From the NCBI GenBank assembly GCA_038731975.1, contig JAVYQJ010000009.1:1-62860 (forward strand): 62,860 bases of DNA. Direction: 5' to 3'. The notes under the pieces were generated by a model. The model saw nothing but the letters and a program-made list of their open reading frames with translations. It did no database searches and was not told the origin of the DNA. The stretch comes from Thermofilaceae archaeon. GTDB taxonomy: Archaea; Thermoproteota; Thermoprotei; Thermofilales; Thermofilaceae. Position numbers and translations under genes: made by a program. Positions 1 through 62,860 of this stretch are shown one piece after another (the first letter of the stretch is position 1; the number at the start of each line of letters is the position of its first letter).

Positions 1-62
1 GGCTCAAATGGACCCTTGCTCGGGTAAGGTATGTCTCTGAGAATCTGGCGGGGTTTTTCCAC
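1..62 (-). CDS. 5' end of an unidentified gene leaving the window (partial)
   Basis: A GTG start on the minus strand opens a 20-codon reading frame that runs off the left edge. It begins MEKPRQILRDIPYPSKGPFE. A TATA-like box lies about 24 bases upstream, the spacing of a leaderless archaeal gene, and the next gene on the right is divergent. The fragment is too short to assign a family. The call rests on the open frame and the promoter only. Confidence 0.45.
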   Translation of the reverse strand, partial: MEKPRQILRDIPYPSKGPFE

Positions 63-80
63 GAGCCTAGGGAGGTCTGA

Positions 81-90
81 AGGTATAAGT
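81..90 (-). promoter_or_regulatory. TATA box for the partial leftward gene
   Basis: On the minus strand the bases read ACTTATACCT, centred about 24 bases before the GTG start at 62, as expected for a leaderless archaeal transcript. Confidence 0.45.
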
Positions 91-156
91 GGTTAACCGG
101 ACAGCCGGCCTCTCTCAGTTAGCGTTGGCGTCGCAGCCCAAGGGATTGCAGCAAGC

Positions 157-164
157 GATAAATT
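157..164 (+). promoter_or_regulatory. TATA box for the Cas4-like gene
   Basis: The AT-rich box GATAAATT is centred about 25 bases before the GTG start at 186. It sits in GC-rich surroundings. Confidence 0.45.
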
Positions 165-185
165 CCGCGGGTCCAACCGCGCGCC

Positions 186-827
186 GTGGGGAAGTTGAAC
201 ATCGTTGAGGAGCTTTACAGGTACTTTAGGGATGAACGTTCGAAGCATTCGAGGGAGCCCGGCGTCCACTGGGTCACAGACCTCGTCTCCTGCAGCTTGA
301 AGGTGAGGTACGAGCAGCTCTACCCAGAGCTGAGCATGCCCGACGTCTTCAATCCCGTCCTCATCCAGGGGGTTCTCATCCACAAGGGCCTCGGCCTCCT
401 GCTGGCCCAACTGCTCGAGGCGAAGGGTGTGAAGGTGGAGGTTGAGAAGGAGGCCTGTGTGGAGGTAGACCTCACTGCCGCAGGGCTGGCGGGTGGAAGG
501 GTTCTCGTGAAGGGGAGGGCTGACATCATCGTATACCCGCCCAGCGGTAAGGGGGTAGGCATCGAGGTGAAAACCGCGAGATCGGATATTCAGCTACCCC
601 TGGAGCATCACGTTGACCAGGTTCGGGCCTACAACACCATCTTCGACCTGGCTGAGAGCTACCTGCTTTACGTCACACCCGAGCGGATCACCCAGTTTGA
701 AGTCGAGGAAAGAATGAGCGTAGAGGAGCTCGCCTTACGCGCCACCGAACACAAGGCCCCGAGGTACACGTGGGAGTGCAGGTACTGCAACTTCGGCGTA
801 CTGTGCCCGTACAAGGTCACGAAGTAG
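186..827 (+). CDS. cas4: Cas4-like PD-(D/E)XK exonuclease
   Basis: This 213-residue protein carries every hallmark of Cas4/RecB-type nucleases. They are a histidine near H66, the metal-binding aspartate D113 in GRADII, the E127-V-K129 pair, and the QxxxY motif at Q145-Y149. Four cysteines are placed as in the iron-sulphur cluster of Cas4 (C36, then C198, C201 and C207 near the end). Cas4 proteins trim DNA ends, either for CRISPR spacer acquisition or as stand-alone repair nucleases. No other cas gene or repeat array is visible in the window, so a stand-alone role is possible. Its 3' end overlaps the convergent gene by 11 bases. Confidence 0.87.
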   Translation: MGKLNIVEELYRYFRDERSKHSREPGVHWVTDLVSCSLKVRYEQLYPELSMPDVFNPVLIQGVLIHKGLGLLLAQLLEAKGVKVEVEKEACVEVDLTAAGLAGGRVLVKGRADIIVYPPSGKGVGIEVKTARSDIQLPLEHHVDQVRAYNTIFDLAESYLLYVTPERITQFEVEERMSVEELALRATEHKAPRYTWECRYCNFGVLCPYKVTK

Positions 828-1428
828 CTACCCCGCCTCCAGCGATGACGGCCGTATCTGCAGCATCCAGTAGACCCAGAGCTCTCAACTTCAGCCCAAC
901 TCTCGAGGCGATGAGGGCTGCAACTATGAGCGTCTTCAGAGGGCCGATGACCGCCTCGTAAGGGGATCTGGTGAACACCTTTACCCTAACTTCACCTACG
1001 AGCAGCTCATCCCCGGCCTTCAGATCCTTAACCTCCTGGCCGCGTACTAGTATGGCCCTCTTGAAGCCCCCACGCAGCTCGCAAACCCCGTCAGGCGTGG
1101 GAATGAGCATCGAGGAGGCACCACCGCCGATAATGCTAGCGACATCATCGAAGTCCCTGGGCAAAACTGCGAAGAAGAAAACCGGAGGTAGAATCTCTGC
1201 TCGATGCTTGAGCAGGAGAAGCAATTCCAAAGCCTCCTCTAAAAGAGGGGCTGCGGCTACCTCCTCGCCCATGAAGAAGGCCTGGAGCATCGGGTAGGCA
1301 TACCCGAGCTTCTCCTCCAGGTGTTCGAGGAGCTCGATGAAGTCTCGAGGGAAAAAGACGGTGGACAGCCTCTCGATGAAGTGCTCACCGACCGCTACGT
1401 ACACCGGCACGGACAAACTATGTAGCAA
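817..1428 (-). CDS. Hypothetical protein, last gene of the ABC-2 operon
   Basis: This 203-residue protein has a TTG start 12 bases after the second ABC-2 permease gene, so it is probably the fourth and last gene of that operon. I do not recognise a family. The sequence is rich in leucine and alanine and has no clear membrane-spanning segment except perhaps a hydrophobic C-terminal stretch. Operon position suggests an accessory role in the export system, but that is inference. The 3' end overlaps the convergent Cas4-like gene by 11 bases. Confidence 0.65.
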   Translation of the reverse strand: MLHSLSVPVYVAVGEHFIERLSTVFFPRDFIELLEHLEEKLGYAYPMLQAFFMGEEVAAAPLLEEALELLLLLKHRAEILPPVFFFAVLPRDFDDVASIIGGGASSMLIPTPDGVCELRGGFKRAILVRGQEVKDLKAGDELLVGEVRVKVFTRSPYEAVIGPLKTLIVAALIASRVGLKLRALGLLDAADTAVIAGGGVATS

Positions 1429-1440
1429 CCGTCCAAAAAC

Positions 1441-2214
1441 TCATCGGCTAATGTTCCTCCTGTAGAGTAGAGCCGCCAGGACTAAGAGGAGGATTGCCCA
1501 TAAGGTGAGCTCGAAGATTGCGAGAGGGTTAATGCTGCTGTAGTAGCCGAAGGCCCAGCGGTATACATCGGACGCCAGAGAAACGGGAGTGTGCGCTATA
1601 GCATCCGCCAGTGGACCAGGGAACCGGAGTCTAAGCACCTCGCGCGGGTAGAAGACGTTGGAGAGGAAGAAGAGCGTGTAGTAGGTAAGTGCTCTAAACG
1701 TAGCTTGTAGATTGAAGTCCCTGGTTGATGTTGAGATGGCTATAGCCAAGGCAGACATCGAGGCTGAAAGCACGATCGAAGTGTAAGCGATGATGGCGGC
1801 CTGGTAGAGGTTCGGCACGCCGACGAGGGCGATGTTCAGCGCTATAAACGCGAGCTGATAGATGAGCCCCCTAAATGTGCCTCCCATTATGCGGCCCGCG
1901 ATCAGAGCCCACCTCGACGCTGGCAGCGTGAGCAGGTAGTACACCACCTCCCTCCTCATCTCGGCGCCCACCTCCCTTCCTATCGAGAATGACGACGCGA
2001 ACACCGACACGGATAGGACGCCTGTTGACATGAACTTGATGTAGTCCGGAATGTACTCTCTGTTCACTATGTTATTGAAAATCAGTGCGAATATGACGAC
2101 GTCGGCCAGGTTCATCACAATCTGGCTGGCAAGCCAATGCTTAAACTTCCAGAATCTCACCAGGTCCCTGTAAGCGATCAGTAGGCTGCTCCGTAGTTCA
2201 CCGTTCACCTCCAA
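1441..2214 (-). CDS. ABC-2 type transporter permease
   Basis: The 257-residue protein is strongly hydrophobic with about six predicted membrane spans, and follows another ABC-2-type permease with a 10-base overlap. ABC-2 permeases pair with an ATPase to export drugs, lipids or polysaccharides. The TTG start is preceded by a strong ribosome-binding sequence (GGAGGTG) inside the end of the upstream gene, showing it is translated as an internal operon gene. A GTG two codons further is an alternative start. The substrate cannot be read from the sequence. Confidence 0.85.
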   Translation of the reverse strand: MEVNGELRSSLLIAYRDLVRFWKFKHWLASQIVMNLADVVIFALIFNNIVNREYIPDYIKFMSTGVLSVSVFASSFSIGREVGAEMRREVVYYLLTLPASRWALIAGRIMGGTFRGLIYQLAFIALNIALVGVPNLYQAAIIAYTSIVLSASMSALAIAISTSTRDFNLQATFRALTYYTLFFLSNVFYPREVLRLRFPGPLADAIAHTPVSLASDVYRWAFGYYSSINPLAIFELTLWAILLLVLAALLYRRNISR

Positions 2215-3011
2215 CCACCTCCTTCAAGCTTCCTTTCCACAATGTAGATCGCTAGCGAGACGAGACCGGCTGCGAGTCCAAGCAAGTACGCGGCCATCGT
2301 CACCGGGCTGGCAATCGCCAGAACCCTGTATTCCTCGAAGAAGAAGAACGTTCTTGCAAGATCCACCAGGTGGGAGAGTGGGTTCACCAGAGCGGCGTAA
2401 TAATACGGCGCTACCCTGCTGAGAACGACAGCGGGGTAGAATATCGTGCTGAGCCTCACTATCACTGCGTCGATGATCCCGAACAGGATGTCCGTCGCAT
2501 CGCCCGATTTCACGCTCAGCACCACGGAGAGCACGAGCCCCACGGTTCCGACGGAGAAGACCGCCGATGCGGCTAGAGACACTGCTATCGCCTCTGGAGG
2601 CCCTCCACCGAGCAGTATCAGGACTATGGCGTACATCGGGAGAGTGAATATGAAAGCTGCCAATCCTCCCCCCACAGCGCGACCTAGGGAGAGCACGCGA
2701 CGCTTGATGGGTAGCGTAAGATGGTACTCTATTATCCCTTCCTCAAACTCTTCCGCCACTTCGTAGGCGTTCGAGACGCTGATCGAGAACAGCATGGAGG
2801 TGTAGACCCCGAGGAGGTAGAAGTGGTAGTAATCTAGCTGAGCCGAGATGATACCGCGGAACCTGACCATCGCGGTTAAAGCTAGGCCGAAAATCGAAAC
2901 CTGGACTGCGAACCATGTTATCCTCATCAAAACGAAGATCCGGCGCCTCCACATCCTCATCAAGTCCCACTGCACGAGAAGGAGAATCGCCCTAAGATCG
3001 CCGGTTTGCAT
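2205..3011 (-). CDS. ABC-2 type transporter permease
   Basis: This 268-residue integral membrane protein has about six hydrophobic segments and the layout of ABC-2 permeases. Its start codon overlaps the stop of the ATPase gene (TGATG), and its end overlaps the next permease by 10 bases, so the two permeases probably form a heterodimer driven by the ATPase encoded just upstream. No substrate-binding protein is encoded nearby, which fits an exporter. Confidence 0.85.
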   Translation of the reverse strand: MQTGDLRAILLLVQWDLMRMWRRRIFVLMRITWFAVQVSIFGLALTAMVRFRGIISAQLDYYHFYLLGVYTSMLFSISVSNAYEVAEEFEEGIIEYHLTLPIKRRVLSLGRAVGGGLAAFIFTLPMYAIVLILLGGGPPEAIAVSLAASAVFSVGTVGLVLSVVLSVKSGDATDILFGIIDAVIVRLSTIFYPAVVLSRVAPYYYAALVNPLSHLVDLARTFFFFEEYRVLAIASPVTMAAYLLGLAAGLVSLAIYIVERKLEGGGWR

Positions 3012-3952
3012 CAGCTCTCACCCAAGCGTGCACCGGTGAAGTAGAAGAACACGTCGTCGAGCGTCGGCTCCTGCACCATGATTCTCTTAACCCTCACTCC
3101 AGCTTCCAGCAGCTTGCTGACAATCTCGGCGGCTCGCTCCTCACCCTTGTTGAGGTACGCCACGATCCTATCGTTTTGCAGGATTAGCTTCCCCATACCG
3201 TCCAGCTTGGATAGTACCCTCTCGACCCTCTCTTTGGAGCCTTCAAAGCTAATCTCTACGACGTCACCGCCGGGAACCCGATCCTTAAGCTCTTTTACCG
3301 TGCCCAAGGCGCGCAGCTCGCCTTTGTAGATAATGGCGATCCTCTCGCAAATCCTCTCCGCCTCAAACATGTCGTTTGTAGCGACTATTATCGTTGAACC
3401 CTCATCCCTCATCGCCCTCACAACGTCCCAGAGAGCGTGCTTCGTCAGAACATCAACTTGTGCTGTGGGCTCATCGAAGATCGCCAGCTTTGGTCTCTGA
3501 ATGAGGACCTTTGCGATCTCCAACTTCTTCCTGGTACCCCCACTCAATTGGTAAAACTGCTTGTTCCTGTGCTCCCAGAGCTCCAGCTTCTCCATCACTT
3601 CCCTAACAACCTGCTTTGCTCCGCTAGAGGAGTAGCCAACGATTTTCGCGTGCCAGAGGAGAAGCTCGTAGGGCGTGTCAACCCACATGGCTTTGGGCTC
3701 CTGGAACGCGATACCTACGTACCTTCTGACTATGTCGTCCTCCTTCGTTACGGAATGCCCGAATACGTAAATGTCCCCGCTCGTTGGCTTGTACACGGTC
3801 GCGATGGTGAGGAGGGTTGTGCTCTTACCCGATCCGTTGGGACCGAGTAGACCAAACATCTCCCCCTCATAGATCTCCAGGTTGAGGTTGTTGACAGCGA
3901 CTACGTTCCCGAACTTCTTGGTGAAGCCTGCGATTTTAACGGCTACCCCCAC
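3011..3952 (-). CDS. ABC transporter ATPase subunit (ABC-2 exporter)
   Basis: This is a nucleotide-binding subunit with Walker A GPNGSGKST, signature LSGGTRKKLEIAK and Walker B LAIFDEPT in the usual order, followed by a C-terminal extension typical of the DrrA/CcmA group. It powers the two permeases encoded directly downstream. I chose the GTG at 3952 over a TTG at 3967. The GTG has a GAGGGG ribosome-binding sequence before it and lies about 28 bases from a TATA box, whereas the TTG would be only 13 bases from the box. Confidence 0.93.
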   Translation of the reverse strand: MGVAVKIAGFTKKFGNVVAVNNLNLEIYEGEMFGLLGPNGSGKSTTLLTIATVYKPTSGDIYVFGHSVTKEDDIVRRYVGIAFQEPKAMWVDTPYELLLWHAKIVGYSSSGAKQVVREVMEKLELWEHRNKQFYQLSGGTRKKLEIAKVLIQRPKLAIFDEPTAQVDVLTKHALWDVVRAMRDEGSTIIVATNDMFEAERICERIAIIYKGELRALGTVKELKDRVPGGDVVEISFEGSKERVERVLSKLDGMGKLILQNDRIVAYLNKGEERAAEIVSKLLEAGVRVKRIMVQEPTLDDVFFYFTGARLGES

Positions 3953-3975
3953 GCGACACCCCCTCAATGCATCCC

Positions 3976-3985
3976 GGATAAAACT
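3976..3985 (-). promoter_or_regulatory. TATA box for the ABC-2 operon
   Basis: On the minus strand the box reads AGTTTTATCC. It is centred about 28 bases before the GTG at 3952 and supports that start. Confidence 0.5.
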
Positions 3986-4022
3986 TCTTACGTTTGTAGC
4001 GGTTTACAAGTGTGTAGCGGGC

Positions 4023-4814
4023 CTAGAGGTTCACTATCGTTAATAGGCCTCGAAGGTATCCCAACCCCAAACCCACGGCGAGGATTGGATCGCGGCGTCC
4101 TTCGTACTCGACGGAAAGGTAGTTGCGATAGCCGGCGCTCTTCAGCCTCCTGACGATCGCCTCGAAATCGATGCAACCCTCGCCCGGCGCACAAGGCCTG
4201 CCCCACACGTCCACGTCCTTTGCGTGCACGTGCTCTACCCAAGCCCCTAACCGTTCAACAGCCTCCACTGGGCTGTCCCCAGCGAAGACGAAGTTGCCCG
4301 TGTCGAATGTTACGCGAAGATTCCTCGAACCCACCTCCTTCAGGATGCGCTCCACAACATCGATCCTGCTGAAGTGCCTACCGTGGTTCTCCACGGCCAG
4401 TACAACCCCCTCGCTAGCCGCGTAGTCCGAGACCTCCCTAAGAGCCTCTATCACCCATTTTTCCGCCTCTGCAGCATCGATCCCCTGCTTCAGATCCCCA
4501 GCGAAGACCCTCAGACGGGTTGCGTCAAAGCTCTTAGCGTCCGCCACCGCGGCTTTCACCCTATCAATCTCCCCCCTCCTTTCCTCAAGTGAGGGTTTAA
4601 CGAAGTCGTTCGACGTGATGTAAATCGCGAGCTCTACGCCGAGCTCCTGAAGTTTGCGCTTAGCCTCCACCCTCTCCTCCCGGCTCCTCCAGTAGTAACC
4701 CAGGTCGACGGCATCAGCCCCGAGCCTGTGGGCGACTTCTATGAAGCGGGGAACCGTGAGCCTCCCGCTGAGCAGGTAGTCACGCAGGCTGTAGATTGTG
4801 ACTGAGAGCTTCAT
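4023..4814 (-). CDS. Sugar phosphate isomerase/epimerase family TIM-barrel protein
   Basis: The 263-residue protein belongs to the AP-endonuclease-2/xylose-isomerase-like TIM-barrel superfamily. Visible family features are VLAVENHG (metal-binding glutamate), VTFDTGNF (aspartate), VEHVHAKDVD (histidines) and LSVEYEG near the end. Members isomerise or epimerise sugars, inositols, or 3-keto sugars made by Gfo/Idh/MocA dehydrogenases. It overlaps the upstream paralogue by four bases, so the two are co-transcribed and may act on successive intermediates. The exact substrate is unknown. Confidence 0.87.
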   Translation of the reverse strand: MKLSVTIYSLRDYLLSGRLTVPRFIEVAHRLGADAVDLGYYWRSREERVEAKRKLQELGVELAIYITSNDFVKPSLEERRGEIDRVKAAVADAKSFDATRLRVFAGDLKQGIDAAEAEKWVIEALREVSDYAASEGVVLAVENHGRHFSRIDVVERILKEVGSRNLRVTFDTGNFVFAGDSPVEAVERLGAWVEHVHAKDVDVWGRPCAPGEGCIDFEAIVRRLKSAGYRNYLSVEYEGRRDPILAVGLGLGYLRGLLTIVNL

Positions 4815-5686
4815 CTCTCCACCTCTTTCAACGCCTTCTCGATCAACAACTTCAGGTTCTCTGCGCAGATCGATGAAGCGTACTCACCCGCCTCCGAGTA
4901 CGCTGCTCCACCGGGGCGCTCGATCAGCTCTCGGGGCAGCTGGTGAGGCCTCCAGTGAGTCTCTAGCGATAGGAAGCCGTTGTAACGGTCTCTAACGAGA
5001 GCTTTTATTTGCTCGAGCCAGTTTACCTCCCCCTCTCCGATGGGGACAAACTCATGGCCTTCAGGCTTCCTTCTACCGTCTTTCACGTGAACGTGAACGA
5101 ACATCCCGCGCACGTAGCCGTAGCCGTCCGGGTAGGGGCGCTCGCCCTCCGGATCCCACACGTCGTTGCCCGGATCCCAGACTCCGCTCACCACGGCGGG
5201 CTTCTTAACCGCTTCGAGGAATTGCCTTAGCCGGAAACCGTTATTTACGTGGGTTGAAGGCTCGTTCTCTACGGCCAGTACGACGCCCTCGTCGGAGGCG
5301 ATGTCGACCGCGGGCAGGAAGGCTTCGAGAACCCTGCTTAACCGCTCCTCGAGGCTTCCCGTGCGCCAGAATGTGAAAACCCTGATTACCTTCGTGTCAA
5401 GCGACTTTGCCAGAGCTATGCATCGTTTTAGTATCGACAGGTGCTCCCTCACCATGATCTGGGAATCCAAGTTGCACTTGAATACTGGCGACGCAATAGC
5501 GCTCACGCAAAGCCCCCTCCTCTCAAGTTCGGCGCGGATCTCCCCGGAACGATCGAGTAGGTCCTGGGGAGGCCTGTTCCAAAGCGTCCTGATTTCGATG
5601 CCGTGGAACCCGTACCGGTCGGCAAAATCGACAACCCGCGAAAGCTCCTGCGAGACTTCATCGGTTATCACTGACAGCTTAAGCAT
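4811..5686 (-). CDS. Sugar phosphate isomerase/epimerase family TIM-barrel protein
   Basis: This second TIM-barrel protein has the same metal-site pattern: VVLAVENEPS, SGVWDPGND, VHVHVKDG and LSLETHW. The ATG at 5686 gives the family-like beginning MLKLSVITDEVSQ. The frame is open further upstream to a TTG at 5713 that lies about 26 bases from a TATA box, so the true start may be upstream. It is the first gene of a two-gene operon with the paralogue downstream (four-base overlap). The function is probably sugar or keto-sugar isomerisation, with metal dependence inferred from the family. Confidence 0.87.
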   Translation of the reverse strand: MLKLSVITDEVSQELSRVVDFADRYGFHGIEIRTLWNRPPQDLLDRSGEIRAELERRGLCVSAIASPVFKCNLDSQIMVREHLSILKRCIALAKSLDTKVIRVFTFWRTGSLEERLSRVLEAFLPAVDIASDEGVVLAVENEPSTHVNNGFRLRQFLEAVKKPAVVSGVWDPGNDVWDPEGERPYPDGYGYVRGMFVHVHVKDGRRKPEGHEFVPIGEGEVNWLEQIKALVRDRYNGFLSLETHWRPHQLPRELIERPGGAAYSEAGEYASSICAENLKLLIEKALKEVER

Positions 5687-5734
5687 CGAGCCTAGAACGT
5701 CAAGCACGTACAAATGCCTTGTGGGGCAAAACTT

Positions 5735-5744
5735 GAAATAAAGG
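5735..5744 (-). promoter_or_regulatory. TATA box for the TIM-barrel isomerase pair
   Basis: The minus strand reads CCTTTATTTC. It lies about 26 bases before the TTG at 5713 and about 53 before the ATG at 5686. Confidence 0.4.
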
Positions 5745-5886
5745 CTTTCAGCGATTATTCCGGGCGATGAAGAGCCTACGGCCCTTAAGCGGTGACGATT
5801 AAGCTGTTAGCGGAGCCCCCACTCCGCCCTGAGACGAGGGTTCCCAATCGTTGCAGCGCTGGTGTGCGCAGCGTGGTATGGGGCCT

Positions 5887-6729
5887 CTAGCCGAGCTGAA
5901 CGCCGTAGAGCTTCTCTATGTTGGTGACGAGGATCCTCCAGGCTTGCTCCTCGTTTAAAACCCCTTTCTCGATCAACCTTGAGAATGTCCTGCTTATGCT
6001 CCAGGGCGCCACTACTGCTCCCGGGCGCTTAGGATCGTCCAGGAAGTCGCTCTCAACCACGAAACAGGTTGAACAAGCTAGCGCGGCCTTCAACTCGTTC
6101 TCGCGGGCGGGGACTGAGGGTAAGAGACCCCTTTCGTAGGCGTAACTCGAGTATGACCCCTCGGCGTGGTGAAGCACGAACTTCCCTCCCCCAGCCTTTA
6201 TCCGCGAAGCCAAATCATCGATAGTAGCTTTCCCCCCTCGCTCGACGTGGAAATGTACTGGGCAGTCCAGCTGTCGCGCCATATCCACTACTTCGTTCAG
6301 CACGGTGTTGCAGGCCTCAACCACTTCTTCAGGTGCTTGCCAGTGGGGGCGTCCGACCTCCCCCAGACCCTCAGCCTCTCCGTTCTTGACGTGCTTCGCA
6401 GCTAGCCTGTACGCGTCAAGGATCATCCTAGCGGCCTTATCGGGTTTTACCCCGGAGGTTATAAGCCTCGTAAGCTCAGCGGGGTGCGGGCCAAGTATCA
6501 CGGCGACTTTTACCCCTTCCCGCTCCAGCTCCCTCGCTACCGTGATGGTGGCCCGATAGACCTTCTCATAGTCCTCAGCTCTTGTCACGCTAACGCCGTA
6601 GCTCCACGACAGCAGGTTTACAAGACCTACAAACCAGCCCCCCGAGTCGATGAAGCGCTTCGCGAAGGCCCTCACCCCCATGCCTCCCGTGGGGTTCAAA
6701 TGGCAGTGGTTATCTCCTACTCTCAACAT
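5887..6729 (-). CDS. TatD-like metal-dependent hydrolase
   Basis: The 280-residue protein has the amidohydrolase/TatD signature. It shows DNHCHL near the N-terminus (HxH metal ligands), GLGEVGRPHW in the middle, HFHVERG, HHAEGS and the late aspartate in ESDFLDD. TatD-family enzymes are metal-dependent phosphoesterases or nucleases, though some related archaeal proteins hydrolyse other substrates. It overlaps the homoserine kinase gene by 20 bases and is probably transcribed with it. No functional link with threonine synthesis is obvious. Confidence 0.82.
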   Translation of the reverse strand: MLRVGDNHCHLNPTGGMGVRAFAKRFIDSGGWFVGLVNLLSWSYGVSVTRAEDYEKVYRATITVARELEREGVKVAVILGPHPAELTRLITSGVKPDKAARMILDAYRLAAKHVKNGEAEGLGEVGRPHWQAPEEVVEACNTVLNEVVDMARQLDCPVHFHVERGGKATIDDLASRIKAGGGKFVLHHAEGSYSSYAYERGLLPSVPARENELKAALACSTCFVVESDFLDDPKRPGAVVAPWSISRTFSRLIEKGVLNEEQAWRILVTNIEKLYGVQLG

Positions 6730-7633
6730 TGCGTATCGCCCCCCTGAGCTCCACCCTCGTTACTATAGGCCTGTAGCCTGGGGCAACCTTCATGACCTCT
6801 GATACGATGCTGTCTAACTTATCCTCCTCGGCAAGGGCGAAGAGCGAGGGTCCAGCACCCGATATGTTGAAAGCCAATGCGCCAGTGCGCAGCGCCGCCC
6901 TCTTCATCTCCCAGTACCCCGGTATGCTGCGCGCCCTCACGCTCTCAACGATCCCACCGTCGCTAGCGAAGGAGATGCACCTCTTAATACCCCGCGCAAG
7001 ACCCGCTGCGAAGGCTGCAGCGGTAAAAGCCCAGTGACTGGCATCCCTCAAGCTGACAGACTCGGGAAGAATGCACCTCATCGCTTTGGTCTTCTGCGCG
7101 TGGGGAGACTGCCTGAAGAATACTACGACGTGGAGCCAGCTGGGTGGCTCAAGCACGACGTGGAGCCGAGGGTTCTGAGGGTCGATTAGAACGATTCCGC
7201 CTAGGAGGGAGGCCGCTGCATTGTCGTAGTGCGCTGAGCCCGCCGCTAAGGCTTCGCCGGCTCCCGCCGCCTCTAGGAGCTCAGCTACGCTCGCCCCGAT
7301 TCCCAGAAGTTCGTTCACCGCGACAACGGTCGCGGCTGCGCTTGCACCGGAGGAGCCTAACCCCGAGCCCACGGGAACCCCCTTCCGAACCCTGATCAGG
7401 ACTCCGGTCTCCCTCCCGTAGACCTTCGTCAACAAATGCTGCGCAGCTGCATAGGCCACGTTCATCCTCCCCGAGGGCACGTTCTCTCCCTCCGCTTCGA
7501 CCTTCAATTCTCCACCTGTTTCCTCTGCTACGACCTCATCGTAGAAGGCCTCAATAGCCATCGCTGCCGCGTCGAAGAGGCAGCCCAGGTTGGCTATGCT
7601 AGCCGGCGCCCTAACCACGACCCTGCCGGGCAT
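6710..7633 (-). CDS. thrB: Homoserine kinase (GHMP family)
   Basis: The 307-residue protein phosphorylates homoserine to O-phosphohomoserine in threonine (and sometimes methionine) synthesis. It begins VVVRAPASIANLGCLFDAA, has the GHMP ATP-binding loop GVPVGSGLGSSGASAAA, and ends with the FNISGAGPSLFAL motif of the family. Length matches homoserine kinases (about 300). The ATG start lies about 32 bases from a TTTTAAAA box shared with the divergent cystathionine synthase gene, suggesting joint control. Confidence 0.9.
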   Translation of the reverse strand: MPGRVVVRAPASIANLGCLFDAAAMAIEAFYDEVVAEETGGELKVEAEGENVPSGRMNVAYAAAQHLLTKVYGRETGVLIRVRKGVPVGSGLGSSGASAAATVVAVNELLGIGASVAELLEAAGAGEALAAGSAHYDNAAASLLGGIVLIDPQNPRLHVVLEPPSWLHVVVFFRQSPHAQKTKAMRCILPESVSLRDASHWAFTAAAFAAGLARGIKRCISFASDGGIVESVRARSIPGYWEMKRAALRTGALAFNISGAGPSLFALAEEDKLDSIVSEVMKVAPGYRPIVTRVELRGAIRNVESRR

Positions 7634-7659
7634 TACGTTGAACAGCTGCGACGCCGCAT

Positions 7660-7671
7660 GTTTTAAAATGC
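7660..7671. promoter_or_regulatory. Shared symmetric TATA box for thrB and the PLP enzyme
   Basis: The symmetric sequence GTTTTAAAATGC is centred 25 bases before the rightward GTG at 7690 and about 32 bases before the leftward ATG at 7633, so one box could serve both divergent genes. Confidence 0.5.
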
Positions 7672-7689
7672 TAGCGGGGAGGCTACCGC

Positions 7690-8847
7690 GTGAGGTTCGC
7701 GACGGAACTCGTTCACGGGCACGGTTACTTCGATGAGAAGACAGGTGCGTTTATTCCCCCGATCTACCAAACGGCAATGTTTGAGCAGCCTGAGCGAGCT
7801 ACGGGCGAGACGAGATTGACGGACAGGGGTACTGAACTTAAGTACTCGAGGGAGGAGAACCCCACTGTTCGCTCCCTTGAGCGTGCACTAGCTGCTGCAG
7901 AAGGGGCAGACGATTCCCTCGCCTTCTCCAGCGGGATGGCTGCGATCTCAACCGCGTACCTCGCTTTACTCAGGAGCGGGGCTCGGATTGTTGTGACCAT
8001 GGAGGGGTACGGGACAACTATTCAGTTGGCCTCGGATCTGGGGAAGTTCGGCGTAAAGTCTGTGAAGGTTTGGCCGGCAGCCGAGGCGTTCATCGAAGAA
8101 GTGAGGGGAGGGGACGTAGTGCTAATCGAGACGGTCACCAACCCGACGCTGAGGGTGGTTGATGTGCCGGAGATCGCAAAGAGGTGTCGAGAGGTGGGGG
8201 CGACGCTAATCGTTGATAACACCTTCGCGTCGCCGGTCGTCTTTAAGCCGATCCGGGCGGGAGCACACATGGTTGTCGAGAGTCTCACCAAGTACATCGC
8301 CGGGCACAACGATGTGCTGGGCGGATGCATAGCCGGCCCTAACGGCTCAATCAAGGAGCTGTGGGAGTGGCGGAGGAAGCTTGGCACAGTGATGAACCCG
8401 TTTGAGGCTTTCCTCGTGCTGAGGGGCTTGAAGACGCTGGAGATCAGGTACGAGAGGGTCTCGCGCACAGCACTGGAGCTGGCGGAGTTCCTGGAGGACC
8501 ATCCGAAGGTTGTGGAGGTACTGTACCCCGGGCTTTCTTCGAGCCCTTACAAGAGCATCGCTGACAGGATCTTTGAGAGGAGGCTGTACGGTGGAGTGCT
8601 ATCATTCAAGGTTAAGGGCGGCAAAAACGAGGCGTTGCAAGTGTTGCGAAGGGTCCGCGTTATCCGACCGGCGCCCAGCCTAGGGGGCGCTGAAAGCTTG
8701 CTGACGTACCCCGTGATCAGCGCGGCTAAAATGATGCCGGAGGAGGATAGAGTCAAGCTGGGGATTACCGACAACCTGCTCCGCCTCTCCGTGGGCTTAG
8801 AGGATCCGGAGGATCTCAAGGAGGATCTGTCCTCCGCCCTCGAGTAA
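7690..8847 (+). CDS. Cystathionine gamma-synthase family PLP enzyme
   Basis: This 385-residue protein belongs to the trans-sulphuration (Cys/Met metabolism) PLP enzyme family. Visible motifs are the SSGMAAIS cofactor loop, LIVDNTFASP, the Schiff-base lysine in ESLTKYIAGH, and the C-terminal SLGGAESLLTYP and LLRLSVGLEDPEDL. It could be cystathionine gamma-synthase, cystathionine gamma-lyase or O-acylhomoserine sulphhydrylase, which sequence alone does not separate. Its divergent pairing with homoserine kinase suggests that it may use O-phosphohomoserine, as plant cystathionine gamma-synthase does. Confidence 0.88.
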   Translation: MRFATELVHGHGYFDEKTGAFIPPIYQTAMFEQPERATGETRLTDRGTELKYSREENPTVRSLERALAAAEGADDSLAFSSGMAAISTAYLALLRSGARIVVTMEGYGTTIQLASDLGKFGVKSVKVWPAAEAFIEEVRGGDVVLIETVTNPTLRVVDVPEIAKRCREVGATLIVDNTFASPVVFKPIRAGAHMVVESLTKYIAGHNDVLGGCIAGPNGSIKELWEWRRKLGTVMNPFEAFLVLRGLKTLEIRYERVSRTALELAEFLEDHPKVVEVLYPGLSSSPYKSIADRIFERRLYGGVLSFKVKGGKNEALQVLRRVRVIRPAPSLGGAESLLTYPVISAAKMMPEEDRVKLGITDNLLRLSVGLEDPEDLKEDLSSALE

Positions 8848-8848
8848 G

Positions 8849-8857
8849 AGATATAGG
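8849..8857 (+). promoter_or_regulatory. TATA box for the winged-helix/deoC pair
   Basis: The sequence AGATATAGG starts just after the preceding stop codon and is centred about 28 bases before the ATG at 8881. Confidence 0.45.
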
Positions 8858-8880
8858 GATGAGTTATTCTTGATTCCGCG

Positions 8881-9090
8881 ATGAAGCCAGAGGAAGTTTT
8901 TGGAGTAAATGCGGGTAAAGTCTGGAAGGCTCTAAAGGAGGCGGGAAAGCCGCTGACCGTCAGGGAGATCGTCCGGGCTACTGGCTTAAAACTCACAGAC
9001 GTGTATGGTGCTCTGGGCTGGCTGGGAAGAGAGGGTAAAATCGAGATCATGAGGGAAAAGAAGAGGTTAATGTACAAGCTCCTCGAGTGA
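8881..9090 (+). CDS. Small winged-helix DNA-binding protein
   Basis: The 69-residue protein has the pattern of a single winged helix-turn-helix: GKVWKALKEAGKPLTVREI, ATGLKLTDVYGALGWLGREG as the recognition part, then a basic beta wing (KIEIMREKKRLMYKLLE). Similar stand-alone wHTH proteins of this size are common in archaea. It precedes deoC with a four-base overlap, so it may control deoxynucleoside or sugar metabolism genes, or itself. This is inference from position. Confidence 0.75.
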   Translation: MKPEEVFGVNAGKVWKALKEAGKPLTVREIVRATGLKLTDVYGALGWLGREGKIEIMREKKRLMYKLLE

Positions 9091-9815
9091 ACATTTATCC
9101 GTCAAAGTCTTATGGGGTAGCGAGCTGGGATCTTGTGAGAAGGAGTGAGATAGCCAAGCTCATTGATTACGCCCTGGTTCACCCCACCCACACCATAAGC
9201 GATGTTGAAAGAGCCTGCTTGGAGGCCATCAGGTTGGGTATAGGAGCCATTTGCGTTCTACCCCCCTTCATAGGGTTCACGGCCAAGAAGCTGGCCGGAA
9301 CCGGGTGTAAGGTATGCGGCGTAGTAGCCTTCCCCTTTGGTGCAAGCCCGACGGAAGTGAAGGTCAAGGAGGCGGTACTGGCTGTCGAGCAGGGGGCCGA
9401 TGAGATAGATTTCGTGATGAACATCCCCCTATTCAAGTCTGGTAGGCTTGATGAGGTGCAACGCGATATTGAGGCTGTGACGAGCGCGGCCAAGCGGGCC
9501 GGTGAGAAAAGAGGAGGGGATATCGTCGTTAAGGTGATAATCGAGACGGGCTACTTAACCCCTGCTGAAATAGTCAGAGCGAGCAGGATTGTAGAAGAGG
9601 CTGGGGCGGACTTCGTAAAGACGTGCACCGGCTTCGGGCCTCGAGGGGCTACGATTGAGGACGTTAACCTGATTCTAAGCGCTGTAAGTAGGGCGAAGGT
9701 GAAAGCTGCGGGCGGCATCTCAACATACGAGAAAGCCGTTGAGTTCGTGAAAGCGGGTGCGTCTAGAATCGGGACGTCGCGCGCCGTAGAGATCCTCAAC
9801 GAGGCTCCCGAGTAA
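9087..9815 (+). CDS. deoC: Deoxyribose-phosphate aldolase
   Basis: DeoC cleaves 2-deoxyribose 5-phosphate to glyceraldehyde 3-phosphate and acetaldehyde. The sequence shows LIDYALVHPTHT at the N-terminus, VVKVIIETGYLT with the Schiff-base lysine, FVKTCTGFGPRGAT, and VKAAGGIST with the second active-site lysine. The GTG at 9087 overlaps the stop of the winged-helix gene. An in-frame GTG at 9135 gives a protein closer to the usual archaeal length (about 226) and is preceded by ACATTTATCC, so the start may be there. It probably works with the nucleoside phosphorylase encoded near 56 kb. Confidence 0.9.
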   Translation: MNIYPSKSYGVASWDLVRRSEIAKLIDYALVHPTHTISDVERACLEAIRLGIGAICVLPPFIGFTAKKLAGTGCKVCGVVAFPFGASPTEVKVKEAVLAVEQGADEIDFVMNIPLFKSGRLDEVQRDIEAVTSAAKRAGEKRGGDIVVKVIIETGYLTPAEIVRASRIVEEAGADFVKTCTGFGPRGATIEDVNLILSAVSRAKVKAAGGISTYEKAVEFVKAGASRIGTSRAVEILNEAPE

Positions 9816-10206
9816 GGCTGATTAACGCCCTATTGACGCCCGTCACGCCCCTTACGCGCCTTATATCCTCGATTAACTTAAACACTCTCTCGGAACCCCC
9901 CTTTACCACTAGAGCTTCGATACACTCATCTTCGCTCGCATGCACGTGCAAAGTGGAAACTATTACATCGAGATACTGGTGTCCCAGCCTCCTTAAACGC
10001 TCAGCCGTGCGGTGCCCTGTAAACCTGTAAGTGACAAGTCCTATGACTGTTCCTCTAACGTCTTCACGAGAGCTCTCGAGGAGCAGCCTCACGGCTTCAG
10101 CGATGGCTTGGCTCCTGCTCCGAAATGAACGGGCAGCGATTTTGTCGAGCTCGGCCAGAAGCTTCTCTGGTATAGTGATCGACACGCGTACTCTCCTCCC
10201 GCCCAC
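9796..10206 (-). CDS. nikR: Nickel-responsive transcriptional regulator NikR
   Basis: The 136-residue protein has an N-terminal ribbon-helix-helix (RVSITIPEKLLAELDKIA) and a C-terminal ACT-like nickel-binding domain. The high-affinity nickel ligands of the Escherichia coli protein are all present at the same numbers: H76, H87, H89 and C95 (STLHVHASEDEC). NikR represses nickel uptake genes when nickel is plentiful. No nickel transporter or nickel enzyme gene is in the window, so its targets are elsewhere. The 3' end overlaps deoC by 20 bases. Confidence 0.92.
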   Translation of the reverse strand: MGGRRVRVSITIPEKLLAELDKIAARSFRSRSQAIAEAVRLLLESSREDVRGTVIGLVTYRFTGHRTAERLRRLGHQYLDVIVSTLHVHASEDECIEALVVKGGSERVFKLIEDIRRVRGVTGVNRALISLTREPR

Positions 10207-10227
10207 TCAGCGCCGATTCTAGGGAGA

Positions 10228-10237
10228 GCTAAAAATG
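10228..10237 (-). promoter_or_regulatory. TATA box for nikR
   Basis: On the minus strand CATTTTTAGC is centred 26 bases before the GTG start at 10206. Confidence 0.45.
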
Positions 10238-10255
10238 TGGTGGGGAAGCGAAAGC

Positions 10256-10265
10256 GCTTTTAGGC
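10256..10265 (+). promoter_or_regulatory. TATA box for the L35Ae gene
   Basis: GCTTTTAGGC is centred about 31 bases before the ATG at 10291. Confidence 0.4.
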
Positions 10266-10290
10266 GGGTTAAGAGGGGTTTGGCGCGCCT

Positions 10291-10563
10291 ATGAGCGCGG
10301 TCGGGCGTAGGGCGTTCATCGTTAGCTACCGGCGAGGCAGCAACTCGCAGAACGAACGTTACGTGATACTGGAAGTTGAAGGTGTGTCGAGCGGGGCGGA
10401 AGCGGCACGCTTTATCGGAAGGAAGGTGGTGTACCTTCTACCCAACGGCGAGAAGGTGCAAGGGAGAGTAGTTAGAGTGCACGGACGCGGCGGTAGATTG
10501 ATCGCGAGGTTCAGGAGACCGCTACCCGGTCAAGCCCTTGGGAAAACGGCACTGGTCATCTGA
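10291..10563 (+). CDS. rpl35ae: Ribosomal protein L35Ae (eL33)
   Basis: The 90-residue protein is a component of the large ribosomal subunit found in eukaryotes and some archaea. Family features are FIVSYRRGSNSQNERYVILE near the start, then AARFIGRKVVYLLPNGEKV and the terminal RPLPGQALGKTALVI. The length is typical. The gene is monocistronic with its own TATA box and is divergent from nikR. Confidence 0.93.
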   Translation: MSAVGRRAFIVSYRRGSNSQNERYVILEVEGVSSGAEAARFIGRKVVYLLPNGEKVQGRVVRVHGRGGRLIARFRRPLPGQALGKTALVI

Positions 10564-10587
10564 ATCAACCCGTGCCTGAAGCCATTA

Positions 10588-10600
10588 CGTTTATTTAATC
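10588..10600 (+). promoter_or_regulatory. AT-rich promoter for the 70-residue gene
   Basis: GTTTATTTAATC lies about 33 bases before the ATG at 10628. A second box, CTTTATACC, lies only about 16 bases before it and would suit a later start. Confidence 0.4.
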
Positions 10601-10627
10601 GCTCGAAACTTTATACCTACGAGCCTA

Positions 10628-10840
10628 ATGGGGCCTGCAAGAGGTACAGTAGTTGAGGTGGAGGTCGACCACCGGAGGATACCGTATGCTGAGTTCGTGA
10701 AGATACTGAGTAGTTTTAATGGTAAGATTATCTCGCGCGACGGGTTCTGGCCCCTCTCCAGGTATAAGGTGCTGGTACCTCGGAAAGGGGCTAGAGAATT
10801 GATCAGAATCCTTGAGGAGGCTCAACGTAGCGAAGCTTAA
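10628..10840 (+). CDS. Small conserved-looking hypothetical protein
   Basis: This 70-residue protein alternates beta-like and helical segments (TVVEVEVDHRRIPYAEFVKI, then RYKVLVPRKGARELIRILEE), suggesting a small alpha/beta fold. I do not recognise the family. It has a clear promoter and a start near the expected transcription start. Its last 38 bases overlap the convergent gene on the other strand, which is more overlap than usual, so one of the two 3' ends may matter for antisense effects. Confidence 0.6.
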   Translation: MGPARGTVVEVEVDHRRIPYAEFVKILSSFNGKIISRDGFWPLSRYKVLVPRKGARELIRILEEAQRSEA

Positions 10841-11273
10841 GCTTCGCTAACTCCCTTAAAACGGATTCTACAAAACTATCTACCTCCTCCCTTCTAACCC
10901 CCTTCTTCGAGGCCTCCCTCTTGACTATCTCCTCAACCACCGCGTAGCGCTTGTACCGCTCGTTTAACTCCTTCCACGGCAAGCCGGCGAAGGCCTTAGC
11001 GATCCTTTCATCGTAGGGGAGCACGCCACGGAGCATCAGGACGGCGATTATGGGGTAGCCGACGTACCCCCTGAACCTAGTCCCGTTGTCATTGCTGTAA
11101 GCCTCGCCTCTCTCCGGGTCTACGTAAACCCTGTACTCCCTATCCCCCATCGAAGAACCTACAACAGCTTCCTTACCACTTATGAGGCTAACTCGGCCAT
11201 CCGCGATGGAGCCAAGCGCCTCTAATACCTTTATTCTTGGAGGCATGTCCAGCACTTTGCCTACAATGGCCAC
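10803..11273 (-). CDS. Hypothetical protein
   Basis: The 156-residue protein has a helical N-terminus, a central beta-rich part with REYRVYVDPERGEAYSND, and a charged helical C-terminus. It looks like a soluble archaeal protein of unknown function. No catalytic motif is apparent. It is transcribed alone and convergently to the 70-residue gene. Confidence 0.65.
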   Translation of the reverse strand: MAIVGKVLDMPPRIKVLEALGSIADGRVSLISGKEAVVGSSMGDREYRVYVDPERGEAYSNDNGTRFRGYVGYPIIAVLMLRGVLPYDERIAKAFAGLPWKELNERYKRYAVVEEIVKREASKKGVRREEVDSFVESVLRELAKLKLRYVEPPQGF

Positions 11274-11363
11274 GTTAGACGAAACTCCCTGATCCTAATA
11301 ACGCTTTCCGTGCAGATAGTGTGAGTGAGCCGCCGGGATCTGGTTAACGGGAAAGCTTTTGAA

Positions 11364-13520
11364 TTAGGCTCGCAAGCGAATAATGGTGCTGGTGCACTTC
11401 ACTTTCAGTAGCGGCTGCTCCTCGGCGATTTCTCCCCCCTCGACCTTCACCTTGCGCTCTGTCCTCGCGATGAGCAAACCGGGCTCCTTCAGCTTGAGAA
11501 CGGCTTCGTCTTCAAAGATGCATGCGTGATCGATGCCTCGAGGCATGATATAGACGTTGTTTAAACCCACAGGGTCTAGCCAGCCGCGCCTGGGAGCTAT
11601 TATGAACAGCTTCACCCCCATCGGTTCGAGCTCGAATTGCAGCTCACCATCTCCCAGTTCCCCGCTGAAGTACTCGTAAACCCAGTACTTCCCCGGTGGG
11701 AGCAGCGCGTCAGGGGGTGCCACATGGCCTCTCACCACAGCGTCATCCCTATGGATGTTAAAGGCCGCTACGATGCCATACGTTCCGACACCATCCACGG
11801 TGACATGGGTGAAGATCTTGAGGGGGACAGCCTCGTTATAGGGATCGCGCATGAGGCTATCCTCGGTGGGTAGGGCTGGAAAATCGGGGAGAGGTAAGCT
11901 CCCGTCGCTGAACGCGAGTGGCTTAACGATCTCCGCTACTGTTTTCCCGGGCTCATCCGTCACGTAGACGGGACCCCCGCTGACTGCTCGGGCTACGGCT
12001 TGCTGGAGGGCCCATGGATCGTGGCTCTGGAACATGTCCCAGTCGGGCCAAACGACTTGAGACATGAACAGGGCATTGTAAGCGTTAAAGTACAGGTGGA
12101 GCTTGTCCCTCGACTTCCTGTGCGGAACTATGTAGTCGACGCAGTTCCTCGCAACCGTTGAGCGTAGCCAGTTGAAAGCATTCTCAGGCTGCTGGGCCAT
12201 GCAGTTGAGAACCTCCAGCGAGTTCACGTAAGCCGCGGCTTCAAGACCCTCGTGCAGCTCGCGCGCAGCCCTCTCGATGGGGGTACGCCCAGAGTAGGCG
12301 TAGCCGACGAAAGACTGATTATCGACCTTGACGAAGTCGAAACCCCACCTCCTAAGCTCGGTGTACCAATCCTTGAAGAGCTCGAAGGCTTTCAGCGGGT
12401 TGGGTACGAGGTAGTTGTCTATCTCGACCAGATGCTCGCGCCACCGCTCGGCGAGCTCGCTACCCTTAGCTACTCCACCCCAGTGAACGTTGAGCGTGTG
12501 CCAGAGTCCGACGTACTTGGCGCCGAGCTTCTTCAACTCGCTAATCAGGGGGGCGAAGCCTCCCGGGAACTTTCTCTCATCAGGGAGCAGCCTCCTTATC
12601 CTCTGCCCAGGCCACGGGGCCGTCTCCTCGTCCTGCCACCCGTCGTCGATGAGGACGAAGCCCGCTTTAACCCCCTTTTCGAGAAGCGATTTATAGGCTG
12701 CCAGGACCTTCTCAGCTGTCGGTTCACGCCAGCACGCGTTCCAGCTGCACCAACCCAGGTAGCGGAACACGTCGGGGAGACTCTTGTTCCTCCTTAGGGT
12801 TTCCGGCTTTCCCAGCAGTGTTAACGTTGCCTCGTAAGCAGCCTCAACGGCCCTGTAGGGGCTTGGTGAAGCCGAAAGGGTTAGGAGAAGGGCTTTCTTC
12901 CATCGCGTGGGCGCAGCGCCGTGAAGTAGCACACTAAACTCCTTACCGTCAAATTTGGAGATGTATCCTCGAGCACCCGAGTTTGACACAGGCAGGATGA
13001 AAAGGTAGCCTTCGGAACCCCTACAAAGCAACTGGGAAACCTTCAGGTTCCTAGGTAGACCGTCGAAGCTGGACGCGTGGAGGGGGTAGCTCCACGGGCA
13101 GTACTCGAATTCTCCCGCCTCCCTGAGTTGAGGGTACTGGTAAGGCTCGGGCGCGTCTTGAAAATACCTGTCCGGGTCGTAGGTGAAGTGGTAGAGGAGG
13201 AGCCTATCAAACCCCTCCAGCCTCGCCCTCAGCTCGGCTACAAGTCCGCTCTCGCTCGCTCCTTCAGCCTCTGCAACGATAACCGTCGTTTCAGCGCTCG
13301 GCTCGATGAAGTGCAGCACACCAACCCCCTCCGGGTACCGCACGCGAGCAACCCCCGGCAGCAGCTCGATAGAGGTGGGGTCCGACGGCTCCCTGACTAA
13401 GGCGAGCCTGGGCTTGAAACTGAACCTGAAACCAGCTTTCTCAATCGAGATCTCTACGCCTGAAGATGAGATTCGCGCCACGAGGATCGACGACGAAGGG
13501 TCGGTATTAAATGTGATCAT
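11364..13520 (-). CDS. GH36 alpha-galactosidase / raffinose-synthase-like glycosidase
   Basis: The 718-residue protein resembles the archaeal GH36 enzymes related to raffinose synthase (the Sulfolobus GalS type). It has YLGWCSWNACW and GFVLIDDGWQDEE at the start of the barrel. The probable nucleophile is D400 in VKVDNQ and the probable acid/base is D462 in RNCVDYIVP. These enzymes release terminal alpha-galactose from oligosaccharides, and no signal peptide is seen, so it acts inside the cell. The start is uncertain: the box TATTAAAT at 13504-13511 fits a leaderless start at the GTG at 13481 better than the ATG at 13520. It neighbours a sugar kinase and a fucosidase. Confidence 0.88.
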   Translation of the reverse strand: MITFNTDPSSSILVARISSSGVEISIEKAGFRFSFKPRLALVREPSDPTSIELLPGVARVRYPEGVGVLHFIEPSAETTVIVAEAEGASESGLVAELRARLEGFDRLLLYHFTYDPDRYFQDAPEPYQYPQLREAGEFEYCPWSYPLHASSFDGLPRNLKVSQLLCRGSEGYLFILPVSNSGARGYISKFDGKEFSVLLHGAAPTRWKKALLLTLSASPSPYRAVEAAYEATLTLLGKPETLRRNKSLPDVFRYLGWCSWNACWREPTAEKVLAAYKSLLEKGVKAGFVLIDDGWQDEETAPWPGQRIRRLLPDERKFPGGFAPLISELKKLGAKYVGLWHTLNVHWGGVAKGSELAERWREHLVEIDNYLVPNPLKAFELFKDWYTELRRWGFDFVKVDNQSFVGYAYSGRTPIERAARELHEGLEAAAYVNSLEVLNCMAQQPENAFNWLRSTVARNCVDYIVPHRKSRDKLHLYFNAYNALFMSQVVWPDWDMFQSHDPWALQQAVARAVSGGPVYVTDEPGKTVAEIVKPLAFSDGSLPLPDFPALPTEDSLMRDPYNEAVPLKIFTHVTVDGVGTYGIVAAFNIHRDDAVVRGHVAPPDALLPPGKYWVYEYFSGELGDGELQFELEPMGVKLFIIAPRRGWLDPVGLNNVYIMPRGIDHACIFEDEAVLKLKEPGLLIARTERKVKVEGGEIAEEQPLLKVKCTSTIIRLRA
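13504..13511 (-). promoter_or_regulatory. Possible TATA box supporting an internal start of the GH36 gene
   Basis: The minus strand reads ATTTAATA, centred 27 bases before the in-frame GTG at 13481. Confidence 0.35.
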
Positions 13521-13529
13521 GTTTTTATA
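13521..13529 (+). promoter_or_regulatory. TATA box for the 158-residue gene
   Basis: GTTTTTATAA lies about 34 bases before the TTG at 13559, implying a short leader that contains the ribosome-binding sequence GGAGGG. Confidence 0.4.
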
Positions 13530-13558
13530 ACGCCCAACAAATTGAACTTAGGAGGGCA

Positions 13559-14035
13559 TTGGCAAGGGTCGTTGAGGTGCACACGAGTTCTCTCTCGTTC
13601 GTGAAGATGGTCGATAGATCGAGCACGTTGCTCGTAGTACCCGTGCCGAGCAGAAGGGGGGGCGGGAGAGCGCTGCTTCTCTTCGTCGCCAGGAGCAGGG
13701 GTAGAAAATCGAGGTGGTGGTCACCAACGATCGCTCTCGCGGGCCGCCCGTTAGTCTCCCTGATGGAAGCCTTGAGGGGGGCCGAAAGGTGGAGGGGAGG
13801 AGTAGCGTTCAAATCCAAGAGTGGCTTCTTCATAGCATTCAGGCGTAGGGGGGCTGAAGGCCTCCTCCTCATCGGGCGGGGAGGTGCCCCCTTCGCCTCG
13901 TTCAGGCTGAGGAAGAGCGATGCCGCTAAGCTCGCCGAAATGCTAGAAAGAGCTTTGAGCTGGCCTCCAGCCGAGCTACCCACACCTCTCTCATGGAAGG
14001 TTAAGGAGGCACTCTTCGGGAGGTACGTCAGCTGA
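13559..14035 (+). CDS. Hypothetical basic protein
   Basis: The 158-residue protein is rich in arginine and glycine and starts at a TTG with GGAGGG just upstream. I do not recognise a family. Repeated hydrophobic strands such as TLLVVPVP, ALLLFVARS and GLLLIGRGG suggest a compact beta-rich fold with a basic surface, which could bind nucleic acid. That is a guess. It is convergent with the sugar kinase gene and overlaps it by eight bases. A 152-codon frame on the opposite strand is taken as its shadow. Confidence 0.55.
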   Translation: MARVVEVHTSSLSFVKMVDRSSTLLVVPVPSRRGGGRALLLFVARSRGRKSRWWSPTIALAGRPLVSLMEALRGAERWRGGVAFKSKSGFFIAFRRRGAEGLLLIGRGGAPFASFRLRKSDAAKLAEMLERALSWPPAELPTPLSWKVKEALFGRYVS

Positions 14036-15014
14036 GTAGACCATACCTCCTTAAAGAGCTCCTCAGGTTTTCGACTATTGTCCCCTCTACTTCAACCCCG
14101 TCAAGCAAGTAGGCTAGGAGTAGAGCGCCAGCGACGGGCGGCAGCTCAGGCTTGATCAGCTCCACTTTGAATTGCTCCTCAAGGTGCCTCTTAAAGGGCT
14201 CGAGGATCACCGGCCCAGCCCTAAAAACTCCGCCTACAGTCGCAACTTTGATCGGTTGCTCACCCCTCATGCTCAGCTTGTCTACGAGGGCTACGACGTG
14301 AAGCGCTAGGTGCTTCGCGGCTTCTTCAACGATCCTTCGAGCGACAGCATCGCCAGCGCTAGCGAGCTCGGTTACGATGGGGGCGAGCTTCGCTACATCG
14401 CTTATGCTCATCTTCTCCACGTAGAGCTTCCTCAGAATCTCGTCCGGCGATGAGATGCCTAGAGCTTCCAGAATCCTCGTAGTAAGGGCCGTCTGAGCCC
14501 CTCTGCCGTCGAAAGCCCAGAGGACGGCACGCAGGGCTTCGCAAGCGATGTAGAAGGCGCTTCCTTCATCGCCCACTAGGTAGCCCCAACCGCCGCATCT
14601 CGCGTACTCGCCCCTCCTGTTCCGTGCTCCGGCAACAGACCCGGTGCCAGCAATCACTATGACCCCCGGCTTCCCGAGCGTGGCACCGACGAGGGCTATC
14701 TCAGCGTCGTGCCGGACGTAGACCCTTCTCCCGATGATGCGCGGAACAGCCTTCTCTTCGAAGAGCTTGAAGTCGTAGGCTGTATCCATCCCAGCTAAGC
14801 CCAGCACAACCACGTCCGCCGAGCCGGCGCCAGCTGGAGCGAGCGCGCCCCTGATAGCGGTGTTTATGTTCTCCACCGCGCCATCGAGGCCCACCACGTG
14901 GTAGTTGCTGGGGCCACTTTCGTGAACGCCAATCACGTTTCCCCGCTCATCTGCCGCAACCGCAAGAGTTTTCGTTGCACCACCGTCTACACCCACGCGC
15001 AGTTTCCCAGGCAT
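14028..15014 (-). CDS. N-acetylglucosamine kinase-like (BadF/BadG family) sugar kinase
   Basis: The 328-residue protein has the ASKHA ATPase fold: VGVDGGATKTLAVAADERG (phosphate 1), VVVLGLAGMDT, VIVIAGTGSVAGARN (phosphate 2) and GYLVGDEGSAFYIA. These are the hallmarks of the N-acetylglucosamine kinase/BadF family. It phosphorylates an amino sugar or another hexose in the cytosol. The ATG at 15014 is right because a TATA box lies 24 bases upstream. The frame remains open to 15362 but that part overlaps the fucosidase gene. Neighbouring glycosidases suggest it handles a released sugar. Confidence 0.85.
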   Translation of the reverse strand: MPGKLRVGVDGGATKTLAVAADERGNVIGVHESGPSNYHVVGLDGAVENINTAIRGALAPAGAGSADVVVLGLAGMDTAYDFKLFEEKAVPRIIGRRVYVRHDAEIALVGATLGKPGVIVIAGTGSVAGARNRRGEYARCGGWGYLVGDEGSAFYIACEALRAVLWAFDGRGAQTALTTRILEALGISSPDEILRKLYVEKMSISDVAKLAPIVTELASAGDAVARRIVEEAAKHLALHVVALVDKLSMRGEQPIKVATVGGVFRAGPVILEPFKRHLEEQFKVELIKPELPPVAGALLLAYLLDGVEVEGTIVENLRSSLRRYGLLS

Positions 15015-15032
15015 GATCGGGTAGAAGTTGTG

Positions 15033-15042
15033 CTGATAAATG
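15033..15042 (-). promoter_or_regulatory. TATA box for the sugar kinase
   Basis: The minus strand reads CATTTATCAG, centred 24-27 bases before the ATG at 15014. Confidence 0.5.
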
Positions 15043-15055
15043 AGGGTGACGCAAG

Positions 15056-15064
15056 TCTTAACTA
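15056..15064 (+). promoter_or_regulatory. TATA box for the fucosidase
   Basis: TCTTAACTA is centred 28 bases before the GTG at 15088, back to back with the kinase promoter. Confidence 0.4.
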
Positions 15065-15087
15065 AGTGAGAGCGAGAGTATGCTCCT

Positions 15088-16245
15088 GTGGAGGAAAAGT
15101 TGAGATGGTTTGTAGAGGCGCGTTTCGGCATGTTCATCCACTGGGGGCTATACTCGCTGCTCGGTCGGGGGGAATGGGTAATGTTCCTGGAGGGAATCCC
15201 CCGCGAGGAGTACGCGAAGCTGGCTGAAAGCTTTAGGGCTGAAAGATTCGATGCGGAGGAGTGGGCTCTCACCGCGAAAGAGGCAGGTATGCGATACATA
15301 GTCCTCACAGCTAGGCACCACGATGGTTTCAGCCTGTTCGATACTAAGCTCTCCGACTTCAAGTCGACGAATACCCCGGCTGCCCGAGACGTGGTTGCCG
15401 AGTACGTGGAAGCCTGCAGGAAAGCCGGGTTAAAGGTCGGACTATACTACTCCTTGCTTGACTGGAGATGGGAGGAGTACTGGAGGGGGCCACAGAGAGA
15501 TCCAAAGGGGTGGGAAAGGTTCCTCGAGTACGTGCACGGACAGGTTGAGGAGCTCTGCAGTAACTACGGCCGGATTGACGTACTCTGGTTTGATGGGGGT
15601 TGGCCCTACAAACCAGAGGATTGGAGGGCCCAGGAGCTCCTAGATAAAGTGAGACAGCTGCAGCCGCACATTCTCGTTAACAACAGGACCGGGCTTCCTG
15701 GGGATTTCGACACGCCTGAACAGCATGTGCCGTGGTGGTCGCCGCCTAGGAGGGCTTGGGAGACCTGCATGACGATGAACGACAGCTGGGGGTACTTCGA
15801 AGGGGACAGGAACTGGAAGACTCCCCGCCAGATCATCAGCACGCTGGTTCAAGTCGTCAGCTTAGGCGGCAACCTCCTGCTGAACGTGGGACCGAGAGGT
15901 GACGGAAGCTTCCCTCCAGAAGCGGTCGAGATTCTCTCCCACGTTGGCTCGTGGCTCCGCAGGAACGGCGAGTCAATCTACGGTGCAACAGGAGCTCCAT
16001 TCACAACCACAGTGGGCCCGACGACGATGAAGGGAAACAAGGTGTACGTTCACGCACTTCGTTGGCCTGGATCAAAGATCTCAGTGGCCAACGTAGGCTT
16101 CAGAGTACTAGGAGCGCGCCTGCTAGCGGACGGTAGAGAGCTAAAGTTCAGGCAGGACGGAAGCAGGGTTTTCTTAGAGGGTTTACCCCCTCAACCCCCA
16201 GATCCCTACGATACTGTGATCGAGCTGGAGATAGAACTCCGATAG
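15088..16245 (+). CDS. Alpha-L-fucosidase (GH29)
   Basis: The 385-residue protein has the GH29 signature throughout: ARFGMFIHWGLYSLLGRGEW, IVLTARHHDGFSLFDTKLS, GLYYSLLDW, and IDVLWFDGGW with the nucleophile aspartate in WFDG. It continues with GGNLLLNVGPRGDGSFP. The enzyme removes alpha-L-fucose by a retaining mechanism. It has no signal peptide, so fucosylated oligosaccharides must be imported first. It is divergent from the sugar kinase and followed by a Gfo/Idh/MocA dehydrogenase gene. The length is close to other archaeal fucosidases lacking the extra C-terminal domains. Confidence 0.93.
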   Translation: MEEKLRWFVEARFGMFIHWGLYSLLGRGEWVMFLEGIPREEYAKLAESFRAERFDAEEWALTAKEAGMRYIVLTARHHDGFSLFDTKLSDFKSTNTPAARDVVAEYVEACRKAGLKVGLYYSLLDWRWEEYWRGPQRDPKGWERFLEYVHGQVEELCSNYGRIDVLWFDGGWPYKPEDWRAQELLDKVRQLQPHILVNNRTGLPGDFDTPEQHVPWWSPPRRAWETCMTMNDSWGYFEGDRNWKTPRQIISTLVQVVSLGGNLLLNVGPRGDGSFPPEAVEILSHVGSWLRRNGESIYGATGAPFTTTVGPTTMKGNKVYVHALRWPGSKISVANVGFRVLGARLLADGRELKFRQDGSRVFLEGLPPQPPDPYDTVIELEIELR

Positions 16246-16251
16246 GGCGCA

Positions 16252-16261
16252 GGCATATTAC
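16252..16261 (+). promoter_or_regulatory. TATA box for the Gfo/Idh/MocA gene at 16284
   Basis: GGCATATTAC is centred 27 bases before the GTG at 16284. Confidence 0.45.
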
Positions 16262-16283
16262 CTTCCTCCCTCCCCATTACCGC

Positions 16284-17318
16284 GTGAAGGTAGGTGTTAT
16301 CGGCTGTGGGAGCATCGGAAAGGTGCACATTAAGAATCTGAAAGCTGTAGGAGCTGAAGTTGTCGCGGCTTGCGATATAGATGAGGAGGAGTTGAAGTAC
16401 GTTAAAGCCAACTTCGGCATCGATAACCTATACAGGGACTACCGCGATTTAATTGCGCGCAGCGACATCGATGCCGTCGTTGTTGCTACGCCGAACTACC
16501 TGCACCACAGGATGACGATTGACGCACTCCGGGAGGGGAAGCACGTCCTTTGCGAAAAGCCTCCAGCGCTCACAGCCCGGGAAGTTAAAGAGATGTACGA
16601 TGAGGCCCGCAGGCGCGGGAGAGCACTCCTCATCGGTCTCACTCTGAGGTTTAGAGCCGATAGCCGGGCTTTGAGGAAGTACGTGGAGGAGGTCGGTATA
16701 GGAGAGGCTTACTACGCCCACGCCTCCCTACTGAGGAGGTCCGGCATCCCAGGCTACGGCAGCTGGTTCACGCGCAAGGCTGAAGCCGGTTCGGGGCCCT
16801 TGTACGACATCGGCGTCCACGCGCTGGACATCACCATGTGGTTGATGAACAATTTCCGTGCAAGGGAGGTTTACGCCTCAACCTACGCCAAGTTTGGTCC
16901 GCGCGGGAAGGGTTTGGGCACTTGGGGCAAGCCAGTTCCGGGAGGCCCCTTCGATGTCGAGGACTTAGCGTCTGCAATGTTCAAGATGGAGGATGGAGCT
17001 ACAATCTTCCTTGAGGTCAGCTGGGCAGCCCACATCGCGGGTGATAGCTTCCGCGTACTGGTGCTGGGCGAGAGGGGAGGGCTTGAGTTTCCGGGCGCGA
17101 AAGTTTACAGCGAAGAAGGGGTCCTTGTTGATAAACAGCTTAGGTACCAAGAGGAGGATCCTTATGTCGTTGAGATGCGCCACTTCGTGGAAGTCGCAGA
17201 AAAGGGGGTGGAGCCCATTACAAAACCCGATGAGATGGTCGGTCTGCAGGCTGCGCTTGAAGCGGCTCTCAAGTCGGCAGCTGAGGGTAGAGTGGTGAGG
17301 GTTTCAGAAGTTCTTTAG
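16284..17318 (+). CDS. Gfo/Idh/MocA family NAD(P)-dependent dehydrogenase
   Basis: The 344-residue protein has the Rossmann motif VGVIGCGSIGKVH at the N-terminus, the catalytic lysine in HVLCEKPPAL, and the GxHxxD active-site motif in YDIGVHALDI. Members oxidise sugars, inositols or glycosides, often at C3, with tightly bound or exchangeable NAD(P). It follows the fucosidase gene but has its own promoter. Its end overlaps the convergent Gfo/Idh/MocA gene by four bases. The substrate is unknown, and a sugar freed by the neighbouring glycosidases is a reasonable guess. Confidence 0.9.
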   Translation: MKVGVIGCGSIGKVHIKNLKAVGAEVVAACDIDEEELKYVKANFGIDNLYRDYRDLIARSDIDAVVVATPNYLHHRMTIDALREGKHVLCEKPPALTAREVKEMYDEARRRGRALLIGLTLRFRADSRALRKYVEEVGIGEAYYAHASLLRRSGIPGYGSWFTRKAEAGSGPLYDIGVHALDITMWLMNNFRAREVYASTYAKFGPRGKGLGTWGKPVPGGPFDVEDLASAMFKMEDGATIFLEVSWAAHIAGDSFRVLVLGERGGLEFPGAKVYSEEGVLVDKQLRYQEEDPYVVEMRHFVEVAEKGVEPITKPDEMVGLQAALEAALKSAAEGRVVRVSEVL

Positions 17319-18391
17319 AGGCTCTTGGCAGCGCGCTGCAGCTCAAGGAGGATCTTTGTAACTTTGTAACCCCACTGAACAGAGGGGAGAGGCTCAACCC
17401 CTTTAACGATGCACTCCACGAGGTGATCAACGGATTCGTGGTAGTACGGTCTTATTCCTCCAATCTCCTTCCTGCCGAGCACCCTTGTGGAACCCTTCGC
17501 CACCACTGTGATCTGAGGGGTCCACGGCTCAACTGTCGCAGCGCCGTCAGTGCAGTAAATCTGGATTGGTGGTGCGCGAAGGCCGTGGAAGGTGACGTAG
17601 TTGGCGAGAATCACCGCTAGGCCTCCATCATATTCGAGGATCCCTGCGAAGTTATCGAACGCTGTGACTTCAACGGGTAGAGTAGGCTGAACGTCGTGGA
17701 AGTAGTAGGTGCCACGCCCATACGTGTCCGGGCGTATCGAGGCTGTCACCGTATCAGTATCGATAATCAACCTAGTTTTCAGGAGTATCGAGCCGAGCGC
17801 AGCCACGCGTTTCGGCTCTCCGAAAAGGGTTAAGAGTCGAGCTACATCGTATACCGCTAAGTCAAAGAGTACGCCCCCACCCGCCTCCTCTTTCAGGAAT
17901 GCCTCCGACCACATGGGTCCGCTGTGCCCCGTGTGCCACACTGAGAAGCAGTGGCGCCCCAACCGGGTGAGCTCTGCTTTCAACACTCGGTAAAGGGGGG
18001 AGAGGAGCGCGTCGGATGGCTCTGCAAGGGCGATTACACCGCTCTTCTCAACGCTCTTCACTACCTTCTCGGCGTCCTCAAGCGAAGTAGCCATTGGTTT
18101 TTGGACGATGAAGTGCTTGCCTTGCTCGGCGGCTCTGATTGCTAATGGAGCGTGAGATTCGTGGCTCGTCGCGATCACGACTGCCTCCACCTCTGGATCC
18201 GCGAGAAGCTTCTCCGGATCTGGGTACCACCTTTCCGCGCCCCACAGCTCAGCGCTCCTCCTAGCCCTCTCAGCGATCTTATCAGATACAGCTACAAGCC
18301 TATGGTGCCTAGCAATGTAGGGCAGGTAGTAGTTGTTCGCCACGTTTCCACAGCCGATGACGCCGAACGATACTTTCCTACCGGTGCTCAT
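17315..18391 (-). CDS. Gfo/Idh/MocA family protein with altered active site
   Basis: The 358-residue protein keeps the Rossmann motif SFGVIGCGNVANNYY, but the usual EKP triplet reads Q97-K98-P99. The GxHxxD motif also appears as DLAVYDVARL without the histidine. The catalytic lysine is still present, so it may use a different substrate class or act as a non-classical dehydrogenase. It has its own TATA box inside the 3' end of the upstream methyltransferase gene. Its function is unknown. Confidence 0.87.
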   Translation of the reverse strand: MSTGRKVSFGVIGCGNVANNYYLPYIARHHRLVAVSDKIAERARRSAELWGAERWYPDPEKLLADPEVEAVVIATSHESHAPLAIRAAEQGKHFIVQKPMATSLEDAEKVVKSVEKSGVIALAEPSDALLSPLYRVLKAELTRLGRHCFSVWHTGHSGPMWSEAFLKEEAGGGVLFDLAVYDVARLLTLFGEPKRVAALGSILLKTRLIIDTDTVTASIRPDTYGRGTYYFHDVQPTLPVEVTAFDNFAGILEYDGGLAVILANYVTFHGLRAPPIQIYCTDGAATVEPWTPQITVVAKGSTRVLGRKEIGGIRPYYHESVDHLVECIVKGVEPLPSVQWGYKVTKILLELQRAAKSL

Positions 18392-19115
18392 CGCACTGTT
18401 CTCTAGTCGCGGGTTTAAACGGCTTGCTCATGAGCTGCCCCAAGCGGACTCTCCGGCCTGCAACGATCTCGTACCGCACCTTGGGGAGCTCCAGTCTGCA
18501 ACCGTAGTCCGCAATGCTCCTCGCACGTCCCGTCACGGCTGAAAAAGCCTCGTCATCCTCAAGGAGGGTTAAGAGGTAGGCAGCCAGTTCCTCGCTGAAG
18601 AGCACGCCGCTGGCCGTGACAGGGTAGCAGTAGGGCAGGTGAATCTCCACCCCCTCACCTCTCAGGACTACTCCGAGAGCAACCTCGAGGAGCGAGAGTT
18701 CTTCCCCCTCTGCTACCCGCGCAGCGATGTAGGCTGCCCCGTCGATGCTCAGCTGGCAGGAGCCTAAGGTTCTCGACTCGGCGTTCAACCTTTCGGTCAA
18801 CAGCTTCCTGGTTCTCTTTCGGGGTGGGAAGTCGCCCATTATCCCTCCAATCACAACGTACTCGAAGCTGTCAAAGTCGTCCGGCGAGAGGGGTTTGACG
18901 GCCGAAGGATCGAGCACGAGAATCCGTTCCCCCTCCGTCAACTCCCCCACGCTAAACTCGACAACCTCGGCGAACGGTTGCAGACACTCCTGCTCGCTCC
19001 TCTCCTTGACGTTCGTGATCAGTAGCTCTCCGACAAGTTCAGCCGCGTGCTTGTACTCCAAATACACCCAGGGGGAGACTGTCGGCTCGAGGTGCTCAAT
19101 TACGAACTTCGCCAT
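18378..19115 (-). CDS. SPOUT methyltransferase, Sfm1-like (DUF431)
   Basis: The 245-residue protein begins FVIEHLEPTVSPWVYLEYKH and contains LLITNVKE and YVVIGGIMGDFPPRKRTR, matching the DUF431/SFM1 family of SPOUT-fold S-adenosylmethionine methyltransferases. The yeast member Sfm1 methylates an arginine of ribosomal protein S3, and archaeal members were earlier annotated as RNA methyltransferases. The archaeal substrate is not known to me. The 3' end overlaps the following dehydrogenase gene by 14 bases. Confidence 0.8.
   Translation of the reverse strand: MAKFVIEHLEPTVSPWVYLEYKHAAELVGELLITNVKERSEQECLQPFAEVVEFSVGELTEGERILVLDPSAVKPLSPDDFDSFEYVVIGGIMGDFPPRKRTRKLLTERLNAESRTLGSCQLSIDGAAYIAARVAEGEELSLLEVALGVVLRGEGVEIHLPYCYPVTASGVLFSEELAAYLLTLLEDDEAFSAVTGRARSIADYGCRLELPKVRYEIVAGRRVRLGQLMSKPFKPATREQCDEHR
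18411..18420 (-). promoter_or_regulatory. TATA box for the Gfo/Idh/MocA gene ending at 17315
   Basis: GTTTAAACCC on the minus strand is centred 25 bases before the ATG at 18391. It lies within the coding end of the methyltransferase gene. Confidence 0.45.
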
Positions 19116-19146
19116 CCCGCCTAGGTAGAGGGTTAACGTTTTTCAA

Positions 19147-19155
19147 CCTATAAGC
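19147..19155 (+). promoter_or_regulatory. TATA box for the CinA-like gene
   Basis: CCTATAAGC is centred 26 bases before the GTG at 19177. Confidence 0.5.
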
Positions 19156-19176
19156 TACGCCCTCTCCGGGCAAACC

Positions 19177-20022
19177 GTGAGCATCATTGCGGAAGGGGGA
19201 TTCCCCTGCTTGCTGCAGATTAAGCCGCGTGAGAGAGCGCAAGCATCAGTCATAGCAGTCGGCTCCGTGCAAGAGACGGCGAGCTGGATGGTACGCAGGC
19301 TCAGGGCGATAGGTTACGAGGTTAAGCTCGTGGCGAACGTTGAGGTGTTGAAGAGTGCCATCGAGGAAGCTATCGCGAGCGCGCTCAACGAAGTTGACCT
19401 CGTAGTGATTGTGGGCGGCATCGAGTTGGGCTCTGCACCCGCCTTCGAAGCGGTGGCGTCAGTGCTCGGCAGGCAACTAGTTGAGGACGAAGAGGCTAAG
19501 CGCATGGTGGAGGAGTACCACCACTTCATCGCTGGGGGTTCCGAGCTCGCGTCGCCGGAGGAGTATCGCGTGTTCTATACTCTGCCCGACGGTTCGATTG
19601 TGCTCCGAAACCCGAAGGGGCCTGCTCCAGGAATCTTACTCGAGGAGAACGATAAGTACCTATTGTGCGTACCGGGGGCTCTGGCAGAAGCAGGAGCTAT
19701 AGTGGAGGAGGAGGCTGACCAGTACATAAGAGAGCTGCTCGGAGTTCGCCTCTCCGCCTCAGTTCACATAATGACTAAGAGCTGGGATGAGGAGGGGCTC
19801 TGGCGCGTCGCGGAAGAGGTTTCCAAAGCAGCTCCGTGGGCTTTCGTGCAGGTTAAGCGGAACGTCTTCTCAAAGGATGGTTGGGGCGTGACGATCACTG
19901 TGTTCGCTAAGACGCCCAGCGATTTGAGCGAGAAGCTTGTGAAGGCAGTGGAGTTAACAGAGGAGGAATTGAGGAGAAACAATATTCAGTTTCTCGAAAA
20001 GAACCTGAACGAGCTGCTGTAA
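19177..20022 (+). CDS. CinA-like protein with MoaB/Mog-type domain
   Basis: The 281-residue protein has the CinA N-terminal layout. It shows VDLVVIVGGI, then LPDGSIVLRNPKGPAPGILL and YLLCVPGALAEAGAIVEEEA, corresponding to the nucleotide/molybdopterin-like domain. A C-terminal KH-like part (KAAPWAFVQVKRN) follows. CinA proteins hydrolyse ADP-ribose or deamidate NMN. The usual GGLGPTxDD loop is replaced here by GGIELGSAPAFEA, so the active site may differ. The GTG start is supported by a TATA box 26 bases upstream. Confidence 0.72.
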   Translation: MSIIAEGGFPCLLQIKPRERAQASVIAVGSVQETASWMVRRLRAIGYEVKLVANVEVLKSAIEEAIASALNEVDLVVIVGGIELGSAPAFEAVASVLGRQLVEDEEAKRMVEEYHHFIAGGSELASPEEYRVFYTLPDGSIVLRNPKGPAPGILLEENDKYLLCVPGALAEAGAIVEEEADQYIRELLGVRLSASVHIMTKSWDEEGLWRVAEEVSKAAPWAFVQVKRNVFSKDGWGVTITVFAKTPSDLSEKLVKAVELTEEELRRNNIQFLEKNLNELL

Positions 20023-20051
20023 TCCTCGGGGGTAGACCGTGGTTAGTGTCT

Positions 20052-20100
20052 TCAGAAACCTACCCTCTCTTCACCACTCAGGCTGGGAATAAATCATCAC
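20052..20100 (-). ncRNA. C/D box methylation-guide sRNA
   Basis: On the minus strand this 49-base stretch has all four boxes in order. Box C is GTGATGA (20094-20100), box D' CTGA (20078-20081), box C' GTGAAGA (20068-20074) and box D CTGA (20052-20055). Both guide segments, C to D' (20082-20093) and C' to D (20056-20067), are exactly 12 bases, and the D'-C' spacer is three bases, as in archaeal C/D sRNAs. A TATA-like box at 20124-20133 is about 25 bases before the expected 5' end. By the D-box-plus-five rule the targets would be the fifth bases of GCUGGGAAUAAA and AAACCUACCCUC. I cannot check which RNA carries them. Confidence 0.78.
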
Positions 20101-20123
20101 ATCTGCAATCCGATCTGCGATGT

Positions 20124-20140
20124 GGATTTAAACCTATTTG
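20124..20140. promoter_or_regulatory. Divergent promoter between sRNA and adenylate kinase
   Basis: GGATTTAAACC at 20124-20133 sits about 25 bases before the sRNA 5' end on the minus strand. The adjoining CCTATTTGC is centred about 26 bases before the adenylate kinase ATG at 20162. Confidence 0.45.
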
Positions 20141-20161
20141 CGGACGGCATTGGGGCTGAGT

Positions 20162-20818
20162 ATGCGTCTCGTGTTCATGGGGCCTCCCGGTGTTGGGAAG
20201 GGGACATATGCTTCGGCGATTTCTGAAAGATTCGGAATCCCGCACATTTCGACAGGCGACATAATTAGGGAGGAGATCAAGAAGGGCACGGAGCTGGGCA
20301 GGAAGCTTAAAGAGTACGTGGAGAGGGGGGAGCTCGTCCCCGACGAACTTGTGACCGAGCTTGTGCGCGCCAGGCTTAGCCAGGAGGACTGCAAGCACGG
20401 CTTCATCCTCGACGGTTACCCACGTACGCTAAGGCAGGCGGAGGACCTGGATAAAATGACGAAAATCGATTTGGTGCTGAACTTCGTAGCCCCAGATGAT
20501 GTCATCGTCGATAGGATTAGCGGAAGACGAATCTGCAGGAAATGCGGTGCTATCTACCACGTCAAGTACATGCCTCCAAAAGTTCCGGGTGTCTGCGATA
20601 GATGCGGCGGCGAGCTCTATCAGCGGGAGGATGATAAACCGGAAGTTGTGCTGAGAAGGCTTGAAGTGTATAGGCAGCAATTTGCACCCATAATTAATTA
20701 CTACAAGGAAAGGAACCTCATTGTTGACATTGACGCGAGCGATCAGGCAGAAATCGTCATACCTCGAGTCATCGAAGCTCTTCGGACAAGAGGATTCACG
20801 CCGTTGAGAAATGTCTAG
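20162..20818 (+). CDS. adk: Adenylate kinase, zinc-containing long form
   Basis: The 218-residue protein interconverts ATP, ADP and AMP. It has the P-loop GPPGVGKGT, the AMP site HISTGDIIREE, GFILDGYPRT, and a LID domain with a four-cysteine zinc site (CRKCGAIYH and CDRCGGELY). This is the long form best known from bacteria, not the short trimeric archaeal AdkA. The ATG at 20162 gives the canonical RLVFMGPPG start. An earlier in-frame start would precede the promoter. It is divergent from the C/D box sRNA. Confidence 0.94.
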   Translation: MRLVFMGPPGVGKGTYASAISERFGIPHISTGDIIREEIKKGTELGRKLKEYVERGELVPDELVTELVRARLSQEDCKHGFILDGYPRTLRQAEDLDKMTKIDLVLNFVAPDDVIVDRISGRRICRKCGAIYHVKYMPPKVPGVCDRCGGELYQREDDKPEVVLRRLEVYRQQFAPIINYYKERNLIVDIDASDQAEIVIPRVIEALRTRGFTPLRNV

Positions 20819-20878
20819 GTCCACACAGCGGTGGGATGGGCTCTCCTAATGATTTCAGGCATTAGTAAGCTATAACCG

Positions 20879-20890
20879 AAATATTTATCC
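20879..20890 (+). promoter_or_regulatory. TATA box for the OPT-like transporter operon
   Basis: AAATATTTATCC is centred 27 bases before the GTG at 20912 and favours that start over the TTG at 20906. Confidence 0.5.
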
Positions 20891-20911
20891 CAGCTTAGTG
20901 CTGAGTTGAGT

Positions 20912-22843
20912 GTGGCAGGGCAAGAAAGCTCTACGACGAGGGTCTCGGGTCTCACAAAGCGTACTCTGCTAATCCTAACGATGCTAATCCTCTTACTAGT
21001 GCCTTCAAACATCTACATAGCGCTGGCCGGCGGCGTATTCGGAGTTTTAAGCAATTACACGCTCGTACTCCTGTTCATATACGTAAGCCGGTTTCTGGGC
21101 GCCGATCTGTCCAAACAGGAGGTCTACGCCCTCTTCTACGCTCTGTCTTTTCAGGTATTCTTCAGCGCGTATCCCCTGATATACAGAGCCTATCTGAGGG
21201 TTGGCGAGGTTACAAACTCGTTCCTGATAGCGGGGCAACCGGTGGCTAAGCTTTTACCAACGTGGCTTGCACCCCCAGCTGATTCGCCGATATTCGCGCT
21301 CAGAACCTTCTTCCACCCCCACATGCTTGTACCGCTTCTCATCGCTCTCACATTCACCGTGCTCTGGCTCATAGCGGAGCTATCCATGATACTGCTAACC
21401 TCCTACCTCTTCGTTGAGGTGGAGTCGCTACCCTTCCCCTTCGCGCAGATAGACGCAACGTACATCTCCATGCTGACCGATCGCCCCGCCGAATGGCTCC
21501 GAGGCTTTCTACCCATGGTCGGCATCTTGTTCTTCGTATCCACGCTGATATACCTGCCAAGCGTAGGCATAATCGTAGGCTTACCCGTGCCAGCCATAGG
21601 CTTCTACGATTTCACCCCTCAGATAACCGACTACCTGCCAGGCGGCATCATAGGTGTGGATTTTACGCCGTGGGCTTTCTTCTCGGGCTTCATGATGCCG
21701 CTTGATGTGACGGCAGCCGCACTGGTTACTTCGATCCTGGTTTGGACTATTCTGAATTCGCTCTTTGTAACGCACCCCTTCTTCAGGTCCTTCTTCCCCG
21801 ACTGGGCTCAGGAGTACCAGAAGGGCATGACATTCTGGATGATCTGGGAGAGATCCACGCTGCGGATATGGGCGCCGATTCAGATGGGCGCTGCACTAGG
21901 CATGTCAATCCTCCTCGTCGTCAGGTACAGGAAGGAGATCGCTAGGGCACTAACTGCGCTGGCAAGGGCCGGTTCAGCTCAGGCGAGGGAATACCCGCCA
22001 CTGCCCGTGCTCCTAGCAATGTTCTTCGTCGCAACGGGAGCTGCGAGTGTTCTGTACTGGATGCTCATGCCCGGCTTGCCCCTCTACGTGATCGCTGCGA
22101 TGGTGATGGGGCTGGGCCTCCTAATACCGATCACAAACGCGTACATGACTGGGAAAGCGGGTCCCAGCCTGGGAATGCCACCCTACGCTTGGCAGGCCGT
22201 AGTTTACTCCATGATAGACGTTCTGCCTCCTTCAACACGCGTCGCGGCCTTGTTGTTCGGGCCTCCCATGGTGGGTGGAATGACGGGTGGCGGTGTCCAG
22301 GCGATTAAGGTGGCTAGCCTAGTGGGTGCGAGGCCGATGGATTTGGTGAAGATCATCGTGATATCCTTCGTCATAGGCACTATCGTGAACATCCTGGTGT
22401 TGGACGCGATGTGGAAGCTGGCACCCATACCCAGCATGGCTTATCCGTCCACCGTTGGCATGAGGGATCAATCGGCGTACGACTGCGTTGTGATGTCGGG
22501 AGTGCTACCTCTGAAGCCTGAGGTGATCCTACCCTCAACTGGCTTCTTCCTGCTGTTATTCGCAGCCCTAGAATCCATGAACATCGTTTTCCATTGGCCC
22601 TTATCCATCGCGGGCGTAATGATGGGGTTGACAACAAACCCTGGTACGGCGATAATGAGGTTCATAAGCTCTCTTCTTGCGAGCTACATAGTGCCGAAGC
22701 TGATTGGTAGAGAGAGGGCTGCTCGTTGGTCCGGGTTCAAAGGAGTTGTAGCGTCCGGAGCGTTGCTGGGTGATGGGCTGGCAAGCTCCATCTTTACTCT
22801 AATAGGTTTAATAGGCAGGGCGAGCTGGACATGGCCGTGGTGA
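20912..22843 (+). CDS. OPT-family-like oligopeptide transporter
   Basis: This polytopic membrane protein of about 643 residues has 14-16 hydrophobic segments and glycine-rich loops. They resemble the OPT family (GPPMVGGMTGGGVQ, AGKAGPSLGMPPYAWQAVVY). OPT proteins import small peptides or metal-chelate complexes using the proton gradient. Assignment is by overall pattern and should be treated as family-level only. The last 13 bases overlap the start of the giant M28/FtsX-like gene, so the two are translated from one transcript, which implies that transport is linked to the surface protein. Confidence 0.75.
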   Translation: MAGQESSTTRVSGLTKRTLLILTMLILLLVPSNIYIALAGGVFGVLSNYTLVLLFIYVSRFLGADLSKQEVYALFYALSFQVFFSAYPLIYRAYLRVGEVTNSFLIAGQPVAKLLPTWLAPPADSPIFALRTFFHPHMLVPLLIALTFTVLWLIAELSMILLTSYLFVEVESLPFPFAQIDATYISMLTDRPAEWLRGFLPMVGILFFVSTLIYLPSVGIIVGLPVPAIGFYDFTPQITDYLPGGIIGVDFTPWAFFSGFMMPLDVTAAALVTSILVWTILNSLFVTHPFFRSFFPDWAQEYQKGMTFWMIWERSTLRIWAPIQMGAALGMSILLVVRYRKEIARALTALARAGSAQAREYPPLPVLLAMFFVATGAASVLYWMLMPGLPLYVIAAMVMGLGLLIPITNAYMTGKAGPSLGMPPYAWQAVVYSMIDVLPPSTRVAALLFGPPMVGGMTGGGVQAIKVASLVGARPMDLVKIIVISFVIGTIVNILVLDAMWKLAPIPSMAYPSTVGMRDQSAYDCVVMSGVLPLKPEVILPSTGFFLLLFAALESMNIVFHWPLSIAGVMMGLTTNPGTAIMRFISSLLASYIVPKLIGRERAARWSGFKGVVASGALLGDGLASSIFTLIGLIGRASWTWPW

Positions 22844-25800
22844 GAGTAGTGCGGGGACATCGGGTGTTGCTCGCGGCAGCGTTAATACTGTTCATTGCGC
22901 CGCTTCTAGCCTTGGCTCAGGAGGGTGCTAATCCCGTACAGGAAGCCATTCGCATCTCTCTGAGGGGGTACAACTACACTCGCGTCTTAGAGCTGGCAGA
23001 GAGCATAGCGTCGCTTGGGCCACGCGCTCCCGGATACCCTGGGTACGAGAGAGTTTTAGGGTTGATAGTCAACGAGGTTAAGGCTCTTAACCTGACTTAC
23101 ACTGTTCAAAACTTCACTATTCTGGCTCCCGTAGAGACTGAGAGCTACGTAGAAGTTTTAGAACCTTACCACCTCGTTTTAAGAGCTTACAGCCTCTGGC
23201 CGCATGGAGGGATAGCAGCGGGCGCGGGCGTGAAGGAGGCTCCGCTCGTCTACGTGGGGAGGGGTGGGTTGGAGGAGTTCGACGGGAAACCAGTTAACGG
23301 GAGTATCGTCGTGATGGAGTACGATGGTAGCGGCAGCAACTGGTTGAACGCGCTCCGCTTTGGTGCGAAAGCGGTCATCTTCCTCGGAGGGGGCAACCCG
23401 CAGCGTGAAGCCCTCGGAAAGTTCGACCCTATCACCCCTGTACCCTTCATGCGTCTCTACCTGGAGCCTAAGGAGGCTGCAGCCCTCAGGGAGCTATTGA
23501 GGAGGGGGCCCGTAAGGGCGAGAGTTCGCACCGACATGGAGCTGCGCGATGTCACCGGCCACAACGTGCTTGTGGAAATCCCCGGTACCGAGAAGAGGGA
23601 TGAGATCATTATGTTCGTAGCCCACTTCGACGCATGGTGCGTAGCGCCGGGACTGGCGAACTCGACGGAAGAGGCGATTTCCACCGCAGCTCTCCTCGAG
23701 CTCATGCGGTACCTGGCTTTAAACAGACCTCCGCGCACCGCCTGGTTCCTCTTCACCTCCGGACACTGGAACGGTTTAGTGGGGCCCCGCTACTTTATCG
23801 AGCACTTCATTCTGCGGCGACCCGATCTCATCCGAGGCGAAAGAACGATCTGGTACATCATGGGGCTCGATATCTCGGCCGATATCCCCATTGCCTCGTT
23901 AATCTACGTGGGCCACTTCTACCAGACATCGGGTAGGACTTTCATAACGACAAAGTTCTACTGGCTTCAGGGCATGGTGAACACGTATGCGGGATTAGTG
24001 GGAGAGTACCTCAATGAAACGGGTTTACCGCGAAGCGCGGCTTTGCGAAGTGCTATACGCACGCTAGGCGTCGTAAGGCCCATCGATCTAACTCACGGGC
24101 CCGAGTGGATGTGGTCCAGCACGATGAGCAAACCGTATGTTTTGGACACCGAGCCGTTCGTAATCGCGGGGATGGCGGCATTCACGTTGAGAACCTCCTA
24201 CAGTTACAGACCCTTCGAGGGCGAACCCGTAAGCGATCTACACTACGTGAGGAGCAACTTCGAAGACAGGGTTGTACCGCAGCTTGCGTCAGCTGTAATG
24301 ATCGCTAGCGCGCTCTTGAATGAGCCGACAATCGGCGTAATGAAAAGCCTGATACTGCCAACCAGAAGGCATCCACTACTGTACTGGGGCTTCTTGCAAT
24401 TGCAAGTGCAGGTGCTCCAGTACAACATCACTAAAGGCTGGTATGATCCAGTTCCCTACGCGATTGTTAGGGTTAGCAGGTGGAGCTCGTACCCCTTCGC
24501 CTGGATGTTAGCCAGGGCTGACAGTAACGGTACTGTTTTGATCTACGGTGTTACGCCGCAGGGCCTTAACGCGTGGTACGTCGAAGCTTGGAAGATTCTG
24601 AACGAGACGTGGATGATCGCACCGGCGTGGGGCATGCGGAGCGGGGGGCCCACATGGATTAACTTGCTCGTGGAAAGGGGTTACACGAGCACTTACGTTA
24701 TGCCAATGAATGTCAGAGTCCTCGTGGATTTGTACAACCCAACCTTGATGAGGCGTACACTCGATGATCCTAGGTACGCTTCCTCGAACGTTTGGGCCGG
24801 TGGCGGAGCGTGGCCCACGGTGTTCGAGACTTCAACGGGAATCACGCCTTTGTACACTTTTGTCTCTTCAAACGAGAGAAGCGGCGTGTACCTGGTGTTT
24901 GCTAGCTATGTTCAGAATGTTACTGTGACCCTATCGATCGGCGCGCGCTGGCCGACAGGTATCGCAATCGAGGCTAAAAAGACCCTATGGGCGCTAGACT
25001 ACGCTGTTGGCACGTACACTATAGCGGCGCAGAGGTACTCGGTGCTTAGTGAGCGCGAAGTAAGAAGGCTTAGCGCTGACCTCATGATTGGCTACGCTGA
25101 GCATTACCTCCGCCAGGCTGTTAACGCTCTGCGCAACAACACGTGGAGCGCGGCTTTCAGGAACTCGCTTGCAGCCTGGAGTTTTGCTTCCCGCGCGTAC
25201 TCCAACGAGGTGATGCCTCTCTACGAGGAGTGCATAAGGTCAGCCGTCACGCTAGTACCCTTCATCATCGTCACCGGCTACTTCTTGGAGAGGCTGCTCA
25301 CAAAGGGCGAGGGGCTCCGCATGATCTTCAACGTTCTCGCTTTTCAGATCGCTCTATTCGTGATCTACGCGTTTACGCACCCGGCTTTCTGGGTGGTTCC
25401 AAGCACGCTGCTAGCAGCTCTCGCCATCGGGATGCTAATTCTGATGACCATAGTCCTGTGGATATTCTACAGGGAGGCCTCAGATATCGTCTCCCGGGTA
25501 GCGGCCCAGCTTCTGGGGTACCACGAGGTAGTTACAGAGAGGACAGCTGCCATGCTGATGGCCGTTTCCCTGTCGACTGAGAACATGAGGAAGCGCCCAC
25601 TCAGATCGATACTGACGCTTATCCCGATAACGGTCTTCGCGATGGCGCTCGTCTCACTCGCCTCAGTCTCGCCTTACACAGCTGTGCTGCCGAAGCCGAT
25701 GGAGCTCGTTACTGCCAACTTCTACGGGTTCACCGTAAAAAGGGCATATGCTGTGCTGGGCGATATGCTAGACGTTCCAACGATTGAAATGTTGAGGGCT

Positions 25801-27330
25801 ATCGTTGGCGAGAAAGGCGTCGTGAGCCCACGGGTAGTCTACTACTCGCCATCAGTGATCAACCTAGGACCCTACGCCCTCGCTTTATCGCATAACGTCA
25901 GCATCCCCGTACCAGTCGCTTTGGGCCTTACACCCGAAGCAGCTTCCCTACTACTACGCAACGCGATGGTTAGAGGGCTTCCTAAGCCGTTCTTCAGCGA
26001 GGAGCAGCCCGCCATCGTGCTACCGGTGTCGATGGCTAACCAGCTGGGGGTTGACGTGGGCGACGAAATCGAGCTGTATGGTATGAAGTTCGTTGTAACA
26101 GGTATCTTCTCGGAGACAGCGATGGACGCTTTGAAAGACCCCGATGGTAGGAGGCTCGCTCCCGTCGACTCTATCTACTACGCTCAGCTCCACGGCTTCG
26201 CCGTCCCGTTAGGCGGCGCGATAGTACCCCAACCGTACGCGTGGAGCAGGGTCGTGATCATACCGAGCGGTGTAGCGCTGAAACTGGGCGGAAGGGTCTC
26301 CGTGGTAGACATCATCCTCAACCCTGATGTGGGAGAGGAAGAGTTTGAGAGGCTCGCTCACGAGATAGCCTACGCCGTTGACGCTCTATGCTACGGACAG
26401 AGGAAGGATGGCTCTGTAATCGCCTACTCGAGGTTCCCAACATACATGGCTCTAGGTTGGGAGATGATGGTTGTGCCCTTTGCGATCACCTCCTTGAGCA
26501 TCGTGGTCTCCTTGCTAGGCAGTATTAAGGAGCGAACGAGAGATCTTTTCACCTACAGCAGCGTGGGGTTATCTCCGAGTGGGGCCATGCTCATGTTCAT
26601 CACGGAGTTCGCCGTCTACGGGTTCATGGGTGCGACGCTCGGATACTTCGCCGGGTGGGCGCTGAGCAAGGTGATGAGAGCCGTGGGCGTGCTACCTGTA
26701 ACGTTCGTTTTTAACTACGCATCCGTAGCGATCTCGCTCGTCCTCTTCCTAGTGCTGCTGTCTACGCTGGCCGCAGCAGCTTATCCCTCTTACTTAGCCT
26801 CAAGGATAATCACACCCTCACTTGAGAGGAAGTGGAAGGTTCCAAGAACGCCGCGAGGTTCTCTATGGGACATTCCACTACCGTTCCGAGTCCCAACAGA
26901 GAGGGAGGCACAGGCTGTGCTGCTGTACCTGCAGGAGTACTACCTGGGGGCTGGCTACGAGAAGCGCTTGTTCAAGGTCTCCTCTGATCCCAAGGTGGAT
27001 ATCAAGGAGAAGAAGCTTGTAGTCAATATCAGGTTGTACCCGTACGATGCTGGAACCGAGCAAGAAGTGAATCTCTACTTTGTCAGAGAGAGGGTTGGCG
27101 GATGGAGAGCCGCAGTGAGCTTGAAGCTGCTTAAGGGTCTCGGCAGCGTCTGGACGGGGCCCTCGCAGTACGGCTACCTGGACGACTTGAGGAAGCAGAT
27201 GCTGCTCTGGGGAACGCTACCTTCGTCTGAGCGAGCCAAATACATAAGAAGGGTCTACGAGCTCCTTGCGGAGAGCGGGGAGGTGATGAAGTCCGATCGA
27301 GCGATCGGTGAACGAGAGCCTAAGAGCTGA
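22831..27330 (+). CDS. Giant surface protein: M28-peptidase-like ectodomain fused to FtsX/MacB-like permease
   Basis: The 1499-residue protein begins with a signal peptide (hydrophobic 12-28, AQ at the likely cleavage site). A PA-like insert follows (about 120-225), then an M28-peptidase-like domain (about 245-500) with HFDAW at H265-D267. The usual bridging Asp and catalytic Glu pair are not apparent (GLANSTEEA and TSGHWNGLVG in their place). A beta-rich regulatory-like domain (about 540-600) and three membrane spans (about 808-880) come next. A second unit has the FtsX/MacB topology: one span near 930, an external domain with MANQLGVDVGDEIELYG, and spans near 1212, 1255 and 1300. A soluble C-terminal part of about 170 residues ends it. 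No ATPase gene is adjacent. It is co-transcribed with the OPT-like transporter. Peptide capture or processing coupled to uptake is a plausible but unproven role. Confidence 0.8.
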   Translation: MAVVRVVRGHRVLLAAALILFIAPLLALAQEGANPVQEAIRISLRGYNYTRVLELAESIASLGPRAPGYPGYERVLGLIVNEVKALNLTYTVQNFTILAPVETESYVEVLEPYHLVLRAYSLWPHGGIAAGAGVKEAPLVYVGRGGLEEFDGKPVNGSIVVMEYDGSGSNWLNALRFGAKAVIFLGGGNPQREALGKFDPITPVPFMRLYLEPKEAAALRELLRRGPVRARVRTDMELRDVTGHNVLVEIPGTEKRDEIIMFVAHFDAWCVAPGLANSTEEAISTAALLELMRYLALNRPPRTAWFLFTSGHWNGLVGPRYFIEHFILRRPDLIRGERTIWYIMGLDISADIPIASLIYVGHFYQTSGRTFITTKFYWLQGMVNTYAGLVGEYLNETGLPRSAALRSAIRTLGVVRPIDLTHGPEWMWSSTMSKPYVLDTEPFVIAGMAAFTLRTSYSYRPFEGEPVSDLHYVRSNFEDRVVPQLASAVMIASALLNEPTIGVMKSLILPTRRHPLLYWGFLQLQVQVLQYNITKGWYDPVPYAIVRVSRWSSYPFAWMLARADSNGTVLIYGVTPQGLNAWYVEAWKILNETWMIAPAWGMRSGGPTWINLLVERGYTSTYVMPMNVRVLVDLYNPTLMRRTLDDPRYASSNVWAGGGAWPTVFETSTGITPLYTFVSSNERSGVYLVFASYVQNVTVTLSIGARWPTGIAIEAKKTLWALDYAVGTYTIAAQRYSVLSEREVRRLSADLMIGYAEHYLRQAVNALRNNTWSAAFRNSLAAWSFASRAYSNEVMPLYEECIRSAVTLVPFIIVTGYFLERLLTKGEGLRMIFNVLAFQIALFVIYAFTHPAFWVVPSTLLAALAIGMLILMTIVLWIFYREASDIVSRVAAQLLGYHEVVTERTAAMLMAVSLSTENMRKRPLRSILTLIPITVFAMALVSLASVSPYTAVLPKPMELVTANFYGFTVKRAYAVLGDMLDVPTIEMLRAIVGEKGVVSPRVVYYSPSVINLGPYALALSHNVSIPVPVALGLTPEAASLLLRNAMVRGLPKPFFSEEQPAIVLPVSMANQLGVDVGDEIELYGMKFVVTGIFSETAMDALKDPDGRRLAPVDSIYYAQLHGFAVPLGGAIVPQPYAWSRVVIIPSGVALKLGGRVSVVDIILNPDVGEEEFERLAHEIAYAVDALCYGQRKDGSVIAYSRFPTYMALGWEMMVVPFAITSLSIVVSLLGSIKERTRDLFTYSSVGLSPSGAMLMFITEFAVYGFMGATLGYFAGWALSKVMRAVGVLPVTFVFNYASVAISLVLFLVLLSTLAAAAYPSYLASRIITPSLERKWKVPRTPRGSLWDIPLPFRVPTEREAQAVLLYLQEYYLGAGYEKRLFKVSSDPKVDIKEKKLVVNIRLYPYDAGTEQEVNLYFVRERVGGWRAAVSLKLLKGLGSVWTGPSQYGYLDDLRKQMLLWGTLPSSERAKYIRRVYELLAESGEVMKSDRAIGEREPKS

Positions 27331-27332
27331 TC

Positions 27333-28265
27333 CTACCCCGGTTGGCGTAACGTAACCTTTACGCCGGTGATCTTTTCAAGCAATTTACCCTTAGATTCGA
27401 ACCTCTCCTTATTCACCCGTCTGGCCACCACTGCGATCCCATCTTCGCTGAGGTAGACGCCCCAGTAATCCTCCTTCTCATACACGTTCGTGAAGGCATC
27501 GGCTAGCCGAACTACTGCGGCGAGGATTAAGCCGTTCTCCCCCAGGCTTTCTACCGCAGGATCATTTTCCGGGTTGGTGTGTCTCCTGTGGTGCCTTATG
27601 CAGAAGGATATTAGGTCTACATCCACATCTCCCGGGAGAGCATCCTTGTGCGCCATGAGCATCCGGACTCCTATCTCCTCGTGCCCCCGCTCTGAGACGA
27701 ACCTCCCAATGTCGTGTAGGAGGCCGGCAACGTAAAGGGACTTCAGATAGCGGTGGGTAAGCGTGCCTCTACTGACGGCTTGAGCTAGATCCAGGCTTAT
27801 GTTCGCAACCGTCGAAGCATGCTCAAGCCCGGAGCCGAACTCGTACGCTTTACCGACTCCAAAGAGCGCGTGAAGCTGCTCTAACCCTATGAGCTCCTTT
27901 AGCCTTGCGTACCAGTTGAGAGTTTGCTCCTGCGCCCTGCTCAGCGAGCACTGTAGCAAGGGTTGCCCCTTGAGCGCTACGAGAAGCGCGTTCGCCAAGT
28001 AGCAGGGTCTATCATCGTCTTCCCCCAAGCCAACGATGATTACGCGGCTACCCGCTTTCGCGAACCTGAGAGCTGTTAACGCCAGCTCGTTAAGCTCCTC
28101 CGGTGGCCTAGAGGTGAGCTGGGAGAGGGGGTATTCGAGAGTAACGGCACCCTCAAAGCCGCGTTTGCAGCTCGGCTCAACGTTGATCACGAGCGCGCCC
28201 TCTGTCTCAATTGTGTCTTCGCAACTTACTACCGCCACGTGGGCTTCGTAGGGTTGCCCATTCAC
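27333..28265 (-). CDS. HD-domain phosphohydrolase with N-terminal unknown domain
   Basis: The C-terminal half of this 310-residue protein is an HD-type metal phosphohydrolase: LEHASTVANISLDLA, LLHDIGRFVSERGHEEIG, IRHHRRH and VVRLADAF. Such domains cleave nucleotides or phosphodiesters, and the pattern is like that in the second part of Ppx/GppA proteins. The N-terminal 110 residues look like a small alpha/beta domain. They include VIIVGLGEDDDRPCYLANAL, which recalls a dual-specificity phosphatase loop without its cysteine and histidine. That comparison is tentative. The gene has its own TATA box and sits downstream of the Bax1-XPB pair. Confidence 0.8.
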   Translation of the reverse strand: MNGQPYEAHVAVVSCEDTIETEGALVINVEPSCKRGFEGAVTLEYPLSQLTSRPPEELNELALTALRFAKAGSRVIIVGLGEDDDRPCYLANALLVALKGQPLLQCSLSRAQEQTLNWYARLKELIGLEQLHALFGVGKAYEFGSGLEHASTVANISLDLAQAVSRGTLTHRYLKSLYVAGLLHDIGRFVSERGHEEIGVRMLMAHKDALPGDVDVDLISFCIRHHRRHTNPENDPAVESLGENGLILAAVVRLADAFTNVYEKEDYWGVYLSEDGIAVVARRVNKERFESKGKLLEKITGVKVTLRQPG

Positions 28266-28286
28266 GCGAGTGAGAAGGTCATAGTC

Positions 28287-28296
28287 GCAAATAAGG
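28287..28296 (-). promoter_or_regulatory. TATA box for the HD-domain gene
   Basis: CCTTATTTGC on the minus strand is centred 26 bases before the GTG at 28265. Confidence 0.5.
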
Positions 28297-28301
28297 ATTA
28301 G

Positions 28302-29714
28302 CTACCCTCTCCTCACCACGGCTCGGGAAGGGTCGAGGGATCGCCACTCAACACGGTATCCTAGCCTCTCCACAACCTCGGTTGCCGCGCCCCTTTCAAC
28401 CCCCCTCTCCTCAAGAAGCTTCGCTACTTCCTCCAGCGTCATGCCATCTAGGTCGGGTAGTGCTGATCTAATCTGTTCTAAGTCGAACTGCTGCGACGGC
28501 TGCCCCGCTCTAGGGGGAGGCACCCCCAAGTAGCGCTTTAAGACGGGGTAGACGTCAGCACCCCTGAGCCTACGCCTGAACAATACCACGTCGTGAGGCA
28601 AGTTCTCGATGGAGGAGCAGGCCAGTTCCTCGTCGACCGCGACTATGAGGTTGATGCCTCTCACCTCTCTCAGCTTCTGCAGCTTCTTCTCCAAGTACTC
28701 CTTAGTCCAAAAGCCCACAACCTCTATGTACACCTTCTTCCCTCCGCACGAGACGGAAAAATCCGGGATGAATATGCGACCGCCAACAACTAGAGGCTCG
28801 GGCTCGCGCCTGACAACCCAGGCCGGTGAAAGCGCGGAGAGGCTTTTGAAGAACTCCCGCTCCACCTCGCTATCAAATACCGGTTCCAGCTCCACCTCTT
28901 TCAGGGGGAATAACTTCGCCTTAGAGTCGTTCAACTCAAACTTGAGGACTCTCGTGCGCCCCTCGATATCCGCCCTTATATCCCAGCGGTCGGCGCGCAT
29001 GATATAGGGTACAAGCTTCGCTAGACGAGTACCGTACCTTCTCGTCTGCCTCAAGAGGGACGCTGGGCCGTCGATGGTCAGCCTAACACCGCCGCCAGCC
29101 TGCTCGGCGATGTAGAGTAAGCCTAAGCTTTTTACAGCGCGTAGGAGCCGCTTCGCAGTAGCGCCATCAGACTTGAACAGTACTTCAAGCCGCAAAGCTT
29201 TGAAGAGTAGCGTTTGAACCATCGATAGATTGTACTCCTTGACAAGCTCTTCTGCTGTGAGCTGGGCCGGTTCTACGAGCTCTTCTACCATGTGCTTCGT
29301 TAGGATCTTTTCAAGCTCCTCCACACTGCATCCCAGCCTCTCCGAGACCCGACGCAGAACTTCCTTCCTCTCATCCTCCCTAACAGCGATCCCGCACATG
29401 GTCCCAGCCTCTTCGAAGATTTCAAGCCTTGCCCTAACGGGATCCAACGTCGTTTTCACCCTCTCAAACCTCGACTCGCGAAGCGCAATCGCCGCCATGG
29501 CTCTGACAACCCTCAGATCCATCCCCGATTCCAGAGCTAGCTCCTCCAGATCCTCGAACTCCGCCATCAGATCGCTTTCGCTCTTGCCAACCCCACTCTT
29601 AATCCGGCTGAGGATTTCCTCCGCAATGGCTAGCGGTAAGCCTTCCGGCTTAAGCAAGAGAGGTTCGACTCGACCCCATCGGACTCTCGCAACTAGGAGG
29701 TTCGAGGGGAGCAA
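28302..29714 (-). CDS. bax1: Bax1 nuclease, XPB partner (DUF790)
   Basis: The 470-residue protein matches the DUF790/Bax1 family. It opens with SNLLVARVRWGRVEPLLL, has a long helical middle part, and ends with a nuclease core (VFDSEVEREFF, FIPDFSV, VYIEVVGFWTKEYLEKK). Bax1 is a structure-specific nuclease that binds archaeal XPB and cuts bubble or fork DNA in repair. Here its gene begins six bases after the XPB gene, the arrangement seen in other archaea. A C-terminal segment after residue 400 looks like an added helical domain. Confidence 0.9.
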   Translation of the reverse strand: MLPSNLLVARVRWGRVEPLLLKPEGLPLAIAEEILSRIKSGVGKSESDLMAEFEDLEELALESGMDLRVVRAMAAIALRESRFERVKTTLDPVRARLEIFEEAGTMCGIAVREDERKEVLRRVSERLGCSVEELEKILTKHMVEELVEPAQLTAEELVKEYNLSMVQTLLFKALRLEVLFKSDGATAKRLLRAVKSLGLLYIAEQAGGGVRLTIDGPASLLRQTRRYGTRLAKLVPYIMRADRWDIRADIEGRTRVLKFELNDSKAKLFPLKEVELEPVFDSEVEREFFKSLSALSPAWVVRREPEPLVVGGRIFIPDFSVSCGGKKVYIEVVGFWTKEYLEKKLQKLREVRGINLIVAVDEELACSSIENLPHDVVLFRRRLRGADVYPVLKRYLGVPPPRAGQPSQQFDLEQIRSALPDLDGMTLEEVAKLLEERGVERGAATEVVERLGYRVEWRSLDPSRAVVRRG

Positions 29715-29720
29715 TCTGCA

Positions 29721-31070
29721 TCACCCTTCAAGCGCGCGATGCCTCCGCCTAGAGATCGTAACCTCTTTCGTCCCTGAGGTTATAACCTCGTAGAGTACCG
29801 CGCGCTTCCCCTCCTTCGGCCTGAGGATCCTCCCCAGCCTCTGAACGAACTCCCTCCTGCTCCCGCTGCCGCTCAGTATGATCGCCACGTTAGCGTCGGG
29901 CACGTCCACCCCCTCCTCCAGCACCTTGCTAGTCACTATGGCGTGGACCCTACCTTCCCTGAAAGCTGCGAGAACAGCTTTCCGCTCCTCCTCCGGAGTC
30001 TTATACGTTACCTCGGGTATGAGGAAGCGGGCGGATATGACCCTGACCACGTCGCTGTGCTCAGCGAATATCAGCACCTTATCGGTGCGGTGCCGTTCCA
30101 GCAGATCCTCCAGTATCTCCAACTTAGAGGACGCGTGAAGCGCCATCCTCCTAGCCCGATACCACGCGAGCAGAGCCTCCCTCGCCTCCAAGTCCCTCAC
30201 GCTCAACGATATTAATTTCTCGAATCCCCTCTCGCCGACCAGCCTTAACCCGCGCTTTCTCAAGAATCCCTTGTAGATCTTTGTGAGCCTGTTGTACAGC
30301 TCCCTTTCCTCTTCCGACATGTGCGCGTATACGCGCACCAAGTCGAACTCAGCGAGCCATTTCCCCGCCATCTCTCTTGCGTATCTCCTGTACACGACGG
30401 GCCCCACCAGGTAAGGGAGGTCGACGTGCAAACCATCCTCCCGCTCAGGCGTTGCCGTGAGCCCCATCCTCCAGGGTGCGGCGCAGAGCTCCGCGATCTG
30501 CCTATAGCCGGGGCTAGGCAGGTGGTGGACCTCGTCGAAGATGATGAGCTCGAATTTGTCACCGAGGTGCTCAGCGTTGATGTAGGCTGAATCGTAAGTT
30601 GAGATCGTCACGCACTCCAACTTCCTCTCTCCACCACCGTACCTACCCGGTGTAACGTTCAGGTACCGCTTAACGTTCGCCTCCCACTGGTCCATCAGCT
30701 CCAGCGTGGGCACAACGATCAGAGTAGGGCACGCCAGCTCCGCTATAGCAGCGATGGCCACCATAGTCTTGCCAGCTCCCGTGGGTAGGACGATGATACC
30801 GCGCCGCTCACGCTTCCAAGCCTCAAGCGCTTCGCGCTGGTAGTCCCTCAGCTCGATCCGCCGAGGGTTGATGCGGCAGGGCATCGGGTGGAGGACGTCG
30901 TCCTGGTACTGAATCCCGGCTTGGTTAAGCGCCTCCGTGATCCAACGGTACTGGATGGCGAGAGCCCGGTAGCACTTCACCCTGGGATCGAACTTGAAGA
31001 ACGCAGCCACCAGAGGCGGGGGTTGGCCCCTCAGAAGTATGGTGCCTGCGCTCCACTCCAGCCTGAGCAT
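29721..31070 (-). CDS. xpb: Archaeal XPB (Ssl2/Rad25) DNA helicase
   Basis: The 449-residue protein is a superfamily 2 helicase with an N-terminal damage-recognition domain, then LRDYQREALEAWKRERRG, Walker A LPTGAGKT (K101), DEVHH, MGLTATPEREDG and motif VI FVQRLGRILRPKEG. Archaeal XPB opens DNA at lesions together with Bax1, encoded six bases downstream. Length matches archaeal XPB proteins (about 450). A TATA box lies 27 bases before the ATG, so the pair forms one transcript. Confidence 0.94.
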   Translation of the reverse strand: MLRLEWSAGTILLRGQPPPLVAAFFKFDPRVKCYRALAIQYRWITEALNQAGIQYQDDVLHPMPCRINPRRIELRDYQREALEAWKRERRGIIVLPTGAGKTMVAIAAIAELACPTLIVVPTLELMDQWEANVKRYLNVTPGRYGGGERKLECVTISTYDSAYINAEHLGDKFELIIFDEVHHLPSPGYRQIAELCAAPWRMGLTATPEREDGLHVDLPYLVGPVVYRRYAREMAGKWLAEFDLVRVYAHMSEEERELYNRLTKIYKGFLRKRGLRLVGERGFEKLISLSVRDLEAREALLAWYRARRMALHASSKLEILEDLLERHRTDKVLIFAEHSDVVRVISARFLIPEVTYKTPEEERKAVLAAFREGRVHAIVTSKVLEEGVDVPDANVAIILSGSGSRREFVQRLGRILRPKEGKRAVLYEVITSGTKEVTISRRRHRALEG

Positions 31071-31092
31071 CCTACTCCATTTCGCTTGTACT

Positions 31093-31102
31093 CATAATAA
31101 GC
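31093..31102 (-). promoter_or_regulatory. TATA box for xpb-bax1
   Basis: GCTTATTATG on the minus strand is centred 27 bases before the ATG at 31070. Confidence 0.5.
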
Positions 31103-31140
31103 TTCTCCCATTAGTTGGCCGAAAATGCGGGTAGAGCAGT

Positions 31141-31150
31141 GTTTTTAGAG
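31141..31150 (+). promoter_or_regulatory. TATA box for the thioredoxin-reductase-like gene
   Basis: GTTTTTAGAG is centred 26 bases before the ATG at 31171 and sets that start against an upstream TTG. Confidence 0.45.
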
Positions 31151-31170
31151 GGTTGCACGCCTGGGGTCTT

Positions 31171-32166
31171 ATGGGTGTTGAGATCTACGACGTCCTCGTG
31201 GTTGGGGGTGGGATTGCCGGGTTTACGGCGGCACTCTACGCGGCTAGGCAGGGGTTAAGGACGCTCGTCGTAACCGCCGATATAGGCGGGCAGCTGCTGC
31301 TCGCGCCTGAGATACAGAACTACCCCGGTTTCGAGAGCATTAGGGGCTTCGAGCTCGCGCAGAGGGTTGAAGCTCAGGCGAGAGCCTTCGGCGCGGAAGT
31401 GGTCTTCGATGAGGTTCAGGAGATAAAGAGGGAAGGGCAGATCTTCACGGTGCGCGCTTTAAACGGTGAGTACAAGGCTCATTCGATCATCCTGGCGTGC
31501 GGTAAAGCCCCCAAGGAGCTTGGCGTCCCGGGTGAGAGAGAGCTGAAGGGGAGGGGGGTATCCTACTGCGTCGTTTGCGACGCTCCGCTGTACAGGGGCA
31601 AGGTGGTAGCCCTCATCGGGTGGGGGTACCACGGTTGGGAGAGCGTCAACGTGCTGGCTGAGTACGCTGCAAAAGTCTACTGGGTTTTCTCCGGAGAGAA
31701 GCCCTACGAGGATGAGGAAGCCGTCAAGTCCGTGGTGGCTAGGGGTAACGTCGAGCTAGTGCCCAGAGCCAAGCCCATCGCTATAAGGGGTGAAAAGCGT
31801 GTTGAAGAACTAGTCGTTAAGGACACGGCCAGCGGGGAAGAAAGAGCGCTCCGCGTGGACGGAGTCTTCGTGGAGATCGGCTACGAACCTAGGACAGGGT
31901 TCCTACGGGGTTTCGTCGAGCTCAACGACAAGGGGGAAGTGGTTGTCGACAGGGAGTGCAGAACCTCCCAGCCCGGGGTCTTTGCCGCGGGAGACGTCAC
32001 TGACCTGCCCTTTAAGCAGGCCGTGATCTCCGCTGGAATGGGAGCGATAGCAGCACTCTCAGCCTACAGGTACGTGATGGAGCTGAAGGGTAGGAAGGCA
32101 GCCGTGGTCAGCGACTGGCGCCACGTGAGAGCCAGAAGGGGGGGTCTCACGCTAAAGCTGGGCTAG
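31171..32166 (+). CDS. Thioredoxin-reductase-like flavoprotein with atypical nucleotide site
   Basis: The 331-residue protein has the FAD motif VLVVGGGIAGFTAALYAAR, IGGQLLLAPEIQNYPGF, a redox cysteine pair C133-V-V-C136 in SYCVVCDAP, and the second FAD motif GVFAAGDVTDLPFKQAVISA. These define the thioredoxin reductase family. The NADPH-binding segment, normally GGGDSA followed by HRR, reads IGWGYHGWESV and YWVFSGEK, so it may not use NADPH. Thioredoxin or protein-disulphide reduction with another electron donor is likely. It is divergent from xpb and monocistronic. Confidence 0.87.
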   Translation: MGVEIYDVLVVGGGIAGFTAALYAARQGLRTLVVTADIGGQLLLAPEIQNYPGFESIRGFELAQRVEAQARAFGAEVVFDEVQEIKREGQIFTVRALNGEYKAHSIILACGKAPKELGVPGERELKGRGVSYCVVCDAPLYRGKVVALIGWGYHGWESVNVLAEYAAKVYWVFSGEKPYEDEEAVKSVVARGNVELVPRAKPIAIRGEKRVEELVVKDTASGEERALRVDGVFVEIGYEPRTGFLRGFVELNDKGEVVVDRECRTSQPGVFAAGDVTDLPFKQAVISAGMGAIAALSAYRYVMELKGRKAAVVSDWRHVRARRGGLTLKLG

Positions 32167-32280
32167 ACTCTGGAACCAAGCGGAGAGTGCTTACGCCGGC
32201 CGACGGGAGGCCCGCGGTTATCGCAGCCTAGAACCCGCCGCCCTCGGGACCCGATCCCTTTCTCCAGCCACCGTTGAGAC

Positions 32281-33789
32281 TCAACCTTCCTCAGCCCAGC
32301 TTCTGAATAGTGGCGCTAGCTGCGCGTAGGCTTCGGTGAACCTCCTGTACAGCTCTTCGTAAGCGTCCACCAGCTCCCTGGAAGGCTCAACAACGTCTAA
32401 GACCTCTCTCCACTCAGTCAGTCTCTCCAAGCTGCTGGCGGCACCCAGCGCTATTAAGGCCAGCGCGGCCACCCCTATGTTTGAGGCGTGTTCACCACCT
32501 TTGACGCGAACCACGGGTAAGCGGGTTGCGCTCGATACGATGCTGGCCCAGAGCTTCGACTTCAAACCCCCTCCCCCACCCACCAGTCTGCAAGGTTTAT
32601 GCTCAACTTCGGCCAGTACGTCTACGATCGCCCTGATAGTCATAGCTACGCCCTCCATGAACGCCCTGATCACGTGGCCTTTCCTGTGGTCATATCGCAG
32701 ACCCAGCAGGGCGCCTCGCAGGTAAGGGTCTCGGAACGGGAATCTTTCACCGGCCATGAAGGGGAGGAAAACGAGGCCTGATGCTCCTGGAGGCACTCTT
32801 TCAGCTTCTGCGCAGAGGATATCGTAAGGGTCCTCCCCCAGTAGTTCGCCGGCCGTAACTTCGAGCCAGCCGAAATTGTCTCGAAGCCACCTGAGCACCG
32901 ATCCGCCGTTGTTGGTGCTGCCGCCGAACGCCCAGTAGCCGTGCGCCGCGTAGTAGCAGAACAACCGCATCGCTTTTTCGTCGATCACGGGTTCGCGTGA
33001 AAGCATCCTAACGACGGCCGTGGTCCCCAAGTTGAGGGCAGCATCGTAGCCCTCGATCACCCCGAGGCCCAGGTTCTGCGCCGCTCCATCGAAGGTGCCG
33101 AGGACTAGGGGCGTCCCGGCCTTGACGCCGAAGATCTCCGCTCCTCTGCCGTTCAACTCGCAGAGGACTTTTGCCCCCTCAACAGGCTCGGCAAGTTGAC
33201 CCTCATCTACTTCAGCCAGCTGTAGCGCTAAATCGTCCCACCTCTTGGCGGTAATGTTGAAGAGCTGGGAGCCCGACGCGTTGCCGTAATCGATGTAGGG
33301 GTCCCCCAGCGCCTTAGCTACGACGTAGTCCTTCACCAACAGGTAGCGGGACGCCTGGGCAGCTATGTGAGGGCGCTCACGCTTGAGCCACAGGATCTTT
33401 GGAAGGGCGTAAACGAACAGCGGGGGGCAACCAGTCCTCTTGTAGAGATCGAGGGGGTCGCAGGCCTGTTCTATCAATTTCACGTACGGTGCCGATCGGC
33501 AATCCATGTGCGTGAGAATGTGCGTCAAAGGCCTCAGATCCTTGTCGACGACAAGAAGGCCGTGCTGGTAGCAGGAAAGGGCCACCGCTTCAATGCTGAA
33601 GCTCTTCGCAGCTTCTTTTGAGGCGCCGCGAATCGCCGAGAGCAATTCGTCCGGTGAGTGCTCCGCCGAGCCTGGGACAGGCGAATGCAGGCTCAACTCG
33701 CGCGAGGCGACCCTGAGAACACGTCCCCTCTCGTCCACTACCGATGCCTTTACGTTCGTCGTCCCAATGTCTATTGCCAACACGTTCAT
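32281..33789 (-). CDS. FGGY-family sugar or sugar-acid kinase
   Basis: The 502-residue protein starts VLAIDIGTTNVKASVVDERG (phosphate loop) and ends with the FGGY signature region CRLVGGGGGLKSKLWASIVS. It has the family length and resembles gluconokinase/xylulokinase members. It phosphorylates a sugar, polyol or sugar acid. The gene overlaps the upstream 2-hydroxyacid dehydrogenase gene by four bases, and an HpcH-type aldolase gene is divergent. A short route for an aldonic or keto acid is therefore a reasonable guess. Confidence 0.88.
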   Translation of the reverse strand: MNVLAIDIGTTNVKASVVDERGRVLRVASRELSLHSPVPGSAEHSPDELLSAIRGASKEAAKSFSIEAVALSCYQHGLLVVDKDLRPLTHILTHMDCRSAPYVKLIEQACDPLDLYKRTGCPPLFVYALPKILWLKRERPHIAAQASRYLLVKDYVVAKALGDPYIDYGNASGSQLFNITAKRWDDLALQLAEVDEGQLAEPVEGAKVLCELNGRGAEIFGVKAGTPLVLGTFDGAAQNLGLGVIEGYDAALNLGTTAVVRMLSREPVIDEKAMRLFCYYAAHGYWAFGGSTNNGGSVLRWLRDNFGWLEVTAGELLGEDPYDILCAEAERVPPGASGLVFLPFMAGERFPFRDPYLRGALLGLRYDHRKGHVIRAFMEGVAMTIRAIVDVLAEVEHKPCRLVGGGGGLKSKLWASIVSSATRLPVVRVKGGEHASNIGVAALALIALGAASSLERLTEWREVLDVVEPSRELVDAYEELYRRFTEAYAQLAPLFRSWAEEG

Positions 33790-34799
33790 GGTGGCTTCCT
33801 GCCAAATCTCAAGCCTCTTTCGTAAACTTCGGGGTTCGCCAGGCGCAGGGGCTTCTCGCCGCGGAAGAACCTAACCAGGTCTTCAGCGTTAGCCATGTCC
33901 ATCCTGTAGAGCGCCTCCCTCGTGAAAGCCGCCACGTGGGGTGTGAGAACGACGTTCTGAAGGGTCAAGAGGGGGCTCCCTATAGGGGGTTCACGCTCGA
34001 AAACGTCTAGACCAGCGTAGTAGATCCTTCCCTCCTCCAAAGCTTTCCGAAGGGCTGCTTCATCGATAACGGCGCCCCTGGATGTGTTCACTAGTATGGC
34101 GCCCCGCTTGACGATCGCGAGCTTCTCAGCGTTGAGGAGTCCTCTCGTCTCATCCGTGAGCGGGACGTGCACCGTGATCACGTCGCTTTCCCTCATTAAA
34201 GTCTCCAAGTCTACGCGCGTAGCGCCGACCCGATCGAAAACTTCGTTTGGGACGTACGGGTCGTAGGCTAGCACGCGCATTCCAAACCCTCCTTTCATGA
34301 TCTGAGCGACCTCCCTCCCTATAGCGCCAAGCCCGATCACCCCCAAGGTCTTCCCCCTTAACTCCAACCCCACCAGGTGGACTCTAGCCCCCCATCGCCC
34401 CTCCCTTACCGCTCTATCGGCTTCAACGATCCTTCTCGCACAAGCGAGTATCAGTGCCACCGTGTGCTCTGCCACGCTTACCTCCTCTCCGGTGTGCCTG
34501 CAGTAAGTGACGGGAATTCCGAGCTCGGTAGCGGCCGCGAGATCTACATTATCGAGCCCTATACCGTGGCGGGCAATGATCTTCAGGTTCGCGGCCTCCA
34601 GCATAACCCTGCGTGTTATCCGCCCTCCAGCACCAAGAATGAGAGCGTCCGCGTCTCCCACTTTTCCGATCGTGGATTCCTCAGGCTCGTTTGCCTTAAG
34701 ATCAATTCTCCTAATCTCATCGAAAACCTCGGAGAGAAGGCGCATCGCCTCGGGCGCGTAGAGGCCGTAAGAGGCTGATGCGATTACCAGCTTTGGCAC
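33786..34799 (-). CDS. D-isomer-specific 2-hydroxyacid dehydrogenase
   Basis: The 337-residue protein has ARHGIGLDNVDLAAATELG, the NAD motif LGVIGLGAIGREVA, the catalytic arginine in VNTSRGAVIDE, the glutamate in DVFEREPP and the histidine in LTPHVAAF. It interconverts 2-hydroxy and 2-keto acids, and resembles phosphoglycerate dehydrogenase and glyoxylate/2-ketogluconate reductases, which sequence does not separate. It lacks the C-terminal ACT domain of long serine-pathway enzymes. It is co-transcribed with the FGGY kinase (four-base overlap). Confidence 0.9.
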   Translation of the reverse strand: MPKLVIASASYGLYAPEAMRLLSEVFDEIRRIDLKANEPEESTIGKVGDADALILGAGGRITRRVMLEAANLKIIARHGIGLDNVDLAAATELGIPVTYCRHTGEEVSVAEHTVALILACARRIVEADRAVREGRWGARVHLVGLELRGKTLGVIGLGAIGREVAQIMKGGFGMRVLAYDPYVPNEVFDRVGATRVDLETLMRESDVITVHVPLTDETRGLLNAEKLAIVKRGAILVNTSRGAVIDEAALRKALEEGRIYYAGLDVFEREPPIGSPLLTLQNVVLTPHVAAFTREALYRMDMANAEDLVRFFRGEKPLRLANPEVYERGLRFGRKPP

Positions 34800-34822
34800 A
34801 GCGGTGGATACCTACGAGGGTT

Positions 34823-34832
34823 AAGTATATTT
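34823..34832 (+). promoter_or_regulatory. TATA box for the HpcH-type aldolase
   Basis: AAGTATATTT is centred 27 bases before the GTG at 34855. Confidence 0.5.
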
Positions 34833-34854
34833 TGCGCCCTCAAGGGGCGAAGAA

Positions 34855-35616
34855 GTGTTCGGGAGGCTACCTCAGCTGCTGCGAAAGGGGGAAGTAGCGT
34901 TAGGCAGCTGGGTAACGATCGGGAACCCCGAGGTTGTTGAAATGCTCTCCCTCCTCGGCTTCGACTGGCTTCTCCTCGACGCTGAACACGCCCCGCTCGA
35001 CATACACCTGCTTGAGTACATGATGATGGCTGTTCGAGGTGAAGCGACACCGCTAGTCCGCGTCCCTGCCAACGACCCGGTGTACGTCAAGAGGGTTCTT
35101 GACATAGGCGCTGCAGGCATCCTTTTTCCGCTGGTGAGCACAGCGGAGGAGGCTAAACTAGCTGTTAGATCGACGCGTTATCCACCATCGGGAATACGAG
35201 GCGTCGGCCCTCGCAGAGCTGCGAGCTACGGATTGAGATCCGCCGAGTACTTCAACGAAGCAGACAAGGTCATCGTTGTCGTCCAAATCGAGACTAGGGA
35301 AGCGGTCGAGAACATCGAGAGCATCCTAGCTGTTGAGGGGGTAAACGCGTTCTTCGTGGGCCCCAACGACCTATCCTTCTCCCTCGGCTGTAGATCGTGG
35401 AGGGAAGAACCGGTGCTAAAGGCCCTCGAGAAGGTGGCCGAGGCTTCACGTTCAACAGGTGTTCCCGGGGGCATGTACTGCCCCGACGATGAGTCGTTGA
35501 AGTACGCGTTAAGCTTGGGCTTCAAGTTGATCGCCTTAGGAAGCGACTACCGCTACCTGATAGCTGGGGCCAGGGCACGGCTTGAGCGCGCCCGCTCAAT
35601 GCTAGCATTGAAGTGA
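34855..35616 (+). CDS. HpcH/HpaI family aldolase
   Basis: The 253-residue protein has ALGSWVTIGNPEVVEM, LLDAEHAPLD (catalytic histidine), PLVRVPANDP, metal ligands in VVQIETREAV and VGPNDLSFSLG. This is the HpcH/HpaI class II aldolase family that cleaves 2-keto-4-hydroxy acids to pyruvate and an aldehyde. It is divergent from the 2-hydroxyacid dehydrogenase-kinase pair, so it may finish the same sugar-acid route. It ends in a convergent pair with the PfpI gene within a 10-base inverted repeat. Confidence 0.9.
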   Translation: MFGRLPQLLRKGEVALGSWVTIGNPEVVEMLSLLGFDWLLLDAEHAPLDIHLLEYMMMAVRGEATPLVRVPANDPVYVKRVLDIGAAGILFPLVSTAEEAKLAVRSTRYPPSGIRGVGPRRAASYGLRSAEYFNEADKVIVVVQIETREAVENIESILAVEGVNAFFVGPNDLSFSLGCRSWREEPVLKALEKVAEASRSTGVPGGMYCPDDESLKYALSLGFKLIALGSDYRYLIAGARARLERARSMLALK

Positions 35617-35668
35617 AAAGTAAAAAGGTATAAAGAAGTAAGAAAAATAAACTTATTTCTTTTCACTT
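35611..35668. terminator. Inverted repeat between convergent genes
   Basis: AAGTGAAAAG at 35611-35620 is repeated inverted as CTTTTCACTT at 35659-35668. The 38-base spacer is almost pure A/T on one strand and ends with T-rich sequence. Both stop codons lie within the arms, so it may stop both transcripts. Confidence 0.5.
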
Positions 35669-36255
35669 AAAGCTTCAATAATCAGCAAGCAGAATTCAGG
35701 GAGATCGTCGGGGACGCGTCCAGTTATAATGTTGCCGTCGCGCACGGCGGGTTCGTCAATGAACACGGCTCCCGCGTTGATTAGGTCATCCTTGACCGCT
35801 TTGTAGGCCGTTACTTTCCTCCCCTTTACCAGCCCCGCGGAGATCAGGACTTGTGGTCCGTGGCAGATCGCAGCTATGATCTTCCCTAACTCGTGAGCCC
35901 TCCTGACGAAACTCAGAACTCTTTCGTCAATTCTGAGGTGATCCGGCGAGAACCCTCCAGGGATGATTATCGCGTCAAAGTCTTCGGGTTTAACCTCCTC
36001 TATGTTTTTCACTACGTATCTGACCCCCAAGCCAAAGACCTCTAAGGGAACGGGAGTCCCGTACCTACCGGTGACGGGTTTATCGAGGATTGCTGGCCGA
36101 GGGTGAAGGCCGATTTTAACAGGTATGATGGTAACCTCAGCCCCCTCCTCGCTCAGTCTGACAAACGGGTAGAGCAGCTCCACGTCCTCGAACTCGTGAG
36201 CGACAAGAAATGCAACCCTTTTCCCTTTCAAGCGTGTGCCTGGCCCTGTTCTCAC
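35653..36255 (-). CDS. PfpI/DJ-1 family intracellular protease or deglycase
   Basis: The 200-residue protein contains the nucleophile elbow IAAICHGPQVLIS and AIIIPGGFSPD, typical of the PfpI/DJ-1 group. Archaeal members act as glyoxalases, deglycases or oligomeric proteases that protect proteins against aldehydes. The GTG start gives a basic lead (RTGPGTRLKGKRV) before the core. It has its own TATA box, divergent from the M42 peptidase gene. The exact activity is not decided by sequence. Confidence 0.88.
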   Translation of the reverse strand: MRTGPGTRLKGKRVAFLVAHEFEDVELLYPFVRLSEEGAEVTIIPVKIGLHPRPAILDKPVTGRYGTPVPLEVFGLGVRYVVKNIEEVKPEDFDAIIIPGGFSPDHLRIDERVLSFVRRAHELGKIIAAICHGPQVLISAGLVKGRKVTAYKAVKDDLINAGAVFIDEPAVRDGNIITGRVPDDLPEFCLLIIEALSEKK

Positions 36256-36278
36256 AGAGTTTTCCTGTAAGGGGGTGG

Positions 36279-36288
36279 CTATTATAAC
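36279..36288 (-). promoter_or_regulatory. TATA box for the PfpI gene
   Basis: GTTATAATAG on the minus strand is centred about 29 bases before the GTG at 36255. Confidence 0.45.
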
Positions 36289-36307
36289 TGCGCCAGGTAG
36301 AGCGGCA

Positions 36308-36317
36308 GGTTAATCAA
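36308..36317 (+). promoter_or_regulatory. TATA-like box for the M42 peptidase
   Basis: GGTTAATCAA is centred 26 bases before the GTG at 36339. Confidence 0.35.
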
Positions 36318-36338
36318 TCGGGGGTTAGTACGCCCCTT

Positions 36339-37439
36339 GTGACAGACTACAAAATCTCGAATGAGGCTCTGGAGTTTCTGAAGAAAGTTTGCGAGGCTGT
36401 TGGACCTTCTGGCTTCGAAGACGAGGTTCTTAAAATGTTTTATGACTATGGCAAGAGCTTTGCAGACGAGGTTGTACGTGATAACCTAGGCTCGCTGGTC
36501 TTCATCAAGAAAGGATCGAGCGAGAGGCCGCGGGTTCTTGTTGCGGGGCACGTCGACGAGGTCGGCTTTGTTGTAACAAACATCACGAAGGAGGGCTATG
36601 TGACTTTTACACCCGTTGGGGGTTGGTTTGACCAGGTTCTGCTATCTCAGAGGGTTGTGATAAGGACGAAGAAGGGGCCTGTGATGGGCGTAATCGCGTC
36701 CAAACCCCCGCACCTCCTAACCCCGGAAGAGAGGCAGAAGGTCGTCACGATGGACAAGATGTTCATAGATGTGGGTGCAACGAGCGAGGAAGAGGTGAAA
36801 AACCTAGGGGTGCGACTGGGCGACCCCATAGCTCCCTATTCCCCATTCACCCTGTCAGCCACCGGTAAAACGGTGATGGGTAAGGCCTTCGACGACAGGT
36901 TGGGAGCTTTCATCGCCATTGAGGCCGTACGCTTCCTGAGGGAGAACGGCATTGAGCACCCGAACACGGTTTACGCTGCCGCTACCGTGCAGGAGGAGGT
37001 CGGCTTACGGGGCGCACAGACGGTAGGTTGGGCCGTTGACCATGACGTGGCTATCGTGACTGAGGTGGATATAGCAGGCGACGTCCCAGGAATCGATCCG
37101 CGCGACGCTCAGGCTAAGCTTGGGAAGGGGCCGACGATAGTGACGTACGATGCGTCCATGATCCCCAATCAGAAGCTGAAGGAGTTTGTGATCGAAGTGG
37201 CGGAGGAGGCGAAAATACCGTACCAACTGTCGGTAGTTGCGAAGGGAGGAACGGATGCTGGCCGGTTACACCTATATAAAACAGGGAGACCCAGCATTGT
37301 TATCGGAGTTCCCACAAGGCACATCCACAGCCACGTAAGCATCGCCCATCTGGATGACGTGGTTAATGCCGTCAAGTTGATCGTGGAGCTCGTTAAACGC
37401 CTCGATAGCGCTACCGTCAGCAGCTTCTCCTCATTCTGA
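36339..37439 (+). CDS. M42 family aminopeptidase
   Basis: The 366-residue protein has all M42 metal-site elements: AGHVDEVGF, AFDDRLGAF, TVQEEVGLRGAQ, EVDIAGD and the terminal HSHVSIAHLDD. M42 enzymes form large tetrahedral particles that trim peptides in the cytosol, and some have been misnamed endoglucanases. It would finish digestion of peptides imported by the OPT-like or amino-acid systems. The end overlaps the convergent thymidylate kinase gene by 23 bases. Confidence 0.92.
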   Translation: MTDYKISNEALEFLKKVCEAVGPSGFEDEVLKMFYDYGKSFADEVVRDNLGSLVFIKKGSSERPRVLVAGHVDEVGFVVTNITKEGYVTFTPVGGWFDQVLLSQRVVIRTKKGPVMGVIASKPPHLLTPEERQKVVTMDKMFIDVGATSEEEVKNLGVRLGDPIAPYSPFTLSATGKTVMGKAFDDRLGAFIAIEAVRFLRENGIEHPNTVYAAATVQEEVGLRGAQTVGWAVDHDVAIVTEVDIAGDVPGIDPRDAQAKLGKGPTIVTYDASMIPNQKLKEFVIEVAEEAKIPYQLSVVAKGGTDAGRLHLYKTGRPSIVIGVPTRHIHSHVSIAHLDDVVNAVKLIVELVKRLDSATVSSFSSF

Positions 37440-38028
37440 GACGTTCCAAGCATTCGTCGATGAGAGCCTCCACTTTTCTTTGCACCTCCTCGACCTCGTC
37501 ATCGGTTCTAATGACGTAAACGTTCGCGAACTCTGCCGCTACTCGCCTGTACGCTGAGCGGACGCGCTCGAGCTTCTCAACCTCCTCAAAGAGTTCGATT
37601 GCGAATCTATCCTCTCTGATCCTCGCTAACGCAATGTTCGGCTCGATATCCAGAACGAACGTTATATCGGGGAGCGGAAACCTGGAGTTCAAAGACTTCA
37701 ACCACTCGTAGTCCAGATCCAGCGAGCCGTATGCTAAGCTGGAAAACAGGTAGCGATCCGTAACTACGGCTCTCCCGGCTCTTAAGGCGGGGAGGATCAC
37801 GGTGTTCACGTGATGACACCTGTCTGCTGCAAAGAGCAGTTGGAGGGTCATCGGGTCGGTCCTCCACTCACCCCTGAGGCACGCTCTGATCAGGCCGCCG
37901 ATCAAGCCGTCTGTCGGCTCCTTCGTTAAAACTGTTCTGAAGCCTTTGCTTTCGAGGTACTTCTCCGTCAAGCGAGCGTGGGTAGTTAAGCCCGCCCCAT
38001 CAATGCCTTCGAATGCGACAAATATCAT
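37417..38028 (-). CDS. tmk: Thymidylate kinase with altered P-loop
   Basis: The 203-residue protein phosphorylates dTMP to dTDP. It has FEGIDGAGLTTHARL, the DRY motif in TDRYLFSSLAYGS, and LPDITFVLDIEPNIALARI. The invariant Walker A lysine is replaced by L14 (GAGLTT instead of GxGKTT). The codon reads TTA and the rest of the protein is normal. Activity may depend on arginines elsewhere or may differ. The start is fixed by a TATA box 26-28 bases upstream. Confidence 0.9.
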   Translation of the reverse strand: MIFVAFEGIDGAGLTTHARLTEKYLESKGFRTVLTKEPTDGLIGGLIRACLRGEWRTDPMTLQLLFAADRCHHVNTVILPALRAGRAVVTDRYLFSSLAYGSLDLDYEWLKSLNSRFPLPDITFVLDIEPNIALARIREDRFAIELFEEVEKLERVRSAYRRVAAEFANVYVIRTDDEVEEVQRKVEALIDECLERLRMRRSC

Positions 38029-38050
38029 CGGAGCAGCTAATGGAGCATGT

Positions 38051-38060
38051 AGCTATAAAA
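38051..38060 (-). promoter_or_regulatory. TATA box for tmk
   Basis: TTTTATAGCT on the minus strand is centred 28 bases before the ATG at 38028. Confidence 0.5.
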
Positions 38061-38115
38061 GACACGTTCAACACTACCCATAAGTGCATGTCCGTGGGGC
38101 TTTTGGAAAGCGTGC

Positions 38116-38472
38116 CTAACAGGTTAGATGAAAGGCTCCGAGAACCCTCCGCCCAGCCTTAACTAGCTCATTGTAGATTTCCACAGCTTTTCGAGTGTTC
38201 GCCACGTAAACCTCGACGTTCTTCCTCCTGAAATGCTCGAGGACTTCGTCCAGCACCTCCATCGCGCCGCTATACCCAGTTCCGATCACGACGCTATCGA
38301 CTTGCTCCGTTTCCGCGACATCGGCCAAATCCTCCAGCGTTAACAGATGACCCTCCTTCCTCCACCAGCCGCTTAAGATCCTAGAGGGGGTCACGATCAA
38401 GTCCCTCTCGTAGACTCTCCCGCCGAGCTTCAACCGGCCGAACGAGTACGCTTCAACTAACGGCTGGGACAC
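38116..38472 (-). CDS. Mth938-like domain protein (DUF498)
   Basis: The 118-residue protein matches the small Mth938/NDUFAF3 family. It shows SFGRLKLGGRVYERDLIV, then SVVIGTGYSG and the terminal VGAxx-like end GAFHLTC. The human relative helps assemble respiratory complex I, while the archaeal function is unknown. The GTG start is preceded by a TATA box (CATTTAACTG, 38494-38503 on the minus strand) 26 bases upstream inside the end of the upstream gene. Confidence 0.82.
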   Translation of the reverse strand: MSQPLVEAYSFGRLKLGGRVYERDLIVTPSRILSGWWRKEGHLLTLEDLADVAETEQVDSVVIGTGYSGAMEVLDEVLEHFRRKNVEVYVANTRKAVEIYNELVKAGRRVLGAFHLTC

Positions 38473-38494
38473 GGTTTTTCCGTGTGGAGTGCAG

Positions 38495-39196
38495 TTAAAT
38501 GTTTTTCAGGATCCTCCTCGCCTCCTCGACAGCCGAACGAAGTATAGAGTAAGCCTCGACGGCCTTCTCCCGGCTGACGATGAACAGAGTGTCTGTGTAG
38601 GTTGAGATCACCTGCGTGACGTTGATCCCGTGGAACGCAAGTAGGAATGTCATGTAAGCCATTACGCCTGGCGTTGTGATGATGGCTTTCGGGCTTTCAA
38701 CTATGACCGCTGCTTGATCGAAGTATACCTCCTCAACAATGGAGCGCTCGAATCTGGCAAGGAGCTGGTGAAGAGAGGCACTATCTGCAACGATAGTAAG
38801 GGTCCGTATGCCTTGAGTGATTTGGAGGAGCCTGGCTTTAATCCCCGTGAGCGAATGCAGCAGCTCCAGCGGGTCAGACAACCTTATCGTTGCTAAACCG
38901 ACATCGTCGATGAGAGTTGTAGTGCTCTCAGCGATAACTCGCATCACGTCCTCTCCCGAAATACCCCTTGTAATCTGCTCTCGGAGCCTGATCAACGCGA
39001 CCTTTATTGCTGCCTCGCTGACCGACGTACCCATCCTCCTCTCGACTTCGCTCCTAAGGGCTCGGGCAAGAGCCGAGTAATTGACGATGCCCATGCCCAG
39101 TGCGGACAGCAAGTGGGGTCTTGCGATAAGGATTTCTTGAACCACCTGGTTGACGCTTATTGTTTTACGCATGAAGGTATGGTTATAACTTTTCAT
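38495..39196 (-). CDS. ACT-domain regulator of amino acid metabolism
   Basis: The 233-residue protein has an N-terminal helical region (about 1-90) that looks like a DNA-binding or oligomerising part, and two ACT-like repeats after it. The last (GVMAYMTFLLAFHGINVTQV) is the clearest. It matches the archaeal group described as predicted regulators of amino acid metabolism. The ATG at 39196 lies 22 bases from a TATA box, with an internal ATG at 39172 as alternative. It is divergent from an amino acid ABC importer across a perfect palindrome, suggesting that it senses an amino acid and controls uptake. Confidence 0.75.
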   Translation of the reverse strand: MKSYNHTFMRKTISVNQVVQEILIARPHLLSALGMGIVNYSALARALRSEVERRMGTSVSEAAIKVALIRLREQITRGISGEDVMRVIAESTTTLIDDVGLATIRLSDPLELLHSLTGIKARLLQITQGIRTLTIVADSASLHQLLARFERSIVEEVYFDQAAVIVESPKAIITTPGVMAYMTFLLAFHGINVTQVISTYTDTLFIVSREKAVEAYSILRSAVEEARRILKNI

Positions 39197-39211
39197 TTAT
39201 GGTTTTCTCTT

Positions 39212-39223
39212 GTCTTATAATCG
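39212..39223 (-). promoter_or_regulatory. TATA box for the ACT-domain gene
   Basis: CGATTATAAGAC on the minus strand is centred about 22 bases before the ATG at 39196. Confidence 0.45.
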
Positions 39224-39230
39224 TATATTA

Positions 39231-39246
39231 TGTTACATTTGTAACA
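39231..39246. promoter_or_regulatory. Palindromic operator between ACT regulator and amino acid importer
   Basis: TGTTACATTTGTAACA is a perfect palindrome with seven-base arms and a two-base centre. It lies just upstream of the regulator promoter and about 40 bases before the importer TATA box, the expected place for a regulator site. Confidence 0.6.
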
Positions 39247-39284
39247 AAAATGGTTTAATTAATCACTGCATATACCGTAAAAGA

Positions 39285-39294
39285 TTTTTATAGC
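39285..39294 (+). promoter_or_regulatory. TATA box for the amino acid ABC importer
   Basis: TTTTTATAGC is centred 24 bases before the ATG at 39313. Confidence 0.55.
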
Positions 39295-39312
39295 TCCTCG
39301 AGCCCCTTCGCG

Positions 39313-40164
39313 ATGGAAAAAAAGACGATAGTTCTACTCGTTGTGGCACTAATAGCTGGAGCAGCGATTGGGTATGCACTCGCTCTACCGTCGATCATAG
39401 CCCTTCAATCGAAATTGAACGACCTCCAGTCGAAGCTAAACCCCAACTTTGTCGAGAGGATAAAAGCTCGCGGAGTCCTCATAGTGGGAACATCGGCGGA
39501 TTGGCCGCCCTTCGAGTACGTTGACAAGGATGGGAACATCGTGGGGATCGACATTGAGATAGCGAAAAGGATTGCGGAAGAGTTAGGCGTGCGATTGGAG
39601 GTCAAGGACATGAAGTTTGCGGCGCTGATTGAAGCGGTTCAGAAGGGGGTTGTAGACATTGTTCTCGCCGATATGACACCTACAGCCGAGCGTGGAAAGG
39701 TCGTAGATTTCTCGATACCTTACTACTTCAGTAAGGGTAACGCAATCGTAGTGCTCAAGGAGAAGCTTGGCAGTATTCAAAAGGTGGAGGATCTCTATGG
39801 GAAGAAAATTGGGGTTCAACTCGGCACAATTCAAGAAGAATGGGCTCGACAAACGCTGGGCGATAAGTCCCAGATAATCACCTACGATAGGGTCTACCCT
39901 GAGATGTACATGGCGTTAAAAAGAGGGGACATAGACGTTATGGTCCTTGGAGATACAGTCGCGGCCGCGCTCAGCAAGAAGCTCCCCGAGCTAACAATCG
40001 CTTTCTACGGGGGAGGGGGTAGGATCGGTGCAGCCGTGGCGTTGCCACAGGGAGCGTACGATCTCAAGTACGTCGTGAACAAAGTTATCGAGCAGTTGCT
40101 GGAGAGCGGCGAGATGGAGAAGATATTCGAGAGCGAAATCCTAAAGTGGCTTGGAGAGAGTTAA
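39313..40164 (+). CDS. Amino acid ABC transporter substrate-binding protein (family 3)
   Basis: The 283-residue protein has an N-terminal membrane anchor (residues 5-27, no lipobox cysteine), a short helical linker, then the family 3 binding domain: LIVGTSADWPPFEYVDKDG, GIDIEIAKRIAEELG and DIVLADMTPTAERGKVVDFS. It captures a polar or charged amino acid outside the cell and delivers it to the permease encoded 12 bases downstream. Confidence 0.93.
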   Translation: MEKKTIVLLVVALIAGAAIGYALALPSIIALQSKLNDLQSKLNPNFVERIKARGVLIVGTSADWPPFEYVDKDGNIVGIDIEIAKRIAEELGVRLEVKDMKFAALIEAVQKGVVDIVLADMTPTAERGKVVDFSIPYYFSKGNAIVVLKEKLGSIQKVEDLYGKKIGVQLGTIQEEWARQTLGDKSQIITYDRVYPEMYMALKRGDIDVMVLGDTVAAALSKKLPELTIAFYGGGGRIGAAVALPQGAYDLKYVVNKVIEQLLESGEMEKIFESEILKWLGES

Positions 40165-40176
40165 AGGTGTTGAAAA

Positions 40177-40860
40177 TTGAGTGAAGCAATTTCTTTCATA
40201 ATAGACATTTTACCATTCCTCCTAGATGGCTTGAAGACAACGCTCGAGATCAGCTTACTATCCTTCGTTTTCGGGATGGCTCTTGCCGTTCTTATCCTAC
40301 CCATCCGCGTGTTCGCTCCTCCACCCTTCGCGCTGCTGGCTAGGAGCTACGTTGAAATCTTCCGAGGCACGCCCCTCCTGGTCCAACTGCTCTTCATCTA
40401 CTTCGGCTTACCCGCTATAGGGGTCAAGCTAGACGCTTACACCGCCTGCGTGCTGGCAGTCAGCCTCAACAGCGCAGCTTACCAGTGCGAGATCCTTAGG
40501 AGCGCGCTAAAGGGGATCCCCGAGATACAGTTCCTTTCGGCCGAATCGCTGGGCTTCAGTACGCTGCAGATCTACCGCTACGTTGTTTTACCCCAGGCTC
40601 TTCGGATAGCCGTCCCCGCTCTCGTGAACGAGCTCGTGACGCTGATTAAAGAAAGCTCGTTAGCGTCAGTGATCGGAGTAGTGGAACTGACAAGGAGGGG
40701 TGAGTATCTCGTCGCTTACACTCTGAGGGCTTTAGAGGTGTACGCGGCTGTAGCCATAATCTACTTCACTCTGTGCACGATCGCTTCTCAAGCGGCAAAG
40801 CTGCTTGAACACAAGTTCCGGATACCAGGCTACGAGAGGGAAGGTGGTGGTTTGCTATGA
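40177..40860 (+). CDS. Amino acid ABC transporter permease
   Basis: The 227-residue membrane protein has about five spans and the HisM/GlnP-type permease motif (EIFRGTPLLVQLLFIYFGLP, then LPQALRIAVPALVNELVTL). It starts at a TTG with AGGTG upstream, 12 bases after the binding protein gene, and overlaps the ATPase start by four bases. It probably works as a homodimer because only one permease gene is present. Confidence 0.92.
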   Translation: MSEAISFIIDILPFLLDGLKTTLEISLLSFVFGMALAVLILPIRVFAPPPFALLARSYVEIFRGTPLLVQLLFIYFGLPAIGVKLDAYTACVLAVSLNSAAYQCEILRSALKGIPEIQFLSAESLGFSTLQIYRYVVLPQALRIAVPALVNELVTLIKESSLASVIGVVELTRRGEYLVAYTLRALEVYAAVAIIYFTLCTIASQAAKLLEHKFRIPGYEREGGGLL

Positions 40861-41615
40861 GCGGGATTAACGATGATGTACTTGTTGTAGAACAGTTAAG
40901 GGCTGGGTACAAGGGTCACGAAGTACTCCATGGGGTCGACTTGAGGGTTGGTAGGGGTGAGAAGGTAGTCATCATGGGACCGAGCGGCTCTGGCAAGAGT
41001 ACGCTGCTCAAGTGTATCGTTCTGCTGGTGAAGCCAAAGAGCGGCAGGATCGTGCTAGACGGTGAAGAGATCACGGATCACCGGGTGGATGTAAGAAGGG
41101 TAAGGGCGAAGACGGGCTTCGTCTTCCAGCAGTACAATCTGTTCCCCCACATGACCGTGCTGCGCAACCTGACTCTACCGCTTGAGGTTGTGAAGAAAGT
41201 GCCGAAGAAGGAGGCCGAAAGAAGAGCGATGGAGGTGCTGAAGATGTTCGGCATGGAGGAGTTCGCCGAGAGGTATCCGTTGCAGCTGAGCGGCGGTCAA
41301 CAGCAGCGGGTGGCAATAGCACGAGCCCTGCTGATGGATCCCGTTCTACTGCTCCTAGATGAGCCCACTTCCGCTTTAGACCCCGAGCTGAGAAGGGAGG
41401 TTCTCGAAGCGCTCATTAAAATTGCTAGGCAGGGGAGATCAATGTTGATCGTAACCCACGAGCTGGATTTCGCGGAAGCTGCAGCAGATAGAGTTGTGCT
41501 GATGGACAGGGGAGTGATCGCTGAAGAAGGAACTCCCGATGAACTATTCTACAACCCAAGGAGCGAGTGCGGGAAGAAGTTCTTCGTTGAGCTTAAGGCT
41601 GTAGCTAGAAGCTAG
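40857..41615 (+). CDS. Amino acid ABC transporter ATPase
   Basis: The 252-residue ATPase shows Walker A GPSGSGKST, the Q-loop FVFQQYNLFPHMTVLRNL, signature LSGGQQQRVAIARAL and Walker B LLLLDEPTSALDPE, which are the features of GlnQ/HisP proteins. It completes the three-gene importer with a four-base ATGA overlap. The ORF ends four bases before the convergent hypothetical gene. Confidence 0.94.
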   Translation: MSGINDDVLVVEQLRAGYKGHEVLHGVDLRVGRGEKVVIMGPSGSGKSTLLKCIVLLVKPKSGRIVLDGEEITDHRVDVRRVRAKTGFVFQQYNLFPHMTVLRNLTLPLEVVKKVPKKEAERRAMEVLKMFGMEEFAERYPLQLSGGQQQRVAIARALLMDPVLLLLDEPTSALDPELRREVLEALIKIARQGRSMLIVTHELDFAEAAADRVVLMDRGVIAEEGTPDELFYNPRSECGKKFFVELKAVARS

Positions 41616-41618
41616 CTC

Positions 41619-42071
41619 CTAGATGCTCTGAGAAAGCTCTCGCAAGGCACTTTTTAGCTCTCCCAAGAGCTTGTAGAACTCTTCCCCCTCGCTTTTCCCA
41701 ATTGACGTGATGATCCTACTGAGTTCGCTCCTAACGGTTGAGGGGACTCTCTCGCCCTTATCCAGTATCAGCGCAAGAAGCTTCTTTGAGACTTCATCGG
41801 CTGCAGCCTTAGCAGCAGCTGTGAACCTGTCCCTCCAATCGTCCCATGTGCGCACTTTTCCCTCCTTCAAGTTGATGTTCACGAGCGAGAATGTGTCCAC
41901 CGCTACCACCAGCTCTTCGCCCATAACGTACGCTCGTAGAGGATTGTACGGGCTAGCCGAAATCCTCCGTAGTGCATCTAGCAGGGTTTTCTCGCCGCAA
42001 GCTTCTATCAGCAGCATAGCCTCCTCCAGCCTAGCCTTCAGCTGATCGTAGCTGCTCCGAATCGGCTCCAT
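41619..42071 (-). CDS. Hypothetical helical protein
   Basis: The 150-residue protein is mostly helical with a small central beta part (YVMGEELVVAVDTFSLVNIN). I do not recognise it. An inverted repeat lies four bases before the start codon, suggesting regulation of this gene. It is convergent with the importer. Confidence 0.6.
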   Translation of the reverse strand: MEPIRSSYDQLKARLEEAMLLIEACGEKTLLDALRRISASPYNPLRAYVMGEELVVAVDTFSLVNINLKEGKVRTWDDWRDRFTAAAKAAADEVSKKLLALILDKGERVPSTVRSELSRIITSIGKSEGEEFYKLLGELKSALRELSQSI

Positions 42072-42075
42072 GCAC

Positions 42076-42092
42076 GGGTACCTCGCGTACCC
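42076..42092. promoter_or_regulatory. Inverted repeat before the 150-residue gene
   Basis: GGGTAC-CTCGC-GTACCC has perfect six-base arms. It begins five bases before the ATG at 42071 on the minus strand, between the start codon and a weak TATA-like stretch near 42100. It could be an operator or a 5' hairpin. Confidence 0.4.
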
Positions 42093-42270
42093 AACATATC
42101 AATTTTACTATGTGGGCTATAACTGATGTCGGCGCTGAAAAGTTCGGTGAACATGGTTACAACGCCATTGGTAAAGCCCCCTTTTAGACAAGTAAAATGG
42201 AGTTTAGTTCAATCCTTGCTTTCTGGCTCGAGTACAGCTTGACGCTAGAAGTGAATTTGGGATGAAACTT

Positions 42271-43299
42271 TCAAGGCTTTGTTGAGGTTCGAGTGAACGG
42301 CGTTCCTCTGGTCTTGTACCCCTTCGCCTCAAGCTTTGCTAAGCCTCTTGACAGAGCAGCTTTCAGTTCGGATGCCTTATCCTCTGGTAGAGAGTCGTAC
42401 GTGAAAGTCCAGGCACCCCACTCGATGCCCGCAGCGTACTTCAGCTTGTCCCTCTCCCTGTGCAAGGGGTAGAACTCAACGTGAAAGTGATAGAACTTCG
42501 CCTCCATTTTGCAGGGCTTCTGATGGAACACCATCATGTACGGAAGGTCTATGTCGAAGAGGCTGTTGTACATGGCTGCAACCACTTTCAAGCAGTCGGC
42601 GAGGTCTACTATTTCGGCCTCCCCCATCTCGCACAGCGAGCCGAAGTGCCTCTTGGGATACACGTGCACTTCGTAGGGCCACATCGCAAAGAAGGGGAGG
42701 AAAGCTACGAAGCTGTCGTTCTCGTAGAGGACTCTGACAGCCTCCTCGAGCTCGAGTCGAAGGATCCTGCAGAGTAGGCACTCGCCTTTCTCTTTCCAGA
42801 AGTTCTCCATGTTGACCATCTCCCTCTGAACCCTGGGTGGGACAAACGGGAGCGCGTAGATCTGGCTGTGGGGGTGGGTGAGGGAGACTCCTATCAATTC
42901 CCCCTTATTCCTGAACGGCATCACGTAGTGGATCCCGGGATCTGCGCACAGCTCGCGAGACACCCTGATGAGCTCCGTAACGTAGAGCCTGAGATCCTCA
43001 AAGGGTATGTCGTCCAAGTCGCCCTCGTGCTGCGGGGTTTCCACGACGACCTTGCAGTAACCGTACCCCGGCTTTACCTCGTAGATGTCATTACTGCCGC
43101 GGGAAGGCTTAGCGTCTGGCCTGAGGGCTGGGAACCTGTTATCGAGCGTCAGGACACGCCACCCATACCCTGTCTCGGGAGCACCCGGGCAGAAGGGGCA
43201 CTCCCCACTCCTCCAAGGCCGTCCCCTCCTCTTGCTAGACACGATAATCCAAGCTCCTAGCAGAGGATTCCATCTGAGCTCGTTGATACCTTCCATCAC
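42271..43299 (-). CDS. galT: Galactose-1-phosphate uridylyltransferase
   Basis: The 342-residue HIT-family enzyme transfers UMP between UDP-glucose and galactose 1-phosphate in the Leloir pathway. It has the zinc cysteines in GECPFCPG, the active-site triad THPHSQIYALPF, and a second cysteine pair (ECLLC). It would process galactose freed by the GH36 enzyme, after a galactokinase that is not in the window. The GTG or the adjacent ATG at 43296 is the start, both about 24-27 bases from a TATA box. Confidence 0.93.
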   Translation of the reverse strand: MMEGINELRWNPLLGAWIIVSSKRRGRPWRSGECPFCPGAPETGYGWRVLTLDNRFPALRPDAKPSRGSNDIYEVKPGYGYCKVVVETPQHEGDLDDIPFEDLRLYVTELIRVSRELCADPGIHYVMPFRNKGELIGVSLTHPHSQIYALPFVPPRVQREMVNMENFWKEKGECLLCRILRLELEEAVRVLYENDSFVAFLPFFAMWPYEVHVYPKRHFGSLCEMGEAEIVDLADCLKVVAAMYNSLFDIDLPYMMVFHQKPCKMEAKFYHFHVEFYPLHRERDKLKYAAGIEWGAWTFTYDSLPEDKASELKAALSRGLAKLEAKGYKTRGTPFTRTSTKP

Positions 43300-43317
43300 T
43301 TGGGGGACTTATCACGG

Positions 43318-43328
43318 GCATAAAAACG
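43318..43328 (-). promoter_or_regulatory. TATA box for galT
   Basis: GTTTTTATGCC on the minus strand is centred about 24-27 bases before the GTG/ATG start. Confidence 0.45.
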
Positions 43329-43377
43329 CGCCCTCTACAGAGCAAAGCCTCATAAGCGTCTCTGAAGCCGATGTCAA

Positions 43378-43437
43378 GGGGGCCACCGAATCGTTAAGGA
43401 CCCCCTCCGACGTCCTCTATGCAGTTCGGTGGCCCCC
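43378..43437. repeat. 60-base nested palindrome (13-base arms)
   Basis: GGGGGCCACCGAA at 43378-43390 is perfectly inverted at 43425-43437. Inside lies a second inverted pair, AGGAC (43397-43401) and GTCCT (43412-43416), separated by internal loops of six and eight bases. The right arm contains the last codons of the alpha/beta hydrolase gene. On the plus strand the stem is followed by TCTTTTT. On the minus strand it is followed by TTGACA. It could be a terminator, a small mobile-element relic, or a structured RNA of H/ACA-like shape. Confidence 0.75.
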
Positions 43438-44196
43438 TCTTTTTACTAAAAGTTCTAGGGCTTCGTCGAATGGAAACTTGTCGCGTTGCGGGTTAAAATA
43501 CAGCTCTTTTCCGCACGGGTACATTTCCCTGATAACGCCGATGCTGCGCTCATCCCAACCGTTTCCAAACACGATTACGCTACAGCTCGAGGTGAAGCGA
43601 TTCTTGAGCATTCCGATGAGCTGGAGCACAAGCTTGGCCGGCACACAGTTTATAACCAGGTTATCCTCCTCCGCCTCAAGCAGAGAATCGCTGTGTTCCA
43701 CATCATACAGCGGTTGAGGGAGTACCTTAACGCACAAGTTGAACAGTGAAAGAAGTTTAAGGCGCGCGATACTGTGCAGGTGCGCCACAATCTCATGTAG
43801 TGGTTCTACAGCTAGAAGGGAGGGGCTTAACCCCGCTGCGGTCGCCGAATAATGCGCCACTAAAACCCCGCTACCGTGCCCCACTGTAATCAGGCTAGAG
43901 GATTTACACTTTGTCGCAACCAGCTGCAAGAATCTCTCCCCCGAAGTTAGCACACCCTTCAAGTTCCCCCCGCGAGGGCCCTCAGAAAGTCCGTACCCGT
44001 ACAGGTCGACGGCGTAGCAGCTGAAGCCCCTAGAAGCCAACTCCTCACAAAACCATGTGTACCTCCCAGAGTGTAAACCCAGGGCGTGAAACAGCGCGAT
44101 AACGCCCTTAGTGCGACGCGCACGCCAAACCCTGTAGAAAATCTTCGTCCCGTGCGCGTCCATGAAGGTTCCTTCGTCATACGAGCTGTTACGCAC
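43417..44196 (-). CDS. Alpha/beta-hydrolase fold protein, nucleophile missing
   Basis: The 259-residue protein resembles monoglyceride lipase-type hydrolases (LFHALGLHSGRYTWFCEELA, YAVDLYGYGLSEGPRG). The nucleophile elbow reads G106-H107-G108-S109-G110, with glycine where serine is normally placed. The C-terminus is short and its last codons lie inside the 60-base palindrome, so the usual end may have been replaced. It may be a non-catalytic or altered member. An alternative start is the ATG at 44163. Confidence 0.75.
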   Translation of the reverse strand: MRNSSYDEGTFMDAHGTKIFYRVWRARRTKGVIALFHALGLHSGRYTWFCEELASRGFSCYAVDLYGYGLSEGPRGGNLKGVLTSGERFLQLVATKCKSSSLITVGHGSGVLVAHYSATAAGLSPSLLAVEPLHEIVAHLHSIARLKLLSLFNLCVKVLPQPLYDVEHSDSLLEAEEDNLVINCVPAKLVLQLIGMLKNRFTSSCSVIVFGNGWDERSIGVIREMYPCGKELYFNPQRDKFPFDEALELLVKRGGHRTA

Positions 44197-44220
44197 GTCG
44201 GGCCCTTTCCATCTAACTGC

Positions 44221-44754
44221 TTAACCTTTTCCCCTAACCAGCGCCCCCCTTGTAGATCCGGAAGGGGTCCAGGAGCTTCCGGCTACGTACAAGTACAGCT
44301 TGTGTAAATGAACGCTACCCGAAGGTAGCGTGACTGAGACGATAGGTTTAACGCTCGGTAGGGGGTGGTCGTGCAGGATGATACGGCATCCCTTCTTACA
44401 TTCAGAGATGAGCTTTAGCTCAAGACGTCTCGTAACGCTGGGCGAGGGGTAGCAGTAGACGACGTCGAAGGGTTCGACGTTGAAGCTGAAAAGGTCGCTG
44501 TGAATGATTGAAGCGAAACCGTAAACTCCGGCTAGGCGGACTTCCCTCAACGCCAGCCTCACGAGAAGCGGGTTGAGCTCCACGCCTACAGCTTGCGCGC
44601 CGAACTCTTTCACCGCTATTATCAGCACCCTTCCATCACCGCAGCCAAGATCCACGATAAGCTCGCCCGGCTTCAGCTCCGCGAGTGTCAACGCTGTCCT
44701 GATTACCGAGTCCGGGCTTGGTAGAAACGGTAGCTCCGCAAGTTCGCGGAGCAC
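44221..44754 (-). CDS. Class I SAM-dependent methyltransferase
   Basis: The 177-residue protein has motif I LIVDLGCGDGRVLIIAVKE, an acidic motif II (GVELNP), and VVYCYPSPS in place of the common DPPY motif. This layout resembles small archaeal methyltransferases of unknown target. Its TATA box lies within the 3' end of the UbiA gene, so it can be expressed separately. The substrate is unknown. Confidence 0.82.
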   Translation of the reverse strand: MLRELAELPFLPSPDSVIRTALTLAELKPGELIVDLGCGDGRVLIIAVKEFGAQAVGVELNPLLVRLALREVRLAGVYGFASIIHSDLFSFNVEPFDVVYCYPSPSVTRRLELKLISECKKGCRIILHDHPLPSVKPIVSVTLPSGSVHLHKLYLYVAGSSWTPSGSTRGALVRGKG

Positions 44755-44773
44755 AATAGAGAGGGCGGCTCCT

Positions 44774-44783
44774 CCTTTTAAAG
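44774..44783 (-). promoter_or_regulatory. TATA box for the methyltransferase gene
   Basis: CTTTAAAAGG on the minus strand is centred 25 bases before the GTG at 44754. Confidence 0.45.
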
Positions 44784-45644
44784 AGTGAGGGGGAGGTATG
44801 CGAGGATGAGCACTGAAATTACGAGGGCAGCAGCTGCGATGAGTGTCGGCTTATCGTTGAGGATTACCTCGTGAGGGTGCTCGCCTGCCCCTTTCTCCAT
44901 CGCCAACGTGTATCTGAGCAGGAAGAAGGCCATAACTGGTATGGTGGGCACAAGTCTTCTCCCCAGGGGTACTTCTGCGCAGTATATGGCGTACGTCACT
45001 ATCGTCATGGCTGCAGCCATACTCAAAGCTTGATCCAACCACTTCTCGCTGTATGCTTTAAGCACGCTTCTCGCAGAGGAACCTGCGATTGTAAGCTCTG
45101 CCTTCCGCTTGCTAAGCGCCAGGAAGAGCGCTAGGAAGAAGAAGCCCGAAACAAGCCAGGGGGATGCTTCAACTCCAATGAGGACGGCTCCCGAAACTAC
45201 GCGGATAAGGTAGTTCACCGCTATCGCCGTAACATCGACCACCTCAACCCTTTTCAAGAGCAAGCTGTAGAGCAGCGAGAGGCAGATAAACAGCGCGACA
45301 AGCAGCGCGAAAAGCGGGTTGAGAGTCAGCGAGAGCGCTAGAGAGGCCGTAGACAGGAAGGCGCTTAGAGAGGCGGCCTCCCTCGTAGATACCTGGCCCG
45401 ACGGTAGGGGCCTGTTCCTCTTCCGGGGATGCAGCTTGTCCGACTCGATGTCCCTAATGTCGTTGAAGATGTAGATAGAGCTTGAAGCAAGAGATAGCGA
45501 TACGAAGCCCAGAGCCAGCGGCGGATAAACGCTGGGGTCGACTAGCTTTAGCGCGAATACGGCCGGCACCATCACTAACCCGTTCTTGTACCATTGCTCA
45601 ACCCTCATGAGCTTGAGGTACACTCTCGTTCTCTTTCGCACCAC
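44778..45644 (-). CDS. UbiA-type prenyltransferase (DPPR-synthase-like)
   Basis: The 288-residue membrane protein has the prenyl-diphosphate motif NDIRDIESDKLHPRKRNRPL and the second signature SKRKAELT typical of decaprenyl-phosphate phosphoribosyltransferase relatives. About nine membrane spans follow. It would attach a phosphoribosyl or aromatic group to a polyprenyl phosphate at the membrane. The GTG at 45644 is favoured by a TATA box 25 bases upstream, and a longer frame exists. The role in archaea of this subfamily is not established. Confidence 0.85.
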   Translation of the reverse strand: MVRKRTRVYLKLMRVEQWYKNGLVMVPAVFALKLVDPSVYPPLALGFVSLSLASSSIYIFNDIRDIESDKLHPRKRNRPLPSGQVSTREAASLSAFLSTASLALSLTLNPLFALLVALFICLSLLYSLLLKRVEVVDVTAIAVNYLIRVVSGAVLIGVEASPWLVSGFFFLALFLALSKRKAELTIAGSSARSVLKAYSEKWLDQALSMAAAMTIVTYAIYCAEVPLGRRLVPTIPVMAFFLLRYTLAMEKGAGEHPHEVILNDKPTLIAAAALVISVLILAYLPLTL

Positions 45645-45663
45645 GCACCGGGGGAACTGATCG

Positions 45664-45674
45664 AGGATTAAAGC
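45664..45674 (-). promoter_or_regulatory. TATA box for the UbiA gene
   Basis: GCTTTAATCCT on the minus strand is centred 25 bases before the GTG at 45644. Confidence 0.45.
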
Positions 45675-46031
45675 TTGCCCCACTAGGAGGCCCAAACGAT
45701 GTTTCATCCGTAAAGTGGGTGAGCTCCTCAGCTGGGTCACGCTTGCCGGCGCAACCACCCTTCATCCCAACAGAGTTTGCCGAGTCTTCGATCAGCTGCA
45801 AACATCGTTAACGAGCGGGTCGAAACCAACCCCTAGCGGACACACCCCCAGTATCGAGCTTGGATCCCGCGTGCTACAGGGAAGTGCTTGAAGGTCGCAA
45901 AAACCCATCCTCAGCTATCCTCATCTGAAAAGCCGGGAAAGGGGACGAGTTAGCCCGCCCGTTGGGCCGTAGTGTGGATCCGTAAACAGAGCCCTCAATC
46001 CTCTGTAGCGCGAAACAGCGATTCGCGTTCG
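45675..46031. other. Gene-free region with two stem-loops
   Basis: No convincing gene or tRNA is seen here. Two adjacent perfect stem-loops follow the leuS stop codon: CGCGAA/TTCGCG at 46009-46027 and ACAGAG/CTCTGT at 45986-46006. They may end or stabilise the leuS transcript. The rest is GC-rich and could hold an unrecognised RNA. Confidence 0.45.
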
Positions 46032-48932
46032 TTAGGTTACAACAATAATAGCTGGTCTTCCCGGAAGTGGTACTTTCTCTCGAGGCGAGGCTTCCTCCTC
46101 GGAGTACACCTTAACTTGAACGCCAAGCTCTCTCTGGTAGAACTCTGCTGCGCTCTTCAGAGCTCGCAGTTCGAGCTCGTAAGGTAATGCCCACTGAATC
46201 AGGGATGGGTTCTTGAAGTAAGCTTCGGCGAGTTTCGAAGCCTGCCTCCGCCTCTGAGGGTCGAGCTCACCCATCGCGCTGCGGATGGCGTCCTTTACGC
46301 TTGCGCCAGCCGCGACGCGCTCGCCTACTTTCCGGGCGAACGCGTGCTTCCAGGGTGCTGCCACGATTATCTCAACGGCTTTGGGGGCTTCTCTGATCAA
46401 GCCTAGGATTTCCTTGATATCCTCGAGCACTCTTCGAACCTCCTCTTCCGCAGCCTCTGCTTCAGGCTTTACTCGAGAAGCGTCAGCGCTCGGCCAGGGT
46501 GCGAGGCTTACGAACCCAGGCTTCCCAAGCTTCTCCCAGATTTCCTCGCAGATGTGGGGGACGATGGGCGCTAGGATCAGCGTCTGGTACTCGATGAAAC
46601 GCTTCAGCAGCTCCCTGTTTGGCTCCCCACACCTTCTCAAGTACCATCTGAAGTGGTTCTGCAGGTTGAAGAAGCCCTCCACCAACGCATCCTTGAAATC
46701 GCCCCGTTCCATCGCCTCCTCCACCTTCATCAATGTGCGGTGCAGCACGCTTTCGAACCACTCATCGATCGGCAGCCACTCATCCCTTCCCAAACCGTAG
46801 TTCTTCACTGCGAACTCGTACCATTCGACCAGCAGGTCGACCGCCCTATCGGCTACCTCCGGCTCGAAGTTCGCATCGTCTAGGCCGGAGTTCCCCGCGT
46901 AGGCTTCAGCGAATCTTGTCGCATCGGCGCCCCACCACTCGAGCGCCTCGCGGAGGAGGATGAAGTTCCCCTTGGACTTCGACATTTTCTCTCCGGCAAC
47001 GTTGACCCAACCGTTGACCCCGATGCCTCTGGGCCAGTGCTCCGGCGGGAAGATGGCGACGTGGTGCATAATGAAGAAGACCAGGTGGTTCGGCATTAGA
47101 TCCTTACCTGAGATCCGCATGTCAACGGGGTACCAGTAGAGGAACTCCCTACGTATCTGCTCTACGAGCTCGACGCTTACGCCCAGCTTTGCTGCTACCC
47201 CCCTCGGGTCCCCTATGCCCAGTAGCACGTAGTCGAAGAAGCTATCATCGAGTCGCTCCCAGCTCAAACCGTACTGCTCCGGGTGCTGGAGGTACTTAGC
47301 CAGCACATAGTAAGCCATGTAGATGGTGGAGTCACTCAGCGACTCGAGAACCCACTCGGGGTCCCACGGCAGGGGCGTTCCGAGCTCCCCCTTGTGCGTG
47401 CAGGCCCAGTCATTGTACCAGTCGATCTGCCTGTGGAAGTACTCTCTGATGCCCTCGGGCAGGAACCTCATAGAATCCACGCACTTGTGAGCCAGCATTT
47501 TCCACTCGGGATCGCTATACTTCAGGAACCACTGATCCTCAACGATCTTAACGTGGGTTCTCGACCCACACCTGCAAAAGACGGGTCTCGGTAACGTGAA
47601 GTGCCTCAAGGCGATGCCCCTCTCGACCAGATCGTTAAGCACTTCCTCCTTTGCCTGTGCCACTGTCTTTCCAGCCCACTTGCCGAAGACCTCGGTCAGA
47701 ACTCCGTTGTAGTACTCCTTCGTGTATATCTCGCGCGTCGCTTCGTCGAGCAGCTCCCCATCATGCTGGCTCTTGACACCCAGCCGTTGAACGACGGTCT
47801 CCGCTGGCACATCGCCGTAGCCCTCCAGCCTTATGATCGGTACTGGCTTGATCCGCTCGACTAGATTCCTATCCACACCGTACTTTTCAGCAAGCCCTCT
47901 TTTCAGATCCATCAGCGCTGCGTAATCGTACGGGGCGTGAGCGGGGACCGACATGACGATACCCGTCCCTTGCTCGGGTTCGACGAAAGTGGCGGGAAGA
48001 ACGGGAATGCGCCAGCCGGTTACCGGGTTGATAGCCCAGCGCCCCACCAGCTCCCTACCGCTCACTTTACCCACGATCCTGACGCTGTGCCCCTGGTCTC
48101 TCAGCTCGTCAACGCCGTATCCGCCAATAACCCACAGCTCACCATCCACTTCAGCCAGGGTGTAGTCGTAGTCGGGGTGCACCCATATGTTCACAGCGCC
48201 GTAGACCGTTTCAGGCCTGTACGTCAGGCAGGGGTAGGTCAGGCCGTCCTCGCCCCTATACTTGATGATGGCAACCTCCTCCGGCCCGATCCCTGCGTAC
48301 TCGTCGGGGCGATCGTGATCGCCAACCACCTTCTTCTCCTTCGGGCACCACACGACAGGGTGGGTACCCTTAACCAGAAGCCCCTTGTCTAGGAGCTTCT
48401 TGTACTGCCACTGGATGAATTTGCTGTATGGCGGGTTCAGGTAGGTGGTATGGAACTCTCTCCTCCAATCGATCGAGAGCCCGAAGCGCTGGAAGTCCTT
48501 CTTCCACTCCTTGCAGAAGAACCGTACCCAGTACTCGGGCTCGGAGAACTTCGGGATCTCCTCGTCTGGGATCCCCATGAGCCTTAAAATCTCTATCTGC
48601 CTGGGATCACCCTCCCTCACCCTGAGAGCGGCAGCCACGATTGGGCTACCGGTCGCATGCCAACCCTGGGGGAAGAGTACGTTGAACCCCTTCATCCTCT
48701 TGTACCTGGCCATAACGTCGTTGCGGAGCACCGTGAAGGCGCTGCCGAGGTGAGGGTAAGCGTTGACGTAAGGATAGGGGAACGTGATGAAGAACTTCGG
48801 CTTCCCCTCAATGGGCTCCGGCTCGAAGATCCTGGCTTCACGCCACCGGCTCTGCCACTTTTCCTCTATACGCTTGAGGAACTCGACCCTCTCCTTGTTT
48901 GCCCTAGGTTTGATCGCGCGAGCAATCGACAC
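46032..48932 (-). CDS. leuS: Leucyl-tRNA synthetase, archaeal type
   Basis: The 966-residue enzyme charges tRNA-Leu. It has the HIGH-type motif PYPYVNAYPHLGSAF, a large editing domain, the GEKMSKSKGNF loop and an archaeal C-terminal domain. The length and C-terminus match archaeal LeuRS. The GTG at 48932 is chosen because a TATA box is 30 bases upstream. The frame stays open to 49037 but that part overlaps the Thg1 gene. It is transcribed after thg1 on the same strand. Confidence 0.95.
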   Translation of the reverse strand: MSIARAIKPRANKERVEFLKRIEEKWQSRWREARIFEPEPIEGKPKFFITFPYPYVNAYPHLGSAFTVLRNDVMARYKRMKGFNVLFPQGWHATGSPIVAAALRVREGDPRQIEILRLMGIPDEEIPKFSEPEYWVRFFCKEWKKDFQRFGLSIDWRREFHTTYLNPPYSKFIQWQYKKLLDKGLLVKGTHPVVWCPKEKKVVGDHDRPDEYAGIGPEEVAIIKYRGEDGLTYPCLTYRPETVYGAVNIWVHPDYDYTLAEVDGELWVIGGYGVDELRDQGHSVRIVGKVSGRELVGRWAINPVTGWRIPVLPATFVEPEQGTGIVMSVPAHAPYDYAALMDLKRGLAEKYGVDRNLVERIKPVPIIRLEGYGDVPAETVVQRLGVKSQHDGELLDEATREIYTKEYYNGVLTEVFGKWAGKTVAQAKEEVLNDLVERGIALRHFTLPRPVFCRCGSRTHVKIVEDQWFLKYSDPEWKMLAHKCVDSMRFLPEGIREYFHRQIDWYNDWACTHKGELGTPLPWDPEWVLESLSDSTIYMAYYVLAKYLQHPEQYGLSWERLDDSFFDYVLLGIGDPRGVAAKLGVSVELVEQIRREFLYWYPVDMRISGKDLMPNHLVFFIMHHVAIFPPEHWPRGIGVNGWVNVAGEKMSKSKGNFILLREALEWWGADATRFAEAYAGNSGLDDANFEPEVADRAVDLLVEWYEFAVKNYGLGRDEWLPIDEWFESVLHRTLMKVEEAMERGDFKDALVEGFFNLQNHFRWYLRRCGEPNRELLKRFIEYQTLILAPIVPHICEEIWEKLGKPGFVSLAPWPSADASRVKPEAEAAEEEVRRVLEDIKEILGLIREAPKAVEIIVAAPWKHAFARKVGERVAAGASVKDAIRSAMGELDPQRRRQASKLAEAYFKNPSLIQWALPYELELRALKSAAEFYQRELGVQVKVYSEEEASPREKVPLPGRPAIIVVT

Positions 48933-48957
48933 CGCCGAAACCCCCCACTTAGCAGCT

Positions 48958-48967
48958 CCTTTAACTC
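48958..48967 (-). promoter_or_regulatory. TATA box for leuS
   Basis: GAGTTAAAGG on the minus strand is centred 30 bases before the GTG at 48932. It overlaps the 3' end of thg1. Confidence 0.4.
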
Positions 48968-49665
48968 TTACGTTGATCGAGCTCAGGCGCCCTGTAGCGT
49001 TCGACTTCTTCCAGGAGCCTCCAGGGGCCATCCTCAATGCAAGGGTTCCGCTTACCCTCCATAATCCTCCAGAAGACGCAGGAACCCCCCCACTCCCAGA
49101 GGGGCTTCTCGCTTAGCCTCACTCCGGCTTTCTCGATCTCTTCTATCTGCCGTGGCAGACTTGTCCTTTCCGCAACTCTAACTCCAAGCTTCCGAAGGGT
49201 TGAGCCAACATAGTTGTTGAAGCCCACTCTAGCTCTGTAAAGCACGTACCTTTTCGCGTCATCGATCCCTTCCAGGGGCACGACCCTGGAATCGAAGATC
49301 AAGCTGCGCCCTAGCGCCAGTGAGACTGAAGCCGAGAGGATGGAGGCGGAGATGCTGACAAGCTTCTCAACCCTCCCCGCGTAGGGGACCGATGGGCCGA
49401 GGAGCAGAAGGTTCACCTCGTCGCTGATCACGTAAGCTCCGCTCGCCGAAAAGCGCGTTAAAAGCTTGACTGCACCCTCAACGAGCGCTTTATGGACCCG
49501 GTGGTCGCGCGGCTCTTCGAAGCCCGCGAGGGACTTTCCAAAGCCGACACCGTCTAACCTCAGCGCGAAGGGCAGGGATACTCTGCTCTCAACGGCTGCT
49601 TCTCTCGCCTTGAAGCGCCTTTCCAGCTCTGGAACGTTGACCTCCAGCAACTCCCTGTAGCTCAT
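48961..49665 (-). CDS. tRNA-His guanylyltransferase-like protein (Thg1/TLP)
   Basis: The 234-residue protein has the Thg1 pattern: LPFALRLDGVGFGKSLAGFE with D38, then SDEVN with D82-E83, the three carboxylates that bind two metals, and a KLVSISASILSA segment. Thg1-family enzymes add nucleotides in the 3'-to-5' direction to tRNA ends. Archaeal members add the extra G of tRNA-His or repair truncated 5' ends. It is next to leuS and divergent from a dehydrogenase with which it shares a promoter box. The ATG at 49665 replaces a longer frame that crosses that box. Confidence 0.88.
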   Translation of the reverse strand: MSYRELLEVNVPELERRFKAREAAVESRVSLPFALRLDGVGFGKSLAGFEEPRDHRVHKALVEGAVKLLTRFSASGAYVISDEVNLLLLGPSVPYAGRVEKLVSISASILSASVSLALGRSLIFDSRVVPLEGIDDAKRYVLYRARVGFNNYVGSTLRKLGVRVAERTSLPRQIEEIEKAGVRLSEKPLWEWGGSCVFWRIMEGKRNPCIEDGPWRLLEEVERYRAPELDQRKS

Positions 49666-49686
49666 CCAAGTCCTAATGCGGATAAC

Positions 49687-49698
49687 CATTTTTACCTC
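49687..49698. promoter_or_regulatory. Shared TATA box for thg1 and the Gfo/Idh/MocA gene
   Basis: CATTTTTACCTC is centred 26 bases before the rightward ATG at 49718 and 27 bases before the leftward ATG at 49665. Confidence 0.5.
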
Positions 49699-49717
49699 TA
49701 ATCGTTGCGTAACACCG

Positions 49718-50725
49718 ATGGGGAAGCTTGGCGTAGCCGTTATCGGCTGCGGCTTTATTGGGAACGTCCACCTCAGAGCTTGGCGGAAGGTTGAAGGTGC
49801 TGATGTACTCGCCGTCGTCGATATAATCGAGGGTAGAGCCAAGAAGGCAGCGGAGGACTATAAGGTACCGCGCCGCTACACCGACTACACGAAGGTGCTC
49901 GAGAGCAAGGATGTGGATATAGTCGATATCTGCACCCCAACCTATACTCACGCGGAGATCGCGATCGCGTCAGCAAAGAGCGGGAAGCATGTACTAGTTG
50001 AAAAGCCGATAGCGCTACGCTTACGCGACGCTGACGAGATGATCAGGGCTGCTAAGAGCTCTGGCGTGAAGTTCATGGTGGCTCACTGCCTCCGGCTCTG
50101 GCCCGAGTACGTGGAAGCTAAGCGCCTCGTTGAAAGCGGGGATCTGGGAGAGCCCAGGATTGCAAGGGCGTACAGGCTCTCACCCTTCCCGGAGTGGGCG
50201 CTGTGGCACAAGGATCGAAGGCTCAGCGGCGGCGTGTTTGTTGACATGAGCATTCACGACGTAGACTTCCTACGCTGGGCTTTAGGTGACGTAGAGGAGG
50301 TTTTCGCTAGAGGGGGCACGCTGAGGACTCCCGATTCCACGTCGCACGACTACACGCACGCTATACTCAGGTTCAAGAACGGCGCGATAGCCTACGTTGA
50401 AGGCTCATGGATTCAGCCGCCCGGTTTCCCCTTCACTACGTACCTCGAAATCGTGGGGACAAGGGGCATGCTGGTAGTCGACAATCAATCCCCGGCGGCA
50501 CTGAGGGTTTACAGGCCGGGAGGGACATCAGTTGCGTTCACGCCGTTCGAGGATGATGCCTACGATAAGGAGATCAAACACTTTTACGAGTGCGTAGTGA
50601 AGGACCTAGAGCCCGCCGTTCCCGGCGAAGAGGCTAGGAAGACTCTCGAGGTAGTACTTGCCGCTGTCAAATCGGTTGACGAGGGCGCACCAGTTAAATT
50701 ACCCTTAGAGGGTGAGGTACTATGA
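49718..50725 (+). CDS. Gfo/Idh/MocA family dehydrogenase
   Basis: The 335-residue protein begins LGVAVIGCGFIGNVHLRAW, has the catalytic EKP in HVLVEKPIALR and the SIHDVDFLRWAL active-site motif. It is followed by a second such gene with a four-base ATGA overlap, so both are made together and may act on one substrate or form a heteromeric complex. The longer frame to 49676 crosses the promoter and is not used. Confidence 0.92.
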   Translation: MGKLGVAVIGCGFIGNVHLRAWRKVEGADVLAVVDIIEGRAKKAAEDYKVPRRYTDYTKVLESKDVDIVDICTPTYTHAEIAIASAKSGKHVLVEKPIALRLRDADEMIRAAKSSGVKFMVAHCLRLWPEYVEAKRLVESGDLGEPRIARAYRLSPFPEWALWHKDRRLSGGVFVDMSIHDVDFLRWALGDVEEVFARGGTLRTPDSTSHDYTHAILRFKNGAIAYVEGSWIQPPGFPFTTYLEIVGTRGMLVVDNQSPAALRVYRPGGTSVAFTPFEDDAYDKEIKHFYECVVKDLEPAVPGEEARKTLEVVLAAVKSVDEGAPVKLPLEGEVL

Positions 50726-51720
50726 GGAAGCTCAGGTTTGCCATCCTCTCCTTCGCTCACATTCACGCCTGGAGCTACGCTAGAGTGCTGAAGAGCCTCG
50801 AGGAGGCTGAGCTTGTCGCGATCTACGACGATGATCCGGAGAGGCTAAAGAGGGCGGCCGAGGCCTACGGCGTGAGGGACCTGTACAGCGATTACCAGCA
50901 GCTGCTAAAGCGTAGCGATATCGATGCTGTAATCATCGCGTCGGAGAACGCGAGGCACGCTGAGTTGGCTGTAGCAAGCGCGGAAGCTGGCAAGCACATC
51001 ATAGTTGAGAAGCCGCTGGCAACCACGCTGGAAGATGCCGAGAGGATGATCAAGGCGGCTGAGAAGGCTGGGGTGAAGCTGCAGCAGGCTTTCGTGATGA
51101 GGTACCACGATGCAACCGTAGCTGTGAAGAGGATGCTCGACGAGGGCGCTATCGGTAGGATACTGGCCATAACGACGACGAACCACGGGAAGTTCCCCGG
51201 CCTTTGGTTCGATGATCCTAAACTGGCTGGCGGAGGAGCAGTGATGGATCACACGGTCCATACGGCGGACCTGATGCGCTGGTACACGAGAGATGAAGTG
51301 GACGAAGTCTTCGCAGTGATCGGTAAGAACATCAGGCCGCAGTTAAGGTCGGAGGACTGCGCCTTAATCTCGCTCAAGTTCAGGAGCGGAGTTCTAGGGA
51401 GCATTGATTGCAGCTGGTCTAGGCACGAGGGTTGGCCGATCTGGGGCGACGTGTACCTGGCAATCTACGGCACAGAAGGCTTCATCGTCGTGGATGCCTT
51501 CAGGCCCTGCATAAACCTCGTGATTGACGGGAAACCGCTCGTCTGGCACTACTTCGGCCCCGATGCTGACTACAACATGATCAAGGACTTCGTTCGCGCG
51601 GTGCTGGAGGATCGACCTGTGAGAGCGTCCGGGTACGATGGCTACAAAGCCCTCGAGGTGGCGTTAGCCGCCTACGAGTCCCACCGCAGGGGCGCACCAG
51701 TCAAACTCCCCCTCCGCTAA
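50722..51720 (+). CDS. Gfo/Idh/MocA family dehydrogenase
   Basis: The 332-residue protein has FAILSFAHIHAWSYARVL in place of the usual glycine-rich turn, so the classical GxGxxG is lost. It keeps HIIVEKPLATTLEDAERM and the VMDHTVHTADLMRWY motif. The altered N-terminus suggests a changed cofactor grip. It is the second gene of a pair with the preceding dehydrogenase. The operon ends at a T-rich tract. Confidence 0.9.
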   Translation: MRKLRFAILSFAHIHAWSYARVLKSLEEAELVAIYDDDPERLKRAAEAYGVRDLYSDYQQLLKRSDIDAVIIASENARHAELAVASAEAGKHIIVEKPLATTLEDAERMIKAAEKAGVKLQQAFVMRYHDATVAVKRMLDEGAIGRILAITTTNHGKFPGLWFDDPKLAGGGAVMDHTVHTADLMRWYTRDEVDEVFAVIGKNIRPQLRSEDCALISLKFRSGVLGSIDCSWSRHEGWPIWGDVYLAIYGTEGFIVVDAFRPCINLVIDGKPLVWHYFGPDADYNMIKDFVRAVLEDRPVRASGYDGYKALEVALAAYESHRRGAPVKLPLR

Positions 51721-51734
51721 AAACTCTGAATGAA

Positions 51735-51764
51735 TTTTTCTAATTTCAAATTTTTCCTGCTTTT
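51735..51764 (+). terminator. T-rich terminator after the dehydrogenase pair
   Basis: Three T-tracts (51735-51739, 51751-51755 and 51761-51764) follow the stop codon, the usual archaeal intrinsic terminator form. Confidence 0.55.
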
Positions 51765-53017
51765 CACCAGTGATCGATAATCCATATATGGAATGGTTTA
51801 GGTTTAAAAATAGCTTTTAATGCTTCTCGAATCCTCCTAAGCGGTACCGAACTGCTGACTCGAGAGCTTAGGAGAACTTCGCTGAGGGAAGCGAAGCCGA
51901 AGAGCATGCGGTTGAACATCGTCGGATCGAGCTCCATTTCCGCTTCAGCACCCCCCTCGACAAGCTCAAGCCCCTCGTGACCGACCTTCACCGTAGCTTG
52001 CTGGCTCCTGTAGAGGAGCTTCAGCGTAAGAGGTTCGTCGATCCACCCAACCACCTTCACTGTTGAGAGTAGCGCGCGTAGGTTCAGAACCTCGGTCATG
52101 AAAACACCTCCACCACCACTCCGCTGAAAGTTCCGGAAGATCTTCGCGTAGCTCCCTACCATAGGTATAGAGGCTCTCACAACCCGGGCGCCCAGTTCTG
52201 AAGCTCTTTCAATAGCTGCGGTGTAGAGGGCCTGAAGAGCGTCAAATCTGCCTGGAGCGCTCATAATCTCAAGGATAGTGAGTGTCTCTTCCTCCCACGG
52301 CGCCTTAAACGTGGCAACATGACCCAGTACCTCGCCCCCTTCCCTTGCCACGAGGAAGTTACCCCGGCTCCTCTCAACGTAGAAGAAGCCGTGGTAGGCT
52401 GTGCGCTTGACGAGCTTTTCCACCCACTCTTGACGCGTCCTCGTGGGCCAACCGGTGTGGCGATCGCCTCTCTCCTCGTACAGTCTAGCAAGCTTCTCCA
52501 CATCCCTCTCCTCCCCCTCGCATACTTCAATCCACGGCACGCGTCTCGCAGCCGTCTTCGCGTCGCTGAGGGGTGCGACCGCGTATGTATCCACACAGAC
52601 GTCCACATAGCCGAGCCGCCTGTAGATCCTCTGAGGCCCGCTAGCGAAGCCGGTGAAGAGGGCGGTCAGCGGAAAGCCTTTAGCCGCATAGTCCTTCATC
52701 GCCTTCTCGAGGAGCCTCGTCGCATACCCACGCCCTCTACGGCTCGGGTGCGTAGCGACATTAGCAATCCCTGCCGTGCTCTGCGGGCCAGCAGCTGTTC
52801 GCAAGCGTTTCTCCACCACCTGGATATGCGAAACCAGCGATCCCTCCTCTTCAAGTAAGTAGGCCCCCTCCGGCCTGAACCCTTCGTTAAGCTTCGCCAG
52901 CTCCAACCACTTGCTCCCGTCAATGCCGTAGTTTCTGTAGGTATCGAAGCATTCCCGCAAGAGGGCGGCTATGGAGTCCTCGTCACCCGGCCTATACGTT
53001 CTTACAGACTCACCCAC
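51764..53017 (-). CDS. GNAT acetyltransferase with SCP2-like C-terminal domain (Eis-like)
   Basis: The 417-residue protein has a tandem GNAT arrangement. The first domain carries the acetyl-CoA loop ANVATHPSRRGRGYATRLLE, and a second fold follows (about 160-290). A C-terminal sterol-carrier-like domain ends it (KVGHEGLELVEGGAEAEMEL). This is the layout of Eis-type acetyltransferases, which acetylate amines on drugs or proteins. The GTG at 53017 is supported by a TATA box 25 bases upstream, so the first six codons of the longer frame are not used. Confidence 0.85.
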   Translation of the reverse strand: MGESVRTYRPGDEDSIAALLRECFDTYRNYGIDGSKWLELAKLNEGFRPEGAYLLEEEGSLVSHIQVVEKRLRTAAGPQSTAGIANVATHPSRRGRGYATRLLEKAMKDYAAKGFPLTALFTGFASGPQRIYRRLGYVDVCVDTYAVAPLSDAKTAARRVPWIEVCEGEERDVEKLARLYEERGDRHTGWPTRTRQEWVEKLVKRTAYHGFFYVERSRGNFLVAREGGEVLGHVATFKAPWEEETLTILEIMSAPGRFDALQALYTAAIERASELGARVVRASIPMVGSYAKIFRNFQRSGGGGVFMTEVLNLRALLSTVKVVGWIDEPLTLKLLYRSQQATVKVGHEGLELVEGGAEAEMELDPTMFNRMLFGFASLSEVLLSSRVSSSVPLRRIREALKAIFKPKPFHIWIIDHW

Positions 53018-53035
53018 TTGGTGATGTCTCCGCAC

Positions 53036-53048
53036 AGGTAAAAAATGC
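53036..53048 (-). promoter_or_regulatory. TATA box for the GNAT gene
   Basis: GCATTTTTTACCT on the minus strand is centred 25-27 bases before the GTG at 53017. Confidence 0.45.
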
Positions 53049-53059
53049 TAACGGAACCG

Positions 53060-53860
53060 TTACTTCCTGCCGGAGGCGACGAAAACACTGGCGCCCAGTA
53101 GGCCGACGCCCGTTGCCGCGAACATTACTACGATGAGAGACCTTACAAGGCCTTGCACACGTGCCGGAAGAGCTCCCACGAAGAAGTCTGCTACCCCCTC
53201 TGACACGGCGACGCTAACGGCGACCACCAGCGCGGGTATGCTCGCCAGAAGCAGAGCGAGCACCAGCTCTCTCTTAGGTGTTACACCCTCAGTGCATTCT
53301 TTCCTGACATCAGGAGGGGTTAAGTGGGGGAGGGCTATCACAAGCCCGCGGAGAATGGGTGGGACGGCTAGCAGCTGGAAGGGGATCATCGTAGAAAACC
53401 ACCAGGTAGTCAATCCTACAGATAGCCCGGGGATCATCTGCACGGGTAGAGCACCTATAGCAGCTTTATACGAGGTGTACAGCACCGCACAGAGCGCGTT
53501 ACCGAGTAGGAGACAGAGTAGCGAAGCGGTGATAAACCTGGGCCAGCGGAATCTCCCCTCTAGGAGCTTGCCCAGAAGGAAGAAGGCAGCAAAATTGGAA
53601 GGTACAGCAGCGATCAAGCTCGGGAGGTACAGCGTTCCATGCTTTATGGAGTCGGCAACCAGGGTGCCTAAAGCTGCACCTACGCCGCCAACCCAAGGGC
53701 CAAAGAGCACGGCGAAAACGGATGGTATTACGATCGCAGGCCTGAACTGCCCCATCCCCCACGGGCTCTGTATGTACGCTGTAGCATAGGCTCCGCAAGC
53801 GTAGAGAGCTGCGTTCAAGCTAACTAAGGCTGTTGTAAAGGCCACCCCTCGTTTTACCAC
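53060..53860 (-). CDS. ECF transporter S-component-like membrane protein
   Basis: The 266-residue protein has about six membrane spans. Its N-terminal half (NAALYACGAYATAYIQ, GVGAALGTLVADSIKHGT) resembles substrate-binding S components of ECF vitamin importers. No ECF ATPase or T component is encoded nearby, so it may share a module encoded elsewhere or work alone. The substrate cannot be read from sequence. The GTG start is about 27 bases from a TATA box. Confidence 0.65.
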   Translation of the reverse strand: MVKRGVAFTTALVSLNAALYACGAYATAYIQSPWGMGQFRPAIVIPSVFAVLFGPWVGGVGAALGTLVADSIKHGTLYLPSLIAAVPSNFAAFFLLGKLLEGRFRWPRFITASLLCLLLGNALCAVLYTSYKAAIGALPVQMIPGLSVGLTTWWFSTMIPFQLLAVPPILRGLVIALPHLTPPDVRKECTEGVTPKRELVLALLLASIPALVVAVSVAVSEGVADFFVGALPARVQGLVRSLIVVMFAATGVGLLGASVFVASGRK

Positions 53861-53881
53861 GCGAGCATGGTTATCGACGTC

Positions 53882-53891
53882 GCAAATATGT
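53882..53891 (-). promoter_or_regulatory. TATA box for the S-component-like gene
   Basis: ACATATTTGC on the minus strand is centred 27 bases before the GTG at 53860. Confidence 0.4.
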
Positions 53892-53950
53892 ATTGTTATA
53901 ATGATTTAAACATTTAAAACATGAGAGTGACGCCCGGAAGGGAAGAAAGA

Positions 53951-53960
53951 TTGATTAATG
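53951..53960 (+). promoter_or_regulatory. TATA-like box before the second C/D sRNA
   Basis: TTGATTAATG is centred about 26 bases before the expected sRNA 5' end near 53982. Confidence 0.35.
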
Positions 53961-53983
53961 GTCTCCTGATGTTTCTCGTGGCT

Positions 53984-54031
53984 GTGAAGAAAAAGCGCCT
54001 TCTGACTCTTGATGAGCGGAAGTACCACTGA
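53984..54031 (+). ncRNA. Second C/D box sRNA candidate
   Basis: On the plus strand a 48-base stretch has box C GTGAAGA (53984-53990, one mismatch), D' CTGA (54002-54005), C' TTGATGA (54009-54015) and D CTGA (54028-54031). The guide segments are 11 and 12 bases and the spacer three. GGC before box C can pair with GCC after box D, giving a short terminal stem. The first box is imperfect, so this is less certain than the one at 20 kb. The guides would target AAGGCGCUUUU and UGGUACUUCCGC. Confidence 0.55.
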
Positions 54032-54037
54032 GCCGCG

Positions 54038-54889
54038 CTACCTGCTTAGGATCCTTCTCAGAGCAGCTAGGTTGTCTTTCGCCGCTCGAATGCCATCCTC
54101 GGGGTACTTGGGCTTCTCCAGGTCTGGGTAGAATTCGGGTGGGCATTCGACGTTGAGGTAGCCGTCGTAACCCCCAACTTCCTTCAGCAGTTTTATCACC
54201 TTCGGCCAGTCAATGCTGCCCATACCCACGTGGCGGAAGCCCCTTATGTTGCCCACGTTTACGTCAAAGTCCTTCACGTGGACCATGGCTATCCTCCCCC
54301 TCAGCAGTTTGATCCAGTGCTCGTGGTAGCCGAAGGCAACGAGGTTCCCAACGTCTAGGTAGGCCTTCACGTAGTCAGAGTCGATCTCGTCCAAGAACCT
54401 TCTGAACTCGAGTGGGCTGTAGAGGAAGCGGTTCCATACGTTCTCCACCCCGCATGTGACTCCCAGCTCTTCCGCGATCTTTGCGGCCTCCCTGAGCGAG
54501 AGCTTAGCGTAATCGTAAGTCACTTCGTAGGGCACCTCGGGTCTAGCGACTGCCGGTACGACGAGGAGAACCTTAGCATCCAGATCCCTCGCGAGCTCCA
54601 GGCCGAGCCTGACGAACTCGAGAGCCGCCTTACGCTCGGCCTCGCTTGGAGAGCCTAGGTTGTACTTCCAAAAGACCCCAGTTGCAACGCTGGGTATCTC
54701 GAGACCCACCTCCCTAATCTTTCTCCTCTCCTCCTTTGAGATGTCCCGAGGGTGTAGAAGGCTGTCATCGTATACCACTTCAGCCCCATCGTAGCCAATC
54801 TCCTTCGCCGTCCTCACAGCTTCAGCCAGATCTGGTCTCTGGGCGTAACCGAAGCCGATCAACGTCCAGAGGTTTAAACCAACCTTCAC
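54038..54889 (-). CDS. Sugar phosphate isomerase/epimerase family TIM-barrel protein
   Basis: The 283-residue protein belongs to the same AP-endonuclease-2-like family as the pair near 5 kb. It shows TCGVENVWNRF, VKAYLDVGNLVAF, IAMVHVKDFD and YLNVECPPEF as the metal-site segments. It is the last gene of a three-gene operon led by uridine phosphorylase and overlaps the membrane protease gene by four bases. It may isomerise a pentose or keto sugar, and the link to nucleosides is only by position. Confidence 0.88.
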   Translation of the reverse strand: MKVGLNLWTLIGFGYAQRPDLAEAVRTAKEIGYDGAEVVYDDSLLHPRDISKEERRKIREVGLEIPSVATGVFWKYNLGSPSEAERKAALEFVRLGLELARDLDAKVLLVVPAVARPEVPYEVTYDYAKLSLREAAKIAEELGVTCGVENVWNRFLYSPLEFRRFLDEIDSDYVKAYLDVGNLVAFGYHEHWIKLLRGRIAMVHVKDFDVNVGNIRGFRHVGMGSIDWPKVIKLLKEVGGYDGYLNVECPPEFYPDLEKPKYPEDGIRAAKDNLAALRRILSR

Positions 54890-55695
54890 GTGTTATTGCG
54901 CGAGGCTGCCGTATAAGTGGATTGCCCCACCTTCAGGCTCCAAAATGCTACAGCTGCTGCGGCAACCAACCCGGATAGGAGTGAGATCAGAGCGTAACTG
55001 CTCGTCGTCTGAGCCGTCACTCCATTTCCCTCCCGTACAACTTCGACCAGCTCAATCCCCATCAGCTCGATGGACCCTCCAGACATCATCGCTATCGCGA
55101 TAAGGATCTGAAAAACGAGAAAAGAGCACAGCAGGGCGTAACCGAGGGTCGCAGAAGCGTTGAGGAACGCCCACGAGAGGCGAGAAGGTTCTCCCCCCAC
55201 GATTTCGATGGCCTCGCCCACATCCCTCACCCTCGCGTGACGACCAGTACCCGCAGCAATGATCGCTAGGGTTAGGTCGCCGGCAGAACCCACCGTGTTC
55301 ACTAGGCTTAGCCAGATTAAAAGCCCCCTAATCCATTCGAATGGCTGGGCGAGCAGCAAAACTACCCAGGAGAAAAGCAGGGGGGTGAGAGCCACCACTA
55401 GCCACTTCGCGAGCGGTAGTTCACTGCGGATGCTAACGTAAAGCCCTAGGGGTAGCGCACCCCTCCTCCACACTCCAATCGAGATTCCGCGAGCCCCTAA
55501 GAGGAGAGCGGCGACTGCGTGCAATAGCTCGTGCAGTACAACGGAGGCTAATATAGCTGCGAGAAACGTTGCCCAATCGGCTTGTAGCGAGCCGAAGAGG
55601 TGGCTGACGAACGAAGCCCAAGCAACAAAGAGGAGGAAGCCAAGCCCGAACACCCTGCCCAGGACCCGTGAAACGTTCAGGTGCACGCTAAGCAC
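54886..55695 (-). CDS. Membrane zinc metalloprotease-like protein (DUF3267)
   Basis: The 269-residue membrane protein has the zincin motif H55-E56-L57-L58-H59-A60, and GSAGDLTLAI later as the probable third ligand, the pattern of DUF3267 proteins. About five hydrophobic segments surround the site. Such proteins are thought to be membrane proteases, but few have known targets. It overlaps the uridine phosphorylase gene by eight bases and the isomerase gene by four, so all three are one operon. Confidence 0.78.
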   Translation of the reverse strand: MLSVHLNVSRVLGRVFGLGFLLFVAWASFVSHLFGSLQADWATFLAAILASVVLHELLHAVAALLLGARGISIGVWRRGALPLGLYVSIRSELPLAKWLVVALTPLLFSWVVLLLAQPFEWIRGLLIWLSLVNTVGSAGDLTLAIIAAGTGRHARVRDVGEAIEIVGGEPSRLSWAFLNASATLGYALLCSFLVFQILIAIAMMSGGSIELMGIELVEVVREGNGVTAQTTSSYALISLLSGLVAAAAVAFWSLKVGQSTYTAASRNNT

Positions 55696-56437
55696 CCAAC
55701 TTGACGATGGATCTCAGAGCCCCCCTAGCAGCCCTGAGTTCGAGCCTCTGCCGAGCCTCAACGTTTGCCTCCATGAACTCGCCTGTGGCTAGATTATCGA
55801 TCACGAGCAGTGCTGCTCCAGTCCTCAACCCGCGTAACCTGGCAACTGTGAATATGGTCGCGCACTCCATCTCCACAGCGATCGCGCCGAGAGCTCTCCA
55901 AGGCTCGAGGTTCGCCTCTTCTGCATGGAAGGCGTCGCTCGAAGCCACAACACCCCTGTGCACGTTGAAGCCCTCCTCCCGGAGCTCTTTCTCGAGCTCT
56001 AAAACCACCTCCGGGTCCGCAACCGCCGGGTAGCAGACGTTGGGAGCGTACATGCCGGGAGTGCCGCCTGGCTGGTAGAGCGCTCCCAGCGCTACAACGG
56101 CGTCGCCAACCCTCACCTTATCGGTTAGGCCGCCGCAGGTGCCGAGCCTCACGATCAGCCTAGCCCCCAACATTTTGAGCTCCTCAACGGCGATCGCGGC
56201 TGAAGGGCCACCGATCCCGTGCGTTGCCACAGTCACGCGAACCCCTTCAAAGAAGCCCGTGTACGTGTTGTAACCCCGGTGAAGGTTCACAGCCTTCGCG
56301 TCAACCAGCAGCTCCCGGGCAATCAGCTCAGCCCGACCCGGATCCCCAACAGCTAGAACCCTTTCAGCCACATCCCCCGGTTTCGCCAGAATGTGGTAAG
56401 GCCTAGTCGCCAAAACGTGTTTTGAGGGTTTAAGCAT
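55688..56437 (-). CDS. udp: Uridine phosphorylase / purine nucleoside phosphorylase family
   Basis: The 249-residue protein has the PNP/UDP fold motifs RVLAVGDPGRAELIA, VTVATHGIGGPSAAI, LIVRLGTCGGL and AIAVEMECATIFTVA. It cleaves nucleosides with phosphate to free base and ribose 1-phosphate. Sequence does not fix whether uridine or purine nucleosides are used. It leads a three-gene operon behind a duplicated promoter, and its product could feed DeoC after mutase action. Confidence 0.9.
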   Translation of the reverse strand: MLKPSKHVLATRPYHILAKPGDVAERVLAVGDPGRAELIARELLVDAKAVNLHRGYNTYTGFFEGVRVTVATHGIGGPSAAIAVEELKMLGARLIVRLGTCGGLTDKVRVGDAVVALGALYQPGGTPGMYAPNVCYPAVADPEVVLELEKELREEGFNVHRGVVASSDAFHAEEANLEPWRALGAIAVEMECATIFTVARLRGLRTGAALLVIDNLATGEFMEANVEARQRLELRAARGALRSIVKLGA

Positions 56438-56454
56438 GGATCTCCTCCCCTATT

Positions 56455-56502
56455 CACGATTATAGCCACGATTATAGCCTTTACTCCAAACTTTACTCCA
56501 AA
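56455..56502 (-). promoter_or_regulatory. Tandemly duplicated promoter of the uridine phosphorylase operon
   Basis: Two 12-base units are each present twice in a row: CACGATTATAGC at 56455-56466 and 56467-56478, then CTTTACTCCAAA at 56479-56490 and 56491-56502. Read on the minus strand the first pair gives two TATA boxes (CTATAATC). The near one is centred about 26 bases before the ATG at 56437. The upstream pair may be a repeated operator. Confidence 0.65.
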
Positions 56503-56643
56503 GGGATCACGCGTGCGCAGGCTTGCACGCTTGCAAACGCGACACTATTCAGAAACTGTACAAAAAATGCCTCCAACACGCAACATAGGGTGGAGCACTG
56601 GACTGGGGCACCGGGGGCCGGCTGACACGAGAAGGTTTCCCGG

Positions 56644-58251
56644 TTAGGGTCTTGCTTCAACGAAGAGGCCGAGAGGCGCTCTCAAAGTGCAACCGCTGGC
56701 AAACCTGTAGTAGAGAAGACTCTCCCTAACGTAAACTTCAACAGACGAATCCGTGCCACAAACCATCCCGCCTTGGTTTGTGATACCTGCTACGGCTCCT
56801 CCTACAATGGGTACGCCGAGGCCTCCGACGAAGCTGCAGAAGGCATCGATTGCGGATTCGGCCAGCGGTATCGACAACCTCGGGAGTACAGCATCGGCCA
56901 CCACCGATATGAACGCGCCGACAGGCACCTGGAGAATCGTAGCATCACAGGGTACAAGAACTGGGTAGAGAGTACTAGTGCTAAGAACCAGGTTCTCGTC
57001 AACGTCGAGCCTTCCATCATCCAGCGGCGGGAAGCTCGTCAAAACCCTCCTCCACCGAGTCCCCCCGTAGAACCAGTCCATGATACTGTCGTGCAACAAC
57101 CCGAACTCGCGACCACCCTGAACAACGCCCCCAACCGTAAGAACATCTGTAATCCGAACAGTCCTCCCAACCGTAAGAACATCTGCAACAATGGCTTCAA
57201 CCCGATCTTCAACCTTCTGGCAAACCCTCCCACCACCAGGAGTCAAACTACAATAGAACAATTCACCAAAACTTATAGAAAACCTACCCCAAACGAAGAT
57301 CCAAGACGCCCGTGGCGGGCATACGCTAGCTCCGTCACTGAAGGGGACGTAAGCATGGCTACCCAGGGTTGAGCCTGCAACGTTGAAGTCCACGGGTGGG
57401 AGAAGCCCATCGCTGATCCTATTGAAGATTTGGCCCGAAGCCCAGACTAAGCGGAAATTGCTGTTAAAGCTTAACGCGAAGCCGATCACGGCAACGAGCT
57501 GTGGTGCTTGGCTGGATGGGTTGTTGAGGATGAGGATGGGTATCTTGATGTAGGTTACGCCGCTGGCGTTTCGGAAGTAGCTGGCCGGTAGAGTGGAGGT
57601 TAGGTTTTCCACTCTTACAACCGCTCTAACGTGGTACTCGTACCAGCTAGTGTAAAGGGGTTCAACACCGGCAGAACCATCAGCCTGCTGAGGGTCGATT
57701 CTCTCCGCTAGCTCCGGTTGCAGGTGGAGGGTTTCGCGGTTTACGAGTGGCACTGGCTCACCCCTCCACAAGTGTAGGATGTACCTGTACGCCTTCGGCT
57801 TGAGTAGTTCGCTCGGCTTGTACTCGATTGTTGCGGTACCGTGGTAGAGGAGTTGGCCGTTGGACGCGTTGCCAACGTAGGCTCGAACAATCAAAGCCGT
57901 CGTGAGGGTTTCCGGGTCTCCACCCCTACTCTCCACCAGGTTGACCCAGCCTTCCGCAATCCTCTGCAGCTGCTGGTGGCTGATGTATGCAGCACCCCTA
58001 CCCCTGTAGCAGGAGTAGAGCAGCTTTACCGTGTCACCGCCCATCGATGCTGGCGCAACCGCGTCGATGAATAAGCACCAAACCACACCCCTGTGAGCCA
58101 GCAAACCGGTTTCATCGGTGTGCGAGTACAAGCGGAGCTCAATGTAGAAGCCCGGTGATGCTTTAAGCGCGAGTAGCGCGAGAGCGGTAGCAGCTACAGA
58201 CGCTAAAACGAGAGTAAGCGGAAGCAGATCAGGCTTACCGAGCTTCCACAC
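56644..58251 (-). CDS. Exported, cysteine-rich protein of unknown function
   Basis: The 535-residue protein has an N-terminal membrane anchor or signal (about residues 9-30) and a long external part with many beta strands and about eleven cysteines. Paired disulphides are plausible on a hot cell surface. Near residues 355-375 it carries a short repeat (ADVLTVG and TDVLTVG) made by a 20-base direct repeat in the DNA. I recognise no family. It has its own promoter and no co-transcribed neighbour. Confidence 0.65.
   Translation of the reverse strand: MWKLGKPDLLPLTLVLASVAATALALLALKASPGFYIELRLYSHTDETGLLAHRGVVWCLFIDAVAPASMGGDTVKLLYSCYRGRGAAYISHQQLQRIAEGWVNLVESRGGDPETLTTALIVRAYVGNASNGQLLYHGTATIEYKPSELLKPKAYRYILHLWRGEPVPLVNRETLHLQPELAERIDPQQADGSAGVEPLYTSWYEYHVRAVVRVENLTSTLPASYFRNASGVTYIKIPILILNNPSSQAPQLVAVIGFALSFNSNFRLVWASGQIFNRISDGLLPPVDFNVAGSTLGSHAYVPFSDGASVCPPRASWIFVWGRFSISFGELFYCSLTPGGGRVCQKVEDRVEAIVADVLTVGRTVRITDVLTVGGVVQGGREFGLLHDSIMDWFYGGTRWRRVLTSFPPLDDGRLDVDENLVLSTSTLYPVLVPCDATILQVPVGAFISVVADAVLPRLSIPLAESAIDAFCSFVGGLGVPIVGGAVAGITNQGGMVCGTDSSVEVYVRESLLYYRFASGCTLRAPLGLFVEARP
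57130..57185. repeat. Direct repeat within the exported-protein gene
   Basis: CCCAACCGTAAGAACATCTG occurs at 57130-57149 and again at 57166-57185, 36 bases apart, so the repeat is in frame and encodes the DVLTVG repeat. Confidence 0.7.
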
Positions 58252-58805
58252 ATCCGAAAGTAAAACACAAAAAGCTTTATTACTTGTGTAAACCTGAACC
58301 TTTCAAGGCACTCCAAGGATCGACAAGCTGCGAGCTTTCAGCACTAGTTCCCCACCTCTACTGTTGAGTGGGAGTTGTCGACCCCTCCCATTCTAGTAGC
58401 TGCCCCCTCCGGACTTAAAGCTTCTCATCCGAGCATCTAGCCGCAGCAGGCTCAGCAAAAGCCCTCCGTTACGAGTCTGCTCAAGGCTGGTTGAGGTTGC
58501 GGATTCGAGTTAAAGGTCTAGAGCCGTTGATAGACGATTGTTCCCTTTGTTTCCTCGCTTGTCGTGTAGTGGAGGTGGGATGCCGCAACTCAGGTGGCTT
58601 CAACTGTCTTCCAGCGCTGCCGGTAGAGCGCTGGTGAGGTTAGATTGGCCCGCTTGGTATTTGTCTCGGCCTCTTCAGTGGCGGCATGCTGATCGTTGTG
58701 AGGGAGGGGAGGCTATTGGAGGTGTGGGTGGCGCGTGAGAGCTTTGACGGCTTGAGCAGTGCCCGTGACGAAAGGGTATTAAGCTTCCCGGCTTACTGCA
58801 ACACA
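58252..58805. other. Gene-free region before the flavin reductase
   Basis: No supported gene is found in about 550 bases. An AT-rich promoter stretch (GTAATAAAGC, 58282-58292) serves the leftward gene. A perfect eight-base stem, CCAGCGCT/AGCGCTGG, lies at 58610-58633 with an eight-base loop. Weaker stems lie near 58349-58395. It may hold a structured RNA. Confidence 0.5.
58774..58783 (+). promoter_or_regulatory. TATA box for the flavin reductase
   Basis: GGGTATTAAG is centred 27 bases before the ATG at 58806, which supports that start over upstream in-frame ATG codons. Confidence 0.5.
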
Positions 58806-59345
58806 ATGAAGGAAGTAAAAAGGTTTTACCTGCTCCTCCACCCGAGGCCGGCTTACCTGATTGGCAGCGGTCGCTTGGGCGAGCGAGTGAACTTCATGGC
58901 TGCGTCATGGGTTACGCCGATCGCCGAGGAGCCCCCCCTTGTGGGAGTCGCGATAGGTGCGGACAGCTACACGCGCGAGCTGATCGATGCGTATGGCGAG
59001 TTCACCATCAACGTGCTGCCTATGGATAAGGTCGACCTCATCTACTACGCTGGCAGCAGGAGCGGACGCGAAGAGGACAAGACGAAGCAGATCAAGGCTG
59101 TGAGGGGTGAGAAAGTGCAAGCCCCTGTTGCGGAAGGGGCGGTGGGGGTTGTCGAGTGCAGGATCTACACTAGAGTTCAAGCGGAGGACGTCGTCTTCTA
59201 CGTTGGCGAGGTTCTCTCCGCCAGGGCGGACGAGAGCGTTTTCGACGAGAGGAAGGGCTGGGACGCCTCGCGGGTGGACTTACCTCTCCACAACTGGGGG
59301 CGCGGCTTCTACGGGCTAGGGCGCTTCAGAATGGCCAAAGCCTAG
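58806..59345 (+). CDS. Flavin reductase-like FMN-binding protein
   Basis: The 179-residue protein begins MKEVKRFYLLLHPRPAYLIG, with ERVNFMAASWVTPIAEEPPL and FTINVLPMDKVDLIYYAGS, the pattern of the flavin reductase-like (DIM6/NTAB) family that binds FMN. It may reduce flavin or transfer electrons in small-molecule metabolism. The longer frame to 58686 is rejected because of the TATA box. The end overlaps the convergent unknown gene by four bases. Confidence 0.88.
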   Translation: MKEVKRFYLLLHPRPAYLIGSGRLGERVNFMAASWVTPIAEEPPLVGVAIGADSYTRELIDAYGEFTINVLPMDKVDLIYYAGSRSGREEDKTKQIKAVRGEKVQAPVAEGAVGVVECRIYTRVQAEDVVFYVGEVLSARADESVFDERKGWDASRVDLPLHNWGRGFYGLGRFRMAKA

Positions 59346-59644
59346 TGGTACTCGGTAATCACTGCCGCCAGCTTCACTTCTCCCGTTTTTTCGATGCGGT
59401 ACGCGAGGCGGAGGACGGCGGCCCGATGGTCAAGCCTGCAGAAGACCGAGTAGATGTGAAACCCCTCAATGAATCCATCGTACCGCACCACACCGGGAAC
59501 TCCCGTATCCCGCAGGGATCTGCCTATCCTTTTCGGGATCTCTGATAGCCACGTGCCGCCAGATAAGGCTGCAGACTCGTAAGGGGCCTTCAAGTTAGTG
59601 CGGGCACGTATGGCATCGATGAGTCCTTTCAGATTGCTGCGCAC
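59342..59644 (-). CDS. Hypothetical protein
   Basis: The 100-residue protein contains a helical start and a beta-rich C-terminus (VVRYDGFIEGFHIYSVF and AVLRLAYRIEKTGEVKLAAV). I do not recognise it. The GTG at 59644 is preceded by a weak TATA-like CAATAGTC, while a longer frame to 59725 would overlap the zinc-finger gene. It is convergent with the flavin reductase. Confidence 0.5.
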   Translation of the reverse strand: MRSNLKGLIDAIRARTNLKAPYESAALSGGTWLSEIPKRIGRSLRDTGVPGVVRYDGFIEGFHIYSVFCRLDHRAAVLRLAYRIEKTGEVKLAAVITEYH

Positions 59645-59685
59645 GCGACATCTACTTCCTGTGACTATTGTACCGCTCGCGTATT

Positions 59686-59940
59686 TTACTCCTCTTCCTC
59701 GTACTCTTCCTCCTCCTCTTCCCACTCAAACTGGTAGTAGCTCTCCCCACTTTCCTCCTCTTCGGGGTGCTTCCGCAAATGCTCTTCCAGAGCAGCTTTG
59801 CTTTCCAGCTTCTTGCCGCACTTCGGGCACATGAGATAGTAGGGCCCGGTCGGCTTATGCCATGCATCAAAGTGCGCTTCGAAGTCCTCCCTGCTGTAGA
59901 ACAGGGCTCCGCACTCGGGGCACTTCAGTGGGCTTGCCAC
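59686..59940 (-). CDS. Two-finger C2H2 zinc-finger protein with acidic tail
   Basis: The 84-residue protein has two C2H2 units: CPECGALFYSREDFEAHFDAWH and CPKCGKKLESKAALEEHLRKH, given here as their outlines (cysteine pairs at residues 7-10 and 38-41). A highly acidic glutamate-rich tail follows. Such small archaeal zinc-finger proteins probably bind nucleic acid or proteins. A palindrome lies between its TATA box and start codon, suggesting specific control. The GTG at 59940 is the start. Confidence 0.85.
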   Translation of the reverse strand: MASPLKCPECGALFYSREDFEAHFDAWHKPTGPYYLMCPKCGKKLESKAALEEHLRKHPEEEESGESYYQFEWEEEEEEYEEEE

Positions 59941-59958
59941 AGGAGAATGAATCTCCTG
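59940..59958. promoter_or_regulatory. Inverted repeat at the zinc-finger gene start
   Basis: CAGGAGA-ATGAA-TCTCCTG has perfect seven-base arms between the TATA box (59960-59967) and the GTG at 59940, so it could be an operator. Confidence 0.5.
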
Positions 59959-59977
59959 CGATTATCTGCTTAACGTT

Positions 59978-61012
59978 TTACTCGAGGGATAGGTCGATGG
60001 TTGCCTCGAGGACATCCATCGAGTAGTCGCAGATTCTCCTCAAGCTGTCCGCGATCAGCCTGATGACCATGTGCCTCCTCGCATCGCAGGGCTCCTCGAG
60101 AATCCTCTCGATGAACCCCTGTTCGGCTGCCGCCAGTCGGGGTGGGTACTCGTCTAGCAAGCTTAGGGCCTTCTCCCTCTCCCTATTGAGGAAGCAACGT
60201 ATCGAGTTTTGGAAGATTTCCTTCGCGAGCTTTGTCATCGACTCGAGCTCCCTCTCTAAGCCGCTGATCGAAACGCCCGCTGTTACCAGCGACTTCGCGT
60301 TCCTAGCGATCTTCTCCGCGTGATCCGCGCAGCGCTCCACGCTCTTCCCGACCACCGCGTACTCGATTATCTCCTCGAGACTCTTCAAGCCGATCTCCTC
60401 GATCCCCACGAAGCCTCTGACGCCCGCGTTCAACTGGCGGAGCAGGTAGAGGTACAGCTTATCGATGAAATCGTCCCTTGATATGACGTCCTCAAGGAGG
60501 GTTATGTTTCGAGCGAAGAGGCCCTCCATGGAATCGTCGATCATCCCGGCCCCTACCTGCCCCATCCTCTGGATGACGAGGTTGACGGGGAGCTCCTCAA
60601 CGTTGACCAGCACTTGCAGTACGATGCTGTGCTCCCCATCCTCCAGCAGCTCCACTCCGATCATCTTGTTTGAAATGACCCTCTTTATGACGTCCTTGAA
60701 CCTCTTCCCATCGGGGGGTAGCTCGACTCTGATCACCTTGTAGCCGACCAGGTAGCGAGACATTATCTCGCGGATAATCGTCCCTTCGCTCTCCCCGTCT
60801 CGGATTACCATTTTGCACTCCGGCCTCTTTCCCTCCTGAAGGGGTGGCGGCACTAAGCGGAGCGAGCCGTCGGGCTCAAGAACAATGGTGACCGGCGACC
60901 CCCTACCTATGCCAACGCGTTTCGCCCAGTTCTTGGGGAGCGAAACGACGTACGTCGACCTGCCTATCAGCTGAACCCTCCTAGTTACCTCTCGCGTTTC
61001 CATACTAACCAC
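59978..61012 (-). CDS. AbrB-PhoU fusion regulator
   Basis: The 344-residue protein has a SpoVT/AbrB-type DNA-binding domain (RSTYVVSLPKNWAKRVGI) followed by a PhoU-like helical domain with repeated carboxylate-rich helices (YAVVGKSVERCADHAEKIA). Archaeal proteins of this type are thought to regulate phosphate uptake. No phosphate transporter is in the window. The start is the GTG at 61012 or the ATG at 61003, the latter 22 bases from CGTAATTAGC. Confidence 0.88.
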   Translation of the reverse strand: MVSMETREVTRRVQLIGRSTYVVSLPKNWAKRVGIGRGSPVTIVLEPDGSLRLVPPPLQEGKRPECKMVIRDGESEGTIIREIMSRYLVGYKVIRVELPPDGKRFKDVIKRVISNKMIGVELLEDGEHSIVLQVLVNVEELPVNLVIQRMGQVGAGMIDDSMEGLFARNITLLEDVISRDDFIDKLYLYLLRQLNAGVRGFVGIEEIGLKSLEEIIEYAVVGKSVERCADHAEKIARNAKSLVTAGVSISGLERELESMTKLAKEIFQNSIRCFLNREREKALSLLDEYPPRLAAAEQGFIERILEEPCDARRHMVIRLIADSLRRICDYSMDVLEATIDLSLE

Positions 61013-61039
61013 TACAAAGCTAATTACGCTCTCTATACT

Positions 61040-61567
61040 TTAGACGCTTCTTTTAAAGCTTTTGGGCTCGCAATCCGCCCTCAGGGCGTCAAACCCGACG
61101 AGGAGGGTTCCACAGCCCCCGCAGCTGGAGTTGAACAGCGAGAGCAGGAACGCGTGGGTCGGCGGCGAGGGCGAAGCTGCGACGCACGACTCTGCGATCT
61201 CGTCCAGCTCTGGTAGCTTGAGTGGTAGGAGAAGCACTGTGTGCTCCCCCCTAGCTTCCGCGAGCGAGGCTCGGTCGATTAAAACCCCCCTTTCATCGAT
61301 CACGCCGACTTTCCGCTCACCTACCTTGAGTACGGCGTAGGGGCCTGCAGGCCACTGGAAGTCGGGTCGCGTTAGAGCCGCAAAAACGTGCCTCTTGCCG
61401 AGGCACTCAAGGACGCCGACGTTGACCGGCCTACCCCAGTGCGACCTACTCGCGGAGTACTTCTGCTCAATCTTAGCTACCTCGTCGATCTCTTGCTGGC
61501 TGAGCTTCCGCACCCTGAGCACACCCCTTTTGACTAGAACGGCCAGGACGACGTCCTCCAGCGTCAT
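61040..61567 (-). CDS. Hypothetical protein with a cysteine cluster
   Basis: The 175-residue protein has an N-terminal helix-turn-helix-like segment (LEDVVLAVLVKRGVLRVRKL). A beta-rich middle follows, then the cysteine group SSCGGCGTLLVG near the end. I do not recognise a family. It overlaps the upstream Gfo/Idh/MocA gene by four bases and so is co-transcribed with it. Confidence 0.6.
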   Translation of the reverse strand: MTLEDVVLAVLVKRGVLRVRKLSQQEIDEVAKIEQKYSASRSHWGRPVNVGVLECLGKRHVFAALTRPDFQWPAGPYAVLKVGERKVGVIDERGVLIDRASLAEARGEHTVLLLPLKLPELDEIAESCVAASPSPPTHAFLLSLFNSSCGGCGTLLVGFDALRADCEPKSFKRSV

Positions 61568-62568
61568 AGCCTTACGGGCTGCCCCCTCTTGCCTGACTCG
61601 ATGATCGCCTCGAGTATCTTAACGTTATCCACGCCGTCCTCGACCGTGATGGCGGGCTCCGAGCGGCCGAGAACACAGGAGATGAAGTGGCGATCGGCCT
61701 CTACGAGGAAGCCGCTTGCAACGCCGTGAGACTTCCTCAGCTTGGCGAGGTGAGGGTACGTGTAGCTGGTGCTTGCCACGCTGATCGACTCCCTCTCGGT
61801 ATCAACGTGGACTGCCCCCCTCGTGCAGACGAGCTCCAGCTTGAAGTCGAAAATCGAGGGGGAGCTTTCGGGGAGCACCCAGCTGCTCTCAAGCACGGCG
61901 AAACCTTCGTCGAACTTCAGGATAGCAGCGAAGGCATCGGGTGTCCCCAGATCGCTGAGCAGCTTGGTCACCGACGTTGCGTACACTTCCCTCACGGGCT
62001 GGTTGAAGTACCAGCGCGCTAAATCGACTGTGTGGCTCATGAGGAAGAAGGCGACGCTGGTCTTCGAAGCCCAGCTCAACATCCTCCTCGGCACGTACAG
62101 AGTGTCGCTCAGCCTGATGTACGCGTGAATTGGGGACCCGAGCTCGCCCCGTTGCAGCAGCTCCTTCACGTATACGAACGGGGGGTTGAACCGGTTCTCG
62201 AAGTTCACCAGCAGAAGTACACCCCTCCTTCTAGCTTCGTCAGCCATCGCTTGTGCCTCAGCGAGGCTCGTAGCCATCGGCTTCTCCACCAGCACGTGCT
62301 TACCTGCTCTCAGAGCCGCCATCACAGGTTCAAAATGGAGGTGGTCAGGCGTTGCTACAACTACCGCATCCACCCCGGATCTTTCGCATAACTCCTCTGC
62401 ACTGCCGTAGAACTCGGGCACGCCTTGCTCGGAGGCTACAAGCTTGGCCTTCTGTCTATCAACGTCCGCCACTGCTACGATTTCCGCTTCTGGTACATGC
62501 CTTAACGCTTCGAGGTGCAGTAGCCCCTGGTTCCCCAACCCTACAACGCCAACTCGAACCTTCCCCAT
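61564..62568 (-). CDS. Gfo/Idh/MocA family dehydrogenase
   Basis: The 334-residue protein begins VRVGVVGLGNQGLLHLEAL, has the catalytic EKP in HVLVEKPMATS, and the MSHTVDLARWYF active-site motif with histidine. It is the fifth member of the family in the window. The ATG at 62568 is used, and a TTG at 62577 is possible. It is co-transcribed with the 175-residue gene. Confidence 0.9.
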   Translation of the reverse strand: MGKVRVGVVGLGNQGLLHLEALRHVPEAEIVAVADVDRQKAKLVASEQGVPEFYGSAEELCERSGVDAVVVATPDHLHFEPVMAALRAGKHVLVEKPMATSLAEAQAMADEARRRGVLLLVNFENRFNPPFVYVKELLQRGELGSPIHAYIRLSDTLYVPRRMLSWASKTSVAFFLMSHTVDLARWYFNQPVREVYATSVTKLLSDLGTPDAFAAILKFDEGFAVLESSWVLPESSPSIFDFKLELVCTRGAVHVDTERESISVASTSYTYPHLAKLRKSHGVASGFLVEADRHFISCVLGRSEPAITVEDGVDNVKILEAIIESGKRGQPVRL

Positions 62569-62706
62569 GCGCTCCAAGGCCTCGATGCGGAGGTGCTTAT
62601 CTAGCTTTGCTTTTCCAGCAATATTCCATGCAAAGGAAAATACTCGTTGAGCAAGCTCTATAGCGATCTCTCAAGTGCTATAAATCCGCTTACGTGAGCT
62701 GGCTTG

Positions 62707-62717
62707 ACTTTTATACC
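62707..62717 (+). promoter_or_regulatory. TATA box for the class II aldolase gene
   Basis: ACTTTTATACC is centred 24-25 bases before the GTG at 62737. A second box, GCTATAAATCC, lies near 62678-62688. Confidence 0.5.
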
Positions 62718-62736
62718 GGCGTTTAACGGCTGACTC

Positions 62737-62860
62737 GTGAAGTATCGGGAGCTTAGGGAAAAGGTGATTGAAGCCTTCAGGTTCATGGAAAGTGCGGGGT
62801 TGAACTGGGGCTATAGCGGCAACATCAGCGTTCGCTTGCCCGAAGAAGGGCTCTACTTAA
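62737..62860 (+). CDS. Class II aldolase/adducin family protein (5' part)
   Basis: The 41 codons before the right edge include FRFMESAGLNWGYSGNISVR, whose SGNIS segment is the N-terminal phosphate/substrate motif of class II aldolases such as fuculose-phosphate aldolase. It starts at a GTG with a TATA box 24 bases upstream and runs off the window. Given the nearby fucosidase and keto-sugar genes, a fuculose- or ribulose-phosphate aldolase is plausible. The rest is needed to tell. Confidence 0.8.
   Translation, partial: MKYRELREKVIEAFRFMESAGLNWGYSGNISVRLPEEGLYL

Follow-up and report, generated by a model that had tools for sequence, protein, structure and literature searches.

A pair of overlapping genes from a Thermofilaceae archaeon, here called A and B, appears likely to form one cassette of a type VII ABC-like system, in which a shared motor serves exchangeable giant heads. 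This reading draws on the folds of the two proteins, a dead peptidase site in B, the conserved linkage of the genes, the co-evolution of A and B with a third partner (A′), and the co-occurrence and clustering of these genes with an ATPase subfamily and a small FtsX protein (mini-FtsX).

Gene A encodes a divergent OPT carrier

The window analysed here, a stretch of 62,860 nucleotides, carries the pair and the features of B listed below.

20912..22843, + strand: gene A, OPT-superfamily carrier, 643 aa, GTG start
22831..27330, + strand: gene B, pseudo-M28/FtsX giant surface protein, 1499 aa
22831..22843, + strand: A/B overlap, 13 bases (ORF coordinates)
22831..22920, + strand: signal peptide region of B, residues 1–30 (hydropathy)
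22942..24300, + strand: M28-like ectodomain of B, about residues 38–490 (profile match to 2ek8)
23764..23769, + strand: His-Trp, residues 312–313, replacing the M28 Glu-Glu pair
25231..25467, + strand: three membrane spans of B, residues 801–879 (hydropathy; limits approximate)
25606..25662, + strand: FtsX span 1, residues 926–944 (hydropathy; MacB alignment)
25678..26430, + strand: MacB-like extracytoplasmic domain, about residues 950–1200 (weak PF12704; AF2)
26452..26781, + strand: FtsX spans 2–4, residues 1208–1317 (PF02687 over cut-off; hydropathy; Foldseek)
26521..26604, + strand: loop between FtsX spans 2 and 3, residues 1231–1258 (conservation)
26848..27327, + strand: C-terminal cytosolic domain of B, residues 1340–1499 (family-wide conservation; AF2)

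The 13-base overlap described in the initial annotation is confirmed by the reading frames, which end at 22843 for A and begin at 22831 for B. An alternative TTG start at 20906 gives a length range of 643–645 aa for A.

When the window protein A was compared alone with Pfam, PF03169 (OPT) was not found. The sole Pfam match, FixP_N, was judged to be due to chance, and the sole match of an A profile against PDB sequences, PsaK, to be noise. The identity of A was settled by its homologues and by a fold search: PF03169 is matched by 23 of 52 close homologues (best E 9.9e-19), and the AF2 model (pLDDT 90.9) matched barley Yellow Stripe 1 (HvYS1; PDB 7wst, E 2.8e-10, probability 1.00) and 7wsr (E 1.4e-9) in Foldseek, with the next-ranked match at E 0.05. 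Gene A is a member of the OPT transporter superfamily, as originally proposed, and shares its fold and a whole-length structural alignment with HvYS1. It belongs, however, to a divergent archaeal subfamily, in which the window protein falls below Pfam detection, and it is tied to B and usually also to a second carrier. The nearest solved OPT structure is that of an iron-phytosiderophore carrier.

Gene B joins a dead M28 fold to an FtsX/MacB permease

The architecture first proposed for B, which runs from a signal peptide through an M28-like ectodomain and three spans to an FtsX/MacB-type one-plus-three span unit, agrees with Pfam, profile and hydropathy analyses. Pfam placed M28 at residues 245–325 (E 1.5e-9, over cut-off) and FtsX (PF02687) at residues 1215–1325 (E 9.7e-10; 39 bits against a cut-off of 25.5), while PF12704 (MacB_PCD) stayed below cut-off (E 0.001). 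The family profile matched the M28 aminopeptidase 2ek8 (6e-33) over residues 38–327 and, more weakly, over a second stretch reaching about residue 488; it also matched MacB 5gko (4e-14). The hydrophobic N-terminal segment lies at residues 4–22 in the window protein and 12–30 in the family. On the basis of its FtsX domain and 1+3 spans, B is an FtsX/MacB permease. The closest structural matches of a 1200-residue model were LolC/LolE and YbbP (Foldseek probability 1.00), despite low query-normalised TM-scores of 0.12–0.15. In the loop between spans 2 and 3, R1235, G1246 and P1249 are invariant in 87/87 homologues and E1234 is present in 82/87; in MacB this loop is the position of ATPase coupling (PMC5985334).

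The 1+3-span unit with an extracytoplasmic domain is common to B and LolCDE, MacAB-TolC, FtsEX-EnvC and YbbAP-TesA, and YbbAP, too, has a hydrolase-type partner. As in these type VII ABC systems, the span 2–3 coupling loop is conserved and a MacB/LolD-type ATPase is present in the genome. B differs from these systems in having a cytosolic tail and three additional spans as well as its giant pseudo-M28 ectodomain, in lacking an adjoining ATPase, in having an OPT secondary carrier as its constant neighbour, and in occurring as several heads per genome.

The ectodomain shares sequence and fold with M28 aminopeptidases (2ek8, YwaD), matched through the inserted domain, but it is fused to an FtsX unit and has lost the catalytic Glu-Glu pair in 87/87 homologues; none of the 87 aligned sequences has Glu at position 312 or 313. 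Because both the catalytic and the zinc-binding Glu are absent, we do not class B as an active M28 peptidase, and judged by sequence its M28 site is dead across the whole family. Transferrin receptor and nicalin are likewise dead relatives of the M28 aminopeptidases. The inactive site had been overlooked in the initial annotation. On the same grounds we discarded the idea that B is a working peptidase that supplies a peptide importer.

A, B and a second carrier form a conserved set

The co-occurrence of B with the transporter is conserved, and the possibility that B homologues are never found beside one falls away because A lies no more than 3 kb from 77 of the 87 distinct B genes. In relatives' loci, which were partly chosen on both genes, A accompanies 46/46 full-length B genes, within 430 bp in 44 of them, and the gene order may be A>B, B>A or divergent. 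The trees of A and B mirror each other (mirror-tree r = 0.889, shuffle maximum 0.074; within-genome shuffles gave a mean of 0.246 and a maximum of 0.518). The association of A and B is therefore real, and these observations support a conserved functional partnership between them.

The HMM initially built for A picked up a second set of proteins as well, scoring 39–72 bits compared with at least 415 for full-length A, and splitting these matches from those of A revealed the third partner, A′. This second OPT-like carrier (DUF6785) shows full-length homology to A (hhalign probability 100, E 8e-40) and is found at most loci (58 of 87 distinct B genes), the window locus being without it. A′ also co-evolves with B (r = 0.935). 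It belongs to the DUF6785/DUF6784 proteins (PF20581/PF20580), a family without known function, and appears here as part of a conserved A–A′–B set. In many heat-loving archaea the cassette is present several times per genome. Neither the multi-copy family nor A′ had been noticed in the initial annotation.

A candidate motor is encoded elsewhere in the genome

Type VII permeases usually have their cognate ATPase encoded alongside. No ATPase gene adjoins the pair, as the initial annotation had stated: within the window, the closest genes for ABC ATPases, at 3461–3895 and 40926–41372, lie about 17 and 14 kb away. A motif search of the relatives' set found no ATPase adjacent to B, with one match at a locus edge, and a search of the genome-contig loci found an ATPase in an operon with B only in L215. 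ATPases near B in Calditenuaceae-type loci (L172, L174, L176 and L200) were set aside, as they belong to a distant clade and sit beside their own permease-like genes.

The absence of an adjacent ATPase need not be the absence of an ATPase. Where B is present, the genome also encodes a specific MacB/LolD-type ATPase subfamily, usually as two paralogues, together with a mini-FtsX of 190–240 aa. Among 200 genomes, which are not phylogenetically independent, this combination was present in 24/25 with B and 8/175 without (p = 4e-23); with the same caveat, the ATPase subfamily occurs in 17/18 relatives with A and 2/43 without. It was also found, at 66–72% identity, in 17/18 genomes reached via other loci (Brockarchaeota, Bathyarchaeota, Calditenuaceae and others). 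Genomes that have the ATPase without B mostly encode other giant FtsX proteins; in two (G017, G105) the ATPase occurs without a giant FtsX head. Three cassette-bearing MAGs without the ATPase (G025, G076, G221) perhaps reflect incompleteness or contamination. In the window's own genome the ATPases are on other contigs. These dedicated ATPases were a further feature missed at first.

In three lineages the genes cluster. The closed genomes G116/G204 have the genes for A, A′ and B, mini-FtsX and the two ATPases within about 14 kb, and L277/L278 have B>A′>A near mini-FtsX>ATPase1>ATPase2; a bathyarchaeal locus, L215, has ATPase1>A′>B; and in Calditenuaceae mini-FtsX, giant FtsX, A′, A and ATPase fall within about 22 kb. 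From these patterns, the ATPase for B probably acts in trans. The original suggestion that an OPT transporter replaces the ATPase is not supported, given this co-occurrence and clustering.

An ATPase-free arrangement, which we consider unlikely, would make B an accessory subunit that binds a ligand and belongs to the OPT carrier, by analogy with 4F2hc, whose catalytically dead ectodomain sits on amino-acid exchangers. The FtsX unit of B would then be vestigial, or would act as a passive scaffold set in motion by an ion-driven OPT cycle, and ATPase1/2 with mini-FtsX would form a separate transporter. The dead M28 domain, the tight A–B and A′–B co-evolution and the lack of an ATPase beside B at nearly all loci all fit such a subunit, but the invariant coupling loop, the co-occurrence of the ATPase subfamily with B and its clustering with A/A′/B in three lineages argue against it.

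A probable modular surface system with a shared motor

In the reading that we favour, A and B would together be one of the cassettes of an archaeal surface system that is modular and present in multiple copies, and B would be the giant subunit within an ABC machine of type VII (MacB/LolCDE/FtsEX-like). The mini-FtsX subunit and an ATPase1/ATPase2 dimer, encoded elsewhere, would join the FtsX unit of B, one motor serving many B-like heads. ATP turnover would move the ectodomain, whose dead M28 fold may bind a ligand rather than cut it, and B would present this ligand to A, or gate A, probably for uptake; A, with A′ at most loci, would be the OPT-type secondary carrier. Physical contact, motor sharing, substrate and direction of transport are parts of this scheme that we infer. 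Mini-FtsX with ATPase1 could instead make up a transporter of its own. MsmK and MsmX are ATPases that each serve several permeases (PMC7658222, PMC4519317); these are type I ABC importers, whereas the sharing envisaged here concerns a MacB/FtsX-type system. More tentatively, the machine could be a hybrid, a possibility we hold with some reserve: a genome-wide motor of mini-FtsX and two ATPases would power many heads, of the pseudo-peptidase and other types, one type loading or gating OPT carriers, so that primary and secondary transport would be coupled in a single complex.

An improbable alternative, by analogy with LolCDE and YbbAP-TesA, is that nutrient import is not the main task: the motor and B would instead pull a compound that is lipid-linked or hydrophobic out of the outer leaflet, or drive it outward, with the OPT-like A and A′ handling the product. 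LolC/LolE and YbbP are the closest structural matches of B and YbbAP-TesA is a type VII ABC system with a hydrolase partner (PMC12646458), yet the protein matched by the OPT fold is an importer, and the presence of several cassettes per genome is easier to reconcile with a range of substrates than with a single housekeeping task. The initial proposal, in which OPT would stand in for an ATPase in a machine that actively captures and imports peptides, is very improbable: OPT and M28 folds do adjoin, but the M28 site is dead and ATPases are found in trans. Nor is a peptide substrate upheld by the iron-phytosiderophore carrier as nearest OPT structure or by the immediate cassette neighbours (n = 113), which are of many kinds (radical SAM 8, adenylate kinase 5, URO-D 5, Gfo/Idh/MocA 4, B12-binding 4, MttB 3) and give no support for peptide specificity.

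No report of the A–B pair was found in the open-licence papers searched, a scope that does not prove priority. Should the shared-motor reading be true, our search found no other type VII ABC system linked to a secondary carrier, nor any other in which a single motor feeds many exchangeable heads; this one would then be the first of each kind. It would also suggest functions for DUF6785/DUF6784 and for the ATPase-less giant FtsX proteins of TACK archaea, and the nutrient uptake of mostly uncultured thermophiles would become testable.

Two overlapping genes for a carrier and a giant surface protein

The window is contig C9, from an archaeal genome of 1.85 Mb. The two genes have 13 bases in common, as the initial annotation had described:

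20912-22843: gene A, OPT-superfamily carrier
22831-27330: gene B, giant surface protein (1499 aa) with M28-like and FtsX-like regions

Upstream (15088-19115) are genes for an alpha-L-fucosidase, two Gfo/Idh/MocA oxidoreductases and an SFM1-like methyltransferase.

A Pfam search with the A protein of the window alone gave no OPT match; PF03169 was matched by 23 of 52 close homologues (best 1e-18). A was modelled with Alphafold2 (AF2) from an alignment of 56 sequences (pLDDT 90.9, pTM 0.91), and the only significant PDB matches were structures of barley Yellow Stripe 1 (7wst; E 2.8e-10, TM 0.66/0.70). Yellow Stripe 1 is a homodimer that imports Fe(III)-phytosiderophore by a proton-coupled, elevator-like mechanism (PMC9691689). 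The PF03169 matches in homologues and this structural match identify A as an OPT-superfamily carrier.

A profile of 46 B proteins matched the M28 aminopeptidase 2ek8 at residues 38-327 (E 6e-33) and MacB, LolC/LolF and YtrF in the C-terminal half. Residues 312-313, where M28 enzymes have their catalytic Glu and a zinc-binding Glu, are mostly His-Trp, with Glu at neither position in any of 87 homologues, and the last zinc His is retained in only one of the 87. Since these residues are lost across homologues, B is a pseudo-peptidase, like transferrin receptor and nicalin, both of which were among the profile matches. Hydropathy and an AF2 model of residues 300-1499 (pLDDT 80.7, pTM 0.72) support the order signal peptide, ectodomain, three spans, FtsX span 1, MacB-like domain, FtsX spans 2-4 and cytosolic tail. 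Foldseek comparison of this model yielded LolC/LolE, HrtB, MacB and YbbP, all with probability 1.00. The major coupling helix of MacB, which contacts the ATPase, sits between spans 2 and 3 (PMC5985334); in the equivalent loop of B, R1235, G1246 and P1249 are invariant (87/87). The model also gave weak matches to Bet v 1/START-like folds (E 0.04-0.1, about 150-180 columns), whose likeliest source, judged by strand and helix order, is the C-terminal cytosolic domain (window 26848-27327).

Conservation of the partnership

Each of A and B forms a family of paralogues, with several copies per genome, and the A–B partnership is conserved far outside the window. Relatives in the genome_contigs set came from Thermofilaceae/Thermofilales, other Thermoprotei, Brockarchaeota, Bathyarchaeota, Calditenuaceae and MAGs labelled Thaumarchaeota. 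In the relatives' loci, some of which were picked because both genes had been noticed there, A was present at 46 of 46 full-length B genes (≤430 bp away in 44), in the orders A>B (15), B>A (21) and divergent (10). Once loci retrieved through B alone had been added, A lay within 3 kb of 77 of 87 distinct B genes; the others were six of Calditenuaceae/HR02 type, with the rest close to a contig end. Distances among A proteins correlated with those among B proteins (r=0.889; maximum 0.074 in 1000 shuffles). Shuffling pairings within genomes only, which removes species history, gave a mean of 0.246 and a maximum of 0.518 against an observed 0.888, above all shuffles.

A third partner, A′ (about 680 aa, DUF6785+DUF6784), aligns with A from end to end as a homologue (hhalign E 8e-40), lies within 3 kb of 58 of the 87 B genes and co-evolves with A and B (r=0.91 and 0.94). 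It is absent from the A/B locus of the window. At Calditenuaceae/HR02-type loci (L172:12630-14532, L174:12646-14548, L176, L177 and L200), two conserved genes (339 and 296 aa) replace A after B; the L174 pair had no Pfam matches. The 113 immediate neighbours of the cassette included radical SAM (8), URO-D (5), B12-binding (4), Gfo/Idh/MocA (4) and MttB (3) proteins, a possible hint that some lineages use methylated compounds or sugars as substrates.

On a rival view, B would be an ancillary subunit of the OPT carrier, comparable to 4F2hc, whose dead ectodomain sits on amino-acid exchangers.

A probable ATPase in trans

Only two of the 11 FtsX genes in the window genome (on C3 and C24) adjoin an ABC ATPase. 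When ATPases were ranked by LolD similarity, the sampled genomes with A/B contained a MacB/LolD-type ATPase that had no FtsX neighbour, whereas genomes of the same family lacking A/B (G009, G011) had only FtsX-adjacent ones. Two paralogues, forming two clades, are represented in genome G000:

G000:C1:114850-115581: ATPase2, an orphan, in a clade apart from its sister ATPase1
G000:C3: ATPase1, sister of ATPase2, adjoining mini-FtsX

The mini-FtsX protein (211-241 aa) lacks the large ectodomain. Among relatives, the ATPase1/2 subfamily was found in 17 of 18 genomes with A versus 2 of 43 without. Across 200 genomes sampled evenly over the phylum, the subfamily occurred in 24 of 25 with B versus 8 of 175 without (Fisher p=4e-23, phylogeny ignored), the eight mostly having other giant FtsX proteins. 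The earlier proposal that the transporter takes the place of the ATPase is probably wrong.

Physical linkage was also observed. In two closed genomes (G116, G204), a stretch of about 14 kb holds B>A′>A with two additional genes, facing mini-FtsX>ATPase1>ATPase2. Bathyarchaeon B63 has the order ATPase1>A′>B, and some other Bathyarchaeal loci group ATPase1, ATPase2 or mini-FtsX. Calditenuaceae have one A per genome, separate from B, and in four genomes about 4.9 kb lies between it and the only ATPase; in G142, of this family, about 22 kb contains mini-FtsX, an FtsX protein of 1057 aa, A′, A and the ATPase. In the closed genomes, A is separated from the motor genes by a gene for an 841-aa protein with a signal-peptide-like N-terminus (L277:6396-8921, G116:C1). 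A small, zinc-ribbon-like CPCG-motif protein adjoins mini-FtsX or ATPase2 in several lineages (L259:2244-2582, L277:3200-3601, L279:5642-5977).

Other giant FtsX proteins

A 1792-aa protein (L106:8185-13560, minus strand; G000:C2:94185-99560) combines a B-like FtsX unit with a region of glycoside hydrolase family 2 that has sugar-binding, Ig-like and TIM-barrel parts; its locus has no adjacent ATPase or OPT gene. This type is possibly another head for the proposed shared motor. Proteins of similar length (L114:4179-9584, 1801 aa; L126:2171-7600, 1809 aa) match B weakly in a like manner. Three more giant FtsX proteins, of about 970-1060 aa (L105:6614-9667, L118:15965-18862, L283:5565-8738), have no adjacent ATPase gene, and one contains a carboxypeptidase-regulatory-like domain.

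Proposed mechanism

Type VII systems use ATP to produce motion on the outer face of the membrane and do not move substrate through the permease (PMC12646458, PMC5985334). Mini-FtsX and one B would form two permease halves, a proposed counterpart of LolC and LolE, with ATPase1/2 placed below them. The dead M28 ectodomain of B would bind a ligand and then hand it to A/A′ or gate them; peptide import, as first suggested, is unsupported. The motor would be common to several permeases; multitask ATPases of type I importers offer a precedent for this (PMC7658222), but none was found for MacB/FtsX-type systems. The A/B assembly would be a new version of the type VII ABC systems, and possibly more.
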